Shown in pieces: positions 1 to 64,000 of a stretch of DNA of 64,000 nt. The notes under the pieces are model-generated. The model had not been told where the DNA came from and searched no databases. It saw only the letters and a program-made list of their open reading frames with translations. Each line of letters starts with the position of its first letter. Position 1 is the first letter of the stretch. Both the position numbers and the translations under genes were made by a program. This DNA comes from Flavivirga eckloniae (GTDB lineage: Bacteria; Bacteroidota; Bacteroidia; Flavobacteriales; Flavobacteriaceae): assembly GCF_002886045.1 (NCBI RefSeq), contig NZ_CP025791.1, positions 3,797,001 to 3,861,000 of the forward strand, in the 5' to 3' direction.

Positions 1-92
1 ATAATCACATACAAGTGAGGGTATGGATGCAAAGTCTAGATAAGCACAGTTAAAGCTAAGTTATAACCAATAAAAAAGATAAAGACAGACAG

Positions 93-1181
93 ATGAGACA
101 AGGTATAAACTTACTATTATTACTCTTGGTTTTAGCAACATCATGTACAAATCCACAAAAGGAAACGGCTTCTAAAAAAGTTGAAAATACGAAGCAGCCG
201 TTTAAATATTGGACATGGTATGGTGCTGGGCACACAGTACCAGATAGCATCCATATAGCAAACTTTAAAAAATTTGCAAAACACGGTATTGATGCCGTGC
301 TTATCGATACCAGAGCAGATGCAGACCGTTTATCTAAAATTGCCCCTTTTGCAATTAAAGCAGGTTTAGAAGTCCATGCTTGGATGTTCACCATGAACCG
401 CCCAGGAGATTCCATAGCATTACAGCACCCAGATTGGTACATGGTAAGCAGAAGCGGAAAATCTTGCTTTAACGACCGTCCCTATGTCGATTATTACCAA
501 TGGCTATCACCAAGTCACCCAGAAGCACGTCAACATATCTGGAATTTGGTAGAAGGTTTGGCTAAAGTAGAAGGCATTACAAGCGTACATTTAGATTATA
601 TAAGATACCCCGATGTTTACCTTCCAGTTGGCTTATTGCCAAAATATAACTTGGTTCAAAACGAAGAATTACCAGATTTCGATTTCGATTATTCCGATGC
701 AGCAGTAGAGAAGTTTCAAAAAAAATATGGAAAGAACATAAAAGAAATCGAAGTCCCTGCCATAGATATTGAATGGAAACAGTTTCGACTAAACGAAATT
801 AAAGCTGTTGTAGATGGTGCTTACGAGATAGCCCATAAACATGGCAAGAAATTAACAGCGGCTGTTTTTCCATATCCAGAAATGGCAGATCATATGGTAC
901 GTCAACGTTGGGATAAATGGCAGATTGATGCCGTACTTCCTATGATATACAACAACTTTTACAATGAAGGGTTAGACTGGGTGAAATTTGCATCAGAACA
1001 AGGCATCAGGGACTTAGAAGGCAAACGAACACAATTGCATACCGGATTATACATTCCAGAAATGTCCGCCGAAGAAGTTAAAAATGCCATAGAAACTGTT
1101 AAAGAAAGTGGAGCAGCCGGCGTTGCTTTTTTCGATATAAAAGAAACGCATTATAAAACCATTAAAGCCTCTAAGAAATAA
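93..1181 (+). CDS. putative glycoside hydrolase-like lipoprotein (GHL10/COG1649-type TIM barrel)
   Basis: The 362-residue protein starts with a lipoprotein signal ending in the lipobox LATSC, so the mature form should be anchored by a lipid. The rest reads as one (beta/alpha)8 barrel of the GHL10/DUF187 (COG1649) kind. Supporting motifs are GIDAVLIDTR near residue 67, a run ending in HLDYIRYPD around residue 165 with D168 as a likely active-site acid, AAVFPYP, and DAVLPMIYNNF. Enzymes of this superfamily have been assigned to glycans or cell-wall sugars, but the reaction is usually unknown. Its stop is directly followed by the next start, so it is co-transcribed with the N-glycan enzymes and probably acts on the same substrate. 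The cleaved bond cannot be read from the sequence. The 92 bases upstream hold no visible gene. Confidence 0.6.
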   Translation: MRQGINLLLLLLVLATSCTNPQKETASKKVENTKQPFKYWTWYGAGHTVPDSIHIANFKKFAKHGIDAVLIDTRADADRLSKIAPFAIKAGLEVHAWMFTMNRPGDSIALQHPDWYMVSRSGKSCFNDRPYVDYYQWLSPSHPEARQHIWNLVEGLAKVEGITSVHLDYIRYPDVYLPVGLLPKYNLVQNEELPDFDFDYSDAAVEKFQKKYGKNIKEIEVPAIDIEWKQFRLNEIKAVVDGAYEIAHKHGKKLTAAVFPYPEMADHMVRQRWDKWQIDAVLPMIYNNFYNEGLDWVKFASEQGIRDLEGKRTQLHTGLYIPEMSAEEVKNAIETVKESGAAGVAFFDIKETHYKTIKASKK

Positions 1182-3464
1182 ATGATTATGAAAAACCTTT
1201 GCATTTACATAGCAGTTTTAATGCTATTCGTAGCATGTAATAAAGAAGCGAAAAAACCATCTACAAACGATGGTATGTTGGTAGATTATGTGAATCCGTT
1301 TATAGGTACAGATGGTCCTGGAAATACTTACCCTGGCGCCACCGTTCCCTTTGGTATGGTACAATTAAGTCCAGATATTGGTATTCCTGGATGGGACAGA
1401 ATCGCAGGCTATTATTACCAGGATTCCATCATAACAGGATTTTCGCATACCCATTTAACAGGAACAGGAGCAGGCGATTTATACGACATATTGGTCATGC
1501 CAATCAATAGCAGGTTTAAAAAAAGAATAGAAGAAAATAATTTCAAGCCATTTTCGTCTTTTAACCATGAACAAGAAGAAGCCTCACCGGGCTATTATTC
1601 GGTGGATTTATTAGACTATGGTATTAAAGCAGAACTAACCGCTACAAAAAGAGTAGGCATACATCGTTATACCTTTCCAAAAGACGAGAATAGCGAAATA
1701 CATATCGATTTGGGCTACTCATTAAACTGGGATAAACCAACCAGTACCTACATTGAAAGAGTAAACGACTCGACTATTCAAGGGTATCGTATGTCAACAG
1801 GATGGGCGAGAAATCAAAAACTGTATTTTCAAATGCAGCTCTCTAAGCCATTTGCTTCGTGTAAATACTACAAGGGAGATGATGTTAGTGTGTATCCAAC
1901 AAAAGGCAACACCAAAATGGTGCTTAAATACAACACAGAGGATGGTGATAAAATAATCATAAAAACAGGGCTATCCACGACAAGCTGTAAAGCAGCAGCA
2001 CAAGCCGTAAAAACCGAAACCATAGGATTCGATTTTAACTTCCACAAAGAAAAAGCCATGCTGGTTTGGGAAAAAGAGTTCCAAAAGATTAAGATACAAT
2101 CCTCAGATAAGGATAAGAAAAGTGTCTTTTACACCATGATGTACCAATCTATGTTAGCACCAACACTATTGAGCGATTGGAGCGGTACTTACAAAGCGGC
2201 TAACGACGAATACGGAAAATACAAAAAAGGAACAGATACCATTGCCATTGCCGAAGGATTCCAGCGCTACGACACTTTTTCATTGTGGGATACCTTTAGA
2301 GCAGCCCATCCCTTATATACCATATTACATCCAAATCTAGTTCCAGATATGGTAAAATCACTTTTAGCGCATTATACAGAAACAGGAGAACTCCCAGTTT
2401 GGTCTATGCAGGGTAGCGAAACAAATATGATGATTGGTTATCATGCCGTTCCTGTTATAGTGGATGCTTATTTTAAAGGCTTCGATTTTGATGCACAGCT
2501 AGCTTACGAAGCATGTAAAGCTAGTGCCATGGTTAACGACAGACAAATTGATGTTTACAGAAAAAAAGGCTACGTTCCCGTTGATGAACATCATGAAAAC
2601 TGGTCAGTTTCAAAAACATTGGAATACGCCTACGACGATTGGTGCATTGCTATGTTTGCAAAAGATTTAGGAAAAGATGGCGATTATAAATACTTTTTAG
2701 ATCGATCCAACAACTGGAAAAACCTCTACAACGAAAAAACCTCGTGGTTTCAACCAAAAGATGCAAACAACGCATTTTTGCCAAATTTTATAGCTAAAGA
2801 ATACACGCCTTATTTTTGCGAAAGTAACGCTTGGCAGTATTACTGGTTTGTACCACAAAATATAGACGGATTAATTCATAAAACAGGAGGGGAAGAGCGC
2901 TTTAAACAAAAATTAGACTCCATGTTTTCTTATTACCCGGAAGCATCAGATAAATTGCCTTTATTCAGTACAGGTATGATAGGCCAATATGCACACGGAA
3001 ACGAGCCTAGTCATCATGTGGCCTATTTATACAACTATTTAAAAAAGCCGTCCAAAACCCAAAAATTAATTCGCGAAATATTAGAAAATCAATATAAGAA
3101 TGAGCCGAACGGCCATTGTGGTAATGAAGATTGCGGACAAATGTCTTCATGGTACATATTCAGCTCATTAGGGTTCTATCCCGTAAATCCAGCTCAAGGT
3201 ATTTACCATATTGGAGTACCATTGTTTAAAGAAGCTATAGTTAAGTTGCCAAACAATAAAGAATTTAAAGTTATAGCTACAAATCATAGTGCAGAGAATA
3301 CCTTTGTTAAAAGTATTTCCCTAAACGGAACCCCTTTAAACAGGATCTATATAACCCACAAAGAAATAGTTAACGGAGGTGTTTTGGAATTCATCATGAC
3401 CAATTTGCCAAACGATGCGCTTTTTAACAATGCAAGTTTGCCAGTACCCAATAAGATTTACTAA
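1182..3464 (+). CDS. GH92 exo-alpha-mannosidase lipoprotein (first of three)
   Basis: This 760-residue protein is a family 92 glycoside hydrolase, calcium-dependent inverting enzymes that remove alpha-linked mannose from the ends of N-glycans or mannans. A lipobox (FVACN) predicts a lipoprotein. The N-terminal beta-sandwich begins with VDYVNPFIGTDGPGNTYPGA and includes SHTHLTGTGAGDLYDILVMP. The (alpha/alpha)6 domain carries YDTFSLWDTFRAAHP, ESNAWQYYWF and GNEDCGQMSSWYIFSSLGFY. E547 fits the general acid position and D650 the base. Two Met codons six bases apart (1182, 1188) could start the gene; the second gives the tidier signal MKNLCIYIAVL. It directly follows the GHL10-like gene and lies two bases before the asparaginase. 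Linkage specificity is not evident; motifs differ from the two other GH92 proteins here, so the three probably divide the linkages. Confidence 0.93.
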   Translation: MIMKNLCIYIAVLMLFVACNKEAKKPSTNDGMLVDYVNPFIGTDGPGNTYPGATVPFGMVQLSPDIGIPGWDRIAGYYYQDSIITGFSHTHLTGTGAGDLYDILVMPINSRFKKRIEENNFKPFSSFNHEQEEASPGYYSVDLLDYGIKAELTATKRVGIHRYTFPKDENSEIHIDLGYSLNWDKPTSTYIERVNDSTIQGYRMSTGWARNQKLYFQMQLSKPFASCKYYKGDDVSVYPTKGNTKMVLKYNTEDGDKIIIKTGLSTTSCKAAAQAVKTETIGFDFNFHKEKAMLVWEKEFQKIKIQSSDKDKKSVFYTMMYQSMLAPTLLSDWSGTYKAANDEYGKYKKGTDTIAIAEGFQRYDTFSLWDTFRAAHPLYTILHPNLVPDMVKSLLAHYTETGELPVWSMQGSETNMMIGYHAVPVIVDAYFKGFDFDAQLAYEACKASAMVNDRQIDVYRKKGYVPVDEHHENWSVSKTLEYAYDDWCIAMFAKDLGKDGDYKYFLDRSNNWKNLYNEKTSWFQPKDANNAFLPNFIAKEYTPYFCESNAWQYYWFVPQNIDGLIHKTGGEERFKQKLDSMFSYYPEASDKLPLFSTGMIGQYAHGNEPSHHVAYLYNYLKKPSKTQKLIREILENQYKNEPNGHCGNEDCGQMSSWYIFSSLGFYPVNPAQGIYHIGVPLFKEAIVKLPNNKEFKVIATNHSAENTFVKSISLNGTPLNRIYITHKEIVNGGVLEFIMTNLPNDALFNNASLPVPNKIY

Positions 3465-3466
3465 AA

Positions 3467-4444
3467 ATGAAGATATGCCATCTTTACTTGATTTTAATTT
3501 CAATCGCATTTTTTAGTGGGTGCGCAAGCGACAATTCTAAAGAAAAGATTGAAAAGAAAGTTGTGAAACCAGTAGTAATATCTACATGGAACCATGGCAT
3601 ACCTGCCAATCAAGAAGCTTGGAAAATTTTAAGCAATGGCGGAAATGCTTTAGATGCCGTAGAAAAAGGTGTTAGAACAGCAGAAGCAAATCCCGATGTG
3701 CAAACAGTAGGTCTTGGAGGTTTTCCCGATAGAGAAGGAAAAGTAACTTTAGATGCCTGCATTATGGACCATCATAACAACTGTGGTTCCGTAGCATTTT
3801 TACAACATATAAAACATCCCATATCTGTAGCAAGAAAAGTTATGGAAGAAACACCTCATGTTATGTTGGTGGGAGAAGGCGCACTTAAATTTGCGCTAGA
3901 ACAAGGGTTCGGAAAAGAAAATTTGCTTACCGAAAAAACAAAGAAAGCATACGAAGCTTGGTTGGTAACATCAGATTACAAACCTGTGATTAATATCGAA
4001 AACCACGATACCATAAGTATGCTGGCATTAGATGAAAACAATAACCTCTCAGGTGCCTGTACAACAAGCGGTGCGTCATGGAAAATGCACGGGCGTGTAG
4101 GTGACTCCCCAATTATTGGCGCCGGTTTATTTTTAGATAACGAAATTGGAGCCGCAGCGGCTACAGGCATGGGAGAGGCTATGATTAAAACAGCGGGTAG
4201 TGCTATGGTAGTCGAACTAATGCGCCACGGAAGATCACCTTACGAAGCATGTAAAGAAGTTGTAGAACGCATTTATAAGATTTACAAAGGGCAACCAGAT
4301 TTAGAATGGTTGCAAGTGGGCTTTATAGCCTTAAACAAACAGGGAGAATATGGTTCATATTGCTTACGCCCTGGTTTTAATTACGCCATCCAAACCAATA
4401 CCATTAAAAACGAATTGATTAATGCAGATTATAAAATACAATAA
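3467..4444 (+). CDS. N4-(beta-N-acetylglucosaminyl)-L-asparaginase (glycosylasparaginase), lipoprotein
   Basis: The 325-residue protein belongs to the Ntn-hydrolase family of glycosylasparaginases, which cleave the amide between GlcNAc and asparagine after the polypeptide has been digested to glyco-asparagine. The signal has a lipobox (FSGCA). The N-terminal half contains STWNHG, GGNALDAVEKGV, VGLGG and DACIMDHHNNCGSVA. The autoproteolytic site is HDT, making T182 the new N-terminal nucleophile of the beta chain, followed by the substrate-binding GRVGDSPIIGAGL and the ATGMGE motif typical of the family. The same enzyme is known from Elizabethkingia alongside PNGase F. Its 3' end overlaps the GH97 start by 23 bases. 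In this locus it would act on the core GlcNAc-Asn left by the endoglycosidase. Confidence 0.93.
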   Translation: MKICHLYLILISIAFFSGCASDNSKEKIEKKVVKPVVISTWNHGIPANQEAWKILSNGGNALDAVEKGVRTAEANPDVQTVGLGGFPDREGKVTLDACIMDHHNNCGSVAFLQHIKHPISVARKVMEETPHVMLVGEGALKFALEQGFGKENLLTEKTKKAYEAWLVTSDYKPVINIENHDTISMLALDENNNLSGACTTSGASWKMHGRVGDSPIIGAGLFLDNEIGAAAATGMGEAMIKTAGSAMVVELMRHGRSPYEACKEVVERIYKIYKGQPDLEWLQVGFIALNKQGEYGSYCLRPGFNYAIQTNTIKNELINADYKIQ

Positions 4445-6479
4445 AGTAAAAATTGGTCTATATGTATTAATAGGGTGCTTGCTTGTTACTTCATGTGCAG
4501 AAAACAACATGGAACAGGTAATAATACCATCGCCAAATGGAAAACTAAAAGTCCATTTCAATCTAAAAAGCACCAAACCAACCTATCATGTTCATTTTAA
4601 TAACAAACAAGTTATAGATACATCAATATTTGGTTTGGAATTTAAAAATCAAGCAAACCTAACAAGTAACTTTAAAATAGTTGGTGTTATTGAAAATGAA
4701 GTAAATGAAAATTGGACTCAGGTTTGGGGAGAAAAAAAGGAAATCAATAACCACTATAACCACAGCATTATAAAATTACAGGAAATTGATGGACTTAAAA
4801 GGCATATGAACATCAATTTTAAAGTATATAACGATGGCTTAGGATTTTCGTACACCATTCCCGAACAGGAATCTGTTGATAGTTTAAGTATCACCAATGA
4901 GCTTACCGAGTTTAATCTAGCGCAAAATTATTCAACCTGGTACACCCCTGCCAACTTCGATTCTTACGAAATGGCATACCAAAACAAACCGGCAAACGAA
5001 GTAGAATCGGCAAATACTCCCGTAACATTCGAGGCATTAAAAGATTCTATTTTTATAAGCATTCACGAGGCTAATCTAACCAACTACGCCGGAATGACTT
5101 TACGAAAAGATAAAGATTCAAAACTTAAATTTCAAGCAGATTTAGTCCCATGGCCAGATGGTGTGAAAGTAAAAACAAAAACACCCATGAACACGCCATG
5201 GCGAACTATTCAAATTTCAAATACTGCTGGAGGACTAATAGAATCTTGCCTAATTCTTAACCTAAACGAGCCCAACAAACTGCAGGACGTTTCGTGGATA
5301 AAACCCTTAAAATATATTGGTATTTGGTGGGGGATGCATTTAGGTACACAAACATGGACTTTAGGAGACAGACATGGTGCCACCACAGAACGAATGAAAG
5401 CTTACATAGATTTTGCTGCTGAAAACAATATAGATGCCGTTTTAGCAGAAGGTTGGAGTACTGGATGGGAAGACTGGGGAAAAGCCAAAGCTTTCGATTT
5501 TGTAACCCCATACGAAGATTTCGATCTTGAAGCACTTTCCAAATATGCAAAAGATAAAAAGATAAAACTAATTGGTCATCACGAAACTGGAGGAGATGCC
5601 CTATATTATGAACAACAAATGGATAAGGCATTTGGTCTGTATAAATCTTTAGGCATTCACGATGTAAAAACAGGATATGCCGGTCCCATTAACCCTTCCA
5701 GACAATTACACCACGGCCAATTTATGGTAAACCATTACCGTAAAGTCGTAGAAACAGCTGCTAAATATAAGCTAACAATAAACGCCCACGAACCTATAAA
5801 ACCTACAGGGATAAGAAGAACATACCCGAATATGATGAGTAGAGAAGGTGCAAGAGGTATGGAATGGAATGCCTGGAGCGAAGGCAACTCGCCAGAACAT
5901 CACGTTACACTCCCCTTTACCAGAATTTTGGCAGGACCGTTAGATTATACCCCTGGTATTTTCGACTTGCTGTACAAAAATGCCAAAGGACGCGTAAAAT
6001 GGAATGGTTTAGATAAAGGTAATAGTAGAATAAATACAACACTCTCAAAACAACTCGCATTATACGTAGTTTTGTATAGTCCGCTTCAAATGGCTTCCGA
6101 TAATATTGATAATTACAGAAATGAACCTGCCTTTCAGTTTATTAAAGATGTACCGGTAGATTGGGAAGACACCAAAGTTTTACAAGCAAAAATAGGAGAC
6201 TATCTTGCCATAGCACGAAAAGATATTAATAGCAACGATTGGTATTTAGGTGCCGCAACAGACGAAAACAGATGTGATTTAGAAATTAACCTTGATTTCT
6301 TAGATTCAAATAAAGCATATGTAGCCGAAATATATGCAGACACCGAACAAAGCGATTGGAAAACAAACCCATACGAACACCAGATTTTGAAAAAAGAAGT
6401 ATCTTCCAAAGATACCTTAACTTTAAAATTAGCTCCCGGTGGCGGGCAAGCCATTAGATTTAAAACCATACCTAAATAA
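4422..6479 (+). CDS. GH97 alpha-glucosidase, SusB-type inverting subgroup, lipoprotein
   Basis: The 685-residue product has a lipobox (LLVTSC), then the N-terminal GH97 beta-sandwich (residues about 30-280, starting with SPNGKLKVHF) and the TIM barrel with GTQTWTLGDRHGATTERMK and AEGWSTGWEDWG. In the inverting SusB group three glutamates do catalysis. E388 (GHHETGGD), E457 (AHEPIKPTG) and E481 (GMEWNAW) are spaced 69 and 24 residues apart, which matches SusB E439, E508 and E532 as I recall them. The position that is the Asp nucleophile in retaining GH97 alpha-galactosidases is not Asp here (DVKTGYAG). An exo-alpha-glucosidase is therefore favoured. Within an N-glycan locus it could remove alpha-1,3-linked glucose from immature glycans; alpha-glucans are the alternative. 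The gene starts inside the asparaginase 3' end, and its TAA shares one base with the following ATG. Confidence 0.92.
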   Translation: MQIIKYNKVKIGLYVLIGCLLVTSCAENNMEQVIIPSPNGKLKVHFNLKSTKPTYHVHFNNKQVIDTSIFGLEFKNQANLTSNFKIVGVIENEVNENWTQVWGEKKEINNHYNHSIIKLQEIDGLKRHMNINFKVYNDGLGFSYTIPEQESVDSLSITNELTEFNLAQNYSTWYTPANFDSYEMAYQNKPANEVESANTPVTFEALKDSIFISIHEANLTNYAGMTLRKDKDSKLKFQADLVPWPDGVKVKTKTPMNTPWRTIQISNTAGGLIESCLILNLNEPNKLQDVSWIKPLKYIGIWWGMHLGTQTWTLGDRHGATTERMKAYIDFAAENNIDAVLAEGWSTGWEDWGKAKAFDFVTPYEDFDLEALSKYAKDKKIKLIGHHETGGDALYYEQQMDKAFGLYKSLGIHDVKTGYAGPINPSRQLHHGQFMVNHYRKVVETAAKYKLTINAHEPIKPTGIRRTYPNMMSREGARGMEWNAWSEGNSPEHHVTLPFTRILAGPLDYTPGIFDLLYKNAKGRVKWNGLDKGNSRINTTLSKQLALYVVLYSPLQMASDNIDNYRNEPAFQFIKDVPVDWEDTKVLQAKIGDYLAIARKDINSNDWYLGAATDENRCDLEINLDFLDSNKAYVAEIYADTEQSDWKTNPYEHQILKKEVSSKDTLTLKLAPGGGQAIRFKTIPK

Positions 6480-8503
6480 TGAAAAAAATAATTCCTTTTT
6501 TACTCATTTTATGTTTTGAAATATCGTTTTCACAAGACGATGCTTGGAACATATCCACGACGGAAAGGAATAACTACACAGGAATAGTTTTAAGCAACGG
6601 ACGCATTGGTATTTTACCAACCTCACAGCCCTTTGGAATAAAACATATTATATTAAATAATGTTTACGACAAAGCATCTGTCTCAGGAGTAAGTCGGATG
6701 CTAGAAGGTATGAACTTTGGGAATTTGCAATTGGAAATAGATGGAGAAAAAGTAACGGAAGCCAATATGAACAGTTGGGAGCAAACCTTAAACATGAAAG
6801 ATGCCGTTTTGCACACATCCTTTCAGTTTAAAGATAAAGCCACAGTGTTTTACAATATCTATGCCCTTCGAAATATGCCATATACAGGTTATATCGATAT
6901 TATCATAAAAGCTGAAAAAACCATTCAAGTAAAAGTTACCGGAGGCATACAAACACCACAAGAATATGTTAATCCTGAAAGCACTTTTTCCGTACATCGC
7001 GATTTAGAAACTACAATACCTATTTTAAAAACAGTAGCAAATAGTAAATTTGAAAAACATAAAGTAGCCACATCAAGCACATTTATTTGGCATCATGTTA
7101 AAAAAGATAAACAGCCGGAATTAAAACACTTAAATACTTCAAAGCATAACAGTCAGATATTTTTTGAGCAAAAAATAGAAAAACAAAAAACTTTTGAGTT
7201 TGCATGGACAGCAGCTACATGCACTACTCAAGATTTTTCAGATCCATCATCAGAATCCGAACGCTTTGTAATTTCTAACCTGTTAACAAACAAAACCGAT
7301 CTATTAAACAAGCACAAAAGGTTGTGGGAACGTCTTTGGGAAGGCGACATTATTATAAAAGGCGACCTACAATCGCAATTAGATGTTCGCTTGGCACTTT
7401 ATCATTTGTATGCTTTTGGTCTCGAAGATTCTAATTTAAGCATCGCACCAATGGGATTATCTTCCAAAGGTTATGGCGGCCATATATTTTGGGATGCAGA
7501 ATTATGGATGTACCCACCTTTACTCTTATTAAACCATCAAATAGCAGAATCTATGCTAAATTATAGATTCGATAGATTGGAACCAGCAAAAAACAAAGCC
7601 TTAAGTTATGGTTACAAAGGTTGCATGTTCCCATGGGAAAGTGACGATACAGGAGAAGAGGCAACACCAACTTGGGCTTTAACAGGAACATTCGAGCATC
7701 ATGTTACCGCAGATGTAGGGATTGCTTTTTGGAACTATTACCAAATAACAAAAAACAAAAAATGGCTCAAACAAAAAGGGTATCCCCTTTTAAAAGAAGT
7801 TGCCGATTTTTGGGTGAGCAGAGCATCACTTAATTCCGATGGAAGTTACACCATTAAAAATGTAATAGGAGCTAACGAGTATGCTCACAATGTAACCGAT
7901 AATGCTTTTACAAACGGTGCTGCCATTACAGCTTTACGTTTTGCTGCCCAAGCTGCGAAAGCCTTAAATATAGAAACCGACAAAAACTGGGAACACATAG
8001 CAGATAACATAAAAGTTCATCAGTTCCCAAATGGTTTAACCAAAGAGCACAGTCAATATAATGGCGAAATGATCAAGCAAGCAGACGTGAATCTGTTAGC
8101 CTACCCATTAAACATCATTCAGGATGAAAAACAGATAAGAAAAGATTTGTCTTATTACGAACCAAAATTTGATAAAAAAGGGCCGGCCATGGCACAATCT
8201 ATTTTAGCTGTTATCTATGCCCGTTTAGGTGATTCGGAGAATTCATTTAGATTGTTTAAAGCCAGTTATATGCCAAATAAACGAGCGCCTTTTGGTGCGC
8301 TTTCAGAATCTGCCAATAGCAACAATCCTTACTTTGTAACAGCAGCAGGAGGTATGCTGCAAGTCGTGTTGTTTGGTTTTGGGGGATTGCATATTACAGA
8401 CGAAGGCATCATTCAAAAGAAACCTTTACTCCCAAAAAGCTGGAAATCATTAACCATAACAGGAGTTGGTATTAATAAAGAAACGTTTACAGTAGAACAA
8501 TAA
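6479..8503 (+). CDS. GH65 alpha-glucosidase (hydrolase type, likely alpha-1,2-glucosidase), secreted
   Basis: The 674-residue protein has a type I-like signal peptide ending near FEISFSQ. It shows GH65 architecture: N-terminal beta-sandwich, then an (alpha/alpha)6 barrel with GHIFWDAELWMYPPLLL, CMFPWESDDTGEE, EHHVTADVG and GANEYAHNVTDN. E467 fits the general acid. E610 in ALSESANSNNPYF lies 143 residues later, matching the acid/base spacing of GH65 hydrolases (human PGGHG E430/E574; FjGH65A of Flavobacterium johnsoniae, from memory), whereas phosphorylases bind phosphate there. Those two hydrolases cleave alpha-1,2-linked glucose (Glc-Gal-hydroxylysine, kojibiose). Alpha-1,2-glucose is the terminal residue of the Glc3Man9GlcNAc2 precursor, so in this locus decapping is an attractive role. 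Specificity remains inference. Confidence 0.88.
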   Translation: MKKIIPFLLILCFEISFSQDDAWNISTTERNNYTGIVLSNGRIGILPTSQPFGIKHIILNNVYDKASVSGVSRMLEGMNFGNLQLEIDGEKVTEANMNSWEQTLNMKDAVLHTSFQFKDKATVFYNIYALRNMPYTGYIDIIIKAEKTIQVKVTGGIQTPQEYVNPESTFSVHRDLETTIPILKTVANSKFEKHKVATSSTFIWHHVKKDKQPELKHLNTSKHNSQIFFEQKIEKQKTFEFAWTAATCTTQDFSDPSSESERFVISNLLTNKTDLLNKHKRLWERLWEGDIIIKGDLQSQLDVRLALYHLYAFGLEDSNLSIAPMGLSSKGYGGHIFWDAELWMYPPLLLLNHQIAESMLNYRFDRLEPAKNKALSYGYKGCMFPWESDDTGEEATPTWALTGTFEHHVTADVGIAFWNYYQITKNKKWLKQKGYPLLKEVADFWVSRASLNSDGSYTIKNVIGANEYAHNVTDNAFTNGAAITALRFAAQAAKALNIETDKNWEHIADNIKVHQFPNGLTKEHSQYNGEMIKQADVNLLAYPLNIIQDEKQIRKDLSYYEPKFDKKGPAMAQSILAVIYARLGDSENSFRLFKASYMPNKRAPFGALSESANSNNPYFVTAAGGMLQVVLFGFGGLHITDEGIIQKKPLLPKSWKSLTITGVGINKETFTVEQ

Positions 8504-8540
8504 AACATATTAGATTTTAAAATATAAAAAGGAAAAACTA

Positions 8541-10847
8541 ATGAAAATACGCATAGGATTTATTACCGCATGTTTTTTGATACTTTCATGTACCGAGAGC
8601 GCTAAAAAACAAGAAGAAACTTTAACCGATGTTAATTTAATCGATTATGTAAGTCCCCTTATGGGGACCGATTCAGATTTTAGTCTTTCTAATGGAAACA
8701 CTTATCCAGCAATCGCAACACCGTGGGGAATGAATTTTTGGACACCAATGACATCTAAGATGAGCGATGGTTGGACGTACAAATACGATGATAAAAAAAT
8801 AAGAGGTATCAAACAAACCCACCAACCAAGTCCGTGGATAAATGATTATGCAGCATTTTCCCTTATGGCTGTTACCGGCGATTTAAAATTTAAAGAAGAC
8901 GAGCGAGAATCTTTCTTTTCGCATAAAGCCGAAACCGTTCGTCCAGACTATTATAGTGTGTATTTGGCAGATTACGATATTGTTGCAGAAGTAACCCCAA
9001 CAGAACGTGCAGCACAGTTTCAATTTACATTTCCAGAAACCGATAACGCTTACATTATGTTAGATGCATTCTTTAAGGGATCTATGGTAAAAATTATCCC
9101 AGAAGAACGAAAAATCATTGGATACTGTAGAAATAATAGTGGTGGTGTTCCAGATAATTTCCACAATTATTTTGTAGCAGAGTTTGATAAGGATTTCGAA
9201 CTAAACCACACTTGGGGAGACGGTTGGAAATTAGTAGAGCATAGTACCAGTAACGAAGGAGAACATGTAGGTGCCATCGTTGGTTTTAAAACCAAACGCG
9301 GAGAACAAGTACATGTAAAAGTAGCGTCTTCTTTTATTAGTCCAGAGCAGGCACAGTTGAACCTTGACAGGGAAATAGGAAGTAAAACTTTTGATGAAGT
9401 AAAAGCAGAAGCAACTAAAGTCTGGGAAAAAGAATTAGGTAGAATTGAAATTACTTCCTCAAATGACGAACAGCTAAAAACGTTCTATTCATGCCTTTAT
9501 AGAGTATTGTTATTTCCAAGGAAGTTCTATGAATTTAATGCCGATAACGAGGTCGTGCATTACAGTCCTTATAATGGAGAAGTATTGCCAGGCTATATGT
9601 TTACAGATAACGGTTTTTGGGACACGTTTAGAGCCGTTTTTCCATTTTTTAATATGATGTACCCCGAACTAAACAGTCAAATAATGGAAGGGCTGGCCAA
9701 CACGTATAAAGAGTCTGGGTGGCTTCCCGAATGGGCAAGTCCCGGACATAGAGATTGTATGATCGGTTCTAATTCAGCACCAATAATTGCAGATGCACAT
9801 TTATCGGGAGTAACTAATTTCGATAAAGAATTATTACTGGAAGCCATGATAAAAAATGCAACAGTAAATGAAGGACGTCCAGTAAATAGTGTAGGTCGTG
9901 CGGGTGTTGACTACTACAACGAACTGGGTTACGTGCCTTACGATGTAGGTATTAATGAGAATGCGGCCAGAACATTGGAATATGCCTATGCCGATTTTAC
10001 CATTGCGCAAATGGCTAAGTCGCTTGGTAAAGATGATATTGCCAAAACTTACTACGAAAAGTCATTAAATTACAAGAACCTTTTTGACCCTTCAAACAAC
10101 CTAATGCGCGGAAAAAATAAAGACGGTAGTTTTCAATCGCCTTTTAATCCTCTAAAATGGGGCGATGCCTTCACCGAAGGGAACAGCCTGCATTATACAT
10201 GGAGTGTTTTTCATGATGTACAAGGCTTAATAGATTTAATGGGTGGCGACGAAAAGTTTGTAGATGCCTTGGACAATGTGTTTAATATGCCTCCAGATTT
10301 TGATGCTTCGTATTATGGATTTACCATTCATGAAATTCGAGAAATGCAGATTGTAAATATGGGGAATTATGCACACGGAAATCAGCCCATACAACATATG
10401 GTGTACTTGTATAATTATGCCAAACAACCATGGAAAACACAAACTAAGGTTCGAGAGATTATGAACAAGCTTTACACGCCAGCTCCAGACGGTTATTGTG
10501 GCGACGAAGACAACGGACAAACATCTGCCTGGTATGTTTTTAGTGCCTTAGGTTTTTACCCTGTAGCACCAGCAACAAATCAATATGTTATTGGAAGCCC
10601 GCTTTTTGATGAAGCTACTTTACATTTGCAAAACGGAAATACATTTACAATTTCTGCAAAAGGGAATAAAAAAAATAATCATTATATTCAAAGTGCAAGC
10701 CTAAATGGAAATACATTTAACCAAACCTGGATTAACTCTCAAACTATTCAGGAGGGTGGAATTTTGAATATAGAAATGGGAGGGCAGCCTAACACAAATT
10801 GGGGGATTTCGAAAAAGGCTGCTCCCTATTCATTAAGTAATGAATAA
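8541..10847 (+). CDS. GH92 exo-alpha-mannosidase lipoprotein (second of three)
   Basis: This 768-residue lipoprotein (lipobox ILSCT) is a second GH92 enzyme. It starts the domain with VSPLMGTDSDFSLSNGNTYPA and has the subgroup motif KQTHQPSPWINDY in place of the SHTHLTGTG type seen in the first copy. Later motifs are FTDNGFWDTFRAVFPFF, WLPEWASPGHRDCMIGSN, TEGNSLHYTWSVFHDVQGL and CGDEDNGQTSAWYVFSALGFY. E546 and D657 occupy the predicted acid and base positions. The HQPSPW form is one I associate with alpha-1,2-mannosidases, but that is only a hint. A 37-base gap separates it from the GH65 gene and 16 bases from the PNGase-like gene, so it remains within the same operon. Confidence 0.93.
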   Translation: MKIRIGFITACFLILSCTESAKKQEETLTDVNLIDYVSPLMGTDSDFSLSNGNTYPAIATPWGMNFWTPMTSKMSDGWTYKYDDKKIRGIKQTHQPSPWINDYAAFSLMAVTGDLKFKEDERESFFSHKAETVRPDYYSVYLADYDIVAEVTPTERAAQFQFTFPETDNAYIMLDAFFKGSMVKIIPEERKIIGYCRNNSGGVPDNFHNYFVAEFDKDFELNHTWGDGWKLVEHSTSNEGEHVGAIVGFKTKRGEQVHVKVASSFISPEQAQLNLDREIGSKTFDEVKAEATKVWEKELGRIEITSSNDEQLKTFYSCLYRVLLFPRKFYEFNADNEVVHYSPYNGEVLPGYMFTDNGFWDTFRAVFPFFNMMYPELNSQIMEGLANTYKESGWLPEWASPGHRDCMIGSNSAPIIADAHLSGVTNFDKELLLEAMIKNATVNEGRPVNSVGRAGVDYYNELGYVPYDVGINENAARTLEYAYADFTIAQMAKSLGKDDIAKTYYEKSLNYKNLFDPSNNLMRGKNKDGSFQSPFNPLKWGDAFTEGNSLHYTWSVFHDVQGLIDLMGGDEKFVDALDNVFNMPPDFDASYYGFTIHEIREMQIVNMGNYAHGNQPIQHMVYLYNYAKQPWKTQTKVREIMNKLYTPAPDGYCGDEDNGQTSAWYVFSALGFYPVAPATNQYVIGSPLFDEATLHLQNGNTFTISAKGNKKNNHYIQSASLNGNTFNQTWINSQTIQEGGILNIEMGGQPNTNWGISKKAAPYSLSNE

Positions 10848-10863
10848 ATAAATAATATTAGTT

Positions 10864-12072
10864 ATGAACCTATCTTTTTATGTAAAAAACATCTGCTGTA
10901 TCGCTTTTTTGTTGATAGTAGAAGCTGTTAGCGGACAACAAACAGACCCCTTAAAAGTTGAGGTTTTTAAAAATCGATCGATAAATTTTGGAGGCAAAAC
11001 TGGTGACACTACTACTGTAAAGAGACTCCAAAACGGACGTGTTGTCTTCAAAAAAATAACCACACCTGTTTATGAAGAAGGTACGGATGTTTCCATTAAA
11101 ATAACATTGAGGTCCAATGGTGATAGATGGGATAAATCCGGCTCTTGCTTTGTAATAACCAATAAAGAACAAATCGATATTATTGACGTTGCTCTGGGAA
11201 AAGAAAAATTTCCTAAACAATCGACGATCCTCAAGGAGTATCAGGGTGTTTTAAAAACTGAAAATTATACTCCAGCCATAGAACTCATGCGATTTATATC
11301 ACCTTTTGGGGTGGGCTATTTTAGCGATGAAAAAAAACATCCAAAAATTAGATACAACAGACCTGTTTATATTCCAAAATGGGAAAAAGAAGTGGTGTGG
11401 GAAAAAGATATTTCCGAGTTGGAATCTATTGTAACAGGAGAGTTTTATATTGGTGTTTGGATCGATACCTGGACTCGCGAAGGTTATGAGGTAGATGTTG
11501 CTTTAGAATATTCTGGCAGACCACGCCCCAAGTTAAAAGTCATACCATTAATAAACACGGTTTACTATGTAAATGGTCAGAAAATACCAGACTTGTTTTC
11601 GCAATCAACCGTAGATTTAAATTTTATTACAGACAAAAATTTGAAAAATGCACAACTGCATTATACAACTACAGGTCATGGAGGCCATAGAGGTGGCGAC
11701 GAGTTTATTAAAATAAGGAACGAAGTATTTTTCGATTTAAAATTAGTTCTCGACAAAATTCCGTGGCGTGACGATTGTGCTTCTTTTAGAAGGTTTAATC
11801 CATCATCGGGCGTATGGACAAAAAAAGATTCTGCCTACACTTACAATGAAAGTTTTAAAAAAGAATTTAAAGAAATTGAAGAACGTATAGCCTCCTCAGA
11901 TTTTTCAAGATCTAATTGGTGCCCTGGTTCGATGGTTACCCCTTATAAAGTTGATTTAGGAACTATTGAAAAAGGAGACCATAATCTACTCGTTAAAATT
12001 CCAGGAACGGCAAATAAAAAAGAGCAATATAACCACTGGTTAGTATCTGCTTATTTAACCTATAAAAAATAA
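10864..12072 (+). CDS. PNGase F-like peptide-N(4)-(N-acetyl-beta-glucosaminyl)asparagine amidase
   Basis: The 402-residue secreted protein aligns by eye with PNGase F of Elizabethkingia along both of its eight-stranded jelly-roll domains. PNGase F cuts the amide between asparagine and the whole N-glycan. Matches include NGDRWDKSGS against CDEWDRYANV, so D90 equals the catalytic D60; GGDEFIKIRNEV against the E206 segment, so E280 equals E206; WIDTW against YTETW, so D201 replaces E118; and the C-terminal NWCPGSMVTPYKVD against GWCPGMAVPTRID. The signal peptide ends near AVSGQ. The protein is about 60 residues longer than mature PNGase F, with insertions around residues 150-180 and 320-350. Lying directly before the GH85 gene, it gives the locus a second way to release glycans. 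Activity with Asp in place of E118 is likely but untested. Confidence 0.87.
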   Translation: MNLSFYVKNICCIAFLLIVEAVSGQQTDPLKVEVFKNRSINFGGKTGDTTTVKRLQNGRVVFKKITTPVYEEGTDVSIKITLRSNGDRWDKSGSCFVITNKEQIDIIDVALGKEKFPKQSTILKEYQGVLKTENYTPAIELMRFISPFGVGYFSDEKKHPKIRYNRPVYIPKWEKEVVWEKDISELESIVTGEFYIGVWIDTWTREGYEVDVALEYSGRPRPKLKVIPLINTVYYVNGQKIPDLFSQSTVDLNFITDKNLKNAQLHYTTTGHGGHRGGDEFIKIRNEVFFDLKLVLDKIPWRDDCASFRRFNPSSGVWTKKDSAYTYNESFKKEFKEIEERIASSDFSRSNWCPGSMVTPYKVDLGTIEKGDHNLLVKIPGTANKKEQYNHWLVSAYLTYKK

Positions 12073-12109
12073 CTTTTGCATTAAGTATTTGGCTATAAAT
12101 TATAGTTAC

Positions 12110-13996
12110 ATGAGGAAAACATTAATAGCATTATTGTATTTAGTAACCACCATTGGGTTTGCCCAAAACCAACCATATGCGTCATATTGGTATGTAGAAG
12201 ATTTACTTAGATGGTCTCCAGAAACAGATAAGCATGCTGCTTTCAATATTAGTTACACGCCTTTAGCAAAACGCTTTACCGATAGTACAACCCAAATACG
12301 AAAAGAGTTATCGAACGATCCTAAAATAATTTCTTTAATCCCTACGCACAGCACGTCTAACCATCCGTCGCAAGGGTTTTCAACTATAAAACAATACGCA
12401 TTCCCATTTTGGCAATACATAGACTATTTTGTACAATGGGGAGGTTCGGCAGTAGAAGGGATTATTTTATCTCCAGTACCTACCTGGACAGACGCTGCTC
12501 ATAAAAATGGTGTAAAATCAATTGGCACAGTGTTCTTTCCTCCTATTGTTTATGGTGGGAAAAAAGAATGGGTCATGGCATTTTTACAGCAAAAAGAAGA
12601 TGGCAGTTTTCCGGTTGCGGACAAACTTATTGAAGTTGCAAAGCATTATCATTTTGACGGCTGGTTTATCAATCAAGAGACCAAGGGTCTAGACGAGTCT
12701 TATGCCGAAAAAATGGTTAGCTTTATTGAATATTACCAAGACAAATCCGGGGAGGCCATCGAACTCGTTTGGTACGATGCGATGATAACCGACGGACGTG
12801 TCATCTGGCAGCGAGAACTTAACCACCACAACCAGATCTTTTTTCAGAAGAACAATAAAAAAATGGCGGATTTGATGTTTATTGATTTTAAATATCAGGA
12901 AACACAATTGGAAGACTCGCACGATGTAGCACTTCAATTAAAAAGAAGTCCCTGGGATTTATATGCAGGCATAGATGTACAACAAAGAGGCTATAAATCC
13001 TATGCAAAATGGGATGCTTTGCTAAAAGACGAAAAGCCCTATACAACTTCTATAGGATTATATTGGCCCAGCGCCACTTTCGATCTTTCAAAGACAAAAG
13101 AACCTGAAGAGGTTTACAGTAATGAGCAGAAATTTTGGAATGGTGGCGAAACTTTTACAACACCTTATGGGGACATGACATGGAAAGGCTTTACCAATTA
13201 CTTTCCAGCAAGTGGTATTGTTAAAGAACTGCCGTTTATAACCAATTTTAATTATGGTTTAGGTCGATTTTACAATGAAAAAGGACAAACAATATCAAAA
13301 AACGAATGGCATAATTTAAGCATTCAGGATATACTGCCCACATGGCAATGGCAAACCGATACCACACAGGTAAAACCCAGTTTTTATTTTAAAGAAAGTT
13401 ATAACGGAGGAAGCTGCTTAAAACTGGAGTCGAAAACAGGAGCAACCATTCCGCTTTACAAAACCAAAATTGATTTAAACACATCTGTAAACATCAGCAT
13501 TGTTGCAAAAGGGGATAGTCAAGTAAAAACCTATTGTTACGTACTCCTATCTAATGGAAAAACCAAAAAGGTAGGTTTACACATTAATAAAACATGGAAA
13601 ACATCATCCTTTGCAATTAAGAGTCAAAAAAACACAACCATAGTGTCTCTTGGTTTCGAAACACAAGGAAAAGGTAATGTACTCATTGGGGAAATACTAA
13701 TGCGGAACAGAAAAGAACCATCATTACCAAAATCTAAATTTTCGGTAGAGGCGTTTCCAAATAACAAAACAACAGAGTTGTATGTACATTTAAAACCAGC
13801 CAATAACAAGGCCGTTTACCATAACATTTATAAAATCACCAATAAAGGCGAAAAAATATGGCTAGGTAAAACCGCTTCTAAAGATTATTATATCAAAGAC
13901 GTTCCTGTTGAAAATGAGTATATCAATTTAGTTGTACAACCAATTTCTAAAAGTGGCAAATTAGGAAAACCATCAAGACAAAAAATTAGACTATGA
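12110..13996 (+). CDS. GH85 endo-beta-N-acetylglucosaminidase
   Basis: The 628-residue protein (start at the Met giving signal MRKTLIALLYLVTTIGFAQ; an upstream in-frame ATG at 12089 adds seven unlikely residues) is a GH85 ENGase. It cuts the chitobiose core of N-glycans between the two GlcNAc residues by substrate-assisted catalysis. Family motifs are FVQWGGSAVEGIILSPVPTW, GVKSIGTVFFPP and FDGWFINQET with the catalytic N188/E190 pair, then VWYDAMITDGRVIWQ. After the barrel (about residue 350) come beta-rich parts, including a jelly-roll-like module (residues about 410-530) and an Fn3-like end, as in other GH85 enzymes. The TGA overlaps the next gene's ATG (ATGA), suggesting translational coupling to the third GH92. 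The released glycan keeps one GlcNAc; the protein-bound GlcNAc is then a substrate for the asparaginase after proteolysis. Confidence 0.92.
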   Translation: MRKTLIALLYLVTTIGFAQNQPYASYWYVEDLLRWSPETDKHAAFNISYTPLAKRFTDSTTQIRKELSNDPKIISLIPTHSTSNHPSQGFSTIKQYAFPFWQYIDYFVQWGGSAVEGIILSPVPTWTDAAHKNGVKSIGTVFFPPIVYGGKKEWVMAFLQQKEDGSFPVADKLIEVAKHYHFDGWFINQETKGLDESYAEKMVSFIEYYQDKSGEAIELVWYDAMITDGRVIWQRELNHHNQIFFQKNNKKMADLMFIDFKYQETQLEDSHDVALQLKRSPWDLYAGIDVQQRGYKSYAKWDALLKDEKPYTTSIGLYWPSATFDLSKTKEPEEVYSNEQKFWNGGETFTTPYGDMTWKGFTNYFPASGIVKELPFITNFNYGLGRFYNEKGQTISKNEWHNLSIQDILPTWQWQTDTTQVKPSFYFKESYNGGSCLKLESKTGATIPLYKTKIDLNTSVNISIVAKGDSQVKTYCYVLLSNGKTKKVGLHINKTWKTSSFAIKSQKNTTIVSLGFETQGKGNVLIGEILMRNRKEPSLPKSKFSVEAFPNNKTTELYVHLKPANNKAVYHNIYKITNKGEKIWLGKTASKDYYIKDVPVENEYINLVVQPISKSGKLGKPSRQKIRL

Positions 13997-16239
13997 AAAG
14001 TGAATTAAGAACAGTGCTATTTTTACTATTAGCATTCATTTATATAGAAACTTCTGCGCAAAACCAGCCAGTAGATTATGTAAATCCATTTATAGGCACA
14101 TCTAATTTTGGAACAACTAATCCGGGGCCAATAGCTGTTCGAGGCATGGCAAACGTATCACCTTTTAATGTTGCCGGACCTCAGAATTTGCCCTTAGAAA
14201 AAGATAGTCGTTGGTTATCTACACCCTATATTCAGGAAAATACCTTTTTAACCGGTTTCAGTCATGTAAACTTAAGTGGTGTGGGTTGTCCGGAACTCGG
14301 TGTTATTTTAGCAATGCCTACAACAGGAGAATTGGAAACCGATCACTTAAAATATGGTTCAACTTATTCAGAAGAAAAAGCAACCGTTGGCTATTATTCC
14401 AACAAAATAGATAAGTACCATATAAAAGTTGAAGCAACAGCAACAACCCGAACTGGGGTGAGCAAATACCACTTCCCGGCAGGAAAGTCAAACATTCTTT
14501 TAAACCTGGGCTTAGGTCTTACAAACGAAGAAGGCGCTATGGTAAAAGTTGTTTCTCCTACAGAAATTGAGGGCGTACGCTCTGTTGGTTCATTCTGTTA
14601 CTACAAACCAGACGAAGCATACCCTGTTTACTTTGTGGCCCGTTTTTCAAAACCTGCTGACGAGTTTGGAGTTTGGAAAAAACCACGAAAATATAATGGT
14701 GTTGAAGCTCAGTGGTTTTTAAAAAACGGAAAAGCCAGAATTAAAAAAGGCCATACCAAAGAAATTATTGGAGACAGTATAGGGGCATATATGCGTTACG
14801 ATTTTGACAAGCCGTCTGTGGTTGAAATGAAAATCGGTGTTTCGTATGTTAGTATTGAAAATGCACGTGAAAACTTGGAAAAAGAAACTTCAACCCGCAC
14901 GTTCGATCAAATTCTAGCAGAATCGAAGGAGACATGGAATACCTATCTATCTCGAATAGAAGTCGAAGGTGGTACCGACGACGATAAGCGTATTTTTTAT
15001 ACAGCTTTATACCACTCCTTAATTCATCCAAACACATTAAACGATTACAATGGCGAGTACCCTAAAATGAAAACCCGGGAAACCCTGAAAACAGAAGGAA
15101 CCCGATACACTACATTTTCGTTCTGGGATACCTACAGAAACCTTCATCAATTAATGAGTTTAGTATACCCCAAGCAACAATCGGATATGGTAAAAAGTAT
15201 GCTGCAAATTTACGATGAGTCTGGTTGGTTACCCAAATGGGAACTAAACGCCACAGAAACCACAACCATGGTTGGAGATCCTGCTGGGGTTATTATAGCA
15301 GATACCTACTTAAAAGGGATTCGCGATTTTGATGTTGAGAAGGCTTATAAAGCCATGAGAAAAAGTGCAACACAATTAGATAATAATCCATTACGTCCGG
15401 GAATTCAAGATTATATAAACAAAGGGTATTTAACAACAAAAACCACCAAAAGCGGTTCCGTGTCTACAACTCAAGAATATAATGTTACAGACTTTGCAAT
15501 AGCACAATTAGCCAAAGAATTGGGCAAAAAAAGCGATTACAAAATGTTCTCAAAAAGAGCTATTTCTTATAGGAAACTTTTTAGCAAGGAATTTAATCTG
15601 TTGCGACCTAAAAATGACGATGGTAGTTGGCTTACACCTTATAATCCCGAAGCAGGGGCTAACTTTGTAAAAAACTTAGGTTTTATAGAAGGCAATGCTT
15701 GGCAATACACTTTTATGGTTACCCACGATGTTAAAGGGTTAATGAAATTAATGGGAGGTCACAGAGCTTTTTCAAATAGATTACAAGATGTTTTTAATAA
15801 AAACCAGTTCGATATGGCCAACGAACCAGATATCTCCTATCCATTTCTTTTTAATTATGTAAAAGGCCAAGAGTATAAAACAGGAGAAAAGGTGAGCGAA
15901 CTATTAAAAAAACACTTTAAAAATACCCCAGATGGTTTACCCGGAAATGACGATACCGGAACCATGAGTACCTGGGCAGTCTTTTCTATGATGGGGATTT
16001 ACCCAGTATCTCCGGCAGAAGACAAATATGCCTTATTTTCGCCCGTTTTCGATAAGGTTACTATTCATTTGGACAGTGCATATTATACAAATGATAAAAT
16101 TGAAATTGTAAAAGTTGCTAAATCTAAAAACTCAAACACCATAAGATCTGTTAAAGCCGATAATCAAAGTCATCCTAAGTTTTTTATCTCTCATAAAAAA
16201 CTTACCAACACAGATTTTTTAAACATCTATATTGAGTAA
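13993..16239 (+). CDS. GH92 exo-alpha-mannosidase (third of three), secreted
   Basis: The 748-residue protein has a signal peptide ending ETSAQ without a lipobox, unlike the other two GH92 enzymes, so it may be periplasmic and soluble. The domain starts with VDYVNPFIGTSNFGTTNPG. The beta-sandwich motif is SHVNLSGVGCPELGVILAMP, followed by TFSFWDTYRNLHQLMSLVYP, WLPKWELNATETTTMVGD, FIEGNAWQYTFMVTHDV and PGNDDTGTMSTWAVFSMMGIYP. E566 and D654 (in NDDTG) take the acid and base positions. The last motif has GTMS where the other copies have GQMS or GQTS, marking a separate subgroup. It is the last hydrolase before SusC; the 203-base gap (16240-16442) holds no gene and may contain a second promoter, though no convincing consensus is visible. 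Confidence 0.92.
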   Translation: MKSELRTVLFLLLAFIYIETSAQNQPVDYVNPFIGTSNFGTTNPGPIAVRGMANVSPFNVAGPQNLPLEKDSRWLSTPYIQENTFLTGFSHVNLSGVGCPELGVILAMPTTGELETDHLKYGSTYSEEKATVGYYSNKIDKYHIKVEATATTRTGVSKYHFPAGKSNILLNLGLGLTNEEGAMVKVVSPTEIEGVRSVGSFCYYKPDEAYPVYFVARFSKPADEFGVWKKPRKYNGVEAQWFLKNGKARIKKGHTKEIIGDSIGAYMRYDFDKPSVVEMKIGVSYVSIENARENLEKETSTRTFDQILAESKETWNTYLSRIEVEGGTDDDKRIFYTALYHSLIHPNTLNDYNGEYPKMKTRETLKTEGTRYTTFSFWDTYRNLHQLMSLVYPKQQSDMVKSMLQIYDESGWLPKWELNATETTTMVGDPAGVIIADTYLKGIRDFDVEKAYKAMRKSATQLDNNPLRPGIQDYINKGYLTTKTTKSGSVSTTQEYNVTDFAIAQLAKELGKKSDYKMFSKRAISYRKLFSKEFNLLRPKNDDGSWLTPYNPEAGANFVKNLGFIEGNAWQYTFMVTHDVKGLMKLMGGHRAFSNRLQDVFNKNQFDMANEPDISYPFLFNYVKGQEYKTGEKVSELLKKHFKNTPDGLPGNDDTGTMSTWAVFSMMGIYPVSPAEDKYALFSPVFDKVTIHLDSAYYTNDKIEIVKVAKSKNSNTIRSVKADNQSHPKFFISHKKLTNTDFLNIYIE

Positions 16240-16442
16240 ATCCATTACTTACCCCATACCTAAGTGTAGTAACTTACTGATAATTAATGCCTATGCGTTT
16301 TTGGCAACGCTAATTATAATGTCCTTTAGCTTTTAACCGCTGTTATTGGTCGAAATTTTTTCAAAAAGCATAACATTATTACAACATTTAACATTGTTTT
16401 TAAGTAAACAAATTTTAACTAAACTAATTTAAACAATAACTT

Positions 16443-19400
16443 ATGTGTAAAAAATTACTAAATTTTTTAGCTTTTGTGTTTTTATTATCAAGTAGTGTAA
16501 TTCAAGCGCAAAGTATTAGGGTGTCTGGAACTGTTACAGACGGTAATGGGATTCCATTGCCAGGTGTAAATGTTCTGGAAAAAGGGACAAATAATGGGAC
16601 TTCTGCCGATTTTGACGGAGGCTATTCTATTAGTGTAAACGGCTCGGCTGTTTTAGTCTTCTCATCTATAGGTTTTGTAACACAAGAAGTAACCGTTGGA
16701 GCTCAAACAGTCATTAATGTTTCTCTGGTAGAAAGTGTACAGGCCTTAGATGAAATTGTTGTAACCGCATTAGGTATAAAAAGAGAAAAGAAAGCTCTTG
16801 GATATTCCATGCAGGAGGTTTCTTCCGAAACCGTAACAGCAGCAGCTAATGGTAATATTAATACGGCCTTACAAGGTAAGGTGGCCGGTGTTAATATTAC
16901 TACGAGTGGTGGTATTGGTGGTAACGCTAGAGTAGATTTACGTGGTACCAGTTCATTGAATGGAAATGATGAAATATTATGGGTGATCGATGGTGTACCT
17001 TTTTCTGCTGATGACACAAGTGATCCAGATGATCTATTTGGAGGTATTTCGAATGGTGGCGGACTTTTAGATATTAACCCAGACGATATTGAGACAGTGT
17101 CTGTTCTAAAAGGTGGACAAGCTGCCGCATTATATGGTAGCCGTGGAGCAAACGGTGTTGTTTTAATAACAACTAAAAGTGGTAAAAAAACTGAAGGACT
17201 TGGTATAAGCTATACAGGCTCTACAGTGTTTTCTGAAGCTTCTTATTTCTTAGATCTTCAAAATGAATATGGGCAAGGTCTTAATGGAAATTACGACCCG
17301 ACTTCGGGAGCTGCATGGGGACCTCGTTTTGATGGTGTGTCAAGACCTTCTTGGACGGGTGAGCAATTGCCATATGAAGCAGCATCTGATCAATTAGACG
17401 ATTTTACAAGAACGGCTATAAGCATGAGACATGCTTTATCATTATCTAAAGCAAGTGAAGAAGGTAACTTTAGAGTGTCTATTGCAAAAGATAAGACAGA
17501 AGGTGTTTTTGAAAATAACCAGATCGATAAGCTTAATTTTGATGTTAAAGCGGCTTACGATATTAACTCTTGGTTAAATGTAGATACAAAGATATCTTAT
17601 ATTAAAAATAAAGGGCAACAAAGACCAGAGGTAGGGAACTATAGTTATGTTTCTTTCTTCAACAGAATGCCAGCCAATATAAGAACACAGGATTTAAGCC
17701 CTGGATTTGTGATTGTTAATGGTGAGCGTGCAGAGTATTTATATGGGTCAAGTACAGATTTAACTGCAAACCCAAATGCGAACAACAGAAACCCGTATTT
17801 TATTCAAGATCAGATCTTCAATAGCGATACACGTAACAGGTTTTTTGGGTATTTCGCTTCTACTTTTAAATTTACAGACGATTTAAAACTTAAGTTAAAG
17901 TACGGATTAGATACTTATAGATATGAAGCATTAGATGGTTACAGATATCCAGATAATGCTAGTGATCAAAGACCAAACTTCAACACTTCTGAGAAGTTCT
18001 ATTCAGAGGAAAATATGGAGTTTTTACTTAGCTATAATAAAGATCTTAGCGAAAAAATCAATTTTGGTTTAAGTGTTGGTGGTAATAAAATGCACAGAGA
18101 GTCTCAATTATTGAGAAGTACTTCTGGTAAATTAGCTTCATCGAATGACTTTTTCCTTAATGCAGGTACGACTCTAAATACTAACGAGAGTTTTTCTCAA
18201 AGAGAAATACAATCTGTTTACGGTTATTTAGATGTATCTTATAATGATTATTTATTCTTAACTGCAACTGCAAGAAACGACTGGTCTTCTGCATTGCCTA
18301 TAGATAATAATTCATATTTCTACCCTTCTGTTGGTTTAAGTGCACTTATTTCAGAAATGGCTACGATGCCAGACTGGATATCTTATCTTAAACTTAGAGG
18401 ATCTTGGGCACAAGTAGGTAAAGATACGCAGCCCTACTTAGCGAACCCTGTTTTTAGTTTTTCTACATGGAACTTTAACTTGTTAACCAGTGGTGTTCCT
18501 CAAGGTTTAGTGGATCCAAATCTTAAACCTGAAATATCTACAACTTCAGAGGTTGGTTTAGAATTAAAGTTATTTAAAAGCCGATTTGGTATAGATATCA
18601 CTTACTATAATGAACGAACTAAAAACCAAATTGTAAATACTGCAAATGGTCAGAGTTCTGGTTACGATCTTTTCCTAACTAACCTAGGTTTAATAAGTAA
18701 TAAAGGGCTTGAAATTATAGCAAATATAGTTCCTGTAAAGACTGAGGATTTCAATATGGGATTAACGCTTAATTTTGCAAAGAACAAAGGTGTACTTGAA
18801 GAATTTGACAAATCACTTGATGGTGAAGATTTACCATACTTTTTCTTTAATAGTAACACTATTCCAGAACAAGTTCGAGCAGAAGTTGGTCGAAAAATGG
18901 GAGATATTTATGGTTTTGCTTTTGAAAGAGATGCAGAGGGGCAATTTGTTATAGGTGCTGATGGCTTACCAACAAGATCGGCAGATGTGGTAAAACTTGG
19001 TAACATTCAACCAGATTTTACGGGATCTATTGGTATAGATTTAAATTATAAGAATGTATCGTTAAACGCACTTTTAGGAATGCAACAAGGTGGAGATATT
19101 TACTCATTAACCGAGGCTGGTGCAACAGGAAGCGGTACAGCAGCAAGAACGACTAGTTTAGGAAGAGAGCCTTTCTTTGTGCCAGGTAACTTGTCAGATG
19201 GAAGCCCTAACCTTACCATCGTATCTCCACAGCAATACTGGAGTAGAGTTGCTGGAGTTACAGAAAGTTCTATTTACGATGCGTCTTTCATGAAACTTAC
19301 AGAATTGGCTTTAGGATACAGTATTCCTAGAAAAGTTTTAGATAAATTAGGAAACGGTGTTATTAACAGAGCTAAGTTTTCTTTAGTTGGTAGAAATTTA

Positions 19401-19538
19401 TTCTACTTATATAGAAATACTCCAGGTACTGTGCCAGATTCAGGAGTTTACAATACATCATTTGGAGCACAAGCTTTCGATTTTTCGCCTGTGCCAGTGA
19501 CGCGATCAGTTGGATTTTCACTTAACCTTAATTTTTAA
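16443..19538 (+). CDS. SusC-like TonB-dependent outer-membrane glycan transporter
   Basis: The 1031-residue protein has the architecture of SusC/RagA transporters: a signal peptide ending VIQAQ, a carboxypeptidase-D-like Ig domain (residues about 25-105, VSGTVTDGNGIPLPGVNV), a TonB-box region followed by the plug (about 110-245, with LQGKVAGVNI, VDLRGTSSL, IDGVP and GSRGANGVVLITTK), and a beta-barrel ending in an aromatic residue (SVGFSLNLNF). It imports oligosaccharides into the periplasm using TonB energy together with the SusD lid encoded 12 bases downstream. Here it should take up N-glycan fragments released at the surface. The pair follows the hydrolases rather than preceding them, which is less common than the reverse order. 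Confidence 0.96.
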   Translation: MCKKLLNFLAFVFLLSSSVIQAQSIRVSGTVTDGNGIPLPGVNVLEKGTNNGTSADFDGGYSISVNGSAVLVFSSIGFVTQEVTVGAQTVINVSLVESVQALDEIVVTALGIKREKKALGYSMQEVSSETVTAAANGNINTALQGKVAGVNITTSGGIGGNARVDLRGTSSLNGNDEILWVIDGVPFSADDTSDPDDLFGGISNGGGLLDINPDDIETVSVLKGGQAAALYGSRGANGVVLITTKSGKKTEGLGISYTGSTVFSEASYFLDLQNEYGQGLNGNYDPTSGAAWGPRFDGVSRPSWTGEQLPYEAASDQLDDFTRTAISMRHALSLSKASEEGNFRVSIAKDKTEGVFENNQIDKLNFDVKAAYDINSWLNVDTKISYIKNKGQQRPEVGNYSYVSFFNRMPANIRTQDLSPGFVIVNGERAEYLYGSSTDLTANPNANNRNPYFIQDQIFNSDTRNRFFGYFASTFKFTDDLKLKLKYGLDTYRYEALDGYRYPDNASDQRPNFNTSEKFYSEENMEFLLSYNKDLSEKINFGLSVGGNKMHRESQLLRSTSGKLASSNDFFLNAGTTLNTNESFSQREIQSVYGYLDVSYNDYLFLTATARNDWSSALPIDNNSYFYPSVGLSALISEMATMPDWISYLKLRGSWAQVGKDTQPYLANPVFSFSTWNFNLLTSGVPQGLVDPNLKPEISTTSEVGLELKLFKSRFGIDITYYNERTKNQIVNTANGQSSGYDLFLTNLGLISNKGLEIIANIVPVKTEDFNMGLTLNFAKNKGVLEEFDKSLDGEDLPYFFFNSNTIPEQVRAEVGRKMGDIYGFAFERDAEGQFVIGADGLPTRSADVVKLGNIQPDFTGSIGIDLNYKNVSLNALLGMQQGGDIYSLTEAGATGSGTAARTTSLGREPFFVPGNLSDGSPNLTIVSPQQYWSRVAGVTESSIYDASFMKLTELALGYSIPRKVLDKLGNGVINRAKFSLVGRNLFYLYRNTPGTVPDSGVYNTSFGAQAFDFSPVPVTRSVGFSLNLNF

Positions 19539-19550
19539 AAGTTAAAAGAC

Positions 19551-21098
19551 ATGAAAAAAAGAATTATATATTTAGGAATTGTACTATTAGCTTTTATAGT
19601 TGGTTGTACAGACGATTTCGAAGATATTAACACGCCTAAAGATGCCGTTTTACAAGTTGAAGCTGGTATCATGTTTAATCCGTTATTGCAAAACCCATTG
19701 CGAAACTATCAGCGTAACATTAATTTATATCCTGATTTGTTTTCACAATATTGGGCGAATACAGTTTCTGGGTTTGAATCACCAAGATATGAATATGTAG
19801 ATGGTTGGATTGGAAATCAATGGAACGAGTTTTATACACAAACGTTACCTGAAGCAAACCAGTTAATAGCTTGGTACGGAGAGGATCCATTACATGCAAA
19901 TGCCATGGCTCAATTAGAGATTTGGATCTGCTCAGAATGGGCACGAATGTTACAAACTTATGGTGATATGCCATACTTTGGAGCAGGTTTAGGAGAAAGT
20001 GTTGCTTACAACTCAGAACAGGAAATCTATTACGATTTATTCGATAGATTAACAACTGCTGTAAATAATATTGATCCAGGAGCAACAGACCAATATGCTT
20101 ACAAGAAACCAGATGGTACAAATTATGACCTGTTATATAGCGGAGACTTAGATAAATGGAAACGATTTGGTAACTCCATGCGTTTACGTTTAGCTATGCG
20201 TTTGGCCAATGTAGATCCTACAAAGGCTCAAACCGAAGCCGCGGCTGCTGTTGCTGATGGTGTTATGACTAGCAATGCCGATGTAGCTCACATTCCATTA
20301 TGGTCTAGCGGTTGGTACGATTACTTACATCAAATGGCATTTGCTTGGAACAACATTAGAGCTTCTAAAACATTGACAGATTTATTATATAATCAATCTA
20401 CTTTAGGTGAAGACCCTAGAGCAAGAAGATGGTTTGCTTACAAAGATGATTCTCCGTTAGTAGGAAATGCTGAAATAGAAGGAGTTGTAAATGGTTACGA
20501 TGTACTTCCTGGAAATTCTAACGATTTTGCAACAATTAATTTAGAAGGTGGTTACGTTGGATTTGTTGGTAACGGTACAGATGTATCTCATTACTTGCCA
20601 TACATGTTCTACTCTGAGGTATTATTTTTAAGAGCAGAAGCAGCATTAAGAGGCTGGGTAGCCGGCGATGCTAATTCATTATACTTAGAAGGTATACAGG
20701 CTTCTATGGACTTTGTAGGAGTAGATCCTGCCAATGCTACAGATTATATTAACGGTTTATCTGCACTTTCAGGTTCTAACGAAGCGCAGTTAAGACAATT
20801 AATCACTCAAAAATACATTGCTAACTTCCCTAATGGGGTTGAAGCTTGGGCAGATTTTAGAAGAACAGATTACCCAGATATCTCATTACCAGTAGATGGT
20901 GTAAGTAGTAATTCATCTGTAGCACCAGATACTTGGGTGAAGCGTATAAGATATTCAGATAATGCACACTTATTTGATGCTTTTTTTATGCCATCATCTC
21001 GAAATACAGTAGAATCGGATAGAATGGATATAAGATTATGGTGGGATACTGCAGATACTAAGACTAAGTCTGGTGGTTTAATGAGTAGCAACTTTTAA
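19551..21098 (+). CDS. SusD/RagB-like surface glycan-binding lipoprotein
   Basis: The 515-residue lipoprotein (lipobox IVGCT, followed by an acidic DDFED run that fits Bacteroidota surface export signals) is the SusD partner of the preceding SusC. It has the SusD/RagB feature of several TPR-like helices interrupted by variable loops. Family-type motifs include a short NTPKDA start, MLQTYGDMPYFG, SGDLDKWKRFGNSMRLRLAMR, YSEVLFLRAEAALRGW and GVEAWADFRRTDYP. It resembles the SusD-like-2 (PF12771) branch more than classical starch SusD. SusD proteins form the hinged lid of the SusC transporter and contact the glycan first. The gap to SusC is 12 bases and to the LamG protein 15 bases, so the three form one transcript. 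Confidence 0.95.
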   Translation: MKKRIIYLGIVLLAFIVGCTDDFEDINTPKDAVLQVEAGIMFNPLLQNPLRNYQRNINLYPDLFSQYWANTVSGFESPRYEYVDGWIGNQWNEFYTQTLPEANQLIAWYGEDPLHANAMAQLEIWICSEWARMLQTYGDMPYFGAGLGESVAYNSEQEIYYDLFDRLTTAVNNIDPGATDQYAYKKPDGTNYDLLYSGDLDKWKRFGNSMRLRLAMRLANVDPTKAQTEAAAAVADGVMTSNADVAHIPLWSSGWYDYLHQMAFAWNNIRASKTLTDLLYNQSTLGEDPRARRWFAYKDDSPLVGNAEIEGVVNGYDVLPGNSNDFATINLEGGYVGFVGNGTDVSHYLPYMFYSEVLFLRAEAALRGWVAGDANSLYLEGIQASMDFVGVDPANATDYINGLSALSGSNEAQLRQLITQKYIANFPNGVEAWADFRRTDYPDISLPVDGVSSNSSVAPDTWVKRIRYSDNAHLFDAFFMPSSRNTVESDRMDIRLWWDTADTKTKSGGLMSSNF

Positions 21099-21113
21099 TC
21101 AAAAAAAATTATT

Positions 21114-22997
21114 ATGAAAATAAATGATATAAAAAATAAAGTAATAGTAGGCATATTGCCATTGCTGTTGATACTTTTTACGGTATCATGTGCTAACGAC
21201 GACGACAATGTATCTCAGTCTTTCGATATAGCTCAATTACAAGCGAGAATTACTGAAGCAGAGGATTTAATTACAACATCTGTAGAAGGCATAAATGCAG
21301 GAGATTATCAACCGGGGTCAAAAGAAGCTTTACAGGATATTGTAAATTGGGTTTACTGGCGTATAGATAATTCTAATTCCCAAGGAAATATAGATGATGC
21401 TATTCTTAAATTAAATGCAGGAATAGATACATTTTTAGCTAGTACAGTATCTGTGGCCATACCTTGGATAAAACAAGAACCTGGAACTTATATAGAGTTA
21501 TCAGATAATGCTAAAGCAGTAACAGCAAATCCATTTACAATTGAAGCAAAGTTTTATATTGTAAACTTACAACAAAGAGGTTATAGTAATAACATGTTTG
21601 CAAATGTAATGGGATTAGGTGGTGCTAACGACCGTGGATTTAATATTCGTTATTTTGGAGATGGTGCAGTTCATATTAATGTATCAAGTCATAACAACGG
21701 ATGGTCTCAAACATCTACTGCACCTGGTGTAGTTGAATCTGGGAAATGGATTCACGTTACTTTTGTAAATAACATTAATAACCATGCACTTTATATTGAT
21801 GGTGTTGAAGTTTTAACAAATGACAACGAATATGCTGCTTCAGATTCTGAGTTCCCATTAACTATAGGTAATACGTTCCCATGGAATGATAGAGTATTAA
21901 ATGCTATGGTTCAAGATTTCAGACTATGGGATAAAACCTTAAGCCCAGAAGAAATCAATCAGTATAAAGATGGTGTTGAAGGAACAGAAAGTAACTTAGT
22001 ATCTTACTTCCCTTTTAACACAGACCTTGGTTCTAACCCTACAGATATGATTGGTAATACTACTGCAAAATTTGTGGGAGATTTCGATTGGAGAGCAAAT
22101 GGTGAGCCACCAGTTATAGTAGTGGACTATGCAGATTTAAGTGCTTCAATAACCAGTTTAACAGATTTTATATCTACAGTTGTAGAAGGTACTCAAGATG
22201 GAGATTTCCCAGTAGGAACCACAACATACTTACAGGGTATAGCAGATGCTGCACAAGACCTTATTGATAATGAAGCAGACCAAAGAGATGTTGATGGCGC
22301 TGTAGAGAGAATTGCTGATGCTTTAGCTTATGCAAACAACAATAAGGTACAGGATACTGATGGTATTATGATCGACCTAGACGATCCTGATGCTATAGGA
22401 TACAATGTAGCGCCTTCATGGCATGCAGAAGGAAATAGTTTCACTATTGAAATTTCGGTTAAATTAAACAGCCTAACAGTTGGAAATAATGGAGATATAG
22501 GTGGAGAGATCCTAAACAATGGTTCTTATTTATTACGTTATTTCGGTGAAAACGATAATGCAAGATCAGAGAACTATGGAAAACTGCGTTTTTACACTAA
22601 TAACGGTGACTGGAATTGGATAGATACTCCTTTTGCTATTCTAGTACCAGGAAACTGGATAAACATAGCTTGTACTTTAGATACCTCTACAGGAACTCAA
22701 AGTATTTATGTTGACGGTGTTTTAATTGTTTCTCAAGTTACAGGTGTTACTAGTAGCAACGCACCATGGGGCGATATGTGGCTAGGTAACGGATGGCTAA
22801 AAATGAATGGTTCTGTTAAAAACGTAAGAATCTGGTCTAGAGTGCTTACCCCAGGAGAAATGGGAGCTGACTTAGTAGGAAATGAAGCTGATTTAGAGAT
22901 GTACTTCCCATTAGATAGAGTTAGTGCTAAAGTTGCACCAGATGCAACTGGTAACTATTCAGGTGAAGTAAGAGGAGCTACTTGGAATAAGAATTAA
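21114..22997 (+). CDS. surface lipoprotein with two helical (FIVAR-like) and two LamG/concanavalin-like domains; likely surface glycan-binding protein
   Basis: The 627-residue lipoprotein (lipobox TVSCA, acidic NDDDN just after the cysteine) consists of a tandem repeat of two units. Each unit has about 75 residues of helical sequence of the FIVAR/DUF4972 type (around residues 40-110 and 340-415, with the pattern ITEAEDLI...GDYQPGSKEALQDI and ITSLTDFI...GDFPVGTTTYLQGI), then about 200 residues of LamG-3/concanavalin A-like jelly roll (NPFTIEAKFYI, HALYIDGVEVL, DFRLWDKTLSPEEI; NSFTIEISVKL, QSIYVDGVLIV, NVRIWSRVLTPGEM). No catalytic motif is seen. Its place right after SusCD is that of surface glycan-binding proteins in other loci, so binding glycan or glycoprotein outside the cell is the likely role. 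The gene ends just before a strong terminator. Confidence 0.82.
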   Translation: MKINDIKNKVIVGILPLLLILFTVSCANDDDNVSQSFDIAQLQARITEAEDLITTSVEGINAGDYQPGSKEALQDIVNWVYWRIDNSNSQGNIDDAILKLNAGIDTFLASTVSVAIPWIKQEPGTYIELSDNAKAVTANPFTIEAKFYIVNLQQRGYSNNMFANVMGLGGANDRGFNIRYFGDGAVHINVSSHNNGWSQTSTAPGVVESGKWIHVTFVNNINNHALYIDGVEVLTNDNEYAASDSEFPLTIGNTFPWNDRVLNAMVQDFRLWDKTLSPEEINQYKDGVEGTESNLVSYFPFNTDLGSNPTDMIGNTTAKFVGDFDWRANGEPPVIVVDYADLSASITSLTDFISTVVEGTQDGDFPVGTTTYLQGIADAAQDLIDNEADQRDVDGAVERIADALAYANNNKVQDTDGIMIDLDDPDAIGYNVAPSWHAEGNSFTIEISVKLNSLTVGNNGDIGGEILNNGSYLLRYFGENDNARSENYGKLRFYTNNGDWNWIDTPFAILVPGNWINIACTLDTSTGTQSIYVDGVLIVSQVTGVTSSNAPWGDMWLGNGWLKMNGSVKNVRIWSRVLTPGEMGADLVGNEADLEMYFPLDRVSAKVAPDATGNYSGEVRGATWNKN

Positions 22998-23038
22998 TTA
23001 GTAAATTAGTTTATATAGTTTCATTTGAGTTTGTTTAT

Positions 23039-23071
23039 AAAGGCAGGTATTTTACCTGCCTTTATTTTTTT
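23039..23071 (+). terminator. Rho-independent terminator of the N-glycan locus
   Basis: An 11-base-pair perfect stem (AAAGGCAGGTA pairing with TACCTGCCTTT) with a three-base loop is followed by a run of T. It lies 42 bases after the LamG-protein stop and closes the operon. Confidence 0.92.
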
Positions 23072-23139
23072 ATTAGTGAAACTCTATTTTGAAAAATTGC
23101 GAAGCAAAGCATTCAAAATAGTAAGTTGAACTAATCCCG

Positions 23140-23280
23140 CTTCCTATGCTGAACTTGTTTCAGTATCTGGCGGGATCTTAGGTCTAATACCTCGAAGCTT
23201 GCTTCGGAATTTATAAAGAATATTTTCAATTGAATGCCTCGTGCGCTTCCACCGAGGATCATTTACTCGCGCACAGACGT
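23140..23280. repeat. cluster of short palindromic intergenic repeats
   Basis: Three palindromes lie here: CTGAACTTGTTTCAG (about 23151-23165), a CGAAGCTTGCTTCG type unit around 23197-23210, and TGCGC...GCGCA arms around 23244-23276. They resemble short repeats dispersed in many Flavobacteria genomes. No ORF runs through the 283 bases between the terminator and nagB. Confidence 0.55.
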
Positions 23281-23354
23281 TATTTGTCGAAATACTTATT
23301 AAAGAAAATTTTTCAGTATTAATTTTATAACTAATTCAAAGTTGATTAATTATT

Positions 23355-25289
23355 ATGGTAGCAAAAGTTGATTTCAAAAATTTAGAAGATATAACTTATA
23401 GAGAAGCCGGTATATTTGAAAATACACGCTATGAGAAAATTCACAATATCGTTTTTGATAATTCAAATCTAGCTTCAAAAATTGTTGCTCAGGAAATTGC
23501 AGATTTAATTAAGGATAAACAATCTAAAAAAGAAAACTGTATACTGGGCTTGGCTACAGGTTCGTCACCTATTCGTGTGTATGAAGAATTAGTTAGATTG
23601 TATAAAGAAGAAGACTTAAGCTTTAAAAATGTTATTACTTTTAACTTGGATGAGTACTATCCAATGGAAAAAGAAAATGAACAGAGCTATCATTTCTTTA
23701 TGCATGATCATTTATTCGACCATATTGACATTCTACCGGAAAATATCCACATTCCTAGAGGCGATATAAAACCCGAAGAGATTTTAGACTTTTGTATCGA
23801 TTATGAAAATAAAATACAAGCCTGTGGCGGATTAGATTTTCAACTGTTAGGTATAGGTAGAACCGGACATATTGGATTTAATGAACCAGGCTCCCACAAC
23901 AACTCCCGTACACGTTTAATAACCCTCGATTACCTAACCCGAACGGATGCTGCATCAGATTTCTTAGGCTTAGAAAAAGTGCCTAAGCGAGCTATTACCA
24001 TGGGGATTGGAACCGTAAAAGAAGCGAAAAGAATCGTATTATTAGCTTGGGGAGATAATAAAGCATCTGTAGTAAAAGAAACTATTGAAGGGAACATTTC
24101 ATCTCAGGTTCCGGCTACATATCTTCAAGATCATAAAAACACCACATTTATATTAGATGAAGGAGCAGCTTCACAGCTTACGCAATACCATACTCCTTGG
24201 CTAGTTGGTCCTTGCGAATGGACAGAAAGTTTAATACGTAGAGCCACAGTTTGGTTATGTGAATTAACATCAAAATCTATATTAAAATTAACCGATAAAG
24301 ACTATAACGATAATGGTATGGAAAGCCTTTTGGCTCAAGAAGGCAGTGCTTACGATTTAAACATTAAAATGTTTAATGTCCTCCAGCATACCATAACAGG
24401 ATGGCCAGGTGGTAAGCCGAATGCAGATGATTCCAATAGACCAGAAAGGGCTACTCCAGAGAAAAAACGGGTTATTATTTTTAGCCCACATCCTGACGAT
24501 GATGTTATTTCTATGGGAGGTACTTTTGATAGGTTAGTCGATCAAGGACATGATGTGCATGTTGCTTTCCAAACCTCTGGAAACATTGCTGTATCAAATC
24601 ATGAAGCCCTTAAGTTTGCAGAAGTTGGTTTGGAAATAAACCCAGAGAATACCATTTTCAAAAAAATTATTGAGCAGGTTAAAGCTAAACCGGAAGAGGA
24701 ATTCAATACGTCAGAATTGTTAAAAGTAAAGGGGTTTATTCGTCAGAAAGAATCATTAGGTGCAGCAAGATATATAGGTATAGACGATGAAAAGGTTCAT
24801 TTTTTAAATTTACCGTTTTACGAAACAGGGAGTGTTAAAAAGAATGCTCTTGGTGAAGAAGATATAAATATTGTAAAAGAATTAATGACTTCCATTGAAC
24901 CGCACCAAATATATGCCGCTGGTGATCTTGCAGATCCTCACGGTACTCATAAGGTAGCGTTGGATAGTATTTTTGCAGCTATCGAACAAATAAAAGAGTT
25001 ACCCTTTATGCAAGATTGCTGGGTATGGCTTTACAGGGGCGCATGGCACGAATGGGGCATCCATGAAATAGACATGGCAATACCTATGAGTCCAGATCAA
25101 GTTTTAAGAAAAAGAAAAGCAATTTTCTTTCACCAATCTCAAAAAGATGGTGTAATGTTTCAAGGAGACGATTCACGCGAATTCTGGGTAAGAGCCGAAG
25201 AACGCAATAAAGAAACAGCTTTAAAATACCGACGTCTAGGTATGGCAGATTATGAAGCCATGGAAGCTTTTAAAAGATATGTTTTTTAG
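23355..25289 (+). CDS. nagB: glucosamine-6-phosphate deaminase (NagB) fused to a LmbE/PIG-L deacetylase-like domain
   Basis: The 644-residue cytoplasmic protein joins two domains. Residues about 30-300 are NagB: LATGSSPIRVYEEL, NLDEYYPM with the proton-transfer Asp, and GIGRTGHIGFNEPG. NagB converts glucosamine-6-phosphate to fructose-6-phosphate and ammonia. The E. coli motif GNDGHIAFNEP has a catalytic Asp where this protein has Thr; the His and Glu of the triad are kept, and I recall this variant as usual in the Bacteroidota fusion type. Residues about 370-640 form a LmbE/PIG-L domain with metal site SPHPDDDV (H379, D381, D382) and HGTHK (H529, H532), a fold of N-acetylglucosamine deacetylases. 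The fusion could deacetylate and deaminate in one polypeptide, though that is inference. It follows the N-glycan locus after a terminator and would take the GlcNAc released from the glycan core. Confidence 0.9.
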   Translation: MVAKVDFKNLEDITYREAGIFENTRYEKIHNIVFDNSNLASKIVAQEIADLIKDKQSKKENCILGLATGSSPIRVYEELVRLYKEEDLSFKNVITFNLDEYYPMEKENEQSYHFFMHDHLFDHIDILPENIHIPRGDIKPEEILDFCIDYENKIQACGGLDFQLLGIGRTGHIGFNEPGSHNNSRTRLITLDYLTRTDAASDFLGLEKVPKRAITMGIGTVKEAKRIVLLAWGDNKASVVKETIEGNISSQVPATYLQDHKNTTFILDEGAASQLTQYHTPWLVGPCEWTESLIRRATVWLCELTSKSILKLTDKDYNDNGMESLLAQEGSAYDLNIKMFNVLQHTITGWPGGKPNADDSNRPERATPEKKRVIIFSPHPDDDVISMGGTFDRLVDQGHDVHVAFQTSGNIAVSNHEALKFAEVGLEINPENTIFKKIIEQVKAKPEEEFNTSELLKVKGFIRQKESLGAARYIGIDDEKVHFLNLPFYETGSVKKNALGEEDINIVKELMTSIEPHQIYAAGDLADPHGTHKVALDSIFAAIEQIKELPFMQDCWVWLYRGAWHEWGIHEIDMAIPMSPDQVLRKRKAIFFHQSQKDGVMFQGDDSREFWVRAEERNKETALKYRRLGMADYEAMEAFKRYVF

Positions 25290-25311
25290 TAAGTTTAAGT
25301 TGTAACTTTAT

Positions 25312-25350
25312 AAAGCCATATTTTTAGTAATAAAATGTGGCTTTTGTATT
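25312..25350 (+). terminator. probable terminator after nagB
   Basis: AAAGCCATATTTT pairs with AAAATGTGGCTTTT (one G-U pair) around an A/T-rich loop and ends in TTTTG. It starts 23 bases after the nagB stop. Confidence 0.65.
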
Positions 25351-25501
25351 TCATGTTAATATTTATTAAAACTTAGCATAGCAAAGTTGGTAGCTTCATA
25401 ATAATCTTAAATTTTAATGGGTCTCGACTGCACTCCTGAGGATATGTAAGAAGCTTGGTTGTTAGTGTAATAAAAGCAGATTGCGACGAATCTAAGTTAT
25501 T

Positions 25502-25813
25502 CTAAGTTACATGTAAGTGTGTTTCATATGCATAAAAGTCATCAAAAATAACATTGTCAGACTTTTTGGATTCTTGATATAAACTCAAAAAATGTTCTGT
25601 TTGTTCTAAAGTATCCCATTCCATTTTTTCATTATATGGAGATATAAATTCAACTTCAACTGTATTCAAAGATTGGTTATTAAGTTCAATTAATAATTTA
25701 ATCAGAGCTTCCCTTACATCAGTTGCTTTTAAAAAGGCATAAACAAACCCTCCTGCAAGACCTTTGTCTTTATGTTTATATTCTATATTCGACCAATAAA
25801 CTTTATTATTCAT
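25502..25813 (-). CDS. hypothetical small protein, possible immunity gene
   Basis: The 103-residue product begins MNNKVYWSNIEYKH and has no signal peptide or membrane segment, so it is probably cytoplasmic. It is acidic with two predicted helices (VREALIKLLIELNN and EQTEHFLSLYQES) among beta-prone stretches, the size and look of immunity or small regulatory proteins. I do not recognise a family. It is the outermost gene of a minus-strand array of small genes lying downstream of the Rhs protein, where immunity genes tend to collect, and this context is the only reason for that suggestion. Intergenic DNA on both sides carries fragments of CAGCACAGTCGA-type repeats. Confidence 0.55.
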   Translation of the reverse strand: MNNKVYWSNIEYKHKDKGLAGGFVYAFLKATDVREALIKLLIELNNQSLNTVEVEFISPYNEKMEWDTLEQTEHFLSLYQESKKSDNVIFDDFYAYETHLHVT

Positions 25814-26349
25814 TTGATTTAATTTGTTTTGAGTCTACGCAATAATGCACATCAATTTTTTCTTAATTATTGTGATCGGTGGTTTGTAACGAATGTCTTA
25901 AGTTGTAATTATTATTGTGCCCAGCACAGTCGAGTACTAGTGAGATTTTATAAGCATAAATAAACCTTTTCAATTTAGAATGTAAAGGTTATTTGTTATA
26001 GGTGTTTTGTTCATGAGCTACCAACACTAGTTTTAAAAACTTGCTAGAGGAAATATATGAATGATCACTAGGTTGCATAATTTAGGGTGTTATAGTTTAA
26101 AAACAGAAAAAGTGTTTGTAAGTTTCTTTTTTAAGCTTAAAAAAGTAGATGTAAAACTATAGTATTCTTGCGAGAAAGAGTGGAGGATTTAGCATTAAAA
26201 TAGTAAGGAAAAACCTTATAATTTTAAGGTAATACTTTGACTTTTAATAAATTTTATTATTTAGCCATTGCTAAAAGTGAGTTTTTTCCTTAATTTGTTG
26301 TGATTCTAAGAAACAACTATTAAAAATCGATTTATTGGTTTTATAAGTT
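25814..26349. other. gene-free stretch
   Basis: No convincing ORF is present in this 536-base A/T-rich stretch. It contains a fragment GCCCAGCACAGTCGAGTACTAG near 25919 that resembles the repeats dispersed in this region, and the arms AAGGAAAAACCTTATAATTTTAAGGT near 26203-26230, which resemble the hairpin upstream of the Rrf2 gene at 38052. Otherwise I see nothing. Confidence 0.5.
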
Positions 26350-26558
26350 GAATAATTTCTGTGCATAAAAGGGTTTCTATTGCTTCAATTACTTTTTTAG
26401 CTGTATGTTTTTTAAAATCCCGCAATAATTCCATAGGCGTTCATCACTTGACCTAAACAATAAATGTGTATGGCTCGGCATAAAGTAATAGGCATATAGT
26501 TTCATGCCTTTTTCATTTCTACAATATGTCACACTTTCTATTAATACATCACAGTCCT
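26350..26558 (-). pseudogene. decayed REP-associated tyrosine transposase (RAYT) fragment
   Basis: Reading the minus strand gives the middle of a Y1/HUH transposase: KGMKLYAYYFMPSHTHLLFRSS, with the intact HUH motif HTH. After SSDER the frame shifts by one base, and the next frame continues as PMELLRDFKKHTAKKVIEAIE, matching the second RAYT in this window (PSELLRDFKRHTSKKAIEAIE). Both ends are missing. The 5' (upper-coordinate) end runs into the 3' end of the neighbouring membrane-protein gene. This is a dead remnant, useful because it shows what the intact HUH motif should look like in the second copy. Confidence 0.75.
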
Positions 26559-26936
26559 TATTTTTAATTTATATATACTATATATTAAAGTAATAATGGC
26601 TACTATATATATTAAATTTAAATGATGTACAAAACTACCAGAAGTAATTATTACAAAAGGACCATATGTAAAATAATAAATGATCATTACAACAGAAATT
26701 CCAATTGAAAAATATAATAGTTTATTACTTTCTTTTTTAAGAACTTTAAAGAGAATAAAAATATAAAGCAAACAAATTCCCCATTTAAAAAAACTCTCAA
26801 TATCAGTTTCGCTATGATAGCCAGCTATCAAACTTTCATCTACCCCAAACCTGTTTAATACATAGTCTATGGTGTCTACTATTAAATATATGGTATTCAT
26901 TATAATCAAAACTAGCTCTACTTTATTTTTTTTCAT
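26541..26936 (-). CDS. hypothetical multi-pass membrane protein
   Basis: The 131-residue product has about four hydrophobic segments (VELVLIIMNTIYLIVDTI near the start, FKWGICLLYIFILFKVL, LLYFSIGISVVMIIYYFTY and LIYIVAIITLIYSIYKL), so it is an inner-membrane protein. No family is recognised. The last residues (RTVMY) and the stop codon are read from DNA that in another frame belongs to a RAYT fragment, so the original C-terminus was probably replaced when the element inserted. Small membrane proteins in Rhs-linked arrays are sometimes immunity proteins against membrane-acting toxins. Here that is only a suggestion from position. Confidence 0.55.
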   Translation of the reverse strand: MKKNKVELVLIIMNTIYLIVDTIDYVLNRFGVDESLIAGYHSETDIESFFKWGICLLYIFILFKVLKKESNKLLYFSIGISVVMIIYYFTYGPFVIITSGSFVHHLNLIYIVAIITLIYSIYKLKIRTVMY

Positions 26937-26960
26937 TTTTTCATGTAGATTTTTTATATA

Positions 26961-27360
26961 CCTCAGCTAGCGCTTGTTTGTAACGAGTGCCGTACTAGTA
27001 TTTATAGTTCGGTTTAATCGCAATTATTTCTAATATTTTGCTCCGCTGAGATATAGTATGTTGTTCAATAAACCTAAATTTTTTCATTAATAAAAAAGGT
27101 ATGTGGATTTAAGTCGCAGTCGAACACTAGAATGGAGTAAACATTATTTTAATGTTAAATTTATTTATTGTAGTGAAAATAAACCAGTCAGTTCTTTAAT
27201 TATTAGCACCAACTAATTTAGATCGTTACTCCTTAACCCAACCAACTCCACTGTATTTTCTACTCATACATCTAAAATACAAAAAGCTATGACATAAAAT
27301 CATAGCTTTTGTTTATTTGCATACCATGACAGCACTAGTAAATACTAGCGCTAGCAGGGG
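26961..27360. repeat. REP-bounded repeat unit, copy 1 (MITE-like, RAYT-related)
   Basis: Bases 26961-27291 match 27968-28298 with a single difference noticed (27178, G against A). The unit starts with a CTAGCGCTTGTTTGTAACGA palindrome segment. It ends with a hairpin (AAAAGCTATGA...TCATAGCTTTT, 27281-27311), then CACTAGTAAATACTAGCGCT plus AGCAGGGG at 27333-27360. Beside the hairpin, the minus strand keeps the first codons of a RAYT (MSRKY) followed quickly by a stop. The unit thus shares its end structure with the RAYT element at 28990-29786 but lacks the transposase, as a non-autonomous derivative would. No gene of its own. Confidence 0.7.
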
Positions 27361-27396
27361 GTTTTTACTTATCTTTTCACGAACTACAAGCCCACA

Positions 27397-27756
27397 CTAG
27401 CGGGGTACAATCCACAAACTTATTATTTCTAAAGCTTTTTGAGTTATATTTTCCCACTCTGGGTCATTCAAAACTTCGATATCTTTTTTATCTACTTTTA
27501 AATATTCCTCAATCAAAATATCGATACGCAACATTTTAGAATATATTTCCTCCTCATCTTTTCTATTTTCACCTATATAGTCAATATATTGTTTAAATTC
27601 ACAATCATCATATAGAGTATTTATAGTTTCTGAAAATGAAGAAACAATGGTTGGATGTTTTCCTGTCCAAGTTATTCTTTGAAGTTCTAAATCTGCTAAA
27701 CTTTTTATTGAATTAAGGATATTCTCCTTCCAAAAATTTATTTGTTCTTTTGTCAT
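27397..27756 (-). CDS. probable immunity protein of the adjacent orphan Rhs toxin tip
   Basis: The 119-residue acidic, helical protein (MTKEQINFWKENILNSIKSL at the start) has no signal or membrane segment and no family that I recognise. Its ATG shares the final A of the TAA stop of the toxin-tip fragment just upstream (TAATG), the arrangement expected of a translationally coupled toxin/immunity pair. It looks intact. If the toxin tip is no longer made, this gene would be an orphan immunity gene protecting against sibling cells that still carry the toxin. That role is inferred from position. Confidence 0.65.
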   Translation of the reverse strand: MTKEQINFWKENILNSIKSLADLELQRITWTGKHPTIVSSFSETINTLYDDCEFKQYIDYIGENRKDEEEIYSKMLRIDILIEEYLKVDKKDIEVLNDPEWENITQKALEIISLWIVPR

Positions 27757-27967
27757 TAGTTATTTATATTAAAATCTTTTTTGGGTATATGAGCTGCTGC
27801 TGAATTTGCAGGAGCAGGATTCCCATTTACATCAACTGATTTACCGTTTTTCGTATGCTTTACATAATCTACACGTTGAGAAGCATTTGGGCTATTAGAA
27901 TTACCTCTCATTACCCTTACACTATTACTACCTGGAGCTCCATCTGGGTCGGAAAATCTTGTGCCAG
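27756..27967 (-). pseudogene. orphan C-terminal tip of an Rhs/polymorphic toxin (5'-truncated)
   Basis: On the minus strand an open frame without its own start reads AGTRFSDPDGAPGSNSVRV, then QRVDYVKHTKNGKSVDVNGN and finally AAAHIPKKDFNINN before TAA. This is the style of a C-terminal polymorphic-toxin tip as found at the end of Rhs proteins, but the Rhs core and the usual junction (DPDGL) are missing. The reading frame enters the 331-base repeat unit at 27968 and meets an in-frame TAG soon after. It is too short for the ordinary ORF criteria. It probably remains from an earlier toxin displaced from the Rhs gene, with its immunity gene still behind it. Toxin activity is not predictable. Confidence 0.65.
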
Positions 27968-28396
27968 CCTCAGCTAGCGCTTGTTTGTAACGAGTGCCGT
28001 ACTAGTATTTATAGTTCGGTTTAATCGCAATTATTTCTAATATTTTGCTCCGCTGAGATATAGTATGTTGTTCAATAAACCTAAATTTTTTCATTAATAA
28101 AAAAGGTATGTGGATTTAAGTCGCAGTCGAACACTAGAATGGAGTAAACATTATTTTAATGTTAAATTTATTTATTGTAATGAAAATAAACCAGTCAGTT
28201 CTTTAATTATTAGCACCAACTAATTTAGATCGTTACTCCTTAACCCAACCAACTCCACTGTATTTTCTACTCATACATCTAAAATACAAAAAGCTATGTC
28301 TTACGGCATAGCTTTTGTTTATTTGCTTACCAATAACGGCACCCGACAAAGCCTTAACCTACGGATTTAAGGCACAAACGAGCGCTAGCGGAGGGT
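27968..28396. repeat. REP-bounded repeat unit, copy 2 (MITE-like, RAYT-related)
   Basis: This is the second copy of the unit at 26961; bases 27968-28298 are near-identical to it. Its hairpin differs in the loop (AAAAGCTATG TCTTACGG CATAGCTTTT, 28289-28317) and matches the hairpin beside the RAYT gene at 29697-29727. It closes with ACGAGCGCTAGCGGAGGG at 28379-28396, a variant of the REP end. With copy 1 it brackets the toxin-tip/immunity pair in direct orientation. No gene lies in the stretch. Confidence 0.7.
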
Positions 28397-28415
28397 GATT
28401 TAATCCACTAAATTA

Positions 28416-28976
28416 TTAATCTTCATAAAGTTTAAATTCTTTACATTTATTAAAATCATACATAGCATTAACCATTTCTCCATTTTTATCCTTAACCCTG
28501 TAATATAGTTGAATTTCAAAATACCAGTTTTTTTCATTTTTTCTTTTAGATTTTCTCCCATAAAAGGACTTATGCTCTATATCTAATAAAGAGATGTCTT
28601 TAGAAAATAAATACTTTAAAACTTCATCCTTAGCTTTTGAATAAACTTTAGTGCGCTTTTCTTTTGATGAATGTCTATGCACTATAAAATTTATTTTTTC
28701 GGTCTTAACATCTTTATTAGTGATATGTGTTAAAAAGCATTCAAGTTTTTCTTTTGTAATCTTATTTAAATTATACTTCCCTTTCTTAAAAAACAAGTGA
28801 TTATTTACAGTTCCGTCAATTGCCAATTTATCTCTTGATATATTTTGACCGATACAAGACCAAGACAAAAAAAGAAACATAATAAATAGAGTGCTATTAT
28901 TAATTTGATTATTCAACCTTTTCAAGACCTGATTGCATTTGTGGGCTAACTGTTTGATAAATTCTAGTGCCTCCAT
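28416..28976 (-). CDS. hypothetical exported protein
   Basis: The 186-residue frame starts MEALEFIKQLAHK, but the first 30 residues precede a hydrophobic export-like segment (LFIMFLFLSWSCIGQ), so translation may really begin at an internal TTG or at the Met in that segment. The rest is basic and includes KINFIVHRHSSKEKRTKVYSKAKDEVLKYL, whose pattern loosely recalls OmpA-like peptidoglycan-binding domains (GHTD...N..LS..RA..V..YL), though too weakly to assign. It lies between REP units within the Rhs downstream array. It may be an immunity protein or cargo; I do not recognise it. Confidence 0.5.
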   Translation of the reverse strand: MEALEFIKQLAHKCNQVLKRLNNQINNSTLFIMFLFLSWSCIGQNISRDKLAIDGTVNNHLFFKKGKYNLNKITKEKLECFLTHITNKDVKTEKINFIVHRHSSKEKRTKVYSKAKDEVLKYLFSKDISLLDIEHKSFYGRKSKRKNEKNWYFEIQLYYRVKDKNGEMVNAMYDFNKCKEFKLYED

Positions 28977-29102
28977 TTTTATATATATTTTTCCCCTGCT
29001 AGCGCTAGTATTTACTAGTGCCGTATCGCTTTGAAAAATACGATAAAATTATAAAAGTTAAAGTTTTATGGCTGTGTAAAATTTTTCTCGGTTCTAGCAC
29101 TT

Positions 29103-29683
29103 CTATGCTAAAAAACCAGCAAAATCTATTTCTAAAACAGTACTGTCATCCCGATAATTTCTAGCACTTGAGTATTTCCAATCTATAGAATTTGTTACAA
29201 AACCACTTTCCACTGGATTGTTATGAATATAGTCTATCTTTTGCTTGATTACTTTTTCGCTCCATAACTCTATGGGTTTATTATGATGCTGCCAAAACTG
29301 GTATTTGCTCGTTGTTGCATTCTTTTTACCTGCTCTTTTAAACATCCATAGGAGCCATTCTTTACGGCTTTCCTGTGGATTATTTTCTATGGCCTCTATT
29401 GCTTTTTTTGAAGTATGTCGTTTAAAGTCCCTCAATAGTTCTGATGGTTGTTCATGACTTGACCTAAATATTAAATGCATCCTTCGACTTCGCTCAGGAC
29501 AGGCTGACTCGGCATAAAACAATAGGCATATATCTCCATCCCTTTTTCTGCCCTACAATAACCTATACTGTCTGCTAATACATTAAAGTATACCTGCCTT
29601 GTAAATACATCTATCCAATTTACTGTTGCAAAAGAAACAAAATATAAACCTGCTTTATTGTGAAACTTGTATTTTCGACTCAT
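29103..29683 (-). pseudogene. REP-associated tyrosine transposase (RAYT), interrupted in its HUH motif
   Basis: The N-terminal part (from MSRKYKFHNKAGLYFVSFATV, start at 29683) and the C-terminal part (HLIFRSSHEQPSELLRDFKRH, then WQHHNKPIELWSEK, YIHNNPVESGFV and WKYSSARNY) are clear halves of one Y1-type IS200/RAYT transposase in two frames. They are separated by a 24-base repeat at 29481-29504. The interruption falls exactly between MPS-(H) and (H)LIF, so the metal-binding HUH motif is destroyed and the frame shifts. RAYTs nick single-stranded REP DNA with HUH and a Tyr. This copy must be inactive unless rescued. The remnant at 26350-26558 keeps the intact form MPSHTHLLF for comparison. Confidence 0.85.
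29481..29504. repeat. 24-bp dispersed repeat inserted in the RAYT gene
   Basis: The segment CCTTCGACTTCGCTCAGGAC followed by AGGC occupies the place of the codon between the two histidines of the HUH motif. The same style of sequence (CCTGAGC...GTCGAAGG) occurs near 48987-49001, with variants near 29832-29848 and 25425-25440. It is a repeat type dispersed in Flavobacteria genomes. No target-site duplication is obvious. Confidence 0.7.
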
Positions 29684-29696
29684 AGCTCTAAAATAC

Positions 29697-29727
29697 AAAA
29701 AGCTATGTCTTACGGCATAGCTTTTTT
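29697..29727. terminator. bidirectional hairpin terminator beside the RAYT gene
   Basis: AAAAAGCTATG (29697-29707) pairs with CATAGCTTTTT (29716-29726) over an eight-base loop, with T or A runs on both sides. Near-copies lie at 28287-28317 and 27280-27312, always next to the first codons of a RAYT reading frame, so it travels with the element. Confidence 0.75.
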
Positions 29728-29847
29728 ATAACTGTTTTTTTATTTTTATTATTTTGACGGCACTAGTAAATACTAGCGCTAGCAGGGGCTCATTCGTGAT
29801 TTCAAGACCAAAGAAGCTTACGTATAATTTATGCTGAGCCTGTCGAA

Positions 29848-29880
29848 GTAAAAAACCACAACATTGCTGCTGTGGTTTCT
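29848..29880 (-). terminator. terminator of the Rhs operon
   Basis: Read on the minus strand, AAACCACA-N10-TGTGGTTT is followed by TTTTT. It lies about 50 bases after the stop of the lipoprotein gene that ends the Rhs operon. A palindromic GCTGAGCCTGTCGAAG repeat is just beyond it. Confidence 0.75.
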
Positions 29881-29926
29881 GCTTTTTATTATATCCCGAA
29901 GTTGCAAATTTCGGTTTCAAAATGTC

Positions 29927-30304
29927 CTAATTTGGAGCATTACCTAGAATATCATCTATTAATTGTTCTAAATTAGTAGAAGATTTATAGTTTTTACCAT
30001 GAAACAAAAACCTTTCTCCACTAACACCTATTCTCACTTGAGACTCATTATCAGAGTATTCTAACCAATATTTTATATTCAGTTTAGCTAGAGAGACTTC
30101 TCCTTTATTAATGATTTTGTTTATTTTATCTATGTCTTCAATATTAGAAATAGTGATAGTATCTGATTTTTTTTTAACAGTAATGACATAGAGTTTATTA
30201 GGTAATTTTAATATTTCTGCATCGCTTTTTTTGTGATTACATCCTAATGGTAAGCATATGCAAACCATCAATATTATTACGTATTTTGCCTTTTTATAAC
30301 TCAT
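29927..30304 (-). CDS. small lipoprotein, likely immunity to the Rhs toxin
   Basis: The 125-residue product has a signal peptide with a lipobox (LPLGCN), so it is lipid-anchored in the cell envelope. The mature part is short, with alternating beta-prone segments (KLYVITVKKKSDTITI, KYWLEYSDNESQVRIGV) and a closing helix (LEQLIDDILG). I know no family for it. It starts 18 bases after the stop of the Rhs gene and shares its terminator. In Rhs and other polymorphic toxin loci this is the position of the immunity gene. A periplasmic lipoprotein would suit a toxin acting on cell-wall peptide or amide bonds, in agreement with the NlpC/P60-like tip of the Rhs protein. That link is inference. Confidence 0.65.
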   Translation of the reverse strand: MSYKKAKYVIILMVCICLPLGCNHKKSDAEILKLPNKLYVITVKKKSDTITISNIEDIDKINKIINKGEVSLAKLNIKYWLEYSDNESQVRIGVSGERFLFHGKNYKSSTNLEQLIDDILGNAPN

Positions 30305-30322
30305 ATAATCATTTTCTATGTG

Positions 30323-33300
30323 CTAATTCTTTTTTCTACTTTTTTTAGAACCTCCAGCTCCTAAAGCTTCTTTAAAACCTTTATTAACTGCCTTGCCAGG
30401 ATCTTTGATCACATAAGTGGACTTTAATGCTCTTACACTTCTAAATAACGCATGAGGAGTTGAAAAAGTATAATTCTTACCATCATAACTATCAGATTCT
30501 TTTCCAAATTTTTTAGGTAAAAAAGGTAAATTATTTAACCCCGGGGAAGATTGTTCTTTTGCCTGTATCATACCTTCGTAAGCTTCTCTACAAAAAGTGG
30601 AGCAATTCATGTTTGCGCTGTCATATAAAGTATATTCACTGTTTTTAATATCTTCTAATCTTTCCTTTATTACCTTATCTGTTTTAAAATCAGTTTCAGT
30701 AAGTAAAATTCCGTCTGCTTGAGAATCCATTCCATCTGATTGAATTAATTCCTGCAAATCTTCAACTGTTCTTATACTTCCTTGGATTTCATTTCCAAGA
30801 TTAAAATCAGGAGATTGTGGGTCAAAAGCATTCTTTTCAGTTATCCCATCCTTAGGAAATAAATCATAATAAGTGTATGTTCCATCCTCTATATAATTTC
30901 CATCTTCATCGGTAATATAATTACCATCATCATCTTTTTTATAATTAGAAACAGCTACACCTGAATGTCCAAAATTACCTTCTGATGTCAACCAGATAAA
31001 TAAAATCACATCAAGACCGTCAGGGTCTACTAATGTTATCGGAGAATTCTTTACATAATTATATGGTGACCATTCATAATACTTCTCAGCTAATGGGTCT
31101 AAGTTCATCCACCTTCCTAAACTCGCATCATAATTACGTGCGCCAAAATCATACCAGTTCAGCCCTAATTCTTCATTAAGTTCCTTTCCATTGTATTTGT
31201 ATGGATGATTGGTAACAGGATTGTTATTGTAGCCCTTATGACGCAACCCAAAAGGATAGTAATTGTTCTCCTCCAGTATTTCAGAGGTTTCGGCAACCCC
31301 ATCATTGTCACTATCCTTATAACTTAAGCGCACATTCCCTAAATGATCTTTGTATTGGTAAACATAACTATAACTGCTACCATTCACATCGACATATCCC
31401 TCAGGGTGATTAAAGAATTTCAAAGAACCACTTTCGTATACAAAATTAGCAGCATACTCCGTTGTTGCTCCGGTACTCACTACTTTTTTTAATTTTGTAC
31501 CGGTTGCATCGTAAATATAAGAAATATTTCCACCTCCCAAAGTAACCTGAGTTGGTAAATTTAAGTGGTTATAGGTAATATTCGTTGAAATGCCTTTATT
31601 GGCATCCGTTAACATATTACCATTAAGATCGTAAGTATAATCATCTGAGGTATCAGCTGCTGTATTAATGGCATCATCCTTAAATCCATACTTATCTATA
31701 GCAGCGGCATCAGTTACTTTTAATAACTTATTTGAATTAGCCTGATATGTATAGCTTAACTGATCCATAGTTCCAAAATGAGCGTTGTTAGTGGCAACCG
31801 GATTATCAACCACATGCCCCGTTCTGGTCAGGTTTGTAATATTACCATTTTTATCATATGAAATGCTACTTAAATTATAACGCTCGGAATTATCAGTTGC
31901 GTTAGTAATTCTATTCAAGGCATCATATCGATAATTATACGTTTTTAAACTGTTATCTGTATTGGCCGTTTTCCATTGAGTAGAGCTAATATTACCATTG
32001 TATAACGCATTTGCCCCCTCGTTATACCCAATTTTAAATGCAAATAAATCGTTACCCAAGGTGCTTGGATCGTTAATTTGTTTTAACCAACCCCTTACAT
32101 TGTAAGCGTAGTCTACAGTTTGTAATCTGTTATTCAGCGCTTTTCCGCCTACTCCTTTACTTTCAAGTTGTCCTAAATCATCATAGGTATTACTAACAAC
32201 TACTTCTTGCGATTCAGTACTAATCCATAACCTTGTGTTGGGTAAAATAGTTGCATTGGTTATAGTAATACTGTTACCCGCGGCGTGATCTGTGTTAATA
32301 GTTCCCGATAAATTCAGGTCTAAATCGGTAGGATTACCTCCCGGACACTCGTAACCCATAGTTTCATCGCCTATACATTGTGTTTGTGTTTTTAAACGTC
32401 CAACATGATCGTAAGTAAAATTATCCAGGGTAGTTATGGTAACATTATTTTTAGTGTGCGTTGTTTTGCTTTTAAGTACCCTACCAACAAAATCAAGTTT
32501 GTTTTCAACAATATCCACGGTACCTAAATAGGTGTTCTCATTATATACATATACTGGTCTGGATTTGGCATCATAATAAGTAAGTGTGTTAATCCATACA
32601 TTAGCTCCGGTTACATCGAGTACCTTAACTTTACTTACAGTAGCCAGCCCTTTCGTAGAGGTTAAATTAGTTTCGTTGGTAGGAGATTCCATGAGCACAA
32701 TCGATGTTGGAGCTCCTGTAGGTCGATCTACATAAGAATCATAATAGTTAACCGTAAGTATTTCGGATAATGTAACTAATGATCCGGTACCATTAGGATA
32801 AGCCCCGTTATTGTAATACATGTTAACACCACCATAATTTGTTGCAGTGGAACCTTGGGTAACCCACAAGCTACCTGTAAAAGTATTAACTTCGTTCTGA
32901 ATAGCTTCTCTTGAAGTTGTATTTGTACTGGTTGCTTTTCCCGTATAGGCTACTCTGCCAAGGGCGTCATATTTGGTGAAAAGCCACATGCCTGCGCTAC
33001 GTTGGTTGGCATCTTGTGTAAGGATTGGCTGGTCTGCATTATTATAAATAATGTATTCTCGTTCTTTTCCCGGTAGTTGTTTTTCTACGAGTCTATTACG
33101 ATTATCGTACACATACTGGTAGCATAGTTCTTTAAGTTCTGTGGCACTTATTCCATCTGTAGTATTTACTTTTGGAGGTATTACATAGGTTAAATTCCCA
33201 AAATCGTCGTATACATAATAAGTATCATGTTTAATGTCTTGATTATATGTCCTTTTTAAAATAACCTGACCTTGTTTGTTTTTAAATTCCTCTGTAGTAT

Positions 33301-34330
33301 GATCTTTAATATATTCTTGTATAAAATTCCAATTCTCATCTTTAGTAGTAGTTTTATATAAAGTACTTTTTTCATAAAATCTATCATTATCAACTAGTGT
33401 TGGGTTCTTTTTATCATTATTAACAAAATTTACTTGATAAAGCTTAACATTATCTTTAGATAAATCTTGAATATCAAGCTTATTTGTGTTGTATTCAAAT
33501 TTTATTGTATGAGTTATATTTGGTTGTCCAAAATAAGATTTTATATATTTCCAATCTTTTCCAGGGGCTGCTTGTTCAGTTATTCTAGATAAAGGAGAAT
33601 TTTCTAATATTTTTTCTGAATAAGGATTTTTTGTGTTATCAAACTTAGATTTATTGTAAAAATTATAAATTTCTTCAATAGGTTTTACTCTCACAGCTCC
33701 ATTATTAGAACTAGAGACAGCATAAGGAAGGTATTCTTTGGTTTGTCTCCCAAATTCATCATATTCATAAGGAGTAACAATGTCTTGCTGATTTCCACCA
33801 GCTTTTAATGCTATTTGTTGTAAAGGTCTTCCAAACTCATCTATATAAGTTATACTTTCTTTCTTTGAGTTATTAGTAGTATTATAAGTACTATCTATAC
33901 TTAAAGGAACTCTATAAGTTGTTGTTTTTACATAATTTTGATCTACACTTAAAGGTTCAGGATATACTATTGGTTGTTTTTCTCTAACAGATTTATTTCC
34001 ATAATAATCCATAGAAGTATTCAAATCGACTATCACAACAGATAATTGCGGAGAATTTCCAGGATTTACTCTGATACTTTCATCCCAAATAACTGAAACG
34101 CCAGTTGCTATACCATTCTCATAATGGTATTGGGTTATTGTTCCTCCATGAAGCATAGACCAAGAAGTATAATTATAAAATATATTCGTTTCAATATTAT
34201 AAGTATACTCAATACCAATATTAACTTCATATTCACCAGAAATAAAAATATCTTGAGACTTTGCTTGAATAGTTATAAAAAGCATAAAGTAAAGTGATAC
34301 AATCGCTTTTGTTTTAATAAACTTTTTCAT
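30323..34330 (-). CDS. Rhs/YD-repeat protein with DUF6443-type N-terminus and putative permuted NlpC/P60-like toxin tip
   Basis: The 1335-residue protein has a signal peptide (ending IQAKSQ), a DUF6443-like part (YVKTTTYRVP, SITYIDEFGRPLQQI, TPYEYDEFGRQ), then many YD repeats forming the Rhs shell. The conserved core end is LGNVRLSYKDSDNDG, YYPFGLRHKGYN, YKYNGKELNEELGLNWYDFGARNYD and LGRWMNLDPLAE..YSPYNYV, ending at LVDPDGLD near residue 1103. The roughly 230 residues after it are the variable toxin tip. It contains FGHSGVAV (H1122) and, 121 residues later, MNCSTFC (C1243). A His before a Cys in this form is typical of permuted papain-like NlpC/P60 or LRAT-like folds (peptidase, amidase or acyltransferase). 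The partner gene lies five bases upstream and the immunity candidate 18 bases downstream. Confidence 0.85.
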   Translation of the reverse strand: MKKFIKTKAIVSLYFMLFITIQAKSQDIFISGEYEVNIGIEYTYNIETNIFYNYTSWSMLHGGTITQYHYENGIATGVSVIWDESIRVNPGNSPQLSVVIVDLNTSMDYYGNKSVREKQPIVYPEPLSVDQNYVKTTTYRVPLSIDSTYNTTNNSKKESITYIDEFGRPLQQIALKAGGNQQDIVTPYEYDEFGRQTKEYLPYAVSSSNNGAVRVKPIEEIYNFYNKSKFDNTKNPYSEKILENSPLSRITEQAAPGKDWKYIKSYFGQPNITHTIKFEYNTNKLDIQDLSKDNVKLYQVNFVNNDKKNPTLVDNDRFYEKSTLYKTTTKDENWNFIQEYIKDHTTEEFKNKQGQVILKRTYNQDIKHDTYYVYDDFGNLTYVIPPKVNTTDGISATELKELCYQYVYDNRNRLVEKQLPGKEREYIIYNNADQPILTQDANQRSAGMWLFTKYDALGRVAYTGKATSTNTTSREAIQNEVNTFTGSLWVTQGSTATNYGGVNMYYNNGAYPNGTGSLVTLSEILTVNYYDSYVDRPTGAPTSIVLMESPTNETNLTSTKGLATVSKVKVLDVTGANVWINTLTYYDAKSRPVYVYNENTYLGTVDIVENKLDFVGRVLKSKTTHTKNNVTITTLDNFTYDHVGRLKTQTQCIGDETMGYECPGGNPTDLDLNLSGTINTDHAAGNSITITNATILPNTRLWISTESQEVVVSNTYDDLGQLESKGVGGKALNNRLQTVDYAYNVRGWLKQINDPSTLGNDLFAFKIGYNEGANALYNGNISSTQWKTANTDNSLKTYNYRYDALNRITNATDNSERYNLSSISYDKNGNITNLTRTGHVVDNPVATNNAHFGTMDQLSYTYQANSNKLLKVTDAAAIDKYGFKDDAINTAADTSDDYTYDLNGNMLTDANKGISTNITYNHLNLPTQVTLGGGNISYIYDATGTKLKKVVSTGATTEYAANFVYESGSLKFFNHPEGYVDVNGSSYSYVYQYKDHLGNVRLSYKDSDNDGVAETSEILEENNYYPFGLRHKGYNNNPVTNHPYKYNGKELNEELGLNWYDFGARNYDASLGRWMNLDPLAEKYYEWSPYNYVKNSPITLVDPDGLDVILFIWLTSEGNFGHSGVAVSNYKKDDDGNYITDEDGNYIEDGTYTYYDLFPKDGITEKNAFDPQSPDFNLGNEIQGSIRTVEDLQELIQSDGMDSQADGILLTETDFKTDKVIKERLEDIKNSEYTLYDSANMNCSTFCREAYEGMIQAKEQSSPGLNNLPFLPKKFGKESDSYDGKNYTFSTPHALFRSVRALKSTYVIKDPGKAVNKGFKEALGAGGSKKSRKKN

Positions 34331-34335
34331 AGTAT

Positions 34336-37300
34336 TTAATTTTTGTATTGGTATTCATTTTTTGATAAAACATGTCCATCTTGATCAGTTATAAATTCCA
34401 AACGATTAAATTTATCGTAATGGTAAGTTACTTTGTTGCCGTTTGGATTAATTACAGATGAAATACCTACTAAAGGTTTATAGGTATATCCTGTTAAAAA
34501 TGAATTTTCTGGTAAATGTGTTTGCAAATCTAAAAGTGCATCATTAATACTATTTTCTTTATTTTCAGTCCACAAATTATTAGTTCTGTCTATAATAGTA
34601 TTAATATAACTTTCTAAATTTAAAGCTTGTTCAGAAGAAAAGTTATCAATTTTTGCTACGGGATAATTTTTATTATACCCCCAAATATAATAAGTATGAA
34701 TATTTGATTCGGGATTTAAAACCTCTAATATGTTACCCTGATCATCGTGTTTTAAATACTCTACTTTAGTTTCTAAGGAAGTATTTCCTGATGAAGTCTT
34801 GAAAAACTGAGGTACTATTAAACCATTTTCATTTTTATATGATAAATGTACTGTTGAAACTATAGAATTATTTACATACTTCTCTGTACGCATAGGTTCA
34901 TGAATACGATAATTATCGATTAATGATTGTGCTATTTGTTTTTCATAATTAGATACGCCTGAAAGTTGCTCTATATCTTCAGGATAATAATAAGCTGTTT
35001 TTAATATCTTATCATGGCTACTGGTTGTTGTTGAATTTCTAGGTAAATGATACATCTTATAATTTGGAGAAAACTCTGAGATTGGGCCATATTCATAATC
35101 GGTTCTTGAAACTATCGAATCATTTTCATAATATTTAATATTGGATTCATTTTCCAACCTAACTCTTTCCAGATTTATGGAGTATCTGTTTATAGCACTT
35201 GAGTATGAAAAACTTAATAAAGGCGCATAATTTACTGCAAATATTATTTTATCAGGATTATAAGAGGCTGAATAGTTGTAGCTGTTTTTCTCTATTAATT
35301 TATTGTTTAAGAAAAACTTAGTGCTTTTTGGCTTTCCATTTAAAAAGGTTCCAACATTTGGTACGGTGAATCCTATTTGAATTTCTGACTTGTTATAAAA
35401 ATTATATTCAGTTTCAATATTTTTTTCTTGTGCAGATATAACTTTTTCTATAACCTTAGAATATCCAACAATATTTCCATTCATCCCACTTGTTGAATAA
35501 TATGATTTAGATTTCCTTTGTAAGTATGTATAACTGGTAGAATATAAAGCGGTATTATTTTTAAACTGATCATAACTTATGGGAGGCTTTGTACATAACA
35601 ATTCTGCCGTGAAGTAATTGAAATAATTAGGTCTGCTCATCAATTTTCCAGTAGAATATTCGCTATTGTTTAAATTATAATCAAACTCACGCGTATTTTT
35701 ATTTGATATAATTCGTTTTATTCGCAACCCTCCTGCTGCAACTGATGTTTCAATTCTATTAGAATTTTCTCTTATATAAACATTTCCCCGCATATCAATA
35801 AGAGGTTCCGATAATAGAGCCTGTGGTACGACCCAACGCACTCTGTAACTGCCTTTTTCTAAATTACTCAGATCATAGCTGAATCTTTTATAAAGTTCAT
35901 TCTCTTGCCAAACGGTTCCAGCTTGAAAATCAATATGAGAAAGTCGGGTGATTAAATTTTCACCACCAGATTGATCGATTTTATATAAATTTAATGACAA
36001 TTGCCATGAAGCATAACCCAGGCTTGTTTTATCCCAGGTTTCTCTTGAAATGTCGTAAAAAATTTCTGATAAATTAACACTTGAATTTATTTCAAAATTA
36101 ACATTGTTTGGGTTTGAGCCTGTAACCGGCTGACCATACTGTATGAAATTATCAACTCCAATATACCTATTGTCATATATAAACATAGGTTTTGAAGGTA
36201 AATAAGTGTTTAGTTCATATTCGTAATTAGTGATACCTCCAGTAGGATACTTAATTGATTTTAAAGTAGCCGTCTTAGCATACTCTAACGACGGGTCTCT
36301 ATCTGCTCCACCAAAAGAAAGGTTTAATCCTTCTTTGCGATCCTCCAAATACTCTATAAACTGCATAATCTCTAAATTAGCCTCTGACTGATTTTCTAGT
36401 TGAGTCTGAGTATATGGAAGCTCCGAATCATAAATATCATAAACAAAGTCGGTATCAGGAAGCTCATTTGAAGATATATATTTATAACGAGGAAGTTTAC
36501 TGTAAAAATGATAAAACTCGTCTGGATTTATTACACTAAGATCCATTTTTGGTATTCGAGTAGCTGTTCTATTTAGGTTAAAATAGCCCCAATGATCATG
36601 ATAATTAGAATCCTTATATGGTAAACTTTTTTCTTCAAAATAAGTGAATTCATATGGGGGAATATGTTTACTATTTATACTATTATATTCTTTTACACTC
36701 ATTAATTTAAGCCTACTGTTTATTTTTGCTTGAGAAGTAACTGTCTCTTTATTAAAATAATCATAGGTAAACTTGTACGTTTTTAATGGGGCTTGTTCAA
36801 ATTGATTATAAATATCTATTTGATCAAGTTTAGGGCCTCCTTCAATTTTTTGAGATATTTTAAAATCCAGTTTACCTCCTTTCCAATTAACTTCTTTTAA
36901 AACATATTTATACCAATTAAAGGTATAACTTAAGCTTTCAATGTCTCTCAAAACATTTGGCTCGCAAGCTGGTAATGGAGTAACACCAGAAGAAATTCTA
37001 ATATTTTGAGTGGAACTTTTAAAAGTAGGACTTGTACTTCCAGTCGGCATACCAGTTTGGTAAATAAAATTGATTTCTTCTTGATTATTTAAAGTAATTT
37101 TTTTTAAAAGCCAAGAGTCAGTAGAAATCCCGCTGGAAGAAAATGAGCTTGTTGGAGATCTAGAAAAGCCCTCAGAAGTTTCATTGACACTAAATTCGTA
37201 TTTTATTCCTTTTGGGTCAGTAATAATAAATAGATGTGAATTTAAGTTTGCTCCCCGAGAAAAATCAATTTTAAGATTATTGTCTTCATCGAGAAGTACC

Positions 37301-37866
37301 CCTTTACCTTTATTAAAGTCATTAACATCTCCTTGTAAAATAAATTTTCCTGAATACCCTGCAAAATTATAATAAAACAAATCTGGCTCTCCGTCGGTTT
37401 TTATTTGACAAGAAACGATACCTGTTGGTGTTGTACCACCGCCTCCACCTTGGACACTACATTCTAAAAAATTTTCTTCCATACTTTGAAGAGATCCATA
37501 TTTTTCTGGTATACTGAAATATCCTGAAGTACCCGCACTTGTATTTAAATCGTCAAGCCCACGTATTTGCCTAGATATAACGCCTCCTGCATTTAAACTC
37601 CAACCTAAACCAACCCAGCTGGCTTCTTGACTAACTTTTATTCCCGAGGCATGATAACTTAAACTTATCGGTAAATGATATCCACCAGACTCAATACTAT
37701 ATAAAGGAATACTTATATTAGGAACACCTGTATAATGTCCAACTGGGGTGTCGGCATATTGAACTAATCCCGCAACTGTAGGGGATGCCATAAATTTTAC
37801 TTCTGGAGTTTTTTGAGCCACTGAAAACTGACTTACAAGAAAAATTATTATGAATATTTTCTTCAT
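34336..37866 (-). CDS. SpvB/Rhs-like secreted protein, partner of the Rhs protein
   Basis: The 1176-residue protein has a signal peptide (MKKIFIIIFLVSQFSVAQ). It then shows the N-terminal motif of SpvB/TcB-type proteins: GVPNISIPLYSI, HLPISLSYHASGIKV and WVGLGWSLNAGGVISRQIRG. The middle consists of long beta-rich segments, and the C-terminus carries YD-like repeats (IHTYYIWGYNKNYPVAKI, KVTYHYDKFNRLEFITDQDG, LSKNEYQYKN). In Tc toxins a TcB-like and a TcC-like protein together form one hollow Rhs shell around the toxin. This protein next to the Rhs protein, with a five-base gap, suggests a similar two-piece shell. No toxin tip is present here. Export is by Sec; the final location is unknown. 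Confidence 0.75.
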   Translation of the reverse strand: MKKIFIIIFLVSQFSVAQKTPEVKFMASPTVAGLVQYADTPVGHYTGVPNISIPLYSIESGGYHLPISLSYHASGIKVSQEASWVGLGWSLNAGGVISRQIRGLDDLNTSAGTSGYFSIPEKYGSLQSMEENFLECSVQGGGGGTTPTGIVSCQIKTDGEPDLFYYNFAGYSGKFILQGDVNDFNKGKGVLLDEDNNLKIDFSRGANLNSHLFIITDPKGIKYEFSVNETSEGFSRSPTSSFSSSGISTDSWLLKKITLNNQEEINFIYQTGMPTGSTSPTFKSSTQNIRISSGVTPLPACEPNVLRDIESLSYTFNWYKYVLKEVNWKGGKLDFKISQKIEGGPKLDQIDIYNQFEQAPLKTYKFTYDYFNKETVTSQAKINSRLKLMSVKEYNSINSKHIPPYEFTYFEEKSLPYKDSNYHDHWGYFNLNRTATRIPKMDLSVINPDEFYHFYSKLPRYKYISSNELPDTDFVYDIYDSELPYTQTQLENQSEANLEIMQFIEYLEDRKEGLNLSFGGADRDPSLEYAKTATLKSIKYPTGGITNYEYELNTYLPSKPMFIYDNRYIGVDNFIQYGQPVTGSNPNNVNFEINSSVNLSEIFYDISRETWDKTSLGYASWQLSLNLYKIDQSGGENLITRLSHIDFQAGTVWQENELYKRFSYDLSNLEKGSYRVRWVVPQALLSEPLIDMRGNVYIRENSNRIETSVAAGGLRIKRIISNKNTREFDYNLNNSEYSTGKLMSRPNYFNYFTAELLCTKPPISYDQFKNNTALYSTSYTYLQRKSKSYYSTSGMNGNIVGYSKVIEKVISAQEKNIETEYNFYNKSEIQIGFTVPNVGTFLNGKPKSTKFFLNNKLIEKNSYNYSASYNPDKIIFAVNYAPLLSFSYSSAINRYSINLERVRLENESNIKYYENDSIVSRTDYEYGPISEFSPNYKMYHLPRNSTTTSSHDKILKTAYYYPEDIEQLSGVSNYEKQIAQSLIDNYRIHEPMRTEKYVNNSIVSTVHLSYKNENGLIVPQFFKTSSGNTSLETKVEYLKHDDQGNILEVLNPESNIHTYYIWGYNKNYPVAKIDNFSSEQALNLESYINTIIDRTNNLWTENKENSINDALLDLQTHLPENSFLTGYTYKPLVGISSVINPNGNKVTYHYDKFNRLEFITDQDGHVLSKNEYQYKN

Positions 37867-38253
37867 AGATTTACTTTTTATTGATTAATTCTTTTAAAGT
37901 TGTTAATTTTTTCAATTTGCCATTACGCAACTTTGTGAGTAAATACGTTATTATAAAATAGCAATAGAACAGAAATTGAGAAGTGTTTTTTCATGAGGAA
38001 AAAGATTAGAGTTTAATTGCACTAAAATTAGATGATAAATTTGAAAAATTGCTAAGGTTTCACCTTAGGATTAGTAAGGGAAAACCTTAGTTTTTTTGGA
38101 GGTTATATATTAACTTTCAATGGTTAACATTTGTTTTTTTCTTGCATTTTAATTGTCGCTATAAGAAACTACAATCAAAAAGAGTTTTATAAATATTTAA
38201 AAGAGCAAGTAATTTCAATACCTAAAAAGAAAAACCAATGACGCTGTGTAACA
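37867..38253. other. intergenic region with alternative hairpins, no gene
   Basis: This divergent region separates the Rhs operon from the sulfur operon. CTAAGGT (38052-38058) can pair with ACCTTAG (38062-38068) or, as CTAAGGTTT, with AAACCTTAG (38082-38090), the latter followed by seven T residues. The two hairpins exclude each other, and the second looks like a + strand terminator. No ORF of note is present. The Rhs promoter on the minus strand must lie near 37870-37990 but was not identified. Confidence 0.4.
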
Positions 38254-38284
38254 TTTGTAACAAACTTAAAATTAAGTATATTAG
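38254..38284 (+). promoter_or_regulatory. predicted Bacteroidota-type promoter of the Rrf2 gene
   Basis: TTTG at 38254-38257, a 19-base spacer and TATATTAG at 38277-38284 (consensus TAnnTTTG, two mismatches or fewer depending on weighting). The predicted transcription start falls at about 38289, on the Rrf2 start codon itself, so the message may be leaderless. Confidence 0.45.
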
Positions 38285-38288
38285 CAGT

Positions 38289-38720
38289 ATGCTATCCAAA
38301 AAGACAAAATATGGCCTAAAAGCGCTAACTTATATAGCCAAAAGTGAAGGGGATAACCCTGTTCAGATAAGCGAGATTTCAAAAAGTGAAAATATTCCAC
38401 AGAAATTTTTGGAGAGTATTATGCTCACCCTTAGAAAATCAGGTTTCTTAGGTTCAAAAAAAGGGAAACATGGAGGCTATTATCTTATAAAAGAGCCATC
38501 AGAAATTAGAATGGCAGATGTTATGCGTGTATTAGAAGGACCCATTGCCATGGTGCCTTGTGTGAGTTTAAACTTTTATGAGAAATGCGACGACTGTCCG
38601 GATGAGCATGAGTGTAGCGTTCATAAACTAATGATACAAGTACGCGATAACACTTTAAAAGTACTACGAAATAATACTTTAGCAGATCTGTCTGGATCTA
38701 CTGTGGTGAAAACTTCATAA
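38289..38720 (+). CDS. Rrf2-family transcription regulator (CymR/IscR-like) of sulfur assimilation
   Basis: The start at 38289 gives the standard Rrf2 beginning MLSKKTKYGLKALTYIA; the longer upstream frame (from 38238) is not family-like. The 143-residue protein has the winged helix-turn-helix (VQISEISKSENIPQKFLESI, then LRKSGFLGSKKGKHGGYYL) followed by the dimer helix. A cysteine group, PCVSLNFYEKCDDCPDEHEC (residues about 90-113), resembles the Fe-S ligand region of IscR, whereas CymR of Firmicutes lacks it. It heads the cysteine operon, so it probably represses or activates these genes in response to cysteine, O-acetylserine or an Fe-S cluster. The palindrome at 38833-38851 before the next gene is a candidate operator. 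Confidence 0.85.
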   Translation: MLSKKTKYGLKALTYIAKSEGDNPVQISEISKSENIPQKFLESIMLTLRKSGFLGSKKGKHGGYYLIKEPSEIRMADVMRVLEGPIAMVPCVSLNFYEKCDDCPDEHECSVHKLMIQVRDNTLKVLRNNTLADLSGSTVVKTS

Positions 38721-38797
38721 AATAACCCGTTTTTTTCTTCGAATTTAGGTTCATCAACCTAAAAAAAATCCATTATTCCAAATAAGATGTTAATAAT

Positions 38798-38828
38798 CTT
38801 TGATTTATGAGAAAAAATATTAATTTTG
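38798..38828 (+). promoter_or_regulatory. predicted promoter of the sulfate-assimilation operon
   Basis: TTTG at 38798-38801, a 19-base spacer and a perfect TAnnTTTG element (TAATTTTG, 38821-38828). The start of transcription would fall near 38833, inside the palindrome that follows. Confidence 0.6.
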
Positions 38829-38832
38829 TAAT

Positions 38833-38851
38833 TCCTATTAAATCGATAGGA
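38833..38851 (+). promoter_or_regulatory. inverted repeat, candidate Rrf2 operator
   Basis: TCCTAT-N7-ATAGGA, extended imperfectly by A/T on both sides. It sits over the predicted transcription start of the cys operon and 110 bases after the Rrf2 gene. A regulator bound here would block the polymerase. Confidence 0.45.
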
Positions 38852-38871
38852 TTAATATAATACTGATTAAA

Positions 38872-39129
38872 ATGATTGGACAAATGTTATTAAAAGAAAA
38901 AGAAAAGTCTACATATAAGGCCGATAAAGTCACAGAAAAGCCTATTAGAAGTGTGGTAAAATCTTTGAGCTGGAGAACTATAGGAACTTTAGATACTATA
39001 GTTATTTCATGGATAATAACAGGAAAGTTGGACTTAGCATTTTCAATAGGAGGCATAGAGTTAGTAACAAAAATGGTGTTGTACTTTTTTCACGAGCGTA
39101 TTTGGAACACCATTAAATGGGGTAGATAA
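38872..39129 (+). CDS. DUF2061 small membrane protein
   Basis: The 85-residue protein has the DUF2061 pattern: RSVVKSLSWRTIGTLDTIVISWIITG, then KLDLAFSIGGIELVTKMVLYFFHERIW near the end. Two membrane segments are predicted. A second Met at 38884 (MLLKEKEKS) is an alternative start. The family is often found in or beside sulfate-assimilation operons, but its function is not known. Here it lies between the Rrf2 regulator and CysH, 10 bases before cysH, and is the first gene behind the predicted operon promoter. Confidence 0.85.
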   Translation: MIGQMLLKEKEKSTYKADKVTEKPIRSVVKSLSWRTIGTLDTIVISWIITGKLDLAFSIGGIELVTKMVLYFFHERIWNTIKWGR

Positions 39130-39139
39130 TATATAAGAT

Positions 39140-39760
39140 ATGATAACACAAGATCAATTAAACGAATTAAATACGCTTTTAAAAGGCGCTAAGCCAGCTG
39201 AAATCATTCAGAAGGCTTTAGAACTTAATGAGAAAGCTGTAGTAACAACTAATTTTAGACCATACGAGGCGGCTATATTGCATGCCGTAAATTCTGTTAA
39301 ACCTAATATTGCTGTAGTATGGTGTGATACTGGGTATAATACACCGCAAACATACAGGCACGCCAATCAGGTTATAGAAGATTTAAAATTAAACGTATCG
39401 CTATACGTGCCAAAACAAACAGCAGCTCATCGCGATGTAACTATGGGAATTCCAAGTGTTGATGCACCAGAGCACGCTTTATTTACAGAACAAGTTAAGT
39501 TAGAGCCGTTTAAACGTGCAATGGAAGAGCACAAGCCAAAAGTGTGGTTTACAAACTTACGTCAAGGACAAACTGCATTTAGAGATAGTATAGGCATTTT
39601 TAGTCTGAGTAAAGATGGTGTTTTAAAAGTAAGCCCATTTTACTATTGGTCTGATGCCGATTTAGATAGCTATTTGGAGGAGAATAATTTACCTAACGAG
39701 TTTAAGTATTTTGACCCAACTAAGGCGCTAGAGAATAGAGAATGTGGATTGCATGTCTAA
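39140..39760 (+). CDS. cysH: phosphoadenosine/adenosine phosphosulfate reductase
   Basis: The 206-residue protein is a PAPS-reductase family member, reducing activated sulfate to sulfite with thiols. It has the adenylyl-binding core (VVTTNFRPYEAAILHAV, WCDTGYNTPQTYRHA), VWFTNLRQGQTAFRD, FYYWSDADLDSYLEENNLP and the C-terminal catalytic ENRECGLHV with C202. The CC and CxxC cysteines that bind an Fe-S cluster in bacterial APS reductases are absent, which points to the PAPS type, yet no cysC (APS kinase) lies in the operon. The gene is a little short for the family (usual 230-250 residues). It lies 10 bases after the DUF2061 gene. Confidence 0.88.
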   Translation: MITQDQLNELNTLLKGAKPAEIIQKALELNEKAVVTTNFRPYEAAILHAVNSVKPNIAVVWCDTGYNTPQTYRHANQVIEDLKLNVSLYVPKQTAAHRDVTMGIPSVDAPEHALFTEQVKLEPFKRAMEEHKPKVWFTNLRQGQTAFRDSIGIFSLSKDGVLKVSPFYYWSDADLDSYLEENNLPNEFKYFDPTKALENRECGLHV

Positions 39761-39824
39761 CTAGCAAGCAGAATGCAGTTGCAGTAAATAGTTATAAAGA
39801 ATAAAGAAAAATCAAAAAACTTTT

Positions 39825-39867
39825 ACTTCGCCCAGGTAAGAGTTCCCTTTTTGGGGTCTAGAGGGCT
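39825..39867. repeat. GC-rich intergenic repeat (cys operon copy 1)
   Basis: ACTTCGCCCAGGTAAGAGTT followed by CCC, TTTTTGGGG and a TCTAGAGGGCT tail. It shares the ACTTC(G/A)CCC...GTAAGAGTTCC part with the copy at 40901 and lies just before the cysD start. Confidence 0.65.
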
Positions 39868-39874
39868 AAAGATT

Positions 39875-40780
39875 ATGAACAAAAATACGTCACATATAAA
39901 TTCGCTTGAGAATGAAGCAATTTATATAATGAGAGAAGTAGCAGCTCAATTTGAAAAACCTGTGTTGCTATTCTCAGGAGGAAAGGATTCGATTACTTTG
40001 GTAAGGTTAGCTCAAAAAGCATTTTACCCTGCAAAAATACCATTCCCTTTAATGCACATTGATACTGGGCATAATTTTCCAGAAACTATAGAGTTTAGAG
40101 ATCGTTTGGTTAAAGAATTAGGTTTAGAGCTTATAGTAAGAAATGTACAGGATTCTATCGATCAAGGAAAAGTAAAAGAGGAAACAGGGAGATACTCAAG
40201 TAGAAACCAATTACAAACGACTACGCTTTTAGATGCTATCGAAGAGTTTAAGTTTGATGCTTGTATTGGTGGTGCACGTCGTGATGAGGAAAAAGCAAGA
40301 GCTAAAGAACGTATTTTCTCTGTACGTGACGATTTTGGACAATGGGATGAGAAAAACCAACGCCCGGAGTTGTTCGATATGTTGAACGGAAATATTGAAT
40401 TAGGACAAAACGTTCGTGTGTTTCCTATATCAAACTGGACAGAATTAGATGTTTGGTCGTATATCGAAAAAGAAAATATTGAAATTCCATCTATTTATTT
40501 TGCTCATACCAGAGCTACGTTTTTACGTGATGGACTTATTTGGTCTGCCGATGACGAAGTTGTTTACCGAGAAGAAGATGAAGAAGTTGTGGAGCGCGTT
40601 GTTCGTTTTAGAACCGTGGGAGACATGAGCTGTACAGCTGCGGTACTATCTGATGCGGTAGATATTCAAACAGTGGTTCAGGAAATTAGAGAAAGTACGA
40701 TTTCTGAACGTGGTGCGCGTATTGACGACAAACGTTCTGAAGCTGCGATGGAAAAACGTAAACAACAAGGGTATTTCTAA
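39875..40780 (+). CDS. cysD: sulfate adenylyltransferase subunit 2 (ATP sulfurylase small subunit)
   Basis: The 301-residue protein starts best at the ATG at 39875 (MNKNTSHINSLENEAIYIMRE), since the upstream TTG frame runs through the repeat. It is CysD, the catalytic subunit that forms adenosine phosphosulfate from ATP and sulfate. Motifs are VLLFSGGKDSITLVRLA (PP-loop), HIDTGHNFPETIEFRD, GGARRDEEKARAKER, FPISNWTELDVWSYI and FRTVGDMSCTAAV. The usual C-terminus SEAAMEKRKQQGYF is present. It works with CysN, encoded 174 bases downstream across two repeat copies. Confidence 0.97.
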   Translation: MNKNTSHINSLENEAIYIMREVAAQFEKPVLLFSGGKDSITLVRLAQKAFYPAKIPFPLMHIDTGHNFPETIEFRDRLVKELGLELIVRNVQDSIDQGKVKEETGRYSSRNQLQTTTLLDAIEEFKFDACIGGARRDEEKARAKERIFSVRDDFGQWDEKNQRPELFDMLNGNIELGQNVRVFPISNWTELDVWSYIEKENIEIPSIYFAHTRATFLRDGLIWSADDEVVYREEDEEVVERVVRFRTVGDMSCTAAVLSDAVDIQTVVQEIRESTISERGARIDDKRSEAAMEKRKQQGYF

Positions 40781-40781
40781 A

Positions 40782-40952
40782 AGCCCTCTAGCCCCCAAAA
40801 GGGGAATTGCAAGTTTGCGGATAAAAGGAATTATGTTACCAGAAAGGATTTTAAAAATCTTATTGGTGTTAAATAAAAAATAAAATAACAACAATATTCT
40901 TACTTCACCCGAGTAAGAGTTCCTCCCCAAAGGGGAGGTTAGGAGGGGCTGA
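40782..40952. repeat. two GC-rich repeat copies between cysD and cysN
   Basis: A short copy AGCCCTCTAGCCCCCAAAAG follows cysD. A longer one at 40901-40952 (ACTTCACCCGAGTAAGAGTT, then CCTCCCC AAA GGGGAGG and AGGAGGGGCT) ends three bases before the cysN ATG. The second forms a strong hairpin over the cysN ribosome-binding region. Confidence 0.65.
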
Positions 40953-40954
40953 TT

Positions 40955-42202
40955 ATGGAAGTATTAAAAATTGCAACAGCAGGAAGTGTAGATGATGGGA
41001 AAAGCACCTTGATAGGGCGCATTTTGTATGATACAAAATCATTAACTACAGACAAGTTAGAAGCTATTGAAAAAACAAGTAAACAAAGAGGTTACGATTA
41101 TTTGGATTTTTCTTTGGCTACAGATGGTTTGGTGGCAGAAAGAGAGCAAGGAATCACTATAGATGTTGCTCATATTTACTTTTCAACCGCAAAGAAAAGT
41201 TATATCATAGCAGATACTCCGGGGCATGTGGAATACACGCGTAACATGGTAACCGGGGCTTCAACATCGCAAGCATCTATTATTCTAATCGATGCCAGAA
41301 AGGGGGTTATCGAGCAAACCAATCGTCATTTCTTTATTAATAATTTACTACGTATTAAGGATGTTGTAGTTGCTATTAATAAAATGGACTTGGTAGATTA
41401 TTCAGAAGAAGTTTATAATAAGATTAAAGCCGATTTTGAATCCTTGATGAGTAAACGTGAATACCAAGATCAAAAGATCACCTTTATTCCTGTTAGTGCC
41501 TTAAAAGGGGACAATGTTGTAAATAAATCTGAAAAAATGCCTTGGTATTCTGGAGAGGCGTTATTGGAGCATTTAGAAAAGTTAGACAAGGCCGATATCT
41601 TTAATGTAGGTACACCTCGTTTCCCGGTACAATATGTTGTTCGACCTAAAACAGAGGATTTCCACGATTTTAGAGGATATGCCGGAAAAGTTTATGGGGG
41701 GAATTTAAGTGTGGGCGATGATGTTGTGGTATTACCATCACAAACAAAATCGAAAATAAAAGATATTTATTTCTACGACGAAAAATACGAAACCGCTTCA
41801 AGACGATCTTCTGTAACCATTACTTTGGAAGATGACATTAATGTGAGCCGTGGTGATATGATTGTTAAAGAAAATGATTTACCAACCATAGAAAAACAGT
41901 TTACGGCTAATGTATGTTGGATGGATTCCAAGCAATTAACGCCCGGAGCTAAATACGTAGTACAACATGGTATTAATAAAGTATTGGCCAAGGTTGATGT
42001 GATTCACCATAAAATTAATCCTGACTATTCAGGAATAGAAGAGAATGTAAGCGGTTTGGGTATGAATGATATAGCCCAGGTAAGCTTCAGATTGAACAAA
42101 CCTATATTTTACGATAAGTTTAAAAATCACCGTACCAACGGGTCGTTTATTATCATCGATTCACAGTCTAACAGTACTGTAGGTGCAGGATTTATCCAAT
42201 AA
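40955..42202 (+). CDS. cysN: sulfate adenylyltransferase subunit 1 (GTPase subunit)
   Basis: The 415-residue protein is the EF-Tu-like GTPase that drives CysD. It has the P-loop AGSVDDGKSTLIGRI, the switch segment EREQGITIDVAHIYF, DTPGHVEYTRNMVTGAS and INKMDLVDY (GTP specificity), followed by two beta-barrel domains. No APS-kinase (CysC) domain is fused to the C-terminus, as it is in some bacteria. The start 40955 (MEVLKIATAGSVDDGKS) directly precedes the P-loop. A downstream gap of 83 bases separates it from the sulfite reductase. Confidence 0.96.
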   Translation: MEVLKIATAGSVDDGKSTLIGRILYDTKSLTTDKLEAIEKTSKQRGYDYLDFSLATDGLVAEREQGITIDVAHIYFSTAKKSYIIADTPGHVEYTRNMVTGASTSQASIILIDARKGVIEQTNRHFFINNLLRIKDVVVAINKMDLVDYSEEVYNKIKADFESLMSKREYQDQKITFIPVSALKGDNVVNKSEKMPWYSGEALLEHLEKLDKADIFNVGTPRFPVQYVVRPKTEDFHDFRGYAGKVYGGNLSVGDDVVVLPSQTKSKIKDIYFYDEKYETASRRSSVTITLEDDINVSRGDMIVKENDLPTIEKQFTANVCWMDSKQLTPGAKYVVQHGINKVLAKVDVIHHKINPDYSGIEENVSGLGMNDIAQVSFRLNKPIFYDKFKNHRTNGSFIIIDSQSNSTVGAGFIQ

Positions 42203-42285
42203 ATAAGCAAAAAAGTTTAGGTCGAAAAATTTAGGAGCAAAGGACTTTTCGGCTTAAAGACTTTCAATATTAAAACTTAAAAAAA

Positions 42286-44394
42286 ATGCAAAGTTTTAGA
42301 ACAGAAATAGAAAACCCGATTGTAGAAAATGACATTATAGAATTAGCTAATAAAATTGAGCTTTTTCACAATGGGAAAATTGATGAAGAAAAATTTAGAA
42401 GCCTGCGTTTAGCGCGTGGGGTGTACGGCCAGCGTCAGGAGGGTGTGCAAATGATTCGTATTAAATTGCCTTACGGAAAAGTCAAGAGCAATCAATTACG
42501 AAGAATTTCGGATGTATCCGATGAGTATTCTCGTGGTAGGTTACATATTACCACCCGTCAGGATATTCAAATTCACTATGTAGATTTAAACAGAACCCCA
42601 GAACTTTGGGCTGAGTTAGAACGTGATGATGTAACCCTTAGAGAAGCATGTGGTAACACGGTTAGAAATGTAACCGCATCAGAAACTGCAGGAATCGATG
42701 TAAATGAACCATTTGATGTGTCGCCTTATGCCGATGCCTTATTTCGTTTCTTTTTAAGAAACCCTATTTGTCAGGAAATGGGACGTAAGTTTAAGGTGTC
42801 TTTCTCTGCTTCAGACGAAGATACAGGCTTATCGTATATGCACGATTTAGGTTTTATTGCCAAGGTTGAAAATGGTGTACGCGGATTTAAAGTGATGATA
42901 GGTGGCGGACTAGGGTCTCAGCCTCGTCATGCAGATGTGCTATACGATTTTCTTGAAACAGATAAAATTATTCCAGTAATGGAAGGTGTTTTAAGAATTT
43001 TTGATCGTCATGGAGAGCGTAAAAGCCGTGCCAAAGCACGTATGAAATTCTTAATAAAGGATATAGGTTTAGAAGCTTTTAAAGAATTAGTTGAGACCGA
43101 ACAAAATGCTATCGATTTAAAATCGGTGCCAATTGATGCAGATTCATATGAAGTATCTCAACCAGTTGACGTAACTACAATTCCAGAAGTAGAAATTAAA
43201 GACCAGGCAGTTTTTGAAACATGGAAATCTACAAACCTGATTCCTCAAAAACAAGAGGGGTATGTGGCTATTGGTATTAAAGTACTTTTAGGAGATTTTT
43301 ATACAGATAAAGCGAGATTATTAGCAGATTTGGTTGAAAAATACGCTGCTGGAGAGATAAGGTTGTCGCTGCGTCAAAACATAGTTATTCCTTTTGTAAA
43401 AGAAGCATTAGTACCATTTTTCTATAGCGAATTAGAAAAATTAGGATTCGTAGAGGCGGGTTATAATAAAGCAGTAGATATTACAGCATGTCCGGGAACC
43501 GATACGTGTAACTTAGGAATTGCAAGTAGTACAGGGATCGCCGAAGAATTAGAACGTGTTATTAAAGCTGAATATCCACAGTACCTAAATAATGAAGATT
43601 TAGTTATTAAAATTAGTGGTTGTATGAATGCTTGCGGACAGCACAATATGGCAAATATTGGTTTCCAAGGGATGTCTGTTCGTACTCCGGATAAATTAGT
43701 AGCGCCAGCATTACAAGTGTTGTTAGGTGGTGGTAATTTAGGTGATGGGAATGGAGCCTTTGCAGATAAGGTCGTTAAAGTACCAAGTAAAAGAGGTCCT
43801 GAAGCATTACGAAGAATTTTAAATGATTATGAGGCAAATGCAAACGGAAAGCCATTTGTAGCATATTATAAAGAAAAAGGCGAAAGATATTTTTACGATT
43901 TCTTGAACGATTTACAGGATGTTACCAATTTAACACAAGACTATTTTGTAGATTGGGGTACTGACGAGAAGTATGTTAAGGAGATTGGTGTTGGAGAATG
44001 TGCTGGTGTTGTTATCGATTTAATAGCAACGTTATTTTTAGAAAGCGAAGAAAAGATCGAAAACGCGAGAAAGTCTTTTAATGATAAAGTATATTCCGGA
44101 GCCATTTACCATGCTTATAGTTCTTTAGTTAATTCTGCTAAAGCACTATTGTTAGCAGAAAACAAAAAGACCAATACCCATGCTGGTATTATAAGTCAGT
44201 TTGACGAATTGTTTATTGCAAATGGTAATATTGAATTAGGAACATCTTTTTCAGAATTGATATATCAAATTAATAAATTTGCTCCAACCGAAGATTTTGC
44301 GTCAAAGTATATTGATAATGCAAATGCGTTTTTAGAAAAAGTAAAAGCGTACAGAGAAACAGAAACAAGTAATCTTCAAAAAAAAGCAATATAA
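42286..44394 (+). CDS. siroheme sulfite reductase with C-terminal HEPN-like domain
   Basis: The 702-residue protein is a ferredoxin-type nitrite/sulfite reductase repeat protein. Two half-domains are visible: ARGVYGQRQEGVQMIRIKLP, GRLHITTRQDIQIHYV, CGNTVRNVTASETAG; and GEIRLSLRQNIVIPFV. The cluster and siroheme site is ITACPGTDTCNLG (C402, C408) and ISGCMNACGQH (C446, C450). It should reduce sulfite to sulfide with six electrons, since it lies among cys genes. The last 130 residues (about 570-695) are unlike reductases. They are helical (SGAIYHAYSSLVNSAKALLLAENKK) with the look of HEPN or ferredoxin-independent docking helices. The usual length without this part is about 550-570. Electrons may come from the flavoprotein at 45815. 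Confidence 0.9.
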   Translation: MQSFRTEIENPIVENDIIELANKIELFHNGKIDEEKFRSLRLARGVYGQRQEGVQMIRIKLPYGKVKSNQLRRISDVSDEYSRGRLHITTRQDIQIHYVDLNRTPELWAELERDDVTLREACGNTVRNVTASETAGIDVNEPFDVSPYADALFRFFLRNPICQEMGRKFKVSFSASDEDTGLSYMHDLGFIAKVENGVRGFKVMIGGGLGSQPRHADVLYDFLETDKIIPVMEGVLRIFDRHGERKSRAKARMKFLIKDIGLEAFKELVETEQNAIDLKSVPIDADSYEVSQPVDVTTIPEVEIKDQAVFETWKSTNLIPQKQEGYVAIGIKVLLGDFYTDKARLLADLVEKYAAGEIRLSLRQNIVIPFVKEALVPFFYSELEKLGFVEAGYNKAVDITACPGTDTCNLGIASSTGIAEELERVIKAEYPQYLNNEDLVIKISGCMNACGQHNMANIGFQGMSVRTPDKLVAPALQVLLGGGNLGDGNGAFADKVVKVPSKRGPEALRRILNDYEANANGKPFVAYYKEKGERYFYDFLNDLQDVTNLTQDYFVDWGTDEKYVKEIGVGECAGVVIDLIATLFLESEEKIENARKSFNDKVYSGAIYHAYSSLVNSAKALLLAENKKTNTHAGIISQFDELFIANGNIELGTSFSELIYQINKFAPTEDFASKYIDNANAFLEKVKAYRETETSNLQKKAI

Positions 44395-44401
44395 AATTAG
44401 T

Positions 44402-45166
44402 ATGAATTTAAAAACCCCAAAATTAACGGTTGTAGGAGCTGGTCCCGGCGATATAGATTTAATAACACTTAAAGCTGTTAAATCTATTGAGTCTGCAGAT
44501 GTTATTCTGTACGATGCCCTTATAAACGAGGAGCTGTTAAAATACGCGTCTAGCGATGCGGAGCTTATTTTTGTGGGTAAACGTAAAGGATGTTATGCTT
44601 TTCAGCAAGAACAAATCAATGAGCTAATTGTTAGTAAGGCAAAAAGCTCAGGTCATGTTGTACGCTTAAAAGGTGGCGATCCTTTTATATTTGGAAGAGG
44701 CGCAGAAGAGATCGATTATGCTAGGCAGTTTGGTTTAGAAACCTTTGTTGTACCTGGAATAAGTTCGGCTGTAGCCGTGCCAGCATACCAAGGTGTGCCT
44801 TTGACCAAACGAAATGTTTCAGAAAGTTTTTGGGTCATTACAGGAACGACCAAAAACCATGCATTATCTTCAGATGTTGCTTTGGCTGCAAAATCAACAG
44901 CAACTATAGTTATTTTAATGGGAATGGGGAAACTCAGCGAGATTGTTCGTATTTTCTCAAAAGAAAACAAACAAGATATGCCTGTTGCAATTATTCAAAA
45001 CGGAACCAGAGCAGACGAAAAAGTTGGTATTGGTACTATGGAAACCATTTGTAGTATTGTTGCAGAAAAAGAGTTGACAAACCCTGCTATTATTGTTATT
45101 GGAGATGTTGTTAAAGAACGTGCTGTACTAACATCAATTCATAAGGAGGTTAATCAAGAACTGTAA
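44402..45166 (+). CDS. cobA: uroporphyrinogen-III C-methyltransferase
   Basis: The 254-residue SUMT methylates uroporphyrinogen III twice with SAM to make precorrin-2 for siroheme. Family motifs are VVGAGPGDIDLITLKAV, ADVILYDALI, VGKRKG, VRLKGGDPFIFGRGAEEI, VPGISSAVAVPAYQGVPLT and MGMGKLSEI, with IGDVV near the end. It lies eight bases after the sulfite reductase and four bases before the Met8-like gene, so the cofactor is made with its enzyme. The gene encodes only the methyltransferase, not the fused CysG. Confidence 0.96.
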   Translation: MNLKTPKLTVVGAGPGDIDLITLKAVKSIESADVILYDALINEELLKYASSDAELIFVGKRKGCYAFQQEQINELIVSKAKSSGHVVRLKGGDPFIFGRGAEEIDYARQFGLETFVVPGISSAVAVPAYQGVPLTKRNVSESFWVITGTTKNHALSSDVALAAKSTATIVILMGMGKLSEIVRIFSKENKQDMPVAIIQNGTRADEKVGIGTMETICSIVAEKELTNPAIIVIGDVVKERAVLTSIHKEVNQEL

Positions 45167-45170
45167 TATT

Positions 45171-45812
45171 ATGGGGGAAAATAGTAAGATAAATAGTTTA
45201 GGCCCAGTTCCCCCTTTGGGGGCGGAGGGGGCTCGAAATAACTTATATCCTATTTTTTTAAAACCTAAAAGTTTGCAGGTACTTATAGTAGGCGGTGGTT
45301 TTGTGGCAGAAGAAAAGTTGACTTTTCTATTGAAATCAAGCCCAGATGCCCATGTTACCATGGTCGCGCCTATGTTTAGGGCAGGTACTATAGCTCTAGC
45401 GAAAAAAGGAGATGTTACATTAGTTGAAGATGTTTACAAAAAAAGTTACCTGAAAGGAAAGCACATTGTTATAGCTACGACTGATGTGCCTCAAGTAAAC
45501 GAGAAGGTTTATAAGCATTGCAGAAAGAGAAACATTTTAGTTAATGTAGCAGATAATCCGCCTTATTGCGATTTTTATATGGGAGGTATAGTAACAAAAG
45601 GTAATGTAAAAATAGCGATTTCTACTAATGGGAAGTCGCCAACAACGGCCAAAAGATTGCGTCAGTTTTTTGAGGATGTCATCCCGGAAAATATAGACGA
45701 TATGGTTAAAAATTTAAATGAATATAGAAAAACTATAAAAGGTGATTTCGAACAAAAAGTAGAAAAGCTTAATGAATTCACCAAAGGATTAATTGAAAAA
45801 AGAAAATCGTAA
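45171..45812 (+). CDS. precorrin-2 dehydrogenase / sirohydrochlorin ferrochelatase (Met8/CysG N-domain type)
   Basis: The 213-residue protein carries the Rossmann motif VLIVGGGFVAEEKLTFLL, VTMVAPMF, HIVIATTDVPQVNEKVYKHC, VNVADNPPYCDFYMGGIV and ISTNGKSPTTAKRLRQFFED. It oxidises precorrin-2 and may insert iron to give siroheme. Family members start close to NNLYPIFLK. Here 22 residues precede it, and about 12 of them (GPVPPLGAEGAR) are translated from a GC-rich repeat that lies in this operon also between genes. No other start codon lies between the repeat and NNLYP, so the repeat is probably expressed. Confidence 0.9.
   Translation: MGENSKINSLGPVPPLGAEGARNNLYPIFLKPKSLQVLIVGGGFVAEEKLTFLLKSSPDAHVTMVAPMFRAGTIALAKKGDVTLVEDVYKKSYLKGKHIVIATTDVPQVNEKVYKHCRKRNILVNVADNPPYCDFYMGGIVTKGNVKIAISTNGKSPTTAKRLRQFFEDVIPENIDDMVKNLNEYRKTIKGDFEQKVEKLNEFTKGLIEKRKS
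45201..45234. repeat. GC-rich repeat inside the Met8-like gene
   Basis: GCCCAGTTCCCCCTTTGGGG followed by GCGGAGGGGGCTC, with a CCCC TTT GGGG hairpin core. It is related to the copies near 39840, 40790, 40920, 54350 and 54420, but here it is read in frame. Confidence 0.65.
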
Positions 45813-45814
45813 AA

Positions 45815-46867
45815 ATGATTAAGACAGATATACTTATAATAGGTGCAGGACCAACTGGATTATTTACAGTTTTTGAAGCAGGTTTGTTAAAGCTTAAATG
45901 CCACTTAATTGATGCATTGCCGCAACCTGGTGGACAATGTTCTGAGATTTATCCTAAAAAACCTATTTATGATATTCCTGGGTTTCCAGAAATATTAGCA
46001 GGCGATCTAACTAAAAATTTACTTGAGCAAGGCAAGCAGTTCGAACCAGGGTTTACTTTAGGAGAACGTGCCGAAACTATAGAAAAACAAGAAGACGGAT
46101 CGTTTATTGTAACAACAAATAAAGGGACACAACACCAAGCACCAGTTGTTGCTATTGCAGGTGGTTTAGGGTCTTTCGAACCTAGAAAACCAGTTATTGA
46201 AGGGATTACTGATCTTGAGGATAAAGGTGTAGAATACATTATTAAAGACCCTGAGTTTTATAGAGATAAAAAAGTGGTGATTTCCGGAGGTGGGGATTCT
46301 GCACTCGATTGGAGTATCTTTCTAGCCGATGTTGCTTCAGAAGTGACTCTAATCCATAGAAGAAACGAATTTAGAGGCGCTTTAGATTCTGTAGAAAAAG
46401 TTAGGGAGTTAACCCTTTTAAATAAAATAAACTTAATCACGCCAGCCGAGGTTAAAGAACTTCATGGTGAAGGAAAGCTAGAAGCGGTTACAGTTGAAAA
46501 GGAAGGAGAATCTACAAGAATAGAAACCGATCACTTTATTCCTTTATTTGGTTTGTCGCCTAAATTAGGTCCTATTGGAAATTGGGGATTAGAGATAGAA
46601 AAGAATGCTATAAAAGTAGATAATACTTTAAACTATCAAACTAACATTCCTGGTATTTTTGCCATAGGTGATGTAAATACCTATCCTGAAAAATTAAAAT
46701 TAATTCTATGCGGATTCCATGAAGCAACATTAATGTGTCAGGCAGCCTTTAGAATTATCAATCCAGGTAAAAAGCATGTGTTAAAATACACAACGGTTAG
46801 TGGTATTGATGGTTTTGATGGTACTCGTAAAGAAGCTCCAAAAGCGGTTGTACAAGCTATAAAATAG
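45815..46867 (+). CDS. ferredoxin-NADP+ reductase-like flavoprotein (thioredoxin-reductase type)
   Basis: The 350-residue protein has the FAD motif ILIIGAGPTGLFTVFEAG, PQPGGQCSEIYPKKPIYDIPGFP, a second Rossmann motif for NADPH (VVISGGGDSALDWSIFL, with HRRNEFRGALDSV) and the C-terminal FAIGDVNTYPEKLKLI. The redox CxxC of thioredoxin reductase is absent, which marks TrxR-like FNRs such as Bacillus YumC. It would pass electrons from NADPH to ferredoxin and then to the sulfite reductase encoded just upstream. It begins two bases after the Met8-like gene. Behind it a 176-base gap without recognisable features precedes cysE. Confidence 0.92.
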   Translation: MIKTDILIIGAGPTGLFTVFEAGLLKLKCHLIDALPQPGGQCSEIYPKKPIYDIPGFPEILAGDLTKNLLEQGKQFEPGFTLGERAETIEKQEDGSFIVTTNKGTQHQAPVVAIAGGLGSFEPRKPVIEGITDLEDKGVEYIIKDPEFYRDKKVVISGGGDSALDWSIFLADVASEVTLIHRRNEFRGALDSVEKVRELTLLNKINLITPAEVKELHGEGKLEAVTVEKEGESTRIETDHFIPLFGLSPKLGPIGNWGLEIEKNAIKVDNTLNYQTNIPGIFAIGDVNTYPEKLKLILCGFHEATLMCQAAFRIINPGKKHVLKYTTVSGIDGFDGTRKEAPKAVVQAIK

Positions 46868-47043
46868 GCGTTGTATTATACCTCACGGACTTGAAGTTAT
46901 GGAATTCCATTTGTTGGGATAGCCAATAGGCAAGATTCTTAAGATTAATAAAGAGATAACAGTATAGAGATTAGGGTGTTAAAATGTAAATGATAATTGT
47001 TAAGGGGGTTGTTTAATCCAGAAAATAATTAGAAATTTAATAT

Positions 47044-47787
47044 ATGAAAAGTTATAACGTTTGTTTAAAAGATACGGTTAAAACATTCACGAAAAGATTG
47101 TTTTATGCGTTGTTTGATGAAAAACAACAAGAGGTCCATAAACAATATTTAGAAACAACGTTTCTTGAAATACTATCTAAGTTATCGCTAGAAGAAGGTG
47201 AAGAAAAGTGGGAACAGTTCAAACAAAAGCTTCCTGAGGTTAGAAGGCAGTTAGATTTGGACGCTTTAGCTTTTGAGAATAACGATCCGGCATCCTATAA
47301 TTTAGAAGAAATATATTTAGCTTACCCCGGCTTCCATGCTATATCTATTTATAGATTAAGTCATGCGCTTTATAAACTTAATGTACCAATTCTCCCTAGA
47401 ATGATGAGTGAATATATCCATGGTATCACGGGTATAGATATTCATCCAGGCGCAACCATCGATGAATCGTTTTATATCGATCACGGAACAGGTATCGTAA
47501 TAGGAGAAACATCCATAATAAAAAGTAACGTTAAAATTTATCAAGGTGTTACTTTAGGAGGTATTCAAGTTAGCAAAGATTTAGCACAGGTAAAAAGACA
47601 CCCGACCATAGAAGAGAATGTAACCATATATGCAAATGCCACTATTTTAGGTGGGGATATTGTTATTGGAGCCAATAGTATTATCGGCGCCAATGTATGG
47701 ATTACACAATCGGTGCCAAAAGACTCATTAGTAACCTATCAAACAGAAATCAAAATAAGACCCAAGAAAAATGGCATACGGCGGTAG
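47044..47787 (+). CDS. cysE: serine O-acetyltransferase
   Basis: The 247-residue protein has the CysE hexapeptide beta-helix (HPGATIDESFYIDHGTGIVIG, KIYQGVTLGG, HPTIEENVTIYANATILGG, IGANSIIGANVWI) after a helical N-terminus with YPGFHAISIYRLSHALY. It makes O-acetylserine from serine and acetyl-CoA, the carbon acceptor for sulfide. The last 17 bases overlap the cysM start in another frame, so the two are translationally linked. It resembles the long-chain EpsC/SatA form. Confidence 0.95.
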   Translation: MKSYNVCLKDTVKTFTKRLFYALFDEKQQEVHKQYLETTFLEILSKLSLEEGEEKWEQFKQKLPEVRRQLDLDALAFENNDPASYNLEEIYLAYPGFHAISIYRLSHALYKLNVPILPRMMSEYIHGITGIDIHPGATIDESFYIDHGTGIVIGETSIIKSNVKIYQGVTLGGIQVSKDLAQVKRHPTIEENVTIYANATILGGDIVIGANSIIGANVWITQSVPKDSLVTYQTEIKIRPKKNGIRR

Positions 47788-48661
47788 TATAACAGACAGG
47801 ATAGGTAACACACCTATAGTAGAAGCGCGTCATATTTTTTCAAGCAATGGCGTTCGCTTGTTTTTTAAATTGGAAGGAAACAACCCTGGGGGGAGTGTGA
47901 AGGATAGGGCAGCTTTTAACATGATTAATGAAGCTGTTAAAAGAGGCGATATTGAAAAAGGCGGACATTTGGTCGAAGCTACCAGTGGCAACACAGGAAT
48001 AGCATTGGCATTTATAGCACAGTTCTTTGGATTGAATATGGTGTTGATTATGCCCGAGAATTCAACGGTAGAACGTGTTAAAACCATGCGAGCATATGGC
48101 GCTGAGGTTATTTTAACCCCGAAAGAAGACGGTATTGAAGGATCGCGAGATTTGGCCTTTAAGCTAAGAGATGAAAAAGGGTATGTGTTGTTAAACCAAT
48201 TTGAAAACGAAAACAACTGGAAAGCGCATTATAAAACTACCGGTCGTGAAATTTGGAGAGATACCGAAGGTGATGTTACGCACTTTGTGTCTGCAATGGG
48301 AACCACAGGAACCGTTATGGGCGTATCTACTTTTCTAAAAGAAAAAAACGAAAACATAAAAATAATAGGAGCGCAACCTGCAGATGGGGCAAGTATACCA
48401 GGTATTAGAAAATGGTCACCAGATTATGTGCCTAAATTTTTCGACCGCTCTAAAGTAGATCAAGTCGTTGAAGTTACCGAGGAAGAAGCTAAAACTATGA
48501 CGAAACGTTTAGCATTAGAAGAAGGTATTTTTGCAGGTATGAGTAGTGGTGGAGCGGTGCATTGTGCTTTAAAAATAGCAGAATCTATCGACGAGGGTGT
48601 TGTCGTAGTTGTTATTTGCGATAGAGGAGATAGGTATTTGTCATCTCCGTTGTTTGAGTAA
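47771..48661 (+). CDS. cysM: cysteine synthase (O-acetylserine sulfhydrylase)
   Basis: The 296-residue PLP enzyme starts MAYGGSITDRIGNTPIVEA inside the cysE 3' end. PLP lysine lies in NPGGSVKDRAAFNM, the substrate loop is EATSGNTGIALAFIAQF, the phosphate loop is MGTTGTVMGVSTFL, and a GIFAGMSSGGAV segment is near the end. It joins sulfide to O-acetylserine to form cysteine, ending the pathway encoded in this operon. The CysM rather than CysK assignment rests on the similarity of SVKDRAAFNM and its shorter length, and is moderate. An inverted repeat GCGAA...TTCGC at 48687-48721 may help end the transcript. Confidence 0.93.
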   Translation: MAYGGSITDRIGNTPIVEARHIFSSNGVRLFFKLEGNNPGGSVKDRAAFNMINEAVKRGDIEKGGHLVEATSGNTGIALAFIAQFFGLNMVLIMPENSTVERVKTMRAYGAEVILTPKEDGIEGSRDLAFKLRDEKGYVLLNQFENENNWKAHYKTTGREIWRDTEGDVTHFVSAMGTTGTVMGVSTFLKEKNENIKIIGAQPADGASIPGIRKWSPDYVPKFFDRSKVDQVVEVTEEEAKTMTKRLALEEGIFAGMSSGGAVHCALKIAESIDEGVVVVVICDRGDRYLSSPLFE

Positions 48662-48787
48662 AAGAATAATTTTTTTAAAATAAAAGCGAATAAAAAAAAT
48701 ATTGTTAGTATTTTTGTTCGCCATACCAATAAGCTTATAGTTGTATAGTATTAAGTTTAGAAGTATTAGTTCATTAACGTATTAATA

Positions 48788-48901
48788 TTGTTATCAAGAA
48801 AGGCAGAGGGAATAGACCCTGTGAAGCCTTGGCAACCCTTTAACTTTAAAGAAGGTGCTACATTCTACTAATATTAAATCAAAATATTAGAAAGATAACG
48901 A
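48788..48901 (+). promoter_or_regulatory. SAM-I riboswitch (S-box) of the methionine operon
   Basis: The conserved S-box parts are in order: P1 arm GTTATC, AAGAAAGGCAGAGGGA, ACCCTGTGAAGCC, TTGGCAACC, then GAAGGTGCTACATTC and GAAAGATAAC closing P1. It senses S-adenosylmethionine and lies upstream of the split metH genes. The leader of about 220 bases after it (48902-49119) contains GAAAAG...CTTTTC arms directly behind P1, a CCTGAGCACAGTCGAAGG repeat and the palindrome TTATTGATCATAATCAATAA, but no gene. Confidence 0.93.
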
Positions 48902-49119
48902 AAAGTGTTTCCTTAACTTTTCTTGATGACATATAAATAAAACGAATATTTAAAATTAAACATTCGTCAAACTAAAACTTTGCCTGAGCACAGTCGAAGG
49001 AAGCTTTAATGCTTTATTATTGATCATAATCAATAATAATGTAAAGTTTCACGAATTCCTTAAGAGTAAGGCATGCTGTGAGTAAGTTAGTTTAGGATGA
49101 CGTATAAATAATATCGAAA

Positions 49120-50127
49120 ATGTCGAAGATACAAGAAGCTTTACAAGATCGTATTCTAGTGCTAGATGGTGCTATGGGTACCATGTTACAGGCGTATAAA
49201 TTTACCGAAGAGGATTTTAGAGGCGAGCGCTTTAAAGACTATCCAACACCATTACAAGGTAACAACGATTTACTGTCTATTACACAGCCTAAAGCGATTA
49301 AGGAAATACATGCTAAATACTTTGAAGTAGGGGCAGATATTATAGAAACCAATACTTTTTCTGGTACAACAATTGCCATGGCAGATTATCAGATGGAAGA
49401 TTTGGTATACGAGCTTAATTACCAATCCGCAAAAATTGCTAAAGAAGTAGCGGACGAGTTTACTGCCAAAGAACCACACAAACCTCGTTTCGTAGCTGGA
49501 TCTATTGGTCCTACAAACCGTACAGCAAGTATGTCGCCAGATGTTAACGATCCTGGTTATAGAGCCGTTACATTTGATGAGTTACGTATAGCCTATAAGC
49601 AACAAGTGGAAGCATTAGTTGATGGTGGAGTTGATTTGTTGTTGGTAGAAACCGTTTTCGATACCCTAAATGCAAAAGCAGCTTTGTTTGCCATAGAAGA
49701 AGTTAAGGAAGAGCGGGCTATCGATATACCCATTATGCTTAGTGGTACCATTACCGATGCGTCGGGGAGAACACTTTCCGGTCAAACAGCAGAAGCATTT
49801 TTAATTTCAGTATCCCATATTCCATTATTGTCGGTTGGTTTTAATTGTGCCTTGGGAGCCAATTTATTGCAACCGCACTTAGAAGCGATAGCGTCTAAAA
49901 CAGATTTCGCCATTTCGGCACATCCCAATGCAGGTTTGCCAAATGCTTTTGGTGAATACGATGAAACACCAGAAGAAATGGGAGAACAAATAGAAGCGTA
50001 TTTGAAAAAGAATTTAATAAATATTATTGGAGGTTGCTGCGGTACAAGCCCTGAGCATATAAAGGTTATTGTAGATCTCGCTGCTAAATATAAACCTCGT
50101 AACATGGTTGTGGATGCTGTTAGTTGA
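49120..50127 (+). CDS. metH: methionine synthase, homocysteine-binding subunit (MetH N-terminal module)
   Basis: The 335-residue protein is only the first module of cobalamin-dependent MetH, the zinc homocysteine S-methyltransferase barrel. It has VLDGAMGTMLQAY, ADIIETNTFSGTTIAMADY, FVAGSIGPTNRTASMSPDV, VDLLLVETVFDTLNAKAA, and zinc ligands in GFNCALG and GGCCGTSPEH. The methylfolate, cobalamin and activation modules are encoded separately at 50669. Such splitting is common in Bacteroidota. It is the first gene after the SAM riboswitch. Confidence 0.95.
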   Translation: MSKIQEALQDRILVLDGAMGTMLQAYKFTEEDFRGERFKDYPTPLQGNNDLLSITQPKAIKEIHAKYFEVGADIIETNTFSGTTIAMADYQMEDLVYELNYQSAKIAKEVADEFTAKEPHKPRFVAGSIGPTNRTASMSPDVNDPGYRAVTFDELRIAYKQQVEALVDGGVDLLLVETVFDTLNAKAALFAIEEVKEERAIDIPIMLSGTITDASGRTLSGQTAEAFLISVSHIPLLSVGFNCALGANLLQPHLEAIASKTDFAISAHPNAGLPNAFGEYDETPEEMGEQIEAYLKKNLINIIGGCCGTSPEHIKVIVDLAAKYKPRNMVVDAVS

Positions 50128-50133
50128 TTGTTG

Positions 50134-50630
50134 GTTTTTGGTTGCTGGTTTTTGGTTGTTAGTTTTTTGCTGCTGGGTGTTTAAAAAGGAAATATTTTGA
50201 AATCATATATAGAATTAGATGTTTGGATTGAAGCTAGGAAATTGGTTAATCAGGTGTATACATTGACTAACGAATTTCCTAAGGAAGAACTTTATAGTAT
50301 TACAAATCAAATTAGAAGAAGTTCAGTTTCAATTCCATCAAATATAGCTGAAGGTTGTGGAAGACAATCAACAAAAGAAACAATTCGATTTTTATATATT
50401 TCCAGAGGATCTTTATATGAGTTGGAAACGCAATTGTATCTTTCAAATGATCAGCAATTTATTTCCAATGAATTATTAAAAACAATATTGAATCAAGTAG
50501 AAATTTGCAAAAAGTTGATTAATGGATTCATAAAGTATTACAAAAGTAAAATATGAAAACCAACAACAAAAAACCAGCAACCAAAAACCAACAACAAAAA
50601 ACTAACAACAAAAAACCAGCAACCAACCAC
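50134..50630. mobile_element. inverted-repeat-bounded island carrying an S23 gene between the two metH genes
   Basis: The left arm (about 50134-50178) contains GGTTGCTGGTTTTTGGTTGT followed by TAGTTTTTTGCTGCTGG. The reverse complement of the right arm (about 50570-50625) contains GGTTGCTGGTTTTTTGTTGT followed by TAGTTTTTTGTTGTTGG, about 33 of 37 bases identical. The arms are built of a seven- to ten-base GTTGGTTTTTG-like motif, several times repeated on the right. Between them lies a single gene. The structure suggests an inserted element; no transposase and no clear target duplication are seen. Confidence 0.6.
50197..50556 (+). CDS. four-helix bundle protein (S23 / 23S rRNA intervening-sequence protein family)
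   Basis: The 119-residue protein has the family pattern: YIELDVWIEARKLVNQVY, FPKEELYSITNQIRRSSVSI, PSNIAEGCGR, TIRFLYISRGSLYELETQL and LNQVEICKKLINGFI. These small pentameric bundles were first noted in intervening sequences of 23S rRNA genes and are common in Bacteroidota; their function is not settled. Structural relatives serve as accessory proteins of diversity-generating retroelements. The codon at 50197 is TTG. Here it is flanked by inverted repeats and stands between the halves of metH, where it has no evident metabolic role. Confidence 0.88.
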   Translation: MKSYIELDVWIEARKLVNQVYTLTNEFPKEELYSITNQIRRSSVSIPSNIAEGCGRQSTKETIRFLYISRGSLYELETQLYLSNDQQFISNELLKTILNQVEICKKLINGFIKYYKSKI

Positions 50631-50668
50631 AATTAAGAACCATTTTCAATAGTAGAACATTATAAGTA

Positions 50669-53344
50669 ATGAGTAGCAATCAAAAAAAATACATGAAGTT
50701 ATCAGGACTAGAACCTCTGGTCTTGAACGAAAACAGCAATTTTATTAATGTTGGTGAACGAACCAATGTTGCTGGTTCTCGTAAGTTTTTACGGTTGATT
50801 AAGGAGGAGAAGTTTGATGAAGCATTAGATATTGCTAGACACCAAGTAGATGGAGGTGCGCAAATAATCGATATCAATATGGACGATGGTCTTATTGATG
50901 GTAAAGAATCGATGGTTCGTTTTTTAAACCTAATCGCTGCCGAACCGGATATTTGCCGAGTACCTATCATGATAGATAGTTCTAAATGGGAAATTATAGA
51001 AGCAGGGTTGCAGGTCGTACAAGGTAAATCTGTGGTAAACTCCATTTCGCTAAAAGAAGGTGAAGAAAAGTTTATTTGGGAAGCAACACAGATTAAGCGC
51101 TATGGTGCTGCCGTTATTGTTATGGCTTTCGATGAGGTCGGTCAAGCAGATAACTACGAAAGACGTATCGAAATATCAAAACGTTCATATGATGTGTTGG
51201 TAAACAAAGTCGGCTTTCCTTCAGAAGATATCATTTTCGATTTAAATATATTCCCTGTAGCAACGGGGATGGATGAACACCGCAGAAATGCGATCGATTT
51301 TATTGAGGCTACACGTTGGGTGCGGGAAAATTTACCAAATGCAAGTGTTAGTGGTGGGGTGAGTAATGTGTCGTTTTCTTTTAGAGGAAACAATATAGTT
51401 CGAGAAGCCATGCACTCGGTATTCCTATACTATGCCATAAAGGCGGGTATGAATATGGGCATTGTAAACCCAACGATGTTGGAGGTTTATGATGATATTC
51501 CTAAAGATTTATTAGAGCATGTAGAAGATGTTATTTTAGATAGACGGGATGATGCCACAGAACGCTTATTGGATTTAGCCGAAACCGTTAAAGGTACTAA
51601 AGCCGAAAAGACCGTTGATTTATCATGGCGAGAGAATCCTCTTCAGCAACGTATTACTCATGCTTTGGTAAAAGGGATCGATGCATACATTTTAGAAGAT
51701 ATTGAACAGGCAAGACAAGAAGCTGAAAAGCCTATTGATGTTATAGAAGGACATTTAATGATAGGTATGAATGTCGTAGGTGATTTGTTTGGAGAAGGAA
51801 AAATGTTCTTACCACAGGTTGTTAAATCGGCACGAGTTATGAAGAAAGCTGTTGCCTATTTAAACCCATATATAGAAGCCGATAAATCTGAAGAACAGAA
51901 GGCTATTGGTAAGGTACTCATGGCAACTGTAAAAGGCGATGTACATGATATTGGTAAAAATATAGTAAGCGTTGTTTTAGGGTGTAACAATTATGAAATT
52001 GTCGATTTAGGCGTTATGGTACCTCCTGAAAAGATTATTGAAACGGCCAAAAAAGAAAATGTAGATGCCATTGGTTTATCGGGCTTAATAACGCCCTCAC
52101 TTGACGAAATGGTGTATTTAGCCAAGGAGATGGAGCGCGAAAATATGAATATTCCATTGCTAATTGGTGGCGCAACAACATCCAAAGCCCATACAGCCGT
52201 AAAAATAGACACACAGTACAAAAATGCGGTAGTACATGTAAATGATGCGTCGCGTGCTGTAACCGTTGTTGGCGATTTGTTAAACAAGCAAACAGCTAAC
52301 GCCTATGTTGCCAAATTAAAGGAAGATTACGACGCATTTAGAACCAAGTTTTTAAAACGAGGTAAGGAGAAATCGTATATCACTTTAGAAGAAGCCAGAA
52401 AACGAAAGTTTAAAATTGATTGGGAGTCTGCTGAGATTGTAAAACCTAAAGAACTAGGCATTCAGAGATTAAAGCAGTTAAGTTTAAAAGAGTTATTGCC
52501 GTACATTGATTGGAGCCCGTTTTTTAGAAGTTGGGACCTCCACGGAAAATACCCGAATATTTTAAAAGATGATGTTGTAGGAGAAGAGGCTAGTCGATTA
52601 TATGATGATGCGCAAGCCATGATAAAAGAGATTGTTGCAAAACAGCTATTAAAACCAAAAGCTGTTTTTGGTCTGTTTGAAGCTAATAGTATAAACGAAG
52701 ACGATATTTCTATTAAGAAAAAAGGGAAGGAAATTGCTGTATTCAGAACCTTACGACAACAATTAAAAAAGCGGGAAGGTATTCCAAATATTGCATTGGC
52801 AGATTTTATAGCTCCAGAGAGTTCTGGTAAAACAGATTATATGGGTGCTTTTTGTGTGGGTATTTTTGGAGCGCAGGAGTTGGCAGATCATTATAAACAA
52901 CAAGAAGATGATTATAATGCAATTATGGCACAGGCTATTGCGGATCGATTTGCAGAAGCTTTCGCCGAATATTTGCATAAACAAATAAGAGCCAAGCACT
53001 GGGGTTATGTTCAAGAAGAGTCGTTAAGTAATGAAGAACTAATAAAGGAAGCTTACAAGGGTATTCGTCCGGCACCAGGCTATCCTGCATGTCCAGATCA
53101 TTTGGAAAAGGAAACGATCTGGGAGCTTTTGGATGTTGAAGAACTTATAGGAGTTTCCCTAACAGAAAGTTTGGCGATGTGGCCAGCGGCAGCAGTTTCG
53201 GGATACTATTTTGCTAATCCAGAATCGAAATATTTTGGTTTAGGTAAGATTACCGATGACCAAATAACCGATTACGCCTCCAGAAAAGGCATTAAAAAAG
53301 ATATTGCCCGTAAATGGTTGCACCCAAATTTAGCTAGCGAGTAA
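50669..53344 (+). CDS. metH: methionine synthase, folate/cobalamin/activation modules (MetH C-terminal part)
   Basis: The 891-residue protein begins with the pterin-binding barrel ([58 protein letters not shown]). Next come the cap ([14 protein letters not shown]), the cobalamin-binding domain with [13 protein letters not shown], where H426 is the lower cobalt ligand, [13 protein letters not shown] and [11 protein letters not shown], and then the reactivation domain with [12 protein letters not shown] for SAM. It moves the methyl of 5-methyltetrahydrofolate through cob(I)alamin to homocysteine held by the protein encoded at 49120. Confidence 0.96.
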
Positions 53345-53377
53345 AACTATTAGGAAGATTTTAGTAAATAGAATTTA

Positions 53378-54340
53378 ATGTTAAGAGATAAAATTGTCAA
53401 TAAAAAATCAGGAATCCTACTTTATGGGTTAACACCACCTAAGTTAAACATCGATAAAAGTAAGATTCAGCTTATTGCAAATAAATTAATTGAACGTGTA
53501 AAACATTTGCCTATTGATGGTTTGGTTTTATATGATATTCAGGATGAGTCTGCAAGGACTAATCAAGTAAGGCCATTTCCTTTTAATGAGACTTTAACAC
53601 CGGATGATTATAGCAATAACTATCTTGGAGAATTAAAAATTCCAAAGATTATATATAAGAGTGTTGGAAAGTATACGGCAAACGAGTTCAAGAATTGGAT
53701 TGATGAAAACTCAAATACGATAGATTATTCAGTTTTTGTTGGGACACCATCAGATGAGTTGGTTTTAAATCTTCCGCTAAATGATGCTTATAAAATAAAT
53801 CGTGATGCTAAACATTCCATTCCGTTGGGAGGGGTAACTATTCCAGAACGACATTATCAATTGAATGATGAGCATCTGCGTATTTTCGGCAAAATAGATA
53901 AAGGCTGTAAGTTCTTCATTTCTCAATGTATTTACAATACATATAACACCAAAAATTTCTTATCCGATTATCACTATTATTCTATAGAAAACAATAAGGA
54001 ATTGCAACCCATAATATTCACGTTAACACCATGTGGATCATTAAAATCCTTGGAGTTTATGGAATGGTTAGGAATAGATTTTCCAAAATGGTTAAAAAAT
54101 GAATTTAAGTATTCAAAAGACATGCTTGTCAAATCAATAGATACTTGTAAATATATTGCGAGAGAGCTTATAGATTATAGTAATGAAAAAAACATTCCTA
54201 TAGGGTTTAATATTGAAAGTGTGTCGGTTAGGAAAGAGGATGTGGAAGCTTCCGTAGAACTGTTGAAAGATGTCAAGGTTTTGATGAACGAATATGAATA
54301 CGAATCATTAAGTTTGTCTGGTAATATTATGGAGGAGTAA
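53378..54340 (+). CDS. divergent methylenetetrahydrofolate reductase-like protein
   Basis: The 320-residue protein has the outline of a MetF-type TIM barrel. It includes LLYGLTPPKLN early, LVLYDIQDES (parallel to the MetF strand VDVTTSREQ), PLGGVTIPERHY with the helix after it, and GCKFFISQCIYN, which matches the GADYVVTQMFFDN strand of the real MetF next door. The usual FAD-binding and catalytic MetF motifs (LRGD, glutamate in FEIIPP) are altered or lacking. It lies 33 bases after MetH and upstream of MetF, across two repeats. It may bind folate or assist MetH or MetF, or may have a different reduction role. I found no name for it. Confidence 0.6.
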   Translation: MLRDKIVNKKSGILLYGLTPPKLNIDKSKIQLIANKLIERVKHLPIDGLVLYDIQDESARTNQVRPFPFNETLTPDDYSNNYLGELKIPKIIYKSVGKYTANEFKNWIDENSNTIDYSVFVGTPSDELVLNLPLNDAYKINRDAKHSIPLGGVTIPERHYQLNDEHLRIFGKIDKGCKFFISQCIYNTYNTKNFLSDYHYYSIENNKELQPIIFTLTPCGSLKSLEFMEWLGIDFPKWLKNEFKYSKDMLVKSIDTCKYIARELIDYSNEKNIPIGFNIESVSVRKEDVEASVELLKDVKVLMNEYEYESLSLSGNIMEE

Positions 54341-54447
54341 AAGCCCCTCCTAGCCTGCCCGAAGGGGAGGAAAAAAGAAAAAGAATTGAAATAGAAATTT
54401 AATATACCCATTAAAAGCCCCTACTTGGGAGGGGTTGGGGAGGCCAC
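54341..54447. repeat. two GC-rich repeat copies before metF
   Basis: AGCCCCTCCTAGCCTGCCCG followed by AAGGGGAGG at 54342-54370, and AGCCCCTACTTGGGAGGGGT with TGGGGAGG at 54416-54444. They belong to the same family as those in the cys operon, and the second ends a few bases before the metF ATG. Confidence 0.65.
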
Positions 54448-55404
54448 ATGAAAGTTACAAACCATATTAAAAAAGCTAAAGGAAAAACATTGTTTTCCTT
54501 TGAGATTATTCCACCACAGAAAGGTAGAAGTATTCAGGAGTTGTATAATAACATAGATCCTTTAATGGAGTTTAATCCGCCATTTATTGATGTAACAACA
54601 TCTAGGGAACAATATATATACATAGATAAGGGAGACGGGCTTTTAGATAGGAAAATTACACGTATGCGTCCTGGTACGGTTGGGATTTGTGCAGCTATAA
54701 AGCATAAGTATAATGTAGATACAGTACCACATGTTTTATGTGGTGGTTTTACAAAAGAGGAAACCGAATACCTATTGGTAGATTGTCATTATTTAGGTAT
54801 CGATAATGTTATGGCTTTGCGCGGAGATGCTATGAGCCATCAAAAGTATTTTGAGCCATCTAAAGGAGGAAATCACTATGCTACAGACTTGGTGGCACAG
54901 ATTCAGAATTTAAATTGCGGGAAGTATTTACACGATGTTGTTGAGTCCGACCATAAATCTGATTTTTGTATTGGTGTAGCCGGTTACCCAGAAAAACATA
55001 TGGAAGCCCCTTCTTTACAAGCCGATTTAAGGCGTCTTAAAGAAAAGGTTAATGCTGGAGCAGATTATGTTGTAACACAAATGTTTTTTGATAATGAAAA
55101 GTACTTTGAGTTTGTAGAAAAGGCAAAAGAAGCAGGGATTAATGTGCCTATTATTCCGGGAATAAAACCGTTGGCAGTTAAGCGTCATTTGCAAATATTA
55201 CCACAAGTATTTAAAATAGATTTACCCGAAACTTTAGTTAACGAAGTTGAAAAGTGTAAAGACAATAAGCAAGTAAGACAAGTAGGTGTGGAGTGGGCTA
55301 TAAAACAATCTGAAGAGCTTAAAAAGGCCGGTGTACCGGTACTTCATTACTATTCAATGGGTAAAAGTGATAATATTAAAGCAATTGCATCGAAGTTATT
55401 TTAA
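54448..55404 (+). CDS. metF: 5,10-methylenetetrahydrofolate reductase
   Basis: The 318-residue protein is a typical MetF, supplying 5-methyltetrahydrofolate for MetH. Motifs are FSFEIIPPQKGRS (with the catalytic Glu), PFIDVTTSREQYIY, VDTVPHVLCGGFTKEE, NVMALRGDAMSH, CIGVAGYPEKHMEAPS, GADYVVTQMFFDN and PIIPGIKPLAV. The start 54448 is chosen because it gives the standard N-terminus MKVTNHIKKAKGKTLFSFE. It is the last methionine gene of the operon, and 34 bases later follows the PagL-like gene. Confidence 0.96.
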   Translation: MKVTNHIKKAKGKTLFSFEIIPPQKGRSIQELYNNIDPLMEFNPPFIDVTTSREQYIYIDKGDGLLDRKITRMRPGTVGICAAIKHKYNVDTVPHVLCGGFTKEETEYLLVDCHYLGIDNVMALRGDAMSHQKYFEPSKGGNHYATDLVAQIQNLNCGKYLHDVVESDHKSDFCIGVAGYPEKHMEAPSLQADLRRLKEKVNAGADYVVTQMFFDNEKYFEFVEKAKEAGINVPIIPGIKPLAVKRHLQILPQVFKIDLPETLVNEVEKCKDNKQVRQVGVEWAIKQSEELKKAGVPVLHYYSMGKSDNIKAIASKLF

Positions 55405-55438
55405 TATTTCCTTTACATTTGCCCTTTAAAACCTACTA

Positions 55439-56539
55439 ATGAGATTACTTTTTATCTGTATTTTTTGTGCAGTATTTAGCTTTTCTTTCTCTCAAGAAAA
55501 AAAGCATACATCCTATTTGGATGTCAATTATTTTAAGGGAAACATTGCACTACATAATAACGATATCTTACATTTAATTAAGGGGCATCCGGAAGGCGTT
55601 GTTTTAAGTTGGAACAAAAAAACCTTTGGATTTAAGGATTGGGAACAACGTTATAATTATCCGGATTATGGAATGTCTTTTGTTTACCAAAATCTAAAGA
55701 ATGACGTTTTAGGAAATAACTATGCGCTATTTTCACATTACAATTTCTACTTTTTAAACCGTAATTTAATGATGCGTATTGGTCAAGGTTTAGCCTTAAC
55801 GACCAATCCTTACGATAAGGAAGATAATTTTAGGAATATAGCCTATGGATCTAAAATAATGAGTAGTACCTACTTGATGCTTAATTATAAAAAGGAACAT
55901 ATTATAGATAGGTTTGGAATACAGGCAGGACTATCGTTTATTCATTACTCAAATGGGAATTTTAAAGCTCCTAATGCAAGTACAAATACTTTAGCCTTAA
56001 ATGTGGGTGTTACATATAATTTAGATGAAGAAGCACCAGAATATATAACCACATTGCAAGATGGAGCCAAAGAAACATTTACGCAACCTATAAAATATAA
56101 TGTTGTTTTTAGGAGTGGTATTAATGAAAGTGATATTGTTGATAGTGGTCGTTTTCCTTTTTACATCTTTTCTGCATATGCAGATAAACGCATTAATGTA
56201 AAAAGTGCATTACAAGTAGGAGCCGATGTGTTCTTTTCAAGGTTTTTAAAGGAGTATATTTATTACAGGTCGGTTGCTTTTCCAGAAGATAATTTAACAG
56301 GAAACGAAGATTATAAAAGAGTAGGTGTGTTTGCTGGGCATGAATTATTTATTAATAAAATGTCGCTTGTTACCCAGTTGGGGTATTATGTGTATTACCC
56401 TTTCGATTTTGAAGGGCGTACTTATCTTAGAATAGGTTTAAAACGCTATTTTGGTAACAAATGGTTTGGAGCATTAACATTAAAGTCTCATGGTGCAAAA
56501 GCAGAGGCGTTAGAATTTGGAGTTGGTGTTAGGTTATAA
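55439..56539 (+). CDS. acyloxyacyl hydrolase, PagL-type lipid A deacylase
   Basis: The 366-residue protein has a signal peptide (CAVFSFSFSQ) and a beta-barrel ending in aromatic pattern residues (GVGVRL). The PagL site is visible as GLSFIHYSNGNFKAP, with H169 and S171 matching the His-x-Ser pair, near the middle of the chain. PagL removes an ester-linked acyl chain from lipid A in the outer membrane. At 366 residues it is much longer than the 150-residue Proteobacteria PagL, having barrel strands on both sides, as is common in Bacteroidota. The stop overlaps the DUF2807 open frame but not its likely start. Confidence 0.85.
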   Translation: MRLLFICIFCAVFSFSFSQEKKHTSYLDVNYFKGNIALHNNDILHLIKGHPEGVVLSWNKKTFGFKDWEQRYNYPDYGMSFVYQNLKNDVLGNNYALFSHYNFYFLNRNLMMRIGQGLALTTNPYDKEDNFRNIAYGSKIMSSTYLMLNYKKEHIIDRFGIQAGLSFIHYSNGNFKAPNASTNTLALNVGVTYNLDEEAPEYITTLQDGAKETFTQPIKYNVVFRSGINESDIVDSGRFPFYIFSAYADKRINVKSALQVGADVFFSRFLKEYIYYRSVAFPEDNLTGNEDYKRVGVFAGHELFINKMSLVTQLGYYVYYPFDFEGRTYLRIGLKRYFGNKWFGALTLKSHGAKAEALEFGVGVRL

Positions 56540-56570
56540 AATTCCTGCTTTAGTAGGATTGACAAAAAAT

Positions 56571-57314
56571 ATGAAACGAATTATATACATATTTGTATTA
56601 ATAATTACAGCTTGCGATAGTGAGAATGCAGGTGATTGTTTTCAAAAAACAGGACAGATCATTCAGCAAGAAGTGGTAGTTGATGCCTTTACTAAAATTT
56701 TAGTAAACCGGGGTGTAGAATTAATAATTAAGGAAGGTACCGAACAAAAAGTTATTATTGAAACCGGCGAAAATCTGTTAAATGATGTTACAGCTACAGT
56801 AATAGATGATAAATTAACCTTAACAGACCATAACAACTGTAACTATGTGCGGGATTATGGTGTGACTAAAGTATACGTAACATCTCCAAATATTACAGAA
56901 ATAAGATCCTCTACTCAATATGATATAAGTTCTGATGGGGTTTTAACCTATCCGAATTTAACGGTTCTATCTGAAGATTTTGGGGAGCCAGACTCTTTTA
57001 CAAGTGCTAATTTTAGATTACAAATAGATAATACTACATTTCGATTGGTCTTTAACAATCTGTCTAATTGCTTTATTTCTGGTAGAACAGAAAATTTAAA
57101 CCTCCTCTTTGCAGCAGGAACATCACAGTTTGAAGGGCGTAATCTTATTGCTCAAAATGTACAATTATGGAACAGGGGATCGAACGATATGATTGTAAAT
57201 CCTCAACAAGAAATAAAAGGAACTATTTCCGGACCAGGTGACGTAATTTGTGTAACCCGTCCGGCAATAGTAGAAGTTGATGAGTTGTATAAAGGACGAT
57301 TAATCTTTGAATAA
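56571..57314 (+). CDS. DUF2807 (GIN-domain) lipoprotein
   Basis: The ATG at 56571 gives MKRIIYIFVLIITACDSEN, a lipoprotein signal with lipobox ITAC; the longer upstream frame overlaps the PagL gene and is unlikely. The 247-residue product is a beta-helix GIN domain, with VVVDAFTKILVNRGVELII, GTEQKVIIETGENLL, KLTLTDHNNCNYV and ITEIRSSTQYDISSDG repeats. Function is unknown; such proteins lie on the envelope of many Bacteroidota. The 3' end overlaps the convergent ackA by 15 bases. Confidence 0.85.
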   Translation: MKRIIYIFVLIITACDSENAGDCFQKTGQIIQQEVVVDAFTKILVNRGVELIIKEGTEQKVIIETGENLLNDVTATVIDDKLTLTDHNNCNYVRDYGVTKVYVTSPNITEIRSSTQYDISSDGVLTYPNLTVLSEDFGEPDSFTSANFRLQIDNTTFRLVFNNLSNCFISGRTENLNLLFAAGTSQFEGRNLIAQNVQLWNRGSNDMIVNPQQEIKGTISGPGDVICVTRPAIVEVDELYKGRLIFE

Positions 57315-58487
57315 AGCAACCGATTGTTTAGCAATTTCCAATTCTTCGTTAGTTGGAATTACTAAAACTTTTACTTTAGAATCCTCGGTATTGATAACTT
57401 GCATTTCTTTGGACTTAACATTGTTTTTTTCAACATCTAACTCAACACCAAAAAAGTCTAAATCTTTAGAAATACGCTCTCTCATTAGTGACGAGTTCTC
57501 CCCAATGCCAGCGGTAAATACGATGGCATCCAGTCCGTTTAAAATAGCAGCATAACTACCGATGTATTTTTTAATACGGTACACGTTCATTTCTAAAGCT
57601 AACTGACATGCTTTGTTGCCTTTGGTAGCCTGTTCTTCAATATCCCTTAAATCGCTAAACCCGGTTAGTCCTAGCATACCACTCTTTTTTTGTAAAAGCG
57701 TATTGATTTCTTCTAAGCTAAAATTTAATTTGTTGGCCAAATAAAATATAATAGCAGGATCGATATCACCAGAACGCGTTCCCATTATTAAACCACTTAC
57801 AGGAGAAAACCCTAAGGAATGATCTATACTCTTACCATCTTTAACAGCCGTCATACTGCAACCGTTTCCTAAATGAACAGTGATGATTTTAGAATTCTTT
57901 TTACCTAAATAGTCAATCGCTTTTTCCGAAACATATTTATGGCTGGTGCCATGAAAACCGTATAGACGAATATGATGGTCTTTTAACAGATCGTTTGGAA
58001 TAGCATATTTATAAGCGCGTTCGGGTATGGATTGATGAAAAGCTGTATCGAAAACAGCTACCTGCTTCGCATTCGAAAAAATATCTTCGGCGACTTCAAT
58101 ACCCTCAAGGTTGGCAGGGTTATGTAACGGAGCCAACGACGATAATTCTTTTATTTTCTCTTTTACAGTATTGGTGATTTCTATAGTTTCATTAAAATAG
58201 ATACCGCCATGAACCACTCTATGGCCTACAATTGAAATATCTTCTGGCGATTTTATGATCCCCGTATTATTATCTAAAAGTTGTTTAGATAATAATTGTA
58301 ATCCATCCTTATGATTTAAGATCGGACTCTCAAATTCAATAGCGTCATTTTCAGTTTTGAATTTAAATATAGCATCATCATGACCAATTCGCTCAATTAT
58401 CCCAGAACATAAAATGCGCTCTTCGGGCATTGAAAACAATTGAAATTTTATAGAGGAACTCCCCGAATTTAAAACTAATACTTGCAT
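57300..58487 (-). CDS. ackA: acetate kinase
   Basis: The 395-residue protein shows the acetokinase pattern: VLVLNSGSSSIKFQLF, VGHRVVHGG, AVFDTAFHQSIPERAYKYAIP, RLYGFHGTSHKYV, ITVHLGNGCSMTAVKDG, LMGTRSGDIDPAI and FTAGIGENSSLMRE. It converts acetyl phosphate and ADP to acetate and ATP, or the reverse. It begins two bases after the pta stop. Its end overlaps the facing DUF2807 gene by 15 bases. Confidence 0.97.
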   Translation of the reverse strand: MQVLVLNSGSSSIKFQLFSMPEERILCSGIIERIGHDDAIFKFKTENDAIEFESPILNHKDGLQLLSKQLLDNNTGIIKSPEDISIVGHRVVHGGIYFNETIEITNTVKEKIKELSSLAPLHNPANLEGIEVAEDIFSNAKQVAVFDTAFHQSIPERAYKYAIPNDLLKDHHIRLYGFHGTSHKYVSEKAIDYLGKKNSKIITVHLGNGCSMTAVKDGKSIDHSLGFSPVSGLIMGTRSGDIDPAIIFYLANKLNFSLEEINTLLQKKSGMLGLTGFSDLRDIEEQATKGNKACQLALEMNVYRIKKYIGSYAAILNGLDAIVFTAGIGENSSLMRERISKDLDFFGVELDVEKNNVKSKEMQVINTEDSKVKVLVIPTNEELEIAKQSVALFKD

Positions 58488-58489
58488 GT

Positions 58490-60580
58490 TTATTGGTTTT
58501 GAGCTTGAATAGCAGTGATTATTACTGTGCTATAAATATCGTCGGCAGTACAACCTCTACTAAGGTCGTTAACTGGTTTGTTTAATCCTTGTAAAACTGG
58601 TCCTATAGCTAATGCTCCGGTTTCACGTTGTACAGCTTTATAGGTGTTGTTACCTGTGTTTAAGTCTGGGAAAATTAAGATGCTAGCATGTCCCGCTACT
58701 TCAGAATCTGGTAATTTACTTTTTCCAATACGCATATCTACCGCAGCATCATATTGAATAGGTCCTTCTATTTTTAAATCAGGATTTTGAGCTTTTACAA
58801 TGTCGGTAGCTTCTCTAACCTTTTCAACATCGGCTCCTTTTCCGGAAGCACCAGACGAATAAGAAAGCATAGCAACTTTAGGTTCTATGCCAAATTCTTT
58901 TGCGGTTTGAGCAGACGAAACAGCTATTTCTGCTAATTCTTCCGCGTTTGGTTTCGGGTTAATGGCACAATCTCCAAATACAGAAATTCTGTCTTCCAAA
59001 CACATAAAGAAAATAGATGATACCATATTTACTCCCGGTTTGGTTTTTATAAACTGTAATGCAGGTCGTAACGTATGTTGGGTGGTGTGTGCCGCTCCAG
59101 AAACCATACCGTCTGCATGACCTTTGTAAATCATCATGGTGCCAAAATAAGAAACATCAGCCATTGTATCCTTAGCCATTTGTAAGCTTACATTTTTGTG
59201 TTTTCTAAGCTCGTAAAAAGTCTTAGCATAATCATCAAAATGAGGCGATTTTGTTGGCGATATAATGTTTATTCTATCGGTGTTTAAAGGAATGTCTAAT
59301 TTTAAAATACGTTCCTTAATTTTATCTTCTTCACCCAAAAGCGTTAAATCTACAACATTGGCATTAATTAATTTTGCAGAAGCACGTAAAATACGTTCAT
59401 CATAACCTTCTGGTAAAACAATGTGCTTCTTATCGTTTAAGGCGCGCTGTAGTAAATTGTACTGAAACATTCTTGGTGTAAATACATCAGACTCAAATGT
59501 AATAAGTCGTTCAGCAAGTTTATCTGTATCGACGTGTTTCTCGAAAGTTTCTATAGACGTTGCTATTTTTTCTGTATTTTCAGCATAAACTCTCGATTTA
59601 ATACTACCTATACTATTAGTTACATGGTAGGTGCCTCCTTTTACACTAATAAGTGGAACTATACTCGAAAGCCCTTCGATAAGTTTTAAAATTGGCTCTT
59701 CTGGAATAAGGCCTCCCGTTAAAATAATTCCGGCAATTTTAGGGTAGTTTTTAGAAATATTGGCTTGTAAAGCTCCTAAAATAATATCGGCTCTGTCGCC
59801 AGGAGTAATAACCAAAGAGTTTTCCTTAAGGTGGGTTAAATAATTACGTAATTGCATAGCCCCAACACTTGGATTCTCTGTTAGGTTGTTTAGCATGTCT
59901 TGCCCAAAAAGAACTTCACCACCTAAAGCTTTCGAAATTTCTTTTACCGTAGGACTGCCAAGGCTAGGAATTTTTGGGATAACTGTAATGTCGGTCCCGT
60001 TATTTATACGTTCCTTTAGCTGCTCTTTAAGTGTAGAAAGGCTTTCTGGATTAGCTTTGTTGGTTACTATTGAAAGCACATCTACGTCTTGCTTAAACGT
60101 ATCGTGGGCTAATTGAACACTGTCTACAATCTCTTTAAGTTCTTTTTTGTCTCCTTGAGAAACGATAATAACTGGCAACCCAAGGTTTTTAGATATTAAG
60201 ATATTTATATCCAGTTCTAAGCTTGAGTTTTCATGAGAGAAATCGGTACCTTCAACCAAAATAAAATCAAAACGTTCTTCAAGATCTTTATACTTCTTAA
60301 TGATTTCATCTATAACTTCACCAGATTTTCCTTGGTTGTATAGGTCGAGTACTTGACTTCTTGTATATGCAAATGTTCTTTTGTAGTTAATGTCTAATTC
60401 AAAATGCGACATCACGGTATTAATGTGATTGTCTCTTTCTCCAACTTCAAGGTCTTCAATGATTGGTCTAAAATATCCAACCTTGGCCGTTTTCCCTAAA
60501 AGCATACGCATTAAGCCAAGAACTACAACAGATTTACCGCTGTTAGGCTCAATGGTTGCTACATAAATTCCTTTACTCAT
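58490..60580 (-). CDS. pta: phosphate acetyltransferase
   Basis: The start at 60580 gives the standard MSKGIYVATIEPNSGKSVVV; an in-frame ATG 13 codons earlier is less likely. The 696-residue protein has three parts: a dethiobiotin-synthetase-like P-loop domain (EPNSGKS, residues 8-350 including the DRTGG-type segment with LVITPGDRADIILG), and the C-terminal PTA domain (KHIVLPEGYDERILRAS, GMVSGAAHTTQHTLRPALQ, LEGPIQYDAAVD, NTYKAVQRETGALAIGPVLQGLNKPVNDLSRG). It makes acetyl phosphate from acetyl-CoA and works with AckA. Confidence 0.97.
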   Translation of the reverse strand: MSKGIYVATIEPNSGKSVVVLGLMRMLLGKTAKVGYFRPIIEDLEVGERDNHINTVMSHFELDINYKRTFAYTRSQVLDLYNQGKSGEVIDEIIKKYKDLEERFDFILVEGTDFSHENSSLELDINILISKNLGLPVIIVSQGDKKELKEIVDSVQLAHDTFKQDVDVLSIVTNKANPESLSTLKEQLKERINNGTDITVIPKIPSLGSPTVKEISKALGGEVLFGQDMLNNLTENPSVGAMQLRNYLTHLKENSLVITPGDRADIILGALQANISKNYPKIAGIILTGGLIPEEPILKLIEGLSSIVPLISVKGGTYHVTNSIGSIKSRVYAENTEKIATSIETFEKHVDTDKLAERLITFESDVFTPRMFQYNLLQRALNDKKHIVLPEGYDERILRASAKLINANVVDLTLLGEEDKIKERILKLDIPLNTDRINIISPTKSPHFDDYAKTFYELRKHKNVSLQMAKDTMADVSYFGTMMIYKGHADGMVSGAAHTTQHTLRPALQFIKTKPGVNMVSSIFFMCLEDRISVFGDCAINPKPNAEELAEIAVSSAQTAKEFGIEPKVAMLSYSSGASGKGADVEKVREATDIVKAQNPDLKIEGPIQYDAAVDMRIGKSKLPDSEVAGHASILIFPDLNTGNNTYKAVQRETGALAIGPVLQGLNKPVNDLSRGCTADDIYSTVIITAIQAQNQ

Positions 60581-60745
60581 AGTGTTTTTCGTTGTAATAT
60601 AAGATAGCTTGTTGCTCAATCTTAAGCTCGATAACTTATACTTGTGTTTATATAGTTTTTGACAAAATTAGTATGTTCATATTATCAGAAGGATGATATT
60701 TATCATACTTTTTATTTTAAACTTATCTGATATAAAAAGAATAAG

Positions 60746-61642
60746 CTATTTCGATGTTAAATCTCTAAAAAGAGATTCTAAACTTGCATTTTTTTGATTT
60801 AGTTGTAAAATTTTTAATTGGTTGTCGTGGGCGAAATCAAATACATGAGATCGCATGTCTTCTGAGGTTTTAAAAGTAATTTCGTAAACAAAATCGTAAG
60901 TGTTTGTTACATTCTTTACTTTGGGGAGTTTTAATAAAAAAGCATCTTCAACGCGATAGTCAAATTCAACGATAACAGTTTGTTCCTTTTCGTCGCGTAG
61001 TTCGCTTAGCTTTTTGTCTGCAACAATTTCGCCTTTATTAATAATGATAACCCGATCGCACATAGCTTCAACTTCTTGCATGATATGTGTGGAAAGAAAC
61101 ACGGTTTTAGTTTCTCCAATCGTTTTTATAAGGTTTCTAATATCGACCAATTGATTAGGATCTAAGCCTGTGGTCGGCTCGTCTAATATCAAAACATCAG
61201 GATCATGCAACAAGGCATTAGCTAGCCCCACACGTTGGCGATATCCTTTAGAAAGCTGACCTATTTTTTTATGAACTTCAGGTGTTAAGCCAGTAAGTTC
61301 TATAACATCGTTAATACGCTGTTTAGAAACCTTATATATATTCGCATTAAAATTTAAATACTCCTTAACAAACATGTCTAAATACAAGGGGTTGTGCTCG
61401 GGTAAATACCCAACGCTCTTTTGAACAAGCCGCGTGTTTTCCTTTATATCGTATCCATTTACTTTTGCGGCACCTTCACTAGGATTAATATAAGTGGTTA
61501 ATATCTTCATCATAGTGGATTTTCCGGCGCCATTAGGACCTAAAAACCCAACAATTTCAGGCTTGTTCACTTTAAAAGATATACCGTTTAAAGCCTTCTG
61601 TTCACCATAATATTTTGAAACTCCTATTACTTCAATAGACAT
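60746..61642 (-). CDS. gldA: ABC transporter ATP-binding protein, GldA-type (gliding motility)
   Basis: The start at 61642 (MSIEVIGVSKYYGEQKALNG) is preferred to an ATG 14 codons earlier. The 298-residue protein has Walker A (GFLGPNGAGKSTMMKIL), a Q-loop (VGYLPEHNPLYLDMFVKEYL), signature (LSKGYRQRVGLANALLHD), Walker B (VLILDEPTTGLDPNQL) and the H-loop (STHIMQEVEA). The PEHNPLYLDM segment and the C-terminal tail resemble GldA, the ATPase that works with GldF and GldG in Flavobacterium gliding. Those partners are not in the window. Other Nod/CcmA-like ABC proteins are possible. Confidence 0.85.
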   Translation of the reverse strand: MSIEVIGVSKYYGEQKALNGISFKVNKPEIVGFLGPNGAGKSTMMKILTTYINPSEGAAKVNGYDIKENTRLVQKSVGYLPEHNPLYLDMFVKEYLNFNANIYKVSKQRINDVIELTGLTPEVHKKIGQLSKGYRQRVGLANALLHDPDVLILDEPTTGLDPNQLVDIRNLIKTIGETKTVFLSTHIMQEVEAMCDRVIIINKGEIVADKKLSELRDEKEQTVIVEFDYRVEDAFLLKLPKVKNVTNTYDFVYEITFKTSEDMRSHVFDFAHDNQLKILQLNQKNASLESLFRDLTSK

Positions 61643-61747
61643 AATTAAAATTATTTGTTCAAAAATAATAATTATATAACGCAAGAGAAGTTTTGTTGTA
61701 TAATCTTTAAAACTTTTGAAAAAACAGAAAAAAAACTAAGTCACAAT

Positions 61748-61777
61748 TTTGATTTCTTAAAATATTATTTACTTTAG
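61748..61777 (+). promoter_or_regulatory. predicted promoter of the pheA operon
   Basis: TTTG at 61748-61751, an 18-base spacer and TACTTTAG at 61770-61777, one mismatch from TAnnTTTG. Transcription would start near 61782, nine bases before the leader-peptide ATG. Confidence 0.6.
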
Positions 61778-61790
61778 CCTCATAATTACT

Positions 61791-61874
61791 ATGACAATGA
61801 CAGTATTTTATACATTTTTTAACAACTGGTTTTATTTCTTTTATAGCAAAAGGAACGAGACGTTGTATGTATAA
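61791..61874 (+). CDS. aromatic leader peptide of the pheA attenuator
   Basis: A 27-codon ORF, too short for usual gene calling, encodes MTMTVFYTFFNNWFYFFYSK followed by RNETLYV. It holds six Phe, four Tyr and one Trp among 27 residues, with a run WFYFFY at codons 13-18 (61827-61844). It starts nine bases after the predicted transcription start and is followed by an intrinsic terminator and by pheA. This is the form of a leader peptide on which ribosomes stall when charged phenylalanyl- or tyrosyl-tRNA is scarce. No RBS is obvious, as is usual in Bacteroidota. Confidence 0.8.
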   Translation: MTMTVFYTFFNNWFYFFYSKRNETLYV

Positions 61875-61898
61875 TTTATAACAATAAATTTTAATATG

Positions 61899-61928
61899 AG
61901 TCTCGATGAAAATCGGGACTTTTTTTTG
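61899..61928 (+). terminator. intrinsic terminator of the pheA attenuator
   Basis: AGTCTCGAT pairs with ATCGGGACT (one G-U pair) around GAAA and is followed by seven further T bases. GTCTCG (61900-61905) can instead pair with CGAGAC (61856-61861) inside the leader ORF, forming an antiterminator. Confidence 0.85.
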
Positions 61929-61985
61929 TTCAACTTTTAATTGAATAAATGCAATTAAGGTTGAAGGTATATAAAAAACTAGATT

Positions 61986-62813
61986 TTGATTAAAACGGTA
62001 GCCATACAGGGAGTAAAAGGATCTTTTCATCATATTGTGTCTCAGCAATTTTTTGACGAAAATGTCGATGTTATAGAGTGTTTAACCTTCGATAAGGTCG
62101 TAGATTCTTTAATTACGGAAGAATGCGATGCCGCCATTATGGCCTTGGAAAACTCTATAGTAGGGTCGATTATTCCTAATTACGCATTAATTGATACTTA
62201 CGGTTTGCACATTGTTGGCGAGCATTATCTGGACATTCAGCATAACTTAATGGCTTTGCCGGGGCAGAAGATAGAAGATATTAAAGAAGTGTATTCGCAT
62301 CCCATGGCATTGCTACAATGTAAGGAGTTTTTTAAGCAATATCCGCATATAAAATTGGTGGAAGATAAAGATACGGCAGAGGTGGCACAACGTATACAGG
62401 AAAAAAAGCTTAAAGGAATAGGGGCTATTGCCAGTGTTATGGCTGCAGATATATTCGAGTTAGATGTTTTGGCAGCCAGTATTCAAACTATAAAGCACAA
62501 CGAAACACGTTTTGTTATTGTGAAGCGAACAAATTCGGAAGTTCCGGAAAATGAGATGAACAAAGCGTCGGTTAAATTTGAAAGCGATCATAAGCGAGGT
62601 AGTCTCGCGGCTATTCTTAATGTAATGAGCGATTGCAAGCTAAATCTAACTAAAATTCAATCCCTACCAATAATTGATGAGCCTTGGAAGTATGCTTTTT
62701 TTGTTGATATTACTTTTGACGAATATATAGATTTTAAAAAATCGAAATCTATAATAGATATTATGGGCGAAGGGTTTAAAGTGTTGGGAGAATATAAAAA
62801 TGCTAAATTATGA
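61986..62813 (+). CDS. pheA: prephenate dehydratase
   Basis: The start codon is TTG at 61986: a TAG stop lies two codons upstream and no ATG occurs before the conserved sequence TVAIQGVKGSFHH. The 275-residue protein has the PDT domain (FDKVVDSLITEECDAAIMALENSIVGSI, EHYLDIQHNLMAL, YSHPMALLQCKEFF, ETRFVIV) and a C-terminal ACT regulatory domain (RGSLAAILNVMSDCKLNLTKIQSLPI), which binds phenylalanine. It converts prephenate to phenylpyruvate. There is no fused chorismate mutase. The gene stands behind the leader peptide and terminator, and its TGA overlaps the next ATG. Confidence 0.93.
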   Translation: MIKTVAIQGVKGSFHHIVSQQFFDENVDVIECLTFDKVVDSLITEECDAAIMALENSIVGSIIPNYALIDTYGLHIVGEHYLDIQHNLMALPGQKIEDIKEVYSHPMALLQCKEFFKQYPHIKLVEDKDTAEVAQRIQEKKLKGIGAIASVMAADIFELDVLAASIQTIKHNETRFVIVKRTNSEVPENEMNKASVKFESDHKRGSLAAILNVMSDCKLNLTKIQSLPIIDEPWKYAFFVDITFDEYIDFKKSKSIIDIMGEGFKVLGEYKNAKL

Positions 62814-63955
62814 TTGAAGCAGCAAACAGATTGCAAACGGTAGAGGAATATTACTTTTCAAAGAAATTAAGAGAAGTAAGTTTCCTTATAAATAGCGGTA
62901 AACCTATTATTAATTTAGGGATTGGTAGTCCGGATTTACAGCCGCCAAAAAGGGTTGTAGAGGCTATAAAGGAAGGTTTGCTGGCTCCTAATGCACATAA
63001 ATATCAGAGTTATCAAGGTTTGCCAGAGCTAAGAGATGCTATCGTTGGATTTTATAAAGAGCATTTTTCGGTTTCTTTAAGTGCTTCAACAGAGGTTTTA
63101 CCTCTAATGGGAAGTAAGGAAGGGATTATGCATATTTCAATGGCCTATTTAAATGAAGGAGATGAGGTATTGATTCCAAATCCAGGATACCCAACTTACC
63201 AATCTGTTACAAAATTAGTAGGAGCAAAACCTGTTTTTTACGAACTGGATGCTGCTAACAATTGGTTGCCGGATTTTGAAGCTCTAGAGCAATTGGATTT
63301 GAGCAAGGTAAAACTAATGTGGGTAAACTATCCGCATATGCCAACTGGAGCAACGCCAAATACATATTTGTTTGAAGAATTAGTAGCATTTGCCAAACGT
63401 CATAATATTTTAATAGTTAATGATAATCCGTATAGCTTTATATTAAATGATGCTCCAAAAAGCATATTAAGCGTTACAGGAGCAAAAGATGTTTGTTTAG
63501 AGCTTAACTCGCTAAGTAAAACCTTTAATATGGCTGGCTGGCGCGTAGGTATGGTTGTTGGAGACAGCAAGCATATAAACAATATTTTAAAGGTGAAGAG
63601 TAACATGGATTCTGGTATGTTCTATGGGATTCAAAAAGGAGCTATTGAAGCTTTAAAATGTTCAGAAATGTGGTTTGTTACATTAAATAGCGTGTACAAA
63701 CGACGTCGCGATTTAGTTTGGCGATTAGCAAAAGCTTTAAACTGTACTTACGATGAAAATGCAACGGGGCTTTTTGTTTGGGCTAAATTACCAGAAGGGA
63801 TTAAAGCTGAAACATACATAGATGAGGTGTTAAAAAATAAACATGTATTTATTACACCGGGAACTATTTTTGGGAGTAAAGGCGAAGGGTATATCCGATT
63901 TTCTCTATGTGCGCCAACCGAAGTTTTAGAAGAAGCTATAAAACGAGTTGAATAA
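62810..63955 (+). CDS. PLP-dependent class I/II aminotransferase (probably aromatic)
   Basis: The 381-residue fold-type I aminotransferase has INLGIGSPDLQPP, HKYQSYQGLPELRDAIVGFY, IPNPGYPTYQSVTKLVG, MWVNYPHMPTGA, IVNDNPYSFI and the PLP lysine in LNSLSKTFNMAGWRVGM. It begins in the last four bases of pheA (ATGA). The position after prephenate dehydratase, behind an aromatic leader peptide, suggests amination of phenylpyruvate or 4-hydroxyphenylpyruvate; the sequence alone would also allow other keto acids. The window ends 45 bases after its stop, where no feature is seen. The likely next genes (tyrA, aroG) fall outside. Confidence 0.9.
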   Translation: MIEAANRLQTVEEYYFSKKLREVSFLINSGKPIINLGIGSPDLQPPKRVVEAIKEGLLAPNAHKYQSYQGLPELRDAIVGFYKEHFSVSLSASTEVLPLMGSKEGIMHISMAYLNEGDEVLIPNPGYPTYQSVTKLVGAKPVFYELDAANNWLPDFEALEQLDLSKVKLMWVNYPHMPTGATPNTYLFEELVAFAKRHNILIVNDNPYSFILNDAPKSILSVTGAKDVCLELNSLSKTFNMAGWRVGMVVGDSKHINNILKVKSNMDSGMFYGIQKGAIEALKCSEMWFVTLNSVYKRRRDLVWRLAKALNCTYDENATGLFVWAKLPEGIKAETYIDEVLKNKHVFITPGTIFGSKGEGYIRFSLCAPTEVLEEAIKRVE

Positions 63956-64000
63956 GTATTTTGTTTGTTATAAACAGTGATATAGAAAAGTGTAAATAAT

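What the first reader, a model, noticed from the sequence alone, without database searches (positions are those of the whole stretch)
61748..62813. Complete candidate ribosome-mediated attenuator with an aromatic leader peptide before pheA
Seen in the sequence: a promoter-like pair, a 27-codon ORF with 11 aromatic residues (codons 13-18 WFYFFY), a GTCTCG site that pairs either with CGAGAC inside the leader ORF (codons 22-24) or within a nine-base-pair terminator ending in T8, then pheA. The geometry is consistent. A ribosome stalled at the aromatic run leaves CGAGAC free, so the antiterminator forms. A ribosome that runs to the stop (61874) covers it and lets the terminator form. The mechanism is established for pheL/pheA in Enterobacteria; finding it in a bacterium whose translation mostly lacks Shine-Dalgarno sites is less familiar to me.
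Basis: partly seen in the sequence, partly recalled or inferred. Interest (0 to 1): 0.85.

Follow-up and report, generated by a model that had tools for sequence, protein, structure and literature searches.

The report
Aromatic leader-peptide attenuator before pheA
In front of the phenylalanine/tyrosine biosynthesis genes lies a tiny gene rich in phenylalanine and tyrosine codons plus three competing RNA hairpins, so a ribosome's progress over those codons should decide whether the pathway genes are transcribed; it is a textbook switch, but it turns out to be conserved across a whole class of bacteria and has no entry in the RNA family database.

Summary
Confirmed. The window (a Flavivirga genome, Flavobacteriaceae) carries a ribosome-mediated transcription attenuator before a pheA–aminotransferase–tyrA–DAHP synthase/chorismate mutase operon. 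It missed the first hairpin: a 1:2 hairpin (61809-61873) that holds region 2 (CGAGAC), giving the classical 1:2 / 2:3 / 3:4 set (predicted -15.4, -14.3, -13.0 kcal/mol). Of 126 non-redundant pheA upstream regions, 121 were detected with aromatic leader ORF, complementary region 2 and terminator; three more have a leader by inspection, two have none. Regions 2 and 3 change together (CGAGAC/GTCTCG, CGGGACT/AGTCCCG, AGGATTGTG/TACAATCCT, AGCGGGA/TCCCGCT); own pairs beat swapped pairs in 5000 of 5000 permutations. Region 2 starts 7-12 nt after the last aromatic codon in 118 of 121. Outside the order, 15 of 26 Bacteroidia pheA loci carry it, against 0 of 520 shuffles. Rfam's nearest analogue, Bacteroid-trp, matches this genome's own trp leader; the pheA element matches no family. 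A 2021 Flavobacterium psychrophilum transcriptome paper listed a conserved structured element before pheA without explaining it in its main text. No expression data exist here, so regulation itself is inferred. Known mechanism, new and widespread member.

The parts
61747..61777 (+). Promoter of Bacteroidetes type: TTTTG (from 61747) and -7 element TACTTTAG (61770-61777)
   Evidence: TTTG-N17-23-TAnnTT[A/T]G is found before 64% of 121 leaders against 0.4% of random 80-nt stretches; consensus TTTG/TAnnTTTG from PMC6847099. Start of transcription near 61782 is inferred from G being at -5 in that paper.
61791..61874 (+). Leader peptide ORF, 27 codons, MTMTVFYTFFNNWFYFFYSKRNETLYV; predicted 5' UTR of about 9 nt
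   Evidence: aromatic fraction over 121 homologues 0.39 in this frame against 0.12 and 0.18 in the others and 0.16 in shuffles; A at -3 in 104 of 121
61827..61844 (+). Control codons TGG TTT TAT TTC TTT TAT (WFYFFY); also most of region 1
   Evidence: conserved aromatic run in relatives
61809..61873 (+). Hairpin 1:2: TATACAT/ATGTATA, ACAAC/GTTGT, GTTTT/GAGAC, TTTCTTTT/AAAAGGAA; sequesters region 2
   Evidence: pair counts; leader-only folds of 121 homologues have mean z -2.9, 97.5% below -1
61856..61905 (+). Antiterminator 2:3: CGAGAC (61856-61861) with GTCTCG (61900-61905) plus an inner A/T-rich stem
   Evidence: -14.3 kcal/mol, 0 of 200 shuffles
61898..61927 (+). Terminator 3:4: GAGTCTCGAT-GAAA-ATCGGGACTT, T8 at 61920-61927
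   Evidence: -13.0 kcal/mol, 0 of 200 shuffles; 98.8% of cells paired
61986..62813 (+). pheA, prephenate dehydratase, TTG start, first gene of the operon
   Evidence: Pfam PF00800 E 1.3e-55
62810..63955 (+). Class I/II aminotransferase, overlaps pheA by 4 nt; followed outside the window by prephenate dehydrogenase (L111:4075-4926) and DAHP synthase/chorismate mutase (L111:4948-6030)

Best explanation
A classical ribosome-mediated transcription attenuator for the Phe/Tyr operon. RNA polymerase starts about 9 nt before the leader ORF and a ribosome loads close to the 5' end without a Shine-Dalgarno site. When charged tRNA-Phe/tRNA-Tyr are scarce, the ribosome stalls in codons 13-18. It then covers region 1 and leaves CGAGAC (region 2) free; CGAGAC pairs with GTCTCG (region 3) and polymerase reads into pheA. 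When the tRNAs are charged, the ribosome reaches the stop at 61872-61874 and covers region 2, region 3 pairs with region 4, and transcription ends near 61927. If no ribosome loads, the 1:2 hairpin holds region 2 and termination also wins. Shown here: the sequence elements, their conservation, the co-varying pairings and the fixed spacing. Inferred: the transcription start, translation of the leader, the stalling, and regulation itself.
For: Three mutually exclusive hairpins in the window, of similar stability. On a 50-sequence alignment, 1:2 plus 3:4 has 91.3% of cells paired against 41-57% when slid, and 17 pairs with two-sided changes against 9.1 in shuffles, 0 of 500. Region 2 pairs with its own region 3 better than with others' in all of 5000 permutations over 34 distinct arms, region 2 being sought in a stretch defined without it. 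121 of 126 upstream regions carry the full set; region 2 begins 7-12 nt after the last aromatic codon in 118, mode 11. Variants whose stop falls before region 2 put it a few nt upstream, where a terminating ribosome should still overlap region 2. Synonymous compensatory change: TAT ACA/GTATAA becomes TAC ACA/GTGTAA in several relatives. Leaders of the same kind stand before hisG (MNFIQLHHHHFHICSQAK), trpE (MNTILNNTWWWSFRNLRS, Rfam RF01692) and ilvD (MKKQILNIVSIIVIVIISQR) in the same genome. 15 of 26 pheA loci elsewhere in Bacteroidia carry it, 0 of 520 shuffles.
Against: No transcript ends, start sites, ribosome footprints or starvation data were available. Pair counting for 2:3 alone on the alignment was weaker (8 pairs with two-sided change against 5.3, 38 of 500 shuffles reach it), partly because GTCTCG is also held by the terminator and the alignment is poor among distant relatives. 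Two of the 126 upstream regions (L017, L029) and 8 of 26 in other orders show no such leader. Some leaders (e.g. L156, L146) end 18-21 nt beyond region 2, where a terminating ribosome might not cover all of it.
Confidence: 0.93

Rival explanations
1. The terminator/antiterminator pair is real but is worked by something other than a translating ribosome: a metabolite (riboswitch), uncharged tRNA (T-box) or a protein; the ORF is a by-product of a T-rich RNA structure.
For: The aromatic run is well conserved at nucleotide level too, because its TTTCTTTT half lies in the 1:2 hairpin.
Against: Aromatic fraction is 0.39 in the ORF frame against 0.12-0.18 in other frames. Leader length changes by whole codons. 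TGG changes to TTT/TTC/TAT, keeping an aromatic residue. The leader persists while the RNA arms are replaced by quite different sequences. No T-box or riboswitch match at the element.
Confidence: 0.04
2. The leader peptide itself is the sensor, as in TnaC: a nascent-chain arrest responding to free Phe/Tyr.
For: A translated short ORF before a regulated operon is shared with such systems; TnaC itself from general knowledge.
Against: Outside the aromatic residues the peptide is not conserved, and its C-terminal third is missing in early-stop variants. The same genome uses His, Trp and Ile/Val runs before the matching operons, as expected if codons are read.
Confidence: 0.02
3. A chance T-rich ORF and an ordinary terminator with no regulatory role.
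For: The genome is A/T-rich; 21 of 805 short ATG ORFs in the window have at least five aromatic residues in eight codons.
Against: Conservation and co-variation in over 120 non-redundant relatives; the neighbouring upstream gene is on the other strand, so the terminator does not end a known upstream transcript; one hit among 36 control genes.
Confidence: 0.01

Closest known systems
pheL/pheA attenuator of Enterobacteria (Rfam RF01859 Phe_leader)
   Same: Same position before pheA, Phe-rich leader peptide, three competing hairpins and a U-run terminator (enterobacterial side from general knowledge).
   Different: Phe_leader does not match the window element; there are only weak sub-threshold matches to two distant relatives, L128 (34.3 bits) and L023 (31.8), cut-off 55. 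Here the run mixes Phe, Tyr and often Trp, the operon includes tyrA and DAHP synthase, and the start is near-leaderless with no Shine-Dalgarno site.
Bacteroid-trp leader (Rfam RF01692)
   Same: Ribosome-type attenuator of Bacteroidetes; this genome's own trpE leader matches it at 61.5 bits, over the cut-off of 49.
   Different: Trp run, other operon; the model does not match the pheA element.
Structured 5' element upstream of pheA in Flavobacterium psychrophilum (PMC9723704)
   Same: Very probably the same element: before pheA, found in several Flavobacteriaceae genera, without an Rfam hit; the paper also reports leader-peptide attenuation before amino-acid operons.
   Different: The main text gives no leader peptide, hairpins or mechanism for the pheA element; its supplements could not be read here.

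Membership tests
Ribosome-mediated (leader-peptide) transcription attenuator | Short translated ORF with a run of codons for the end product | tested here: met
   WFYFFY in a 27-codon ORF; conserved in-frame in 121 of 126 upstream regions. Translation itself not tested.
Ribosome-mediated (leader-peptide) transcription attenuator | Mutually exclusive 1:2, 2:3, 3:4 hairpins with a terminator and U-run before the first gene | tested here: met
Ribosome-mediated (leader-peptide) transcription attenuator | Control codons placed so that a stalled ribosome frees region 2 and one at the stop covers it | tested here: met
   Region 2 begins 7-12 nt after the last aromatic codon in 118 of 121; stop end 13 nt after region 2 in the commonest class
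Ribosome-mediated (leader-peptide) transcription attenuator | Premature termination that depends on charging of the matching tRNA | not testable with these tools
   Needs transcript and starvation data
Rfam Phe_leader (RF01859) | Score above the family's gathering cut-off (55 bits) | tested here: not met
   No match in the window with E<=1; best distant relative 34.3 bits
Rfam Bacteroid-trp (RF01692) | Score above the cut-off (49 bits) | tested here: not met
   Not for the pheA element; met by the trpE leader of the same genome (61.5 bits)
T-box | Specifier loop and T-box antiterminator | tested here: not met
   No Rfam T-box match at E<=1

The most novel reading that the evidence does not exclude
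A pheA attenuator that spans class Bacteroidia (probably ancestral there) and works with a leader ORF starting some 6-9 nt from the RNA 5' end and no Shine-Dalgarno site, and that has been doubled in series at least three times as a two-stage gate. If right, tight transcription-translation coupling must be routine in these bacteria, with ribosome loading on a nearly leaderless RNA as the pacing step.
Probability: 0.35. Interest if true: 0.6.

Novelty: new member of a known kind. Interest (0 to 1): 0.45.

Why it matters
It explains a conserved, so far unexplained RNA element before pheA in a major phylum and gives an annotatable family. Because this mechanism needs a ribosome close behind RNA polymerase, its presence before several amino-acid operons makes transcription-translation coupling in bacteria without Shine-Dalgarno sites directly testable. 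Early-stop variants and serial double attenuators are natural experiments on ribosome position and on switch steepness.

Tried and rejected
Sigma-70 style promoter scan gave nothing clearly above shuffles, as expected for this phylum; the Bacteroidetes consensus was used instead. The weak Rfam hit snoZ163 is chance. Other own-genome matches to the model (E 0.002 and above) were not followed up in detail. Five of the weak matches in other genomes (L149, L154, L164, L166, L167) were read and looked like ordinary terminators after coding sequence. Pair counting on the alignment was weak for the antiterminator alone, so an alignment-free swap test was used. The minus-strand ORF 61707-62048 (113 aa) overlapping the element is taken as spurious: it covers the conserved + strand RNA.

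Full report
WHERE. The window is G000:C1:3797001-3861000 of a 5.67 Mb genome. Its same-genus relatives are on contigs whose lengths match named Flavivirga records (e.g. 481,472 bases, F. algicola), so it is a Flavivirga (Flavobacteriaceae). The gene upstream, an ABC-transporter ATPase by its sequence, is on the other strand. Downstream run pheA (61986-62813), an aminotransferase, prephenate dehydrogenase, and DAHP synthase fused to chorismate mutase: an operon that makes both phenylalanine and tyrosine.

WHAT IS THERE. In addition, the leader RNA folds into a 1:2 hairpin from 61809 to 61873: TATACAT/ATGTATA, ACAAC/GTTGT, GTTTT/GAGAC and TTTCTTTT/AAAAGGAA. Predicted energies are -15.4 kcal/mol for 1:2, -14.3 for 2:3 and -13.0 for 3:4. 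The minimum-energy fold of the whole leader is 1:2 plus 3:4, the terminated state expected when nothing is translated.

START. The promoter is of Bacteroidetes type. TTTG-N17-23-TAnnTT[A/T]G stands before 64% of homologous leaders, against 0.4% of random stretches. With G of the -7 element at -5 (PMC6847099), transcription should start near 61782. That leaves about 9 nt before the ATG here, and about 6 nt in the commonest class of relatives, where 10 nt separate the -7 element from the ATG. There is no room for a Shine-Dalgarno site. A at -3, a known positive determinant in F. johnsoniae, is present in 104 of 121.

CONSERVATION OF THE PEPTIDE. All 80 named relatives found by PheA carry a leader of the form ...YTYFNNWFYFFFSKRNETLYV or a close variant. 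In 126 non-redundant upstream regions from the order, 121 carry leader, terminator and complementary region 2. L132 and L145 carry a leader by inspection, and L162 carries two in series. L017 and L029 have none. The aromatic fraction is 0.393 in frame, 0.121 and 0.181 out of frame, and 0.159 for shuffled leaders. At one position W is replaced by F or Y (39 W, 16 F, 1 Y among 63 matches to the pattern); going from TGG to TTT, TTC or TAT takes two base changes.

CONSERVATION OF THE RNA. On 50 aligned leaders, 1:2 plus 3:4 has 91.3% of cells paired (41-57% slid), 17 pairs with two-sided changes (shuffled 9.1) and a covariation score of 0.221 (shuffled 0.178, slid at most 0.128); 0 of 500 shuffles reach any of these. 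The window's own sequence was used to draw the structure, which favours it against the slid versions. An instructive case: in several relatives (e.g. L090, L096, L104) TTATACAT/ATGTATAA becomes TTACACAT/ATGTGTAA, through a synonymous Tyr change on one side and a synonymous Val change on the other. L025 replaces the inner stem by CTTCTACT/AGTAGAGG. For 2:3 an alignment-free test was made: among 34 distinct terminator arms, a leader's tail pairs with its own arm (score 12.1) better than with swapped arms (9.4, sd 0.33; 0 of 5000 permutations). Region 2 and region 3 thus move together: CGAGAC/GTCTCG, CGGGACT/AGTCCCG, AGGATTGTG/TACAATCCT, AGCGGGA/TCCCGCT, GAGGCTTTT/AAAAGCCTC.

GEOMETRY. The gap between the last aromatic codon and region 2 is 11 nt in 65 of 121 and 7-12 nt in 118. 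A ribosome with that codon in its A site covers roughly ten further bases (general knowledge), so region 2 is just free. The stop usually ends 13 nt after region 2, so a terminating ribosome sits on region 2. In 13 leaders the stop comes before region 2 ends. In the commonest of these (stop right after FFFS or FFFR) the stop ends 5 nt before region 2, and a terminating ribosome would still overlap most of it. Selection therefore appears to act on ribosome position rather than on the peptide's end.

SPREAD. A covariance model finds one clear copy in the own genome (E 2.4e-25, next 0.002). Strong copies lie before pheA in several families of the order. Among 26 pheA loci from other orders of class Bacteroidia, 15 carry leader, terminator and region 2 at a score never reached in 520 shuffles. 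Three lineages (L162 with its duplicate L141, L206, L210) have two leader-terminator units in series (by script for two and by reading for L206).

OTHER ATTENUATORS IN THIS GENOME. hisG is preceded by MNFIQLHHHHFHICSQAK, trpE by MNTILNNTWWWSFRNLRS and ilvD by MKKQILNIVSIIVIVIISQR, each followed by a terminator-like hairpin. thrA is preceded by a Thr/Ile-rich ORF without a recognisable terminator. The trp one is Rfam's Bacteroid-trp.

KNOWN OR NEW. The mechanism is textbook. In Bacteroidetes the trp version is in Rfam. A transcriptome study of F. [quoted passage not shown] its supplements could not be read. From memory, a 2004 comparative study (Vitreschak et al.; cited in PMC1262725) may have listed some attenuators in this phylum; I could not check it. 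Near-leaderless leader peptides are also known: S. meliloti trpL starts at its ATG (PMC7298713). The pheA element is therefore a new, well-supported and widespread member of a known kind.

WHAT IS INFERRED. Transcription start, translation, stalling and amino-acid response rest on inference. That both Phe and Tyr are sensed follows from the codon mix and the operon content, not from a test.

Noticed in passing
L162:220-480 (G059), L206 and L210 upstream of pheA: Two aromatic leader-peptide/terminator units in series before pheA in three separate lineages, a possible two-stage attenuator.
   Followed up: partly
L175:363-490 (G000:C1 about 150362): His leader MNFIQLHHHHFHICSQAK with a terminator before hisG in the same genome; probably the unexplained hisG element named in PMC9723704.
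   Followed up: partly
L176 minus strand (G000:C1 about 4289328-4289384): Trp leader MNTILNNTWWWSFRNLRS before trpE, matches Rfam Bacteroid-trp at 61.5 bits.
   Followed up: partly
L177:183-310 (G000:C1 about 3706382): Ile/Val-rich leader MKKQILNIVSIIVIVIISQR with terminator before ilvD, more than 200 nt upstream of the gene; a sub-threshold SAM-II riboswitch match (41.0 bits, cut-off 44) lies on the other strand nearby, L177:22-74.
   Followed up: no
L178:184-291 (G000:C1 about 355983): Thr/Ile-rich ORF before the aspartokinase/homoserine dehydrogenase gene, without a recognisable terminator.
   Followed up: no
window 61920-61997 and L041, L045, L054, L063 starts: In many relatives the pheA start codon follows the terminator T-run at once, elsewhere about 60 nt later after a further small inverted repeat; how pheA is translated so close to the hairpin is unclear.
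   Followed up: no
L017 upstream of pheA (G024): The attenuator is missing and the region holds a repeated unit of roughly 110 bases with a CCCGCC..GGCGGG hairpin, about three copies.
   Followed up: no
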